DNA of 20,032 nt from IMG/VR virus record IMGVR_UViG_3300025128_000467, positions 1 through 20,032 of that record; one strand, 5' to 3'. The notes beneath the pieces are model-generated. The model was not told where the DNA came from. It saw nothing but the letters and a program-made list of their open reading frames with translations, and made no database searches. A program made the position numbers and the translations under genes. This stretch comes from a virus. Of the stretch, positions 1 through 20,032 are shown one piece after another; the stretch's first letter is position 1, and every line of letters begins with the position of its first letter.

Positions 1-2333
1 AATGCCGTATTCCATACATCTAAAATTGCCAAGGCTTGTACCTCCGTTAAAAGTTCTGAGGAAACCGTACCAATTCCTGGAATCGTTAGGTCTAGTCCTC
101 TAGTTGTTGCTGTAGAAACAGAATCACTTGCTGTCCCTGTATCTAAAAATCCTCTAATCTCGTCTATCTCATCTGAAGCAGTGGCACTGTCTGACACATC
201 TGCTGTCTTTGCTGTCTGCTCTGCCGAAGAATCAGAAGCTGCTACAAGATCAGAAACAGTAAGGAATACAACCTTGAATAGGGAATCACTAGCAGTCGCT
301 GTGTCAGAAGGACTGGAAGCTCTACCAAGTATATCGTCAACGGAATCCGAAGCAGCAGCAGTATCAGAAGCCTCAATGCTAGGAGCAACAGAATCAGATG
401 CCGATGCCGAACTAGAAACTGAAACAATAACATCAAAGCCAACACTGTCAGAAGCCCCTGCTGTATCCCCAGGATCTACAGAACGAGATTCCTGAACACT
501 TGCAGAATCAGAGGCAGCAGCAGTATCTGATGCCTGAAGGGATATCGATGCTGCATCAGTTGCGGCAGCTGTATCTGACACATCTTCCGTTAATGCTTTT
601 TCTGTACTTACCGAATCAGAAGCACTGGAAGGATCCGAAACATTCTCTGTGTAGTCTACTGAACCAGCGGATTCTTTTGTTGCTTCTACCGAATCGGATA
701 CGGTAGCCGAATCTGAAACCTGAATAGATATAGAATGATCATCAGTAGCCGCAGCAGAATCAGAAACAGAAAGAACAAGAACTAGAGATATGGAATCAGA
801 AGCGGATGCTGAATCGCTAACATCTTCATTCTCGGATTCAGTTTCAGAAACAGAATCACTAGCAACGGCAGAGTCCGATACAGCCAGTGCTATATCTATA
901 GAAACGGAATCACTAGAATCAGACTCGTCTGATACATCTTCCTGTTGATCACCACTGCTAGAAACGCTGTCACTGGCAGCAGACGTATCCTCTATAGAAA
1001 GAACTACATCTACTGAGGTTGAGTCACTAACATCCGCAGTGTCAGTTGGGGAAACGTTGGTGGACTCATCAGCATCAACAGAATCTGAAGCAGTGGCTGT
1101 ATCAGAACTAGAAACTACTATATCCCTAGATACCTGATCAGTCGAATTTGCTGTATCCTCTACCGAAAGAACCGCATCTATAGAAATAGAATCACTGGAA
1201 GTGGATGCATCAGATAGAGACTTAGAAACCGCAGAACCTACAGAGTCATCAGCAGTGGCTGAATCAGAACTTCCGATTACTAATCCAGTAAAGACTGAAT
1301 CAGAAGCGGATGCCGAATCAGTTACCTCTCTACTCAAGACGGATACAGGATCAACAGAGTCCGTTGCTGCTGCTGAATCACTAATACCTAATACTGAATC
1401 TGTTTTTACCGAATCAGAAGTAGCTGCTGTATCCGATACATCTTTAGCGTACCCCACTAAGGGATCTACATCATCGCTTGCAGCCGCTGAATCATCGATG
1501 CCAAGGACTATAGAAAACTCTACTGAATCACTGGCGGCAGCGGAGTCTGAAACATCTGATGACAGGGCTACGGTTGGGGATACAGAATCGGAAGCTGTTG
1601 CTGTATCTACAACTCCAAGAACTGTAGAGACTGAATCAGTTGCGACTGCTACATCTTCTGGATTAGCAAATTTATCTTCACCAGTCGCAGGATCTTCTTG
1701 AACCCAACAACTTTGTGTGTGCCAGTTCCTTCCTGGACCAGACCCCTGGTTATTTGCTGGGGCAGACCCGGTGACAGGGAAAATATCCCAGACAGTCATT
1801 GATGTTCTTGATCCGTCTGTGGGAGTGTTACCGTCGAATGGGTCTCCCCAACCAGTCGGATCGGTTAGATTTTCATCCTTTTCTTCTTCTACAACACCAG
1901 CAACAATAAGAGTATTTTGAGTGTATCCTGCTGTTAGACCGTCAAGGTTAACATCTATGGTTGCTGATGACCCACCTTCTTGCGTTAAGGTACCGCTAGT
2001 CGGCAACGGTTCATTGGATCCGATATAGGAATAAACAACAGCAATGCCTATAGAGTCTCCACTTAGTCCAGATATAGAGGGTGCTGATCCAGCATCAGAT
2101 GAGTCATATAAGCGATAAAACATAGACAGGCTAGGATTACCTGTTATGTTTGAACCAATCTCTGTAAATGAAACACCACCAACGGTTACGTCAGATCCCG
2201 CTGTTGGTATATCACCATCACTACTTCTACCAGCACCACAGATAACAATACACAGTTCACCCTCATTGGGAGAAACTGGTATGCTTCCAGAACCACCTTG
2301 GATACTGGCAGAATCTACTCTGTTAATTGCCAT
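1..2333 (-). CDS. Ser/Asp-rich repeat tail fibre or adhesin, C-terminus cut by the window edge
   Basis: An open minus-strand frame starts at ATG 2331-2333 and gives 777 codons without a stop to the left edge, so the C-terminus is missing. Residues 1 to about 225 are a Gly/Ser-rich beta-type domain (starting MAINRVDSASIQGG) that resembles N-terminal domains of phage tail and adsorption proteins. Next come about 28 degenerate repeats of 16-26 residues with core D(S/T)AxASDSV. After them the sequence becomes non-repetitive again (around LTIPGIGTVSSELL), so another domain probably follows outside the window. The start shares one base with the stop of the LamG-like gene upstream (TAATG), so translation is probably coupled. 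I infer a long fibrous virion protein reaching the cell surface. The Asp/Ser pattern also occurs in bacterial adhesins. Role is moderately sure; receptor unknown. Confidence 0.75.
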   Translation of the reverse strand, partial: MAINRVDSASIQGGSGSIPVSPNEGELCIVICGAGRSSDGDIPTAGSDVTVGGVSFTEIGSNITGNPSLSMFYRLYDSSDAGSAPSISGLSGDSIGIAVVYSYIGSNEPLPTSGTLTQEGGSSATIDVNLDGLTAGYTQNTLIVAGVVEEEKDENLTDPTGWGDPFDGNTPTDGSRTSMTVWDIFPVTGSAPANNQGSGPGRNWHTQSCWVQEDPATGEDKFANPEDVAVATDSVSTVLGVVDTATASDSVSPTVALSSDVSDSAAASDSVEFSIVLGIDDSAAASDDVDPLVGYAKDVSDTAATSDSVKTDSVLGISDSAAATDSVDPVSVLSREVTDSASASDSVFTGLVIGSSDSATADDSVGSAVSKSLSDASTSSDSISIDAVLSVEDTANSTDQVSRDIVVSSSDTATASDSVDADESTNVSPTDTADVSDSTSVDVVLSIEDTSAASDSVSSSGDQQEDVSDESDSSDSVSIDIALAVSDSAVASDSVSETESENEDVSDSASASDSISLVLVLSVSDSAAATDDHSISIQVSDSATVSDSVEATKESAGSVDYTENVSDPSSASDSVSTEKALTEDVSDTAAATDAASISLQASDTAAASDSASVQESRSVDPGDTAGASDSVGFDVIVSVSSSASASDSVAPSIEASDTAAASDSVDDILGRASSPSDTATASDSLFKVVFLTVSDLVAASDSSAEQTAKTADVSDSATASDEIDEIRGFLDTGTASDSVSTATTRGLDLTIPGIGTVSSELLTEVQALAILDVWNTA
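110..1653 (-). repeat. About 28 degenerate ~55-bp repeats encoding D(S/T)AxASDSV units
   Basis: Within the fibre gene a unit of roughly 18-20 codons recurs about 28 times. The core Asp-(Ser/Thr)-Ala-x-Ala-Ser-Asp-Ser-Val is followed by a variable, often hydrophobic stretch such as VLSVS. Codons differ between copies, so the DNA copies are diverged while the protein motif is kept, which indicates an old and selected array. The array also keeps two long plus-strand frames open (181-495 and 1201-1701); these are shadows. Confidence 0.85.
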
Positions 2334-3448
2334 TAGCTAGGCACATAAGTAACTTTAATAGTTACCGTTCCTGGTTCGTCAATATCAGTATATATAAATT
2401 GAAGGGGAACTTTCGGATCTAGTCTTTTTAAATCAATATCCCAATCAGTAAAGGAAGTACTTAAAACTTTATCTGGGGTTTGTAAAACTTCATCGTAGTC
2501 AGAACCTCTTGGGTCCGTTCCTTTATATGGGTGAAGGGCTGCTAGGGATCCTTCTAGTCCGTACTTCCATGCGAGGTATCCTTCGATTTCTTGCCTCTCA
2601 TCGGTGCCCATTGTGTCAAAGCCATCGCTATAGGCTATGAGTTCAACGATTCCAAGTTCCCCGGATCCTTCGACTCCTGAACGAGTAGCGGTTTTATTTA
2701 TCCAGTCAAAATCAAAATCACCACCAAAAGAATTCCAGGTATCCAACTCAGCACCATCGAGCCATTCTGTGACCCTTCCATTTGTGTACCTGGATAACAT
2801 TCTTATTTGACCACTAGCCCATGCATGGTCATTCTCTTTTTCTTCATCCCCATCTAGGTCACAAACAATCCGCCTACCACCCTGGACTCCCCAAACCCCA
2901 GTTGCGCTAGTGCTTCCTGTATTTGTTGATCCCAGTACATATAAATCATCATCGCCATCGGTATCAAATGTTCCTTTTGTTACTACAAATATAGTGAATT
3001 CTCCACTACCGAAGTGCATAGCATCTGGAAGTTCAAGGTTGTCATCGTCGCTGAATTGCACACCAGCCAGACCCGTGACTGCACCGTGATCGCCCATGTC
3101 GTAATCCACTACTGGCCTTGCCGAGGCACTATCGGGATTTGCTGAAATCCTGCCTGATGGAGTACCACCAGAAAGTGATTTCCATGACTGGACATCACCA
3201 CCGGGAATAGGATTTCCCATTAGACCTGTTAGATCACCTACCAAACTAAATACAGGATTGGTGCCAAATATAGATCGTTTTTTCAAACCACTTGTCATGT
3301 TTAATTTGCAAGTAGAAGCATCAGCTGTCTTTACTTCAACAGAATATATTGCAAACCCTCTTACCGTAGATATAGCTACGGCTTGTTGTATACCACTAGA
3401 CCCACCAGCAGCCGTCCCATCAAAGGTTATTTCTATTTGTTTTGGCAT
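2333..3448 (-). CDS. LamG/concanavalin-A-like lectin-fold virion protein
   Basis: 371 aa from ATG 3446-3448. A TTG four codons upstream is possible, but the TTGGAGA Shine-Dalgarno at 3454-3460 sits 5-6 bases before the ATG and decides the start. Residues about 110-310 look like a LamG/concanavalin-like jelly roll: strand FTIFVVT near 151, then the C-terminal hallmark IVELIAY (267-273), GYLAWKYGL (290-298) and HPYK (306-309), a pattern common in phage and bacterial surface proteins with laminin-G-type domains. Such domains usually bind glycans. It lies directly upstream of the fibre gene, sharing a TAATG junction, so I infer a tail- or head-decorating adsorption protein. Asp-rich stretches (DTDGDDD, DLDGDEEKEND) may bind calcium, which is inference. 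Confidence 0.75.
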   Translation of the reverse strand: MPKQIEITFDGTAAGGSSGIQQAVAISTVRGFAIYSVEVKTADASTCKLNMTSGLKKRSIFGTNPVFSLVGDLTGLMGNPIPGGDVQSWKSLSGGTPSGRISANPDSASARPVVDYDMGDHGAVTGLAGVQFSDDDNLELPDAMHFGSGEFTIFVVTKGTFDTDGDDDLYVLGSTNTGSTSATGVWGVQGGRRIVCDLDGDEEKENDHAWASGQIRMLSRYTNGRVTEWLDGAELDTWNSFGGDFDFDWINKTATRSGVEGSGELGIVELIAYSDGFDTMGTDERQEIEGYLAWKYGLEGSLAALHPYKGTDPRGSDYDEVLQTPDKVLSTSFTDWDIDLKRLDPKVPLQFIYTDIDEPGTVTIKVTYVPS

Positions 3449-3466
3449 AGTGGTCTCCAAAGTTTA

Positions 3467-3501
3467 GGGGGGACAGTAGCCCGATCAAAACTGCCCCCCC
3501 C
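3467..3501 (-). other. GC-rich intergenic hairpin (G-run/C-run stem)
   Basis: Between the 217-aa gene and the LamG gene, G6-ACAG (3467-3476) faces CTG-C8 (3491-3501) across a 14-base loop. On the minus-strand RNA the odd position becomes a U-G wobble, so about ten pairs form, consistent with a structure working in the leftward transcript. It is not followed by a U-tract, so it is not a classical terminator. It may stabilise the mRNA 3' end, pause polymerase or affect translation of the gene just downstream. Confidence 0.5.
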
Positions 3502-3517
3502 TCCAGAAAGGCCAAGG

Positions 3518-4171
3518 TTAAGAAATACTTAGTGTGTATGTTGATGTTAACGTATCACCACTTGCAAGTGTTACAGTAATATCAGCGGCACAAAAAGCCT
3601 TGTTGCTAGTAGCAGCACTAGAAGAATCTACAAGAACAATTGATCGCAATGCTCCACTTCCAGCAGAACCACAAGTAACTTTGATAGGACTTGAATCAAT
3701 TGTTTTGGCAGTAGCACCGATAGTCACACCAAAGATATCTAGTTGTTGTGAACCAGTACCCCTGAGATAAATCGTTCTGGCTGTTTGCCCGGTAAGAAGT
3801 TCGGTATCACCAGTTCCGGAACCCGTAGCAGCAGACAAACCATTAGCAGCAGCAGTCGTGGCAGTAGTAAAATCAGTAAGATCTTGTTCACTCGTATCGT
3901 CGCTTGGTGCTGCTGTGAGTGAGATATACATTCCTGTTTTGGGTGTACTAGCATATGAAGTTCCAGATCGAGCAATGCCATGAATCAATGCTTGCTTACC
4001 ATATTTCAAAACAGTATTTTGAACTGAAAACTTTTCTAATAAACCACCTGCACGTTCAATTACACAATCAAATCTACCAAAGGCATTTAATGTTACTGGC
4101 TCTGGGTAAACAACTGGGTTCCGAACGACGTTGATCTTTGCCGAATCGGAAGCAGACGCATTAGAACTCAT
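3518..4171 (-). CDS. Small virion (tail/adsorption-type) protein, 217 aa
   Basis: 217 aa; ATG at 4169-4171 with GGAG seven bases upstream, one base after the stop of the 160-aa gene. No catalytic motif is visible. The composition (Ser/Thr/Ala/Gly-rich, beta-prone) and the ending, with FCAADITV followed by SGDTLTSTYTLSIS, resemble a common pattern of small phage tail or adsorption proteins that finish in two beta strands. The N-terminus (SSNASASDS) echoes the repeat motif of the downstream fibre; this may be chance. Its position between capsid and fibre genes supports a virion role. Exact function not recognised. Confidence 0.6.
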   Translation of the reverse strand: MSSNASASDSAKINVVRNPVVYPEPVTLNAFGRFDCVIERAGGLLEKFSVQNTVLKYGKQALIHGIARSGTSYASTPKTGMYISLTAAPSDDTSEQDLTDFTTATTAAANGLSAATGSGTGDTELLTGQTARTIYLRGTGSQQLDIFGVTIGATAKTIDSSPIKVTCGSAGSGALRSIVLVDSSSAATSNKAFCAADITVTLASGDTLTSTYTLSIS

Positions 4172-4172
4172 C

Positions 4173-4655
4173 TTATTGCTCCGTTATCTTTATGCCCCCC
4201 GTGAGGAAGACGACGGCCTCTTGTTCGGAAACCGTTTTTGAAGAAGTAAAAGTATTCCAATAAATCAAATCAGAAAGACTGTCAGGAACTCCAGCGGTGT
4301 AGCTTGTCGAAGCAGTTGTGAAAACTCCTGCACCGAGAATTACTTGGCTATCATCTAACAATGTAGTTGTGTCAGACGAACTCCATGAAAGACCATTTAT
4401 GTTATGGGTTTCATAGGTGTCACCTTCAGAAGCTGGAGGAGACCAATAAGGAGTGCCATCGCTAGGGTCTGTACTGAAAACTCTGATTCGATCTATTGGA
4501 GTATTTTCGGCCTCTCTCCACTCTACCCAACCTGTAGGATTACTGGCTGTAGGCATAGCAGTCAAAAGACCAACATATGTTGTAGATATAGCAGGAGCAG
4601 GAGCACCAGTAAATCGTAACAGTACAGCATTAGACTGACCATGTGACTTACTCAT
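4173..4655 (-). CDS. Small virion protein of the tail-fibre-like beta-sandwich type, 160 aa
   Basis: 160 aa; ATG at 4653-4655 with AGGGG seven bases upstream. The order of motifs is TTYVGLLTAMPTA near 25-37, GWVEWREAENTPIDRI, a central ILGAGVFTTAS, IYWNTF, and a closing VVFLTGGIKI. It follows a pattern I know from small phage tail-associated proteins (short-chain start, 'gifda' strand, then 'w..L...k.v..Gd...f..G.l.i'). It lies just downstream of the major capsid gene in the same operon. Location in the particle is inferred; a neck or tail protein is possible. Confidence 0.55.
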   Translation of the reverse strand: MSKSHGQSNAVLLRFTGAPAPAISTTYVGLLTAMPTASNPTGWVEWREAENTPIDRIRVFSTDPSDGTPYWSPPASEGDTYETHNINGLSWSSSDTTTLLDDSQVILGAGVFTTASTSYTAGVPDSLSDLIYWNTFTSSKTVSEQEAVVFLTGGIKITEQ

Positions 4656-4679
4656 ACTACTGCCCCTACTAACTAATTA

Positions 4680-6035
4680 CTAAAACGTATCAACACAAGC
4701 ACCACGCACAATGCAGTCACCATCCATACGAATAGCATTCATACCAATGGAGTGCCACATTTGTAGCGAGTAACCACGTTCTGGAATCTCATCAAAACGA
4801 ACGTCCATATTCTGGTTCATTCCAATGATTCCGCAAGGTGGCGAGTAGAAGTAAACCCAACGAACTGCCTTGGCCCCTGCCGCATCAGCCCCCTGATATA
4901 CAGGTACACGCTCAACTTTAGTATCCAAACCAGCAGTAGTTTCAAAAGCAATGTCATAACTCATATCTACTTGCGTAGACAGACGGAATTCAAAGCCCAT
5001 GTATACAAATGCCTGACCACCAACAAGCGGCTTACCTTCATTGAAGTCAATGCTATTGAAACGACTATCAGTTGAATCTTCCATTAATTGATAGAACGAA
5101 TTCGGGTGAAGTACACAAAGGTACGGCATACCCGGCATCAAAGCATTGTTTGCATCTAACTTGGCCCTGGCTACCAGCATCTTATTAACGCTGAATGGAG
5201 TAATATCAGGAGTGGTTGAAGTATCTGTATCAATTAAAAGACCACCACCAGTGGGGGCACCAACGATACCAGTAGTTCTTGGATCCTCTTCCTCCGCACC
5301 ACCACCAGTATCAATAAATTGAATACCATTAATTGCAAATTTTGCAGTCCCAGACGCACCAGCGGTAACGGCAACATCCATTACAGTACTACCAGTAATT
5401 GTTGCACCACTGGTATTAATGTCTCGTCCGATTTCGGTACCTTCGGTCGCCGCTGGAACAGCATATTCATATAGATCTCCAGCAGTAGCAATCGTAAACT
5501 CATTCGTGTAACCAGTAGTAGTGTTGGCAGTGATGCCATTACCAGTACGGGTCTGAACAAGAACCTCACCCTTGAGTGCGTCAAGAATGATTCGGTCTCT
5601 ACGCTGATTGAAGATTGCAGCGATGTTGGCAAGGTATTGCCCATCGGGTGCAATCGCTCTCAGTAGACCTACTTCATCACGGGGATCAAACAGTTCGGCA
5701 TATTCAAACCACTCAGGTTCGATCAGCCTACGTTCACTGTCAGTCGCTCCGTACTTTTGACCACCATCGGCGACCACTCCACCCCACTCACCAAAACGTC
5801 CCCTAGTGACGAGTTGGTCTTGGTTGTGCTTCATGTACTTATCGAAGGACTTTACTTCACCTTCAATAGTTTCCTGTAGGAGAGTATCAGAAAGTTCAGA
5901 ATCAAATTGTTGAATCTGGAGTCGTACCAGATCCGTATATACCTGCTTGTACAGGTTAGAAACTGCATAGCCATCGGCTGGATCAAATAGATTCCCACCT
6001 GCGCCAGTCAGATTACCAAGATCAGTCATTGCCAT
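4680..6035 (-). CDS. Major capsid protein
   Basis: 451 aa; ATG at 6033-6035 with AAAGGG seven bases upstream (a second in-frame ATG at 6029 is worse placed). The N-terminal third is helical and charged (NLYKQVYTDLVRLQIQQFD), then comes a capsid-like segment with EWFEYAELFDPRDEVGLLRA (about 108-127), DGQYLANIAAIFNQRRDRII and ALKGEVLVQT. This matches the pattern of podovirus and siphovirus coat proteins in which a 'Dp..y......A..R..D..Ii.al.G' core precedes the shell domain. The second half holds a beta-rich insertion (about 165-280). Its length, its place after the scaffold gene and its long structured leader fit an abundant shell protein. I believe it belongs to the Phage_capsid_2-like group; a profile search would confirm. 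Confidence 0.85.
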   Translation of the reverse strand: MAMTDLGNLTGAGGNLFDPADGYAVSNLYKQVYTDLVRLQIQQFDSELSDTLLQETIEGEVKSFDKYMKHNQDQLVTRGRFGEWGGVVADGGQKYGATDSERRLIEPEWFEYAELFDPRDEVGLLRAIAPDGQYLANIAAIFNQRRDRIILDALKGEVLVQTRTGNGITANTTTGYTNEFTIATAGDLYEYAVPAATEGTEIGRDINTSGATITGSTVMDVAVTAGASGTAKFAINGIQFIDTGGGAEEEDPRTTGIVGAPTGGGLLIDTDTSTTPDITPFSVNKMLVARAKLDANNALMPGMPYLCVLHPNSFYQLMEDSTDSRFNSIDFNEGKPLVGGQAFVYMGFEFRLSTQVDMSYDIAFETTAGLDTKVERVPVYQGADAAGAKAVRWVYFYSPPCGIIGMNQNMDVRFDEIPERGYSLQMWHSIGMNAIRMDGDCIVRGACVDTF

Positions 6036-6200
6036 GACAAAACCCTTTCAAGACAATGTTAACATTATCGAAGAGTTGTCGGCCATCCGGCTCTTCTTGG
6101 CTTATACGCAAGCCCTCTGTCGGCAGTCTTTCCCGCTGTCAATCCGGCCTTTCGGTTATCGGACATGACAAGTAGTGATCATAGAAAACTATTTGTCAAG
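6036..6200 (-). promoter_or_regulatory. Structured leader/intergenic region before the capsid gene
   Basis: 165 bases without a gene, by far the longest gap in the leftward operon. Read leftward it holds an imperfect inverted repeat (6166-6175 with 6189-6198, 9 of 10 pairs), an overlapping alternative stem using TGTCA/TGACA and TCCG/CGGA, the hairpin GGCTT-GCGTAT-AAGCC, and a nested AAGAG...CTCTT / GCC-GGAT-GGC hairpin. The first two stems compete for the same bases. A TTGACA follows the preceding stop codon but no good -10 lies at the right distance. Likely role: a processing, stability or promoter element raising capsid expression. Confidence 0.5.
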
Positions 6201-7367
6201 CTATTTCTTCTTTTTTTTCTTCTTTGGTGTAGCGTTAACTGCTTTTTGTATCTTAGCTTCCTTGAGTAGTTTCTGTATCTTTGTATCCTGTATCAGATCG
6301 TCTACTCTTGTGCCTTGTATCAGCTTGTCTGTTTTCGTTTCTTTTATCAGATTCTCTTTCCTCATTTGGTTTATAAGTTCTTGTGCCCTAGTGGATTCGA
6401 ATAGTTTTTCAACCCTTTGTCGGTAAGGGGTTTCTGGACCTTTTTCTTTTCTGATCTCTGGAGCTTTTTCTCCTGTTAAGACAGGCCATAGTTCCCGGGG
6501 GGGCTTACTACCCGATGCTCTTCCACCACCAGATGGCATATCCAAAGGACCACCTTGCCATTGACCAGTTCCTTCAGTGGGAGTTTGTCTAAGTGGTGTT
6601 CTTACTGTACCAAATCTTTTTCCTGCTTGGTGTTCTTCAAATGTAGGTGGTGTATATGTTGCACGATCAGTTCCGGCTGGTGTAAGTGCCCCCGCTTTTA
6701 CTGCTTCATCATAAATACGACGAGCATTATCTCGCCCTGAGGCGATTCTTCCACCAGGAGGAGTTGGCTCCGGATAGTAATTCCTTTTGCCATCAATGTA
6801 ATCTGGTCGCTGGAACGGTGTAGCAGATGAGGCGGCAGTTGGTGCGGCAGTAGCCTTTGGTCCTTTAGGTTCTGATAGATTAGGACCAGTAGTGCTGTCC
6901 GTCCAGAAGCGAGCTGGATGGGATTGTCCGAGTTGGACTCGACGGACAGCTCTTTCTTTCTCTGGATCTTTCCCTCCTGTCCTGACAGGCCATAGTTCCC
7001 GAGCCTTTGGTCCTTTACCCTGGCCTGGATATTCTAATTGCTTATCTGAATGTACGGATCTGGGTGCTTCGGCTATTCTCTTTGCAGCATTAACCTGACC
7101 AACAGAAATGTTTCTTTCTGCTGCTGCCTTAGTTTTCGCAACATCTCTTCGTGTTATTTTTGCTGTCATAAAGTCGGATAAGGGTTGGGTTTCTCCTCCG
7201 GTAATGGTTGAAAGAACATTTCGAACTGCGCCAATAGATGCTCCGAATATGTTTAATCCTGCTGCACCTGCCACCTGTGTGACCTCACCAGCAGCACCTA
7301 TAGTTGTCCGTAACGCTTCTGCTCCTGGTCCCTTGTAAAGACCAGTGTGCTTCTTTTCCCTTGGCAT
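6201..7367 (-). CDS. Unrecognised Pro/Gly/Lys-rich protein with C-terminal 9-residue repeats and polylysine tail
   Basis: 388 aa; ATG at 7365-7367 shares a base with the scaffold stop (TAATG), with AGAGGT just upstream. I do not recognise the family. Residues about 15-60 are small and hydrophobic (EALRTTIGAAGEVTQVAGAAG). The middle is disordered and rich in Pro, Gly and Arg, with a duplicated block: ARELWPVRTGGKDPE (122-136) and PRELWPVLTGEKAPE (290-304). Residues 321-383 are seven consecutive nine-residue repeats, x-L-I-x-x-T-(K/R)-x-x, and the protein ends in seven lysines. Between scaffold and capsid genes, a role inside the head (DNA-contacting or ejected protein, or assembly factor) is plausible, but that is inference from position and charge. 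Confidence 0.7.
   Translation of the reverse strand: MPREKKHTGLYKGPGAEALRTTIGAAGEVTQVAGAAGLNIFGASIGAVRNVLSTITGGETQPLSDFMTAKITRRDVAKTKAAAERNISVGQVNAAKRIAEAPRSVHSDKQLEYPGQGKGPKARELWPVRTGGKDPEKERAVRRVQLGQSHPARFWTDSTTGPNLSEPKGPKATAAPTAASSATPFQRPDYIDGKRNYYPEPTPPGGRIASGRDNARRIYDEAVKAGALTPAGTDRATYTPPTFEEHQAGKRFGTVRTPLRQTPTEGTGQWQGGPLDMPSGGGRASGSKPPRELWPVLTGEKAPEIRKEKGPETPYRQRVEKLFESTRAQELINQMRKENLIKETKTDKLIQGTRVDDLIQDTKIQKLLKEAKIQKAVNATPKKKKKKK
6219..6407 (-). repeat. Seven 27-bp repeats encoding x-L-I-x-x-T-(K/R)-x-x
   Basis: Exactly periodic, without gaps: KLFESTRAQ, ELINQMRKE, NLIKETKTD, KLIQGTRVD, DLIQDTKIQ, KLLKEAKIQ, KAVNATPKK. Positions 2-3 are hydrophobic, position 6 is mostly Thr and position 7 basic. 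A nine-residue period does not match a simple heptad coiled coil. Confidence 0.85.
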
Positions 7368-8176
7368 TATTTACCTCTTATCCAATCTGTGCTTGGTTGC
7401 AGACGACTGTCGTCCATTCCTTGATAACCTTCTTCATGTAATTGCTTTTGAATAGTCATGAATTCGTTAATATGCTCTTCGTATTCTGGATGGCGTTTGT
7501 TATTAATAGCACCCAATTTCGCTAGCTTCCTTGCTCTTGCAGCGAGACTGGCGAAATCAGTTCCCAAACCACCACTACCAACACTACTAGGCGTTGCTTC
7601 GTCAGACATATTTAGCCCCATTCTTACCATGAAATCCATGACTTCAGGATTGTGACCCATACCCGTAACCTTGAATATCTTGTCAAGTTCCGGGTTTTCT
7701 TTGATTATATTAGCATAAGCACGTTCTGCAAGAGCCGCTTTGTTTTCATATTCATTACCATATTTACTTTGGGCCTCCTGTTTCCATTTACCAATAGTCT
7801 CCTCTTGGAGTTTACTATCCATTTCAGAACGACTCTTCTCTAAATCCACAACAGGTTGCATCATTTGATTCCATTGGTCTTTAGTTACACCCTTGTTATA
7901 TGCTGCTTTCCTTGAGGATTGTAGAGTTTCTGACAGGTCTTCATTAAGTCCTTCTGGGATCTCATAGCCCTCATGGGAAGCAGGAGCACCTAGACTCTGA
8001 TAGAAGCCAGACCATTCCTCTTCACCAGCATCCGAATTGGGTACCCTTGTTGACTCCCCCATCTTCTTACTTAGATTCTGATAAGAAGTCGCTAAGTCCT
8101 CTACAGAGTTAAACTTACTAATAATAGAATCTCTACCATCCATTTCAACAGGAAGGTTTTCATCGAGATTACTCAT
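7367..8176 (-). CDS. Capsid scaffolding (assembly) protein
   Basis: 269 aa; ATG at 8174-8176 overlaps the upstream gene by eight bases, with AGAGGA just before it. The N-terminus has the pattern frequent in phage scaffolds: a short acidic leader, KFNSVEDLATSYQNLSKKMG (about 21-40), a VPN segment, then WSGFYQSLGAP and GYEIPEG. The rest is charged, helix-rich and probably coiled coil (KSRSEMDSKLQEETIGKWKQ), ending in a basic tail (STDWIRGK). Known scaffolds act inside the procapsid and leave on maturation. Its place between portal and capsid genes is the classical position. No protease is visible next to it. Confidence 0.75.
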   Translation of the reverse strand: MSNLDENLPVEMDGRDSIISKFNSVEDLATSYQNLSKKMGESTRVPNSDAGEEEWSGFYQSLGAPASHEGYEIPEGLNEDLSETLQSSRKAAYNKGVTKDQWNQMMQPVVDLEKSRSEMDSKLQEETIGKWKQEAQSKYGNEYENKAALAERAYANIIKENPELDKIFKVTGMGHNPEVMDFMVRMGLNMSDEATPSSVGSGGLGTDFASLAARARKLAKLGAINNKRHPEYEEHINEFMTIQKQLHEEGYQGMDDSRLQPSTDWIRGK

Positions 8177-8456
8177 TAGGATCCTCTTCTCTCATTCTTC
8201 TGCCTTGACGAATCAAAGCCTCGATTTTGAAGTAGGCTGCTCTTGCACCCTGTCTCTTTGCGAATGCGATTGGGTCAATAGGAACTCTTTCTGGATTCCC
8301 TGCTGCCTCTAAGTCTCTATTTAGTTTCTCTTCTGGTTCAAGGGTGTCTTCAACATGAAGAACTCTTCGTAGGTATTCAAGGACTCTTTGTCCCTTTTCG
8401 CTTTTAAAGAGCTCTTCAGTCTCAACAAAGAAAACCTTCTCTTCCTTATTGAACAT
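8169..8456 (-). CDS. Bbp19-like small phage protein
   Basis: 95 aa; ATG at 8454-8456 in a TAATG overlap with the portal stop. The pattern LFKSEKGQRVLEYLRRVLHV (about 16-35) followed by DPIAFAKRQGARAAYFKIEA (about 61-80) matches what I know of the Bbp19-type family: 'f.t..Gk.vL..L...f' then 'd......r.GrR.....I'. These small proteins sit beside portal genes in many podoviruses; their function is not established. Highly charged, no membrane segment. Confidence 0.65.
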   Translation of the reverse strand: MFNKEEKVFFVETEELFKSEKGQRVLEYLRRVLHVEDTLEPEEKLNRDLEAAGNPERVPIDPIAFAKRQGARAAYFKIEALIRQGRRMREEDPNE

Positions 8457-10135
8457 TAGACTCCTTCTGCCGGTGCAGGTTCCTGTACAGCTTCCTGCTG
8501 CGGTGCCATTTGGGCCATCTGTTGCATCTGTTCCATTCTATTCTGAATCATTTGCTGCTCTGCTCTAGCATTTCTTATAGCAGATACTTCCTCTTGACTA
8601 CGAAGGATCAGGGCAGGTATGTCACTTGACCTAGCATCATAGTTCGCTACCTCGCTTGCGTTTATATCATCTAGATAAACAGGGTCTTGAGTTACTTGGA
8701 ATAGGGCTAACCTTCTTTCCATGAATGCCTGAACCCTGTTTACACCACTCTGCCTTTGAGCAGTGAAGAATGGGGATTGATATATAATTTCAAATTCAGC
8801 ATCTGGAGCCAGTTGTTGTAAGTAATCCAATTCAGGAAGTGCTCCACCACGGTGCATTATTTCAATAATAGATTGAATAAGAGGGTCTAGGAATTCGTAG
8901 TTAACTGTATCAGCCGAAGCACTGAGTCTTGCAAGAGCTCTGCTTTGACGCTGACGGCTCTCCTCTGCCGATCTCGGTTGGGTATCCGGTTCTTCGAGAA
9001 TGTCCCCAAGGAATGCTTTCTGTATTTGATCCCTGTCTTGACGGGCAATCAAATCAGCAACTCCGTAGTCAGTGTCACTCTTTAAGTACTGTGGGCCCAT
9101 TTTAACAGGTGGCCTTGTTACCATTAAACCATTAGGGGTAATGTCCAATTCTACTACAGTATCGTGCTCTACCATTAATGGAGGATTCAAATCTTTACCA
9201 GCAGCAATGAGGATCTGCCTACGCAGTTCATTGATACCCATTGCGTCGGCTCTAGCTAAGTGACCCCTGCCTCTTCCGTACTCTTCACCATCAACAACCA
9301 TCCATCGAGCAACGATGTAAGGACAGGTATCATAAGCAGACTTACGAATTATCTGAGGACTACTACCAGCACCTCCGCCAGCAGAATCTCCAGCACCAGC
9401 AACATAGACACCAACAAACTTACGGTTCTCAGGAGAAACAATTCCATTAGGAATAAAGTCTTCATTTTCAAAACAATAATGAAGGAATGAAACTTCACCC
9501 ATGGGATCATTCATAGCAAGTTTACGATCAACATCCACACCCGCTACCCCACCAAAGAATCTAAAAGCATCAATCGCAGTCATTGTAACTTGACGAATAA
9601 GGAAGTCAGGTCTACCCATGTTTCCTACTTGCCACCACATATGACCAATAGGAACAGCCTCGAAGATTAAACCACCAAAGGTTTCATTCTTCTTTCCCAA
9701 CTGGGGAGTAGCTTCTCTTACATGAATGGTTGCATTACCTAGTACAGCAAAATCTCTAAGGAAACCAGCACTCTCTTTATAGAAGTTACTGTCTGCTAAA
9801 GCACCAAGGATTCTTTCTGCAACATAATCCAAAACCTGACGTACCTCTAATACATCAGAGAAGGGAGGCTTTGCTCTCAGTCTTACCCAGTCATTGCCAG
9901 AAGGAATGATTGCGCCTTTAATAAAGTTGACGAATGAATCAGCAGCGTTCATTGCTGTAGTATCAAAGACACCCCTTACCCTTCTTTTACCTTGAGTTTT
10001 AGTTGTAGTTATATCACCACGATAAGGCATCATTAGATCTGAAATATCTTGCCATGCTCTTTCATGGGGGCTTCTTCGGCCCTTAAGATAATTAAATCTT
10101 TTTATTAGTTCATTTTCTTCTGTGAGGTGTGGCAT
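8456..10135 (-). CDS. Portal (head-to-tail connector) protein
   Basis: 559 aa; ATG at 10133-10135 in a TAATG overlap with the 414-aa gene, with AAGGAAG upstream. The N-terminus is characteristic of T7-gp8-like connectors: RFNYLKGRRSPHERAWQDIS (about 9-28), LMMPYRGD, FDTTAMNAADSFVNFIKGAI and PSGNDWVRLRAKPP. Later regions include GRGHLARADAMGINELRRQI and a long helical stem/wing stretch. The C-terminus is rich in Gln, Met and Pro (MIQNRMEQMQQMAQMAP) and probably flexible. The protein forms the ring at the capsid vertex through which terminase pumps DNA and to which the tail attaches. Length agrees with the usual 500-560 aa of the family. Confidence 0.9.
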   Translation of the reverse strand: MPHLTEENELIKRFNYLKGRRSPHERAWQDISDLMMPYRGDITTTKTQGKRRVRGVFDTTAMNAADSFVNFIKGAIIPSGNDWVRLRAKPPFSDVLEVRQVLDYVAERILGALADSNFYKESAGFLRDFAVLGNATIHVREATPQLGKKNETFGGLIFEAVPIGHMWWQVGNMGRPDFLIRQVTMTAIDAFRFFGGVAGVDVDRKLAMNDPMGEVSFLHYCFENEDFIPNGIVSPENRKFVGVYVAGAGDSAGGGAGSSPQIIRKSAYDTCPYIVARWMVVDGEEYGRGRGHLARADAMGINELRRQILIAAGKDLNPPLMVEHDTVVELDITPNGLMVTRPPVKMGPQYLKSDTDYGVADLIARQDRDQIQKAFLGDILEEPDTQPRSAEESRQRQSRALARLSASADTVNYEFLDPLIQSIIEIMHRGGALPELDYLQQLAPDAEFEIIYQSPFFTAQRQSGVNRVQAFMERRLALFQVTQDPVYLDDINASEVANYDARSSDIPALILRSQEEVSAIRNARAEQQMIQNRMEQMQQMAQMAPQQEAVQEPAPAEGV

Positions 10136-11379
10136 TACTTACGCTTCCTTTTTTTAAGGAATTCCTGGTATTCCTCTACAGCCCTTTGTTTGCGAGTTCT
10201 ACTTCGTCTTCCAGGTCTAGGGGTAGACGGAGTTGGGCCATCCGGCCCAATCTTGATTGGGGCAGTTCCACCTCCGTGTCTCGGTCTTGGCATTGTTGTA
10301 CCTGTTGGCATTGTTGTACCTGTGAAATATTCATCTCTAGTTCGACTACTAGATTTCCCCGACTGATTGTGAGCGATGGCCTTTTCCCGTGCTTTTCGTT
10401 TCTTGAGTGCTTTTCGTTTCTTGAGTCGAAGAGCATGTCTCAATTCTAGGTCAATACCCCAGTGTGCTTCTCTGATATTACGGGTAACTAGGTGGTTGGT
10501 TTCCTCAAAAAGATCTCCAATTCGATTTTTGGGCTGGGGGATTCCATGAATGAACTCCAGGGCCTCCTTCTCGAACATATTTTCTGTGCTGCCCCACGCT
10601 TCGTTAATTATATCTTGATCGTGAAGGCGCAGTTTTCTGTCGGCACGTTCCCAATGCCTTAACTCAGTGCGATGTATTTGTCTCCGACGGCTCGCAGTCA
10701 TTTTTGATGGGAAGTCAGTGAGGTGATGAAGACCCATCCTGCCGGATTCTCGATGGACACTCCAACTGGAAGCCTCATTACGGATTTTTTTGAATGCGGC
10801 CACGGCGGCGGAATCATCGGGCCAGACGACCGGTTTCGGCACTGCTTTTTTAGCCGTACTCCCTAAAGCATCCATTAGAATCTTAGGGGGTATAACAGTG
10901 GTTGCAGCAAGACCAGCCCCTACTTTCATGAACTGTCTTCGGCCAGGATCGGTTACTCTTTCCCAACCACCAATGCCTCTACTTCTTAAAGCCTCACGAC
11001 CTGCACCGGTAACAGCCTTTGCTCCCATGCCAGCCAACCGAACCATTGAAGGTACTCCAGAAGCAGCAAACAAAGTTTCCTCAATTGAAGTGTCAGTTTT
11101 CAAACCAGCATCGGGAATGTGCATTCCTGATTTTTCCCATTGCCTTTCATTCTCGGCCTGTTTGCTAATTGCTTTATTGTTTGGATGTGATAAAGAAAGT
11201 TTCCGGTAGTGATCTATATCTCTCCCTGAATAAGTATTTTCTCTTGGAGGACGAGAACCCAGGTTGCTTGGATTTGAGGGTCCAAGCCCTGGAGGAATTA
11301 CTCCAAGCCTATCTTGACCTCTCTTGTCTACCATCTTTTTTCTATGTGCTGCTGCTTTTGCTGCCCAGTCAGTTGGCAT
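10135..11379 (-). CDS. Unrecognised basic virion-operon protein with an internal Tat-like motif
   Basis: 414 aa; ATG at 11377-11379 in a TAATG overlap, with GGGAGGAA upstream. Family not recognised. Residues 147-165 read RRQFMKVGAGLAATTVIPP, which looks exactly like a twin-arginine signal (RRxFMK, hydrophobic Ala/Gly stretch, Pro) but lies well inside the protein. Downstream it becomes strongly basic and helical (ASRRRQIHRTELRHWERADR). The C-terminal quarter has two six-residue tandem duplications and a very basic end (KKRKRK). Between terminase and portal, it may be an internal head protein, an ejected protein or a DNA-binding protein; none of these is shown by the sequence. Confidence 0.65.
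   Translation of the reverse strand: MPTDWAAKAAAHRKKMVDKRGQDRLGVIPPGLGPSNPSNLGSRPPRENTYSGRDIDHYRKLSLSHPNNKAISKQAENERQWEKSGMHIPDAGLKTDTSIEETLFAASGVPSMVRLAGMGAKAVTGAGREALRSRGIGGWERVTDPGRRQFMKVGAGLAATTVIPPKILMDALGSTAKKAVPKPVVWPDDSAAVAAFKKIRNEASSWSVHRESGRMGLHHLTDFPSKMTASRRRQIHRTELRHWERADRKLRLHDQDIINEAWGSTENMFEKEALEFIHGIPQPKNRIGDLFEETNHLVTRNIREAHWGIDLELRHALRLKKRKALKKRKAREKAIAHNQSGKSSSRTRDEYFTGTTMPTGTTMPRPRHGGGTAPIKIGPDGPTPSTPRPGRRSRTRKQRAVEEYQEFLKKRKRK
10289..10324 (-). repeat. 18-bp tandem duplication, two copies
   Basis: Units 10289-10306 and 10307-10324 differ at one base (17 of 18). They encode a doubled TGTTMP stretch in the 414-aa protein. Probably a slippage duplication kept in frame. Confidence 0.9.
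10389..10424 (-). repeat. Perfect 18-bp tandem duplication, two copies
   Basis: Units 10389-10406 and 10407-10424 are identical and encode a doubled Lys/Arg-rich hexapeptide (KKRKA-type) in the 414-aa protein. It lies only 65 bases from the other 18-bp duplication, so this end of the gene appears expansion-prone. Confidence 0.9.
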
Positions 11380-12203
11380 TACTTCCTCCCAGGAAATCTA
11401 TATGCGTCTTTGACTTCTTGTTCTCTCCACTTTTGAACACCACGCAACCTACCTACGCTTTTTAATTCCTTGTGTTCTTTGTCTATTTTCTTTTGGTTTT
11501 CATGTATCTCGGGAACCCCTAATAGCATGTTTGGGATAAAATTTTCATTGCTTCCTGTAGGATCGTTAGACGCACCTGGTTTTGTTCGGCGATTACCCCA
11601 TGCCCCTATGAAAGCAACCCAACCCGGAGAAGTCGGATGACCCTTTGGCAATGGTCGTGATGGACCTGCTTTCCATTCTCCTGTTTTCTTATCGATAGTT
11701 CCAGAGTCCCATGTTTTCTGTGCGCCAGAAGCGTTCCAACCTGCCTGTTGCCGGAGAAAGGCTCCATATCCTGTCGTAAGATCTGGGTCATTACTACGGG
11801 GGTCGTTGGACTTAGGAATGTATGGTTTGTCTTCAGAGCCACCGGCCAGTTCTCCCCATGCTCTTCCGTGTCTTAAACCTTTACCTTCAGCCATTGCCGC
11901 AGCAGCAACAAAGGGTGCAAGTGTACCAACCAGTTCTGGGCGTATATTTCGATCACCCTTGGCTTGGCTAGTGATTGCATGTTCAAATGCCTTCGCCATT
12001 AAACGCCCCTGCTCAGGATTCCCATCCATAGTTCTGTTGAAGTGACCCTTGTCGAAAGCCACTAATTCAGGATCTCGCTTCTTGGTCAAACCTAAATTAT
12101 ATACATAATCTTTAGATGCCTTGTAATGTATGCCTGAATAATCCGTAACATGCGGACTGTATTCAGGCATGAACGTATAGGGTTTATATTTCTTGTCTGC
12201 CAT
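11379..12203 (-). CDS. Unrecognised 274-aa protein between terminase and portal
   Basis: 274 aa; ATG at 12201-12203 with AGGAG six to seven bases upstream, ten bases after the terL stop. I do not recognise it. It is soluble, rich in Gly, Lys, Pro and aromatic residues, with an Ala-rich helical stretch (VGTLAPFVAAAAMAEGKGLR, about 92-111), a short PKSNDPRSNDP duplication near 129-139, and a basic C-terminus (YRFPGRK). There is no signal peptide, membrane segment or obvious catalytic motif. Tight packing between terL and the 414-aa gene argues for a morphogenesis or internal virion role, inferred from position only. Confidence 0.65.
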   Translation of the reverse strand: MADKKYKPYTFMPEYSPHVTDYSGIHYKASKDYVYNLGLTKKRDPELVAFDKGHFNRTMDGNPEQGRLMAKAFEHAITSQAKGDRNIRPELVGTLAPFVAAAAMAEGKGLRHGRAWGELAGGSEDKPYIPKSNDPRSNDPDLTTGYGAFLRQQAGWNASGAQKTWDSGTIDKKTGEWKAGPSRPLPKGHPTSPGWVAFIGAWGNRRTKPGASNDPTGSNENFIPNMLLGVPEIHENQKKIDKEHKELKSVGRLRGVQKWREQEVKDAYRFPGRK

Positions 12204-12212
12204 TAATAACTC

Positions 12213-13664
12213 CTAAAAATCCTTGAAGAAATCCAACACTGGAAGTTTCTTAGGGATCTTTGTCTTCGCTTCTTCTGACATTGCAAATCTTAACATCATG
12301 ATACCCTTGTGCATAGCATCTATAATATGATCGTCCTGACGCTTTGCAACCTTTCCGTGGTCATGCTTGTAACGTCTCTTCTCCTTCATAAACTCCTGGC
12401 AGGTCATAAAGACTCTAAAGCGACCAGTCATCATTCGGTCACATACCTCTTCGATCACCTGCATGACAGCAAAGGTCTTCTTCCCCTCTGGGTTTATGAG
12501 ATGAGAAAACTCCCTTATCATATTCAAACCAAGATCCTTATACCTACTGGCAACTGTAGATCCATCAGTAAAGCCACGACCAGCATCGTGAGGCCAAGCA
12601 CAAGGGATCGTTCCACCACCCATACATAGAACCCTGTGGGCATAATGATAGGACTCCTGGTTCGCCTCCTTGTACTCACCAGTCATATAGATAACATCAT
12701 TGTCCTCGTCGTAGGCTAGCTTTGCTGCTGCGAAATTACCTACACTGTGAGGGAAGTCCAACCCTATGATCTTCTTCCAATGGCTTGGGATATCAAAGTC
12801 TTCTACATACAAGAGCTCATCTGGGATCGTGTAGATAAGACCAGCACCCCTCACTGGCCTTCCGTGTAGCCTCGCTTCAGCAAGTGGATGGTTCTCATAC
12901 TTACTTATGAGCCTGGTCCTGTCGTCGTCCGACATATGTTGAGCATCCAGGATGTCATAGTTTAAAAGAAAACGAGCCCCCGTATCTTTACTCTCTTCAA
13001 ATAATAAATAGAGCTCTGTCTCACCTTGGAGGGGGGTCATGGATATATCCATATATCCGTTAGTTGCATTGAGTCTAGCACTAAACTCATCATAGACAGG
13101 AAACGGGGGCTCTTCATCAATGCCTATCCAGTGGAGAGTATAGCCCTGTAAACGCTGCCAACCTGTAGAATAACTAAAGACGTAACACTTTGAATAACCA
13201 TTGAAATGGCCTTTCGGGTCATAGTGCTTTACTCTAAAGAAATCTATCTGGTTAGTTATTCCACCTGATAAACGCTTGATGTCTTGTTCGGGGTCAAATG
13301 TAGATGCTGGAAGATAACCTGAACCCCTGTCAGTGAGCTCTCCAAGTAGTCTTTCACACAGCAAGTCACGGGTAGACTGGGCAGTCTCTCCACCTATGGC
13401 AGCATTGATAGGCTTCTCAAACCTAACTCCTACATAGTCTGGAGGATATAAACCAGTTAAATGGTATGCTGCCTTTATACACAAAGCAGTAGATTTGCCC
13501 GCTTGGTTTAAACCAGCAAATAAAGTTTCATGAGAATGTACATTGATAAAGTCCCACTGACGCTTGTTAGGTGCAAGGCGACCCAGAACGTCATATTCTT
13601 TACGACGAGCAAGTTCTTCTTCTAGCTTTAGTTCTTCAAGTATCTGTTCTCTGGTTATTTCCAT
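12213..13664 (-). CDS. terL: Terminase large subunit (packaging ATPase/nuclease)
   Basis: 483 aa; ATG at 13662-13664 overlaps the end of terS by 29 bases; only a weak GAGAACGAAG lies before it, so it may depend on coupling. ATPase domain: Walker A-like GLNQAGKST at 51-59 (Lys57), Walker B GIDEE at 181-185 with catalytic Glu, coupling motif region MDISMTPLQGE near 205-215. Nuclease domain (RNase H fold): GLDFPHSVGNFAA with Asp303, PHDAGRG with Asp360, and KRQDDHIIDAMHKG near 441-454 carrying the last acidic pair. The arrangement and length fit T7-like terminases. It docks on the portal, hydrolyses ATP to package DNA and cuts the concatemer. Confidence 0.92.
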   Translation of the reverse strand: MEITREQILEELKLEEELARRKEYDVLGRLAPNKRQWDFINVHSHETLFAGLNQAGKSTALCIKAAYHLTGLYPPDYVGVRFEKPINAAIGGETAQSTRDLLCERLLGELTDRGSGYLPASTFDPEQDIKRLSGGITNQIDFFRVKHYDPKGHFNGYSKCYVFSYSTGWQRLQGYTLHWIGIDEEPPFPVYDEFSARLNATNGYMDISMTPLQGETELYLLFEESKDTGARFLLNYDILDAQHMSDDDRTRLISKYENHPLAEARLHGRPVRGAGLIYTIPDELLYVEDFDIPSHWKKIIGLDFPHSVGNFAAAKLAYDEDNDVIYMTGEYKEANQESYHYAHRVLCMGGGTIPCAWPHDAGRGFTDGSTVASRYKDLGLNMIREFSHLINPEGKKTFAVMQVIEEVCDRMMTGRFRVFMTCQEFMKEKRRYKHDHGKVAKRQDDHIIDAMHKGIMMLRFAMSEEAKTKIPKKLPVLDFFKDF

Positions 13665-14286
13665 CTTCGTTCTCTAGCTTCTTGATCTCTTCTATGTACT
13701 CTCCTGTATGCGTTAATCGCTTCTGGTCTGCGTTCTCTATCTCCTCTGAGTATACAATGCGCTCTTGTCTCCTTTGATACAACGCTTCTAGTAACTCTGC
13801 ATCCGTAAGCTGATCATAAGAAGTCTTTTCTGAATGTTCTACCTTCGCAGCAGTTTCTTTTGGTAATATATCTTTTACTACATACCGCATGAAGAAACCT
13901 AGAACCTGCTTACCTTCTTCAGTCTCCGGGTCTGCCTGTTCAGCCATTACCGCAATCTTATCGAATAATCCAACGTCACATAGTTTGTTAATAAAGTCAG
14001 ACTTTATTTGTAATGAAGTTCTAGGCTCACACTTCCTCTTGGGTTTCTTATCCACTCTCGGCCTATTCTTACTTACCTCATACCAGTTACGGAACTCTTC
14101 GTCTTTGTTGATTGCTGATATCGCTACCTCATAAGGAACACCAGCCTGCTCAGCAGCATCTGAGAAGTGCAGACCACGTTTAATCGCAGCCTCCATATCA
14201 GATCTACGCTGCTCCCTTATAAGAAAGGCTCCTACTTTCTCTTGTCTTCTTTCTTCAATCACTGGCACTTTTTGAGGAGAAGCCAT
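13636..14286 (-). CDS. terS: Terminase small subunit (DNA recognition)
   Basis: 216 aa from ATG 14284-14286, with AAAGAG six bases upstream; a GTG at 14301 would add five residues but has no better site. Residues about 31-60 form a helix-turn-helix-like unit (AAIKRGLHFSDAAEQAGVPY) typical of small terminases, followed by a basic linker (RPRVDKKPKRKCEPR) and a helical, acidic C-terminal half (DAELLEALYQRRQERIVYSE), probably for oligomerisation and TerL contact. It is the first gene of the leftward operon and overlaps terL. It stops with TGA, which shows that TGA is a real stop in this genome. Family identity is by domain layout and position. Confidence 0.75.
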   Translation of the reverse strand: MASPQKVPVIEERRQEKVGAFLIREQRRSDMEAAIKRGLHFSDAAEQAGVPYEVAISAINKDEEFRNWYEVSKNRPRVDKKPKRKCEPRTSLQIKSDFINKLCDVGLFDKIAVMAEQADPETEEGKQVLGFFMRYVVKDILPKETAAKVEHSEKTSYDQLTDAELLEALYQRRQERIVYSEEIENADQKRLTHTGEYIEEIKKLENEDGNNQRTDT

Positions 14287-14314
14287 TGACAGCTCTTTCA
14301 CCTGTGAGTATAAT
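14286..14314 (+). promoter_or_regulatory. Perfect consensus sigma70 promoter for the rightward genes
   Basis: TTGACA at 14286-14291, a 17-base spacer, and TATAAT at 14309-14314: six of six at both boxes with optimal spacing. Transcription should begin near 14321, about 18 bases before the first rightward gene. The -35 box lies on the terS start codon, so polymerase binding here may also interfere with leftward expression. Confidence 0.85.
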
Positions 14315-14338
14315 CTCTAGAAGAAAGGGGGGTTCATC

Positions 14339-14734
14339 ATGTCAGATGAAACTAATACCCAAATCATAGAATTGCTCAGGGAGATCCGTGATCTTCTCAA
14401 GCAACGTCCTGTATCTTCCCAGGGTTCCAGCCAAAGCCAAGGCGAGGCACCTGCTAAACAGTATCAAAACGAAACGGGTCAATGGGTATGGCAGTTACCC
14501 AAAGGACAGAAACCCAGCAGCTGTCGCTATTGTCAACAAGATATCTTCTGGGTCAAGTCTAAAAAAGGTAAAAACGTACCATGTGACGCAAATGGTCTTT
14601 GCCACTATGAGACTTGTCCTGATAAGAAAGACAAGAACAAGAAACCTTTTGTACCTATGCCTCGACAAGTTAAATCTGTTGGTGATGGAGTATCAGACGT
14701 AATGGCTGATCTAGAAGATAAGGTTCCTTTTTAG
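14339..14734 (+). CDS. Zinc-finger protein with SSB-like acidic tip
   Basis: 131 aa; ATG 14339-14341 preceded by an AAAGGGGGG ribosome site. Residues 5-22 form a short amphipathic helix (NTQIIELLREIRDLLKQ), probably for oligomerisation, followed by a Gln/Ser linker. Residues 62-93 form a likely zinc site (CRYCQQDIFWV, then a Cys at 82, CHYETC at 88-93); the layout 'C..C...i.w....gk..p.d..g..H...Cp' recurs in small phage proteins. It ends DLEDKVPF, an acidic stretch plus Pro-Phe like the C-terminal tip of bacterial SSB that recruits replication proteins. First gene after the strong early promoter. Suggested role: ssDNA or replisome interaction; this is inference. Confidence 0.7.
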   Translation: MSDETNTQIIELLREIRDLLKQRPVSSQGSSQSQGEAPAKQYQNETGQWVWQLPKGQKPSSCRYCQQDIFWVKSKKGKNVPCDANGLCHYETCPDKKDKNKKPFVPMPRQVKSVGDGVSDVMADLEDKVPF

Positions 14735-14745
14735 TGTTGACTTGT

Positions 14746-14809
14746 CTGAAGATCCAGTATACAACACTGGGGAGCCTCTTTTGAGGGCTACCAAGTTTGG
14801 GGTCTTCGG
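14746..14809 (+). ncRNA. Candidate branched RNA element
   Basis: CTGAAGATCC (14746-14755) pairs with GGGTCTTCGG (14800-14809), ten pairs including two G-U. Inside are CCAGT/ACTGG (14754-14758 with 14766-14770; two bases shared with the outer stem) and AGCCTC/GAGGGCT (14773-14789, one bulge, TTTT loop). The layout resembles a small multi-branch leader or sRNA. No known family recognised. Confidence 0.35.
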
Positions 14810-14865
14810 TAGTAGGATGACGGAACTCAGCCAACTCAGGGCGATAACGTGATCTCCTTCTTTCT

Positions 14866-14923
14866 CCCCCCTCCTAGTAAACCTGTTTTTCTTCTATGTC
14901 AAGAAAAATGGGGGGAGGGGGGG
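14866..14923 (+). other. Nested hairpin: C6TCC ... TTTTTCTT/AAGAAAAA ... G6AG7
   Basis: TTTTTCTT (14886-14893) and AAGAAAAA (14901-14908) are perfectly complementary with a 7-base loop. Outside them CCCCCCTCC (14866-14874) can pair with GGAGGGGGG within 14914-14922. G7 is followed by TTTT only, so terminator function is uncertain. The two G-runs could also take part in a G-quadruplex. Confidence 0.5.
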
Positions 14924-14973
14924 TTTTGAGTGGAATCAAGAATCTAACCAATCTTGGGCGATGATGAACTACA

Positions 14974-15288
14974 TTGAAACAAAACAGAAAAGATCCTCTA
15001 CCTCAGAAGATAGTAGTAATAGTCTGGAAAGACATTATCTCTAGAGCAGATTGGGTAGGGACTATTTCAGAAATAAAAGAAGAAATGGAACCAATGTCTT
15101 GTGTCTCTGTTGGCTGGATTGTCGAGAAAACAAAAGAAAAAATTACTATAGCAGACTCCTTTACAGAAGATCATAACTTTGGAGGAGTAACTTCTATACC
15201 CCTTGATGTAGTTGAAGAGATTTATGTACTTGACTCTAAATCTCCTATAAAGTATATCAAGGATAAGCCGCAAGAAAAAAAAAGTTAG
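14974..15288 (+). CDS. Small conserved-looking phage protein, 104 aa
   Basis: 104 aa if started at TTG 14974. The core IVVIVWKDIISRADWVGTIS, then SVGWIVEKTKEKITIADSF and SIPLDVVEEIYVL follow a pattern common among short phage early proteins ('v.W.D..s...W....e....svG.l......itia.s......g...IP...i..i..L'), function unknown. The start is poor: no ATG in frame before 15085, no clear ribosome site, and stops at 14959-14964. An ATGATG at 14961 lies in another frame that would join this one by a +1 shift in the A-rich stretch near 14980-14991. A base error or shift there is possible. The C-terminus is Lys-rich (KDKPQEKKS). Confidence 0.65.
   Translation: MKQNRKDPLPQKIVVIVWKDIISRADWVGTISEIKEEMEPMSCVSVGWIVEKTKEKITIADSFTEDHNFGGVTSIPLDVVEEIYVLDSKSPIKYIKDKPQEKKS
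15230..15258 (+). promoter_or_regulatory. Possible sigma70 promoter inside the 104-aa gene
   Basis: TTGACT (15230-15235), exactly 17 bases, TATATC (15253-15258), about 40 bases before the next start. Five and four of six matches in an AT-rich coding region, so chance is not excluded. Confidence 0.25.
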
Positions 15289-15298
15289 GGGACTAGTT

Positions 15299-15556
15299 AT
15301 GAACTCGGTAATAGAAATATTAATTGAAAAAAATCCAGAAGCAGTGATACTTGTAGGATTTGATGATTGTCTTATAGGTACTACTTGTACTTGTGGAGGA
15401 TTACCAGTTGCTATATATTCTACCAACATGATAATTGAAAAACTCATAGATAGAGGTCTAGATGAAGATGATGCATGGACTCATTACTATCATGAGATCG
15501 AAATGGTTAATCTAGGAAAGCACACTCCTCAAATGCTCAACCTAGATCTAGAGTAA
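15299..15556 (+). CDS. Conserved-type small phage protein, 85 aa
   Basis: 85 aa; ATG 15299-15301 with AGGGG about nine bases upstream, ten bases after the preceding stop. The sequence EAVILVGFDDCLIGTT, then VAIYSTNMIIEKLIDRGLDE and AWTHYYHEIE, then GKHTPQML follows a pattern widespread in phages ('alilDGfdeAiiGi...g.....vYd...ii..L....m..eeA.ey...N......g..TP'). No catalytic role is known to me. It is followed at once by a strong terminator, so it closes this early transcript. Confidence 0.75.
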   Translation: MNSVIEILIEKNPEAVILVGFDDCLIGTTCTCGGLPVAIYSTNMIIEKLIDRGLDEDDAWTHYYHEIEMVNLGKHTPQMLNLDLE

Positions 15557-15566
15557 CCCCTTTTAG

Positions 15567-15612
15567 CCGGTCCCTAGTTTCCTGGGTTATTAGGGGCCGG
15601 TTTATTATTTTT
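15567..15612 (+). terminator. Rho-independent terminator after the 85-aa gene
   Basis: CCGGTCCCTA (15567-15576) pairs with TAGGGGCCGG (15591-15600), ten pairs with one G-U, a 14-base loop, followed by TTTATTATTTTT (15601-15612). It separates the first rightward operon from the GC-richer island. Confidence 0.85.
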
Positions 15613-15656
15613 CATTGTGGATGTGGGATATATATACCCTCCGGCTCACTCGCATT

Positions 15657-15673
15657 GGGGGGCTCCACCCCCC
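15657..15673. other. Perfect G6-CTCCA-C6 hairpin
   Basis: GGGGGG at 15657-15662 and CCCCCC at 15668-15673 surround a five-base loop. It is followed by the tandem TCGCTCGCTC. Not followed by a T-run, so not a terminator. Confidence 0.6.
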
Positions 15674-15947
15674 TCGCTCGCTCACCTACGGAAACACCAA
15701 GCGCACCAGCAGGACCAAAATCCTTAGCCAATCGGACCAAGAACGCAAACGCAAACTCACATTGCACTGGGGGGGGGCCTAATCTCTATTTTGTATACGG
15801 GCGTGATCAACAAGACTCCCTCACATCATATACACTGTAGGTAGTATTACCCTTTCCTGCTTCGTAGTGCGTTATACAACTGCAATATTGAACTGAGAAT
15901 ATAACAGCCTCTGTTGCCGCCCTCGTCTACCAAGACCCTAACCATAC

Positions 15948-15971
15948 GGGGTGATAGGGACAAGTCACCCC
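15948..15971. other. Perfect 7-bp hairpin GGGGTGA/TCACCCC with a competing stem
   Basis: GGGGTGA (15948-15954) and TCACCCC (15965-15971) enclose a ten-base loop. The loop TAGGG can instead pair with CCCTA at 15936-15940, so two exclusive folds exist. A second GGGGTGA at 16405-16411 could also pair with this TCACCCC. Confidence 0.55.
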
Positions 15972-16093
15972 ACTCGCTACGCTCGTACCCTCCGGGGGCC
16001 AGCAACAAAACAATAACGGGTCGCAAGCGACAAGTATTTTCAAGGGAGGCTGGTCCACCCTTCCCTCTGATTCAAGTATGGTCTTGACCTTGC

Positions 16094-16187
16094 GGGGGAT
16101 CGGCCACTGCGGAGCCAAAAGGGTCCGTCTGGAGCCGGGTCAAGCCCGGAACAGGACTCTTTTGCTCCTTGCTAGGCCAGATCCTCC
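16094..16187 (+). ncRNA. Candidate 94-nt rod-shaped structured RNA or DNA element
   Basis: Three nested stems. Outer: GGGGGATCGGCC (16094-16105) with GGCCAGATCCTCC (16175-16187), twelve pairs with one bulge and one G-U. Middle: GGAGCCAAAAGGGTCC (16111-16126) with GGACTCTTTTGCTCC (16154-16168), fifteen pairs with one bulge and one G-U. Inner: CCGGG-TCAAG-CCCGG (16135-16149). The inner arm resembles a tRNA T-arm, but the loop has only five bases and the other arms do not fit a cloverleaf. No known RNA family recognised. Confidence 0.5.
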
Positions 16188-16274
16188 TCGGTCAATCCTC
16201 ATACGAATCATTCACCCTCTCCTTCTCACTGCATGTTCGTTCAGGGCGAGCATTATATCACCCAATGTTCTACC

Positions 16275-16370
16275 GAAGAGTCAAGTCCGCTTTTTTAAAA
16301 CTATTTTCTAGTCGGCAACACGGGAAAATACTTTTAAAAAATACCCCTAACGGGGCTCCCTTGACTCTTC
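16275..16370. ncRNA. Candidate three-way structured element with 11-bp and 18-bp inverted repeats
   Basis: GAAGAGTCAAG (16275-16285) is perfectly complementary to CTTGACTCTTC (16360-16370). Inside, 16291-16308 and 16324-16341 are complementary at 17 of 18 positions with a 15-base loop; this arm is almost wholly A/T (TTTTTTAAAA against TTTTAAAAAA). A third hairpin CCCC-TAAC-GGGG lies at 16344-16355. An AT-rich hairpin inside a GC-rich frame suits either an RNA junction or a DNA-unwinding origin element. Confidence 0.55.
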
Positions 16371-16436
16371 TCCCTCTATTTGCTGCCGAAAGTCTACTGG
16401 TACCGGGGTGATAGCAATGGGAAGGAGTATTTAAAT

Positions 16437-16517
16437 CAGTGTGTGCCGCAAGTCTCCTCAACACCAAGTCGGTAGTTGGACAAGGCACTCTTGGGACACT
16501 GAACTCGCTTTTTTTTT
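16437..16517 (+). other. Stem-loop followed by T9, possible terminator upstream of the orphan gene
   Basis: CAGTGT (16437-16442) pairs with ACACTG (16496-16501), GTGCC (16443-16447) with GGCAC (16484-16488), and CCAA (16464-16467) with TTGG (16476-16479). A run of nine T lies at 16509-16517, seven bases after the stem, a little far for a classical terminator. Confidence 0.4.
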
Positions 16518-16532
16518 GCCCACACGTTGGGC
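16518..16532. other. Hairpin GCCCA-CACGT-TGGGC 15 bases before the orphan gene
   Basis: Perfect 5-bp stem with a five-base loop directly after T9 and just before the start codon region at 16548. It could limit ribosome access or serve as a protein-binding site. Confidence 0.4.
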
Positions 16533-16547
16533 TTGAATGGATACACA

Positions 16548-17252
16548 ATGACTGAAACACAGTACACACCTGCGGAGATCGCAGAGATGGCTGCAAAACT
16601 TGACGAATACGAGCGCACCCTTGCGGGACAGATCGGCACTCCTCCAGCACTAGCACCGCTGGTGAAGCTACCCACCTGGATTTACCCGCTTGGCTACGGA
16701 GACTTCCTCCAAGCTAGCGCAGTACAAGAAATCTGTGACCGGATCACAAACAGAGAGCACGTACTCCTGATCAGCTTTGGTGCGGATAAAGACATGATTG
16801 GACCCAAAAAAGGTCAAGGTCGCCAGACCACAGAGATCAGGCAGTTCATGAAAGATCTCCCAACTGCCCGAGAGCACGACAAAGGAACTTTCTCATACCA
16901 CAATGCAACACAAAGCATTACGGAAATCACCGGAGGCATGGCGATCAACGACACCAGCGGTAACGCAGTCGCTCACCAGCAAGCACGTTGGGTAAATAAC
17001 CTCTCAATGTCTTGCGACCACCTGGTCGAGCTCGTGTGTGAATATCGCACAATCGAAGGTATCACCCAGGCAGGTTACAAAGAACGTTTCAAAGAAATTG
17101 ACTATATCACCCAAGCATTTGCACAACGGATCGCACCAGTGGTACCCGAAACCACACCCGGTCCGGTCGGCAAAGACTTTGGACAAAAGATCGTTGGTAC
17201 GCTCCCTCATGAGAGAGATCTCAACACTGACGGAGACGCACTACCGTTCTAA
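16548..17252 (+). CDS. Orphan protein in the GC-rich island, SSB-like C-terminal tip
   Basis: 234 aa from ATG 16548-16550; a TTG at 16527 would add seven residues. Only a weak TGGA lies upstream, unlike the strong ribosome sites elsewhere. Family not recognised. The N-terminus is helical (YTPAEIAEMAAKLDEYERTL), then PTWIYPLGYGDF, a mixed segment (VLLISFGADKDMIG, FSYHNATQSITEITGG), a helical stretch (VNNLSMSCDHLVELVCEYRT), and a Pro/Gly linker (VVPETTPGPVG). It ends DLNTDGDALPF, closely like bacterial SSB acidic tips. Codon use favours G and C more than neighbouring genes, suggesting a different origin. A role in ssDNA binding or replisome recruitment is inferred from the tip alone. Confidence 0.7.
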   Translation: MTETQYTPAEIAEMAAKLDEYERTLAGQIGTPPALAPLVKLPTWIYPLGYGDFLQASAVQEICDRITNREHVLLISFGADKDMIGPKKGQGRQTTEIRQFMKDLPTAREHDKGTFSYHNATQSITEITGGMAINDTSGNAVAHQQARWVNNLSMSCDHLVELVCEYRTIEGITQAGYKERFKEIDYITQAFAQRIAPVVPETTPGPVGKDFGQKIVGTLPHERDLNTDGDALPF

Positions 17253-17253
17253 C

Positions 17254-17349
17254 TTGACAGCAAAGACCTACAGGTAACGCTCAAGCCCTGCCTAAGAGAC
17301 TGGCGAATATGGTGAGAGTCTTTAAAGATTACCTCGTAGTAGTCACTGC
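17254..17349 (+). other. Short structured 3' region before the terminator
   Basis: 97 bases without a gene. Small stems CAGG/CCTG (17271-17274 with 17287-17290) and AGACT/AGTCT around 17297-17322. A TTGACA at 17254-17259 has no -10 partner at proper distance. Probably the 3' untranslated part of the orphan gene transcript. Confidence 0.35.
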
Positions 17350-17387
17350 AAGCTCCAGGTTCCTCGCGGGATCTGGAGCTTTTTTTT
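17350..17387 (+). terminator. Strong rho-independent terminator after the orphan gene
   Basis: AAGCTCCAG (17350-17358) and CTGGAGCTT (17373-17381) form a perfect nine-pair stem with an internal TTCC/GGGA extension, followed by eight T (17380-17387). Confidence 0.9.
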
Positions 17388-17745
17388 ATGCTATACGTCA
17401 ACAGCAAGACCAACCCCCAACACACCGCCCCAACCTCACGGATCGAAACTCCAGAATGGATATCTGCTCTGGCATCGCAACATCAATACAACTATCTGCT
17501 AACGCACCACAAACAGAAGTCCGGCATTGTACTGAACCAGCACTGGTGGTAAAGGGACAGTGCCTGACCAACAGAAAAAAAACCTGCGTTTCCGGTAGGT
17601 ATCCGCTCTCTTGTTTCTTTTTTTTCTGTCGGTGCCCAGCCCCCCCACTACGTGGTCTTGGCGAAGTGCCCTTGACTCACCAGTGCAGGTCCAGTGGGCC
17701 GGGGGTGTGATGAGGACAGAAGAATAGAAAAGAAAGGATAGAGGA
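17388..17745 (+). other. 358-base noncoding region with nested inverted repeats (right half of the island)
   Basis: No well-supported gene. A 54-codon frame at 17388-17552 has no ribosome site and begins inside the T-run of the terminator. From 17540 to 17686 long inverted repeats dominate. C7 lies at 17640-17646, and CCCTTGACTC at 17669-17678 repeats 16358-16367. The last 30 bases are purine-rich and carry the ribosome site of the next gene. Confidence 0.5.
17540..17686 (+). ncRNA. Candidate structured element: 9-bp outer and 12-bp inner stems
   Basis: GCACTGGTG (17540-17548) is complementary to CACCAGTGC (17678-17686). Inside, ACAGAAAAAAAA (17571-17582) is perfectly complementary to TTTTTTTTCTGT (17618-17629) with a 35-base loop, and CCAC-TAC-GTGG (17646-17656) forms a hairpin. 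Competing local stems exist: ACCAG/CTGGT at 17536-17547 and GCACTG/CAGTGC at 17540-17563. Like 16275-16370, it combines an A/T arm with a GC-rich frame. Confidence 0.45.
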
Positions 17746-18033
17746 ATGACAGTATCGAGAAAGACTCAAGTAAAGAAAGACCTTGAGAAATCAAGAGGCA
17801 TAGAGATTGTGGATTTGAAAATCGTTAAGGGACCATTCGATTTCGACGTGGCGATGTCATTAGGTTTCGAGATTAATAGTAGTTGGGACATGTGGGGCAA
17901 CGGCCACACTGGAGCAGTACTGGGTAGCGAAACAGAAATGATTGTTGAGCCATACCCTAGTCACAACCCTGATGGTGGAAGAAACAATGTTAATCCAAAA
18001 GAGTGGTTGATTATTCTCAGGAAGAAACAATAA
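17746..18033 (+). CDS. Hypothetical small early protein, 95 aa
   Basis: 95 aa; ATG 17746-17748 with AAGGA eight bases upstream. No family recognised. A basic N-terminus (MTVSRKTQVKKDLEKSRG) is followed by a compact mixed region with several aromatic residues (SWDMWGNGHTGAVLG) and a closing strand EWLIILRKKQ. It is the first gene after the island, and base composition returns to that of the other rightward genes. No promoter was seen directly upstream. Confidence 0.65.
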   Translation: MTVSRKTQVKKDLEKSRGIEIVDLKIVKGPFDFDVAMSLGFEINSSWDMWGNGHTGAVLGSETEMIVEPYPSHNPDGGRNNVNPKEWLIILRKKQ

Positions 18034-18045
18034 TAAGGAGAGACA

Positions 18046-18300
18046 ATGAAGAGACAAATCAGAAGTCAACATGAACTCAAAGGAACCAAAGGATACGGTG
18101 GATTGAGAAGGGATATATGATACATTACTCCACCAATATCTAGCCAGTTAGGACTAGATAAGAGACGAGTACCAGCAGACATACAAGAAGTACCAGTCAG
18201 AGGGATCACCATTGAAGAAAGGAATGCAACAGTAGACCTAGGTATCCCACCAAGAGAGATTGATCCAGTAATAATGATGATACTGAAAGGAACCAAGTAA
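18046..18300 (+). pseudogene. Small gene with an in-frame TGA at codon 25
   Basis: ATG 18046-18048 has a strong AAGGAG site six bases upstream. The frame reads 24 codons (MKRQIRSQHELKGTKGYGGL, then RRDI), meets TGA at 18118-18120, then continues 59 codons in the same frame (YITPPISSQLGLDKRRVPAD onward, ending MMILKGTK) to TAA 18298-18300. That TAA forms a TAATG junction with the next gene, as do real genes in this phage. There is no ATG, GTG or TTG start in the second part before its last few codons, so the two halves belong together. Options: nonsense mutation, TGA readthrough, or a base error. TGA ends other genes here (terS, the 72-aa gene), so a changed code is unlikely. Product not recognised. 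Confidence 0.6.
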
Positions 18301-18629
18301 TGCCGAGACTTCCCTTTATAGAAAATTACGCCGAGTGGTACGACTGGTACATAAGAAACCCTACCCTCAACGATTTTCCTATTACTAAAATACGTGCTAA
18401 AAGTGCAAAGAAAACAATGGGAATAAATCTACCCAACACACCAAGGGGTATTATCTGTGGTATTTATCACAAGCCATGTCAGTTTTTATTCTGGAAATAT
18501 ACTAGAGTTATTATCAACAGCTATCACAAAATAAACGGATCAATAACACAAATAGAAAACAAATTCAAACCAAATGAAATAATTAAGGTGGTGCTACAAC
18601 ATGACCATGTCAGACGAACTACCAGTTGA
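18300..18629 (+). CDS. Hypothetical early protein, 109 aa
   Basis: 109 aa; ATG 18300-18302 in a TAATG overlap with the preceding gene, with AAGGA nine bases upstream. Family not recognised. It is rich in aromatic and basic residues (YAEWYDWYIRNPTLNDFPIT; QFLFWKYTRVIINSYHKING), no signal peptide or membrane segment. It ends with TGA and overlaps the next gene by 29 bases in another frame, a long overlap for this cluster. Confidence 0.6.
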   Translation: MPRLPFIENYAEWYDWYIRNPTLNDFPITKIRAKSAKKTMGINLPNTPRGIICGIYHKPCQFLFWKYTRVIINSYHKINGSITQIENKFKPNEIIKVVLQHDHVRRTTS

Positions 18630-18834
18630 ATGCAAGAGACATAACAAAGCAAGCGGAGGGATACCTATGTATGACAGCAAAGGTATCTTCCTCTTCTATT
18701 ACTGTAATGACTGCTATGAAATAAAGAAAAGCAGATACAATCCATGGGTGTTCAGTGGCTACACTCAAGCAGATTGTGACGAACCTATTGAACCAGACGA
18801 TATCTATCCAGAGCAATACTACTACGACGATTAG
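18601..18834 (+). CDS. Small zinc-ribbon-like protein, 77 aa
   Basis: 77 aa; ATG 18601-18603 with GGTGG about nine bases upstream (a second ATG at 18607 is possible). Paired metal-ligand motifs are visible: CKRH at 11-14 and CNDC at 35-38, separated by 20 residues with a GIFLFYY strand, the layout of a small zinc ribbon. The C-terminus is acidic and tyrosine-rich (EPDDIYPEQYYYDD). Possible role in nucleic acid or protein binding; the exact family is not recognised. Confidence 0.6.
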   Translation: MTMSDELPVECKRHNKASGGIPMYDSKGIFLFYYCNDCYEIKKSRYNPWVFSGYTQADCDEPIEPDDIYPEQYYYDD

Positions 18835-18849
18835 AGAGGAGGACAATAA

Positions 18850-18936
18850 ATGAATGAAGAAGACAGCAACGTGTACGAATGGGTTACTGTATTAGCAGTA
18901 GTCGCAATGTTAATGTTAATAATCTTGACAACATAG
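18850..18936 (+). CDS. 28-aa single-pass membrane peptide
   Basis: ATG 18850-18852 preceded by a very strong GAGGAGGA site six bases upstream; stop TAG 18934-18936. Ten hydrophilic acidic residues (MNEEDSNVYE) precede a hydrophobic segment WVTVLAVVAMLMLIILTT reaching the end. Predicted topology: one membrane helix with a short charged N-terminus. The strong ribosome site and fit between neighbours argue that it is made. Candidates: small host-modifying membrane peptide, superinfection exclusion or lysis helper; none shown. Confidence 0.65.
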   Translation: MNEEDSNVYEWVTVLAVVAMLMLIILTT

Positions 18937-18946
18937 AGAGATAATA

Positions 18947-19192
18947 ATGAATATAAATGACACAGTTAAATACATAGACACTGCATTGACTGGTGAAATC
19001 GTTGAGGGTAGGAGAAGAGATCAGGTAATCGATATGATAGCAAGGCAATTGCAATCAATATCAGAAAGAGTTGCAGTCCTTGAGGATTGCCAAGAAGGTA
19101 CTGACAATCTGCTTGATCAAATGAATAAAGAAGAGAACCATATGGTAGTAACCGAGCACCCAGAAATGAAAGAAAATAATAAGAATGGATAA
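18947..19192 (+). CDS. Hypothetical coiled-coil protein, 81 aa
   Basis: 81 aa; ATG 18947-18949, ten bases after the membrane peptide stop, with GAGAGA upstream. The central part is helical with heptad-like spacing (IDMIARQLQSISERVAVLED), followed by a Gln/Asn/Glu-rich tail. No family recognised. It overlaps the next gene by eight bases. Confidence 0.6.
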   Translation: MNINDTVKYIDTALTGEIVEGRRRDQVIDMIARQLQSISERVAVLEDCQEGTDNLLDQMNKEENHMVVTEHPEMKENNKNG

Positions 19193-19556
19193 TGATCAAG
19201 ACTTATATGTAGTAGAATATGATTTCGAGGTCGAGCTCCATCCATTAATTGATCACACCGTAATGATACATGTTGACATAAAGGAAGACGGAGAGTCTTG
19301 GTATGACGAGACAGGCCCTGGTCACATGGATTATTCATATGAATTAAAAGGATTCTCAATCCAATTTATAAATGAAAAAAACGGAATAGAATTTGTAGAC
19401 TGGTGGTATCACAAATATAATCCTACGTCTGTTAAAGATTACCGTCCTGATATTCCAGCTGTACTTAAAGCAAGAATACAAGATGAAGTAGTGAATCATT
19501 TCGAAGAAAAAACAAGAGAAGAAATAGAATTAATCATACATGGAAATGATTATTAA
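19185..19556 (+). CDS. Hypothetical acidic protein, 123 aa
   Basis: 123 aa; ATG 19185-19187 overlapping the end of the previous gene, weak ribosome site, so probably coupled. The sequence is acidic with alternating strands (LYVVEYDFEVELHPLIDHTV, then FSIQFINEKNGIEFVDWWYH) and a helical C-terminus (LKARIQDEVVNHFEEKTREE). Not recognised. No membrane segment. Confidence 0.6.
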   Translation: MDNDQDLYVVEYDFEVELHPLIDHTVMIHVDIKEDGESWYDETGPGHMDYSYELKGFSIQFINEKNGIEFVDWWYHKYNPTSVKDYRPDIPAVLKARIQDEVVNHFEEKTREEIELIIHGNDY

Positions 19557-19775
19557 ATGAGAGACATAAGAAGAGAAATAATTAAAAAGAATTCAAAGAC
19601 CTCATCAAAATTCAAAGGAGAACGTACTGAAAAACTAAAGAGACACCCAGAAGAATTGAGAATATTCATACAAGAATGCAAGAATAAAATGCAAAGAGAA
19701 GACAAATCATTCCTCTGCATGAAAGATTACTTTGACGTAATGATTGAGCTTGGATACAAGAAGGAGCGTGAATGA
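19557..19775 (+). CDS. Hypothetical basic protein, 72 aa
   Basis: 72 aa; the ATG at 19557 directly follows the previous stop. Strongly basic N-terminal half (MRDIRREIIKKNSKTSSKFK) then a helical segment with CMKDYFDVMIELGYKKERE. The stop overlaps the next start (ATGA), so coupled to the ArdC-like gene. Function unknown; a small nucleic-acid-binding protein is possible on charge alone. Confidence 0.6.
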   Translation: MRDIRREIIKKNSKTSSKFKGERTEKLKRHPEELRIFIQECKNKMQREDKSFLCMKDYFDVMIELGYKKERE

Positions 19776-20032
19776 GTATCTATGAAGAGATTACCAAGAT
19801 AGTAACAGATGCTATAGATAGTGGTGAGGTTATGAAATGGGATAGCCCTTGGACTCCCAGTATAAAGCTACCAAGAAATTGGGAAGGTACTAAGTACAAA
19901 GGAATCAATTCACTCATATTAAACATAAAAAGATATGATAAAAAATATGAGAGTGTCCATTGGGTCACGGCTAAAAGGTGTAGACTTATGTGCCCTGAAG
20001 ATACAGAGAGATCTAAAAGACCTTCAGTAATA
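19772..20032 (+). CDS. ArdC-like antirestriction protein, N-terminal part (cut by window edge)
   Basis: ATG 19772-19774 with AAGGAG six bases upstream; 87 codons to the right edge, no stop. The N-terminal ArdC pattern is visible: a leading helix (IYEEITKIVTDAIDSGE), tryptophans at 23 and 27 in MKWDSPWTP, KYKGINSLIL (41-50) matching the 'YrGiN...L' motif, and VHWVTAK (62-68) matching 'p.W.Tykq'. Known ArdC proteins bind ssDNA through this domain, carry a downstream metallopeptidase-like domain, and protect incoming DNA from restriction. The C-terminal part lies outside, so the protease motif cannot be checked. Early position fits an anti-defence role. Confidence 0.75.
   Translation, partial: MSIYEEITKIVTDAIDSGEVMKWDSPWTPSIKLPRNWEGTKYKGINSLILNIKRYDKKYESVHWVTAKRCRLMCPEDTERSKRPSVI

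Follow-up and report, generated by a model that had tools for sequence, protein, structure and literature searches.

A GC-rich, hairpin-dense island around an orphan gene occupies a conserved early-gene slot in a group of uncultured podoviruses

What is a GC-rich, hairpin-dense island around an orphan gene doing among the early genes of a podovirus? The island lies at 15613-17745 of the window, by which we mean the whole stretch of DNA analysed here (an entire IMG/VR record, 20,032 bases), whose terminase, head-tail connector and major capsid matches are those of a podovirus. Up to about 14.3 kb the genes lie on the − strand and beyond that point on the + strand, and the island sits within the early, + strand part. 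An earlier note had offered a large structured phage RNA, an origin region or an acquired cassette as readings of it. Its description of the composition was borne out: sliding GC is 0.49-0.53 over 15500-17750 versus 0.35-0.42 directly to the left and 0.33-0.42 further right, and the two noncoding parts, 15613-16547 (935 nt) and 17253-17745 (493 nt), flank a single ORF and total about 1.4 kb, where about 1.3 kb had been claimed. The short repeats said to link these parts were each found twice (TACCCTCCGG near 15635 and 15985, CGGGGTGATAG near 15948 and 16404, and CCCTTGACTC near 16358 and 17669), and both of the proposed terminators are visible (Table 1). The inner one was recovered by a terminator scan, which misses the left-hand stem because its loop is long. 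A sigma-70 promoter scan stayed at chance level. Likenesses to group I/II introns, a cobalamin riboswitch and a tRNA arm, seen by eye, were dropped; no model matched.

Table 1. Positions of the features in and next to the island, in window coordinates.
Feature	Position	Strand	Basis
Terminator-like hairpin, end of upstream gene unit	15557..15607	+	CCGGTCCCTA/TAGGGGCCGG stem; recurs in L002 and L039 with compensating changes
Single-copy conserved motif YGTGGATGYSGGATATATA, presumed promoter or other control site	15616..15636	+	same place in all readable relatives
GGGGGG-CTCCA-CCCCCC hairpin, about 20 nt 3' of motif	15657..15673	+	equal distance in every class
Long folded noncoding leader	15637..16547	+	folding z; compensated pairs between window and L002
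Stem GAAGAGTCAAG...CTTGACTCTTC around AAAACTTTT module (16286-16346)	16275..16370	+	sequence; module model R2
Orphan gene, 234 aa, ATG start; alternative TTG start at 16527 possible	16548..17252	+	L002 homologue, 36%
Intrinsic terminator 3' of orphan gene	17350..17389	+	terminator scan; compensated T-C/A-G change in L002
Conserved folded stretch, terminator to next early gene	17476..17745	+	77.5% identical to L002, long invariant blocks
Hairpin module closed by GTAAA...TTGAC, A.G mismatch	17549..17676	+	9 island hits across the group

The packed inverted repeats are as the earlier note described them. In the left noncoding part, no dinucleotide-controlled shuffle folded as well as the native sequence on either strand (z = −3.8 for + and −4.2 for −); folding of the right part was weaker (z = −1.9). 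When the 20-kb window was folded in 200-nt steps, the lowest value (z = −5.1 at 16001) fell inside the island, as did further low values at 16201 (−3.0), 16801 (−4.4) and 17201 (−2.7), and one coding step upstream of the island was also low (−4.0 at 15201). The window ORF is more structured than its synonymous-codon shuffles (z = −3.8), no more so than the first 702 bases of TerL (−3.3), and control genes had some + strand structure too.

We collected relatives at 21 loci via TerL, and the neighbouring 104-aa gene added two contigs. The DNA 3' of a conserved 85-aa gene could be read in the window (W), L002, L003, the L006 group, L008/L012, L013/L014, L022, L015 and L039. In every one of these an island occupies the same slot, and the islands fall into at least seven classes. 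Each opens with GTGGATGYSGGATATATA and has a G-run/C-run hairpin some 20 nt further on. Folded noncoding DNA then extends for about 600-1250 nt up to an ORF of 128-234 aa, which is followed by a terminator and a second folded noncoding part; ordinary AT-rich early genes lie 3' of the latter. The motif was present once per contig in the eight contigs tested, and a scan of 2.9 million viral contigs found it in 15, every one from this group. An intact protein gene across the whole region, which the earlier note had named as the outcome that would speak against it, was not found in the relatives. No fold or alignable sequence common to all classes was found either, and pieces of 66-105 bp with 84-90% identity are common to otherwise unalignable islands. 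Together, these comparisons support a conserved early-gene slot in an uncultured podovirus group, the cargo of which appears to have been exchanged, or to have diverged beyond recognition, between classes.

Several further observations concern the genomes around this slot. The phage collection contains no close isolated phage (the best isolated-phage TerL is about 35% identical), and a search for the host by TerL alignment gave no match among 84,980 genomes. A more distant contig, L018 (TerL 70%), has a hairpin-rich noncoding stretch at the corresponding place (L018:7150-8000, −), with the motif absent. One 105-bp piece, 84% identical between L006:1027-1130 (−) and L008:3632-3735 (−), carries the tRNA T-arm-like string GGGTTCTGTTCGAATCCAGG. 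The 34.7-kb relative L034/L035 encodes a RecE-like exonuclease and RecT (L034:16020-18000, +), an ArdC-like antirestriction protein (L034:10826-11818, +) and an HTH regulator; no polymerase, primase, RNA polymerase or initiator was found among the proteins scanned in it. In the window, positions 1-1700 are a Ser/Glu/Ala-rich low-complexity coding stretch (TESEADAES repeats) adjoining the tail/capsid genes, and relatives' contigs break in the matching part of the genome. Another GC-rich inverted stretch, CCCCCCTCCTAGTAAACC...TGTCAAGAAAAATGGGGGGAGGGGGG at 14866-14926, lies 5' of the 104-aa gene and contains GTAAA and GTCAA strings resembling those of the island modules described below. The early protein encoded at 14339-14734 (+) is zinc-ribbon-like, and in every class its homologues terminate in SSB-type tails (KVPF, EDIPF, DDVPF, EEVPF and others), which suggests a phage mimic of the SSB C-terminus.

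The ORF within the island is coding but fast-evolving. Its dN/dS between L013 and L022 was 0.39, versus 0.04-0.07 for two neighbours, and island ORFs have a GC3 of 0.53-0.64 versus 0.22-0.27 in the window neighbours. Between classes, the ORFs are related only for W and L002 (36%) and for L013 and L022 (87%), the others having no detectable similarity. The gene was rightly called an orphan, since the 234-aa protein had no family match above the cut-off (Pfam included) and no relative in phages or viral contigs besides the L002 protein. It also has no Shine-Dalgarno sequence, in line with the little Shine-Dalgarno signal noted before. The window protein ends in DALPF and its L002 homologue in DEVPF, both SSB-like tails. 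The predicted structure suggests an alpha/beta fold with low confidence (pLDDT 54), and fold searches with this model brought up nothing beyond generic nucleotide-binding folds, the best of them at E 0.009; we therefore assigned it no function. A model of the L013 ORF product (pLDDT 36) was useless and was dropped.

Dense structure was present in all eight of the islands folded, and its form differed between classes. L013 and L022 fold into a rod of about 1.3 kb (nt 44-1368 from the motif) that holds the ORF (about 834-1219) in its 3' arm, and shuffling the ORF codons alone costs the L013 rod more than 120 kcal/mol (z = −9.2). This fold is absent from the other classes and from the window, which is no more than moderately structured. 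In L003, local hairpins run through the ORF beyond what the protein needs (codon-shuffle z = −11.7 and −9.7 on the two strands). Exceptional structure within the ORF is thus a property of L003 and L013/L022, not of the window. We considered whether the L013 rod was an amplification or assembly artefact and rejected this, the same imperfect covarying rod being present in three contigs from three metagenomes (L013, L014 and L022).

Two small hairpin modules turn up in islands that are otherwise unrelated. The first is closed by GTAAA...TTGAC and always contains an A.G mismatch; it is found once in W, L002, L003, L008 and L015 and twice in each of L013 and L022. All nine island hits are on the + strand, against 0.4 hits expected from shuffled sequence over everything scanned, and a single hit outside any island looks like chance. 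Six versions of this module gave a covarying model, and the CCCTTGACTC repeat is part of it. The other is the AAAACTTTT stem, in which a C.C mismatch is constant and the loop is conserved; its model R2 also matches L003, L015 and L008. By their fixed orientation, these modules show that part of the island structure apparently works on one strand. They lie upstream of the ORF or of the downstream operon, and a role as RNA in expression is therefore likely.

For the bulk of the structure, we compared how pairs had changed between related islands. Among Watson-Crick pairs of the L013/L022 rod that had changed on both sides, 22 were still paired and 3 were not, against about 1.5 compensated pairs expected by chance (derived from the single-change rate by simple arithmetic). 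W 15613-16257 can be aligned with L002, and a GU-free consensus fold of these two islands gave 25 compensated pairs on the left and 12 on the right, counts that lean upward because the consensus fold was chosen to pair. The covariation that the earlier note had proposed to look for in homologous loci is thus present in both comparisons. The compensated changes were clustered (P 0.008), in a test that, like that for compensation, covers one sequence pair, L013/L022, these being the only two distinct L013-class members found. Some of them alter two positions of one codon and change the amino acid.

An RNA acting on one strand is expected to show more G.U than A.C mismatches. G.T and A.C were instead nearly equal in the L013 rods (18 vs. 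17), among new single changes between L013 and L022 (14 vs. 13) and in the pool of seven islands (69 vs. 69). As positive controls for this count, GU-free rRNA folding was uninformative and the BLAST method gave no long rRNA stems, so the strand difference in folding energy was used as the control; its mean was about zero in the islands and it was negative in 13 of 14 rRNA control windows. The right part of the W/L002 fold was slightly better on the + strand. Clustered compensated changes together with strand symmetry would fit arm-to-arm copying of DNA better than slow RNA compensation. Mutations that extend the identity between the arms of quasi-palindromes are documented in yeast under high transcription (PMC3820800), and we infer that template switching of this kind is the agent behind the maintained pairing. 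The islands resemble those hot spots in their clustered, pairing-preserving changes on both arms (22 versus 3, P 0.008, in one pair) and in the strand symmetry of their mismatches, as expected of such a process. They differ in scale, the known cases being short and seen in reporter assays, whereas here the copying would extend across 0.1-1.3 kb, gene included, and would stay at one place in the phage genome.

The reading that we favour, with somewhat less than even confidence, is that the locus is a conserved slot for early expression, in which the leaders are folded, the cargo can be exchanged and the palindromes are kept largely by arm-to-arm copying at the DNA level. Transcription would probably start at the motif, directly after the upstream terminator, and would yield a leader with strong folding and, after it, a single accessory protein that evolves rapidly and probably has an anti-host role. 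A terminator would come next, and then a second folded leader carrying the GTAAA/TTGAC module ahead of the downstream early operon. Sequence and cargo would turn over quickly between phages while the frame of motif, G-hairpin, folded leader, ORF, terminator and module-bearing leader stays. In an imperfect hairpin, one arm may be copied into the other during replication or repair by quasi-palindrome template switching, so that pairing would survive as sequence drifts; a role as RNA, such as one in processing, stability or read-through, would be likeliest for the small strand-fixed modules. Phages also have variable slots for accessory genes, which are anti-defence or early host-takeover loci. 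The island is like them in its conserved flanks and control site and its exchangeable, fast-evolving small ORFs, but it is saturated with palindromes on both sides of the ORF and, in some members, through it.

An improbable variant of this reading would make the island a diversification element that needs no reverse transcriptase, the inverted noncoding arm being copied into the coding arm and back, so that anti-host codons are rewritten in templated blocks while the hairpin is kept. Diversity-generating retroelements combine a reverse transcriptase, adenine-specific mutation and a direct template repeat. The likeness is that a noncoding copy beside a variable gene could template its rewriting; in the island, however, the copy is inverted and the changes are of several kinds, not adenine-specific, and no reverse transcriptase was found among the early proteins scanned.

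It seems rather unlikely that the island is instead a single large functional RNA, or a structured bifunctional mRNA, on which selection acts through the fold of its + strand, the ORF being a component of it or carried along in it. Strong folding, compensated changes, + strand-fixed modules and the invariant blocks shared by W and L002 all favour such an RNA, and the compensated pairing and strand-consistent small modules are what survives of the corresponding proposal in the earlier note. Against it, the bulk of the pairing prefers neither G.U over A.C nor one strand in folding energy, the classes share no fold or alignable sequence, and the Rfam covariance search that the note had suggested gave no match at gathering in the window and seven relatives, and nothing credible at E up to 10. 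GOLLD and ROOL are RNAs of phages and prophages (PMC12286853); like them, the island is phage-encoded, several hundred nt long and very rich in predicted structure. It differs from them in having no covariance-model match, a protein gene in its middle, bulk pairing with no strand preference and no structure common to all islands; those RNAs also often lie near tRNA genes, of which the 20-kb window has none. Stems of GOLLD and ROOL covary across members; in the islands, covariation is seen in modules and in pairs of relatives. Obelisks (PMC11922315, PMC13096302) come to mind for the rod of about 1.3 kb with an ORF in one arm in L013/L022. They are RNA replicons encoding Oblin, whereas the island lies in a DNA phage genome, its ORF has no Pfam match, its mismatches are strand-symmetric, and most islands, the window's included, are not rods.

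We consider it unlikely that the island is a replication origin, or a region single-stranded at some stage, in which the DNA hairpins are functional and the ORF secondary. Strand-symmetric palindromes at a single fixed locus would suit this, as would RecE/RecT with no replisome genes among the scanned early proteins of the relative, a gene set with which a host-dependent origin would be compatible. Cumulative GC skew turns at about 17750, although both gene orientation and the composition of the island itself confound this turn. Yet no iterated initiator-binding sites were found in the island, the structure runs through a coding, exchangeable ORF, and the modules are fixed in orientation. Less probable still is a cassette that came from donors richer in GC, bringing its hairpins with it, and was replaced separately in every phage lineage. 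Raised GC and GC3, unrelated ORFs between classes and the short shared pieces point that way; but motif, G-hairpin, layout and raised GC are common to all islands, so that these do not represent a series of independent donors; an ongoing process is needed for the pairing to be maintained, and no donor was found in phages or viral contigs. Of the acquired cassette, then, the cargo slot with exchanged ORFs holds up and a single recent acquisition does not. We give hardly any credence to unremarkable, fast-evolving intergenic DNA that folds through high GC and a few terminators. The weak right part of the window and an ORF no more structured than TerL would agree with it; the comparative results disfavour it, with z of −4 to −5 against dinucleotide-controlled shuffles on the left and far lower values in relatives, the conserved motif and modules, and the compensation. 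Judged from its sequence, the island belongs to no known family of giant RNAs and is not ordinary intergenic DNA either, and we file it as a combination of two known kinds, the folded phage leader with variable cargo and quasi-palindrome evolution.

These results also carry a caution: a functional RNA is usually recognised by good folding and compensatory changes, and both can arise where no selection acts on RNA from one strand; the strand-symmetry test separates such selection from upkeep of pairing at the DNA level. Keeping hairpins mostly as DNA and not as one fixed RNA would, if the favoured reading is true, be an uncommon mode of evolution for a region that contains a gene. A whole phage group would then have a fixed slot whose palindromes are renewed as DNA, in some members across a protein gene. 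Such a slot would let template-switch evolution be studied comparatively in a natural system, and would be a promising spot to search for new anti-host proteins that lack sequence relatives.
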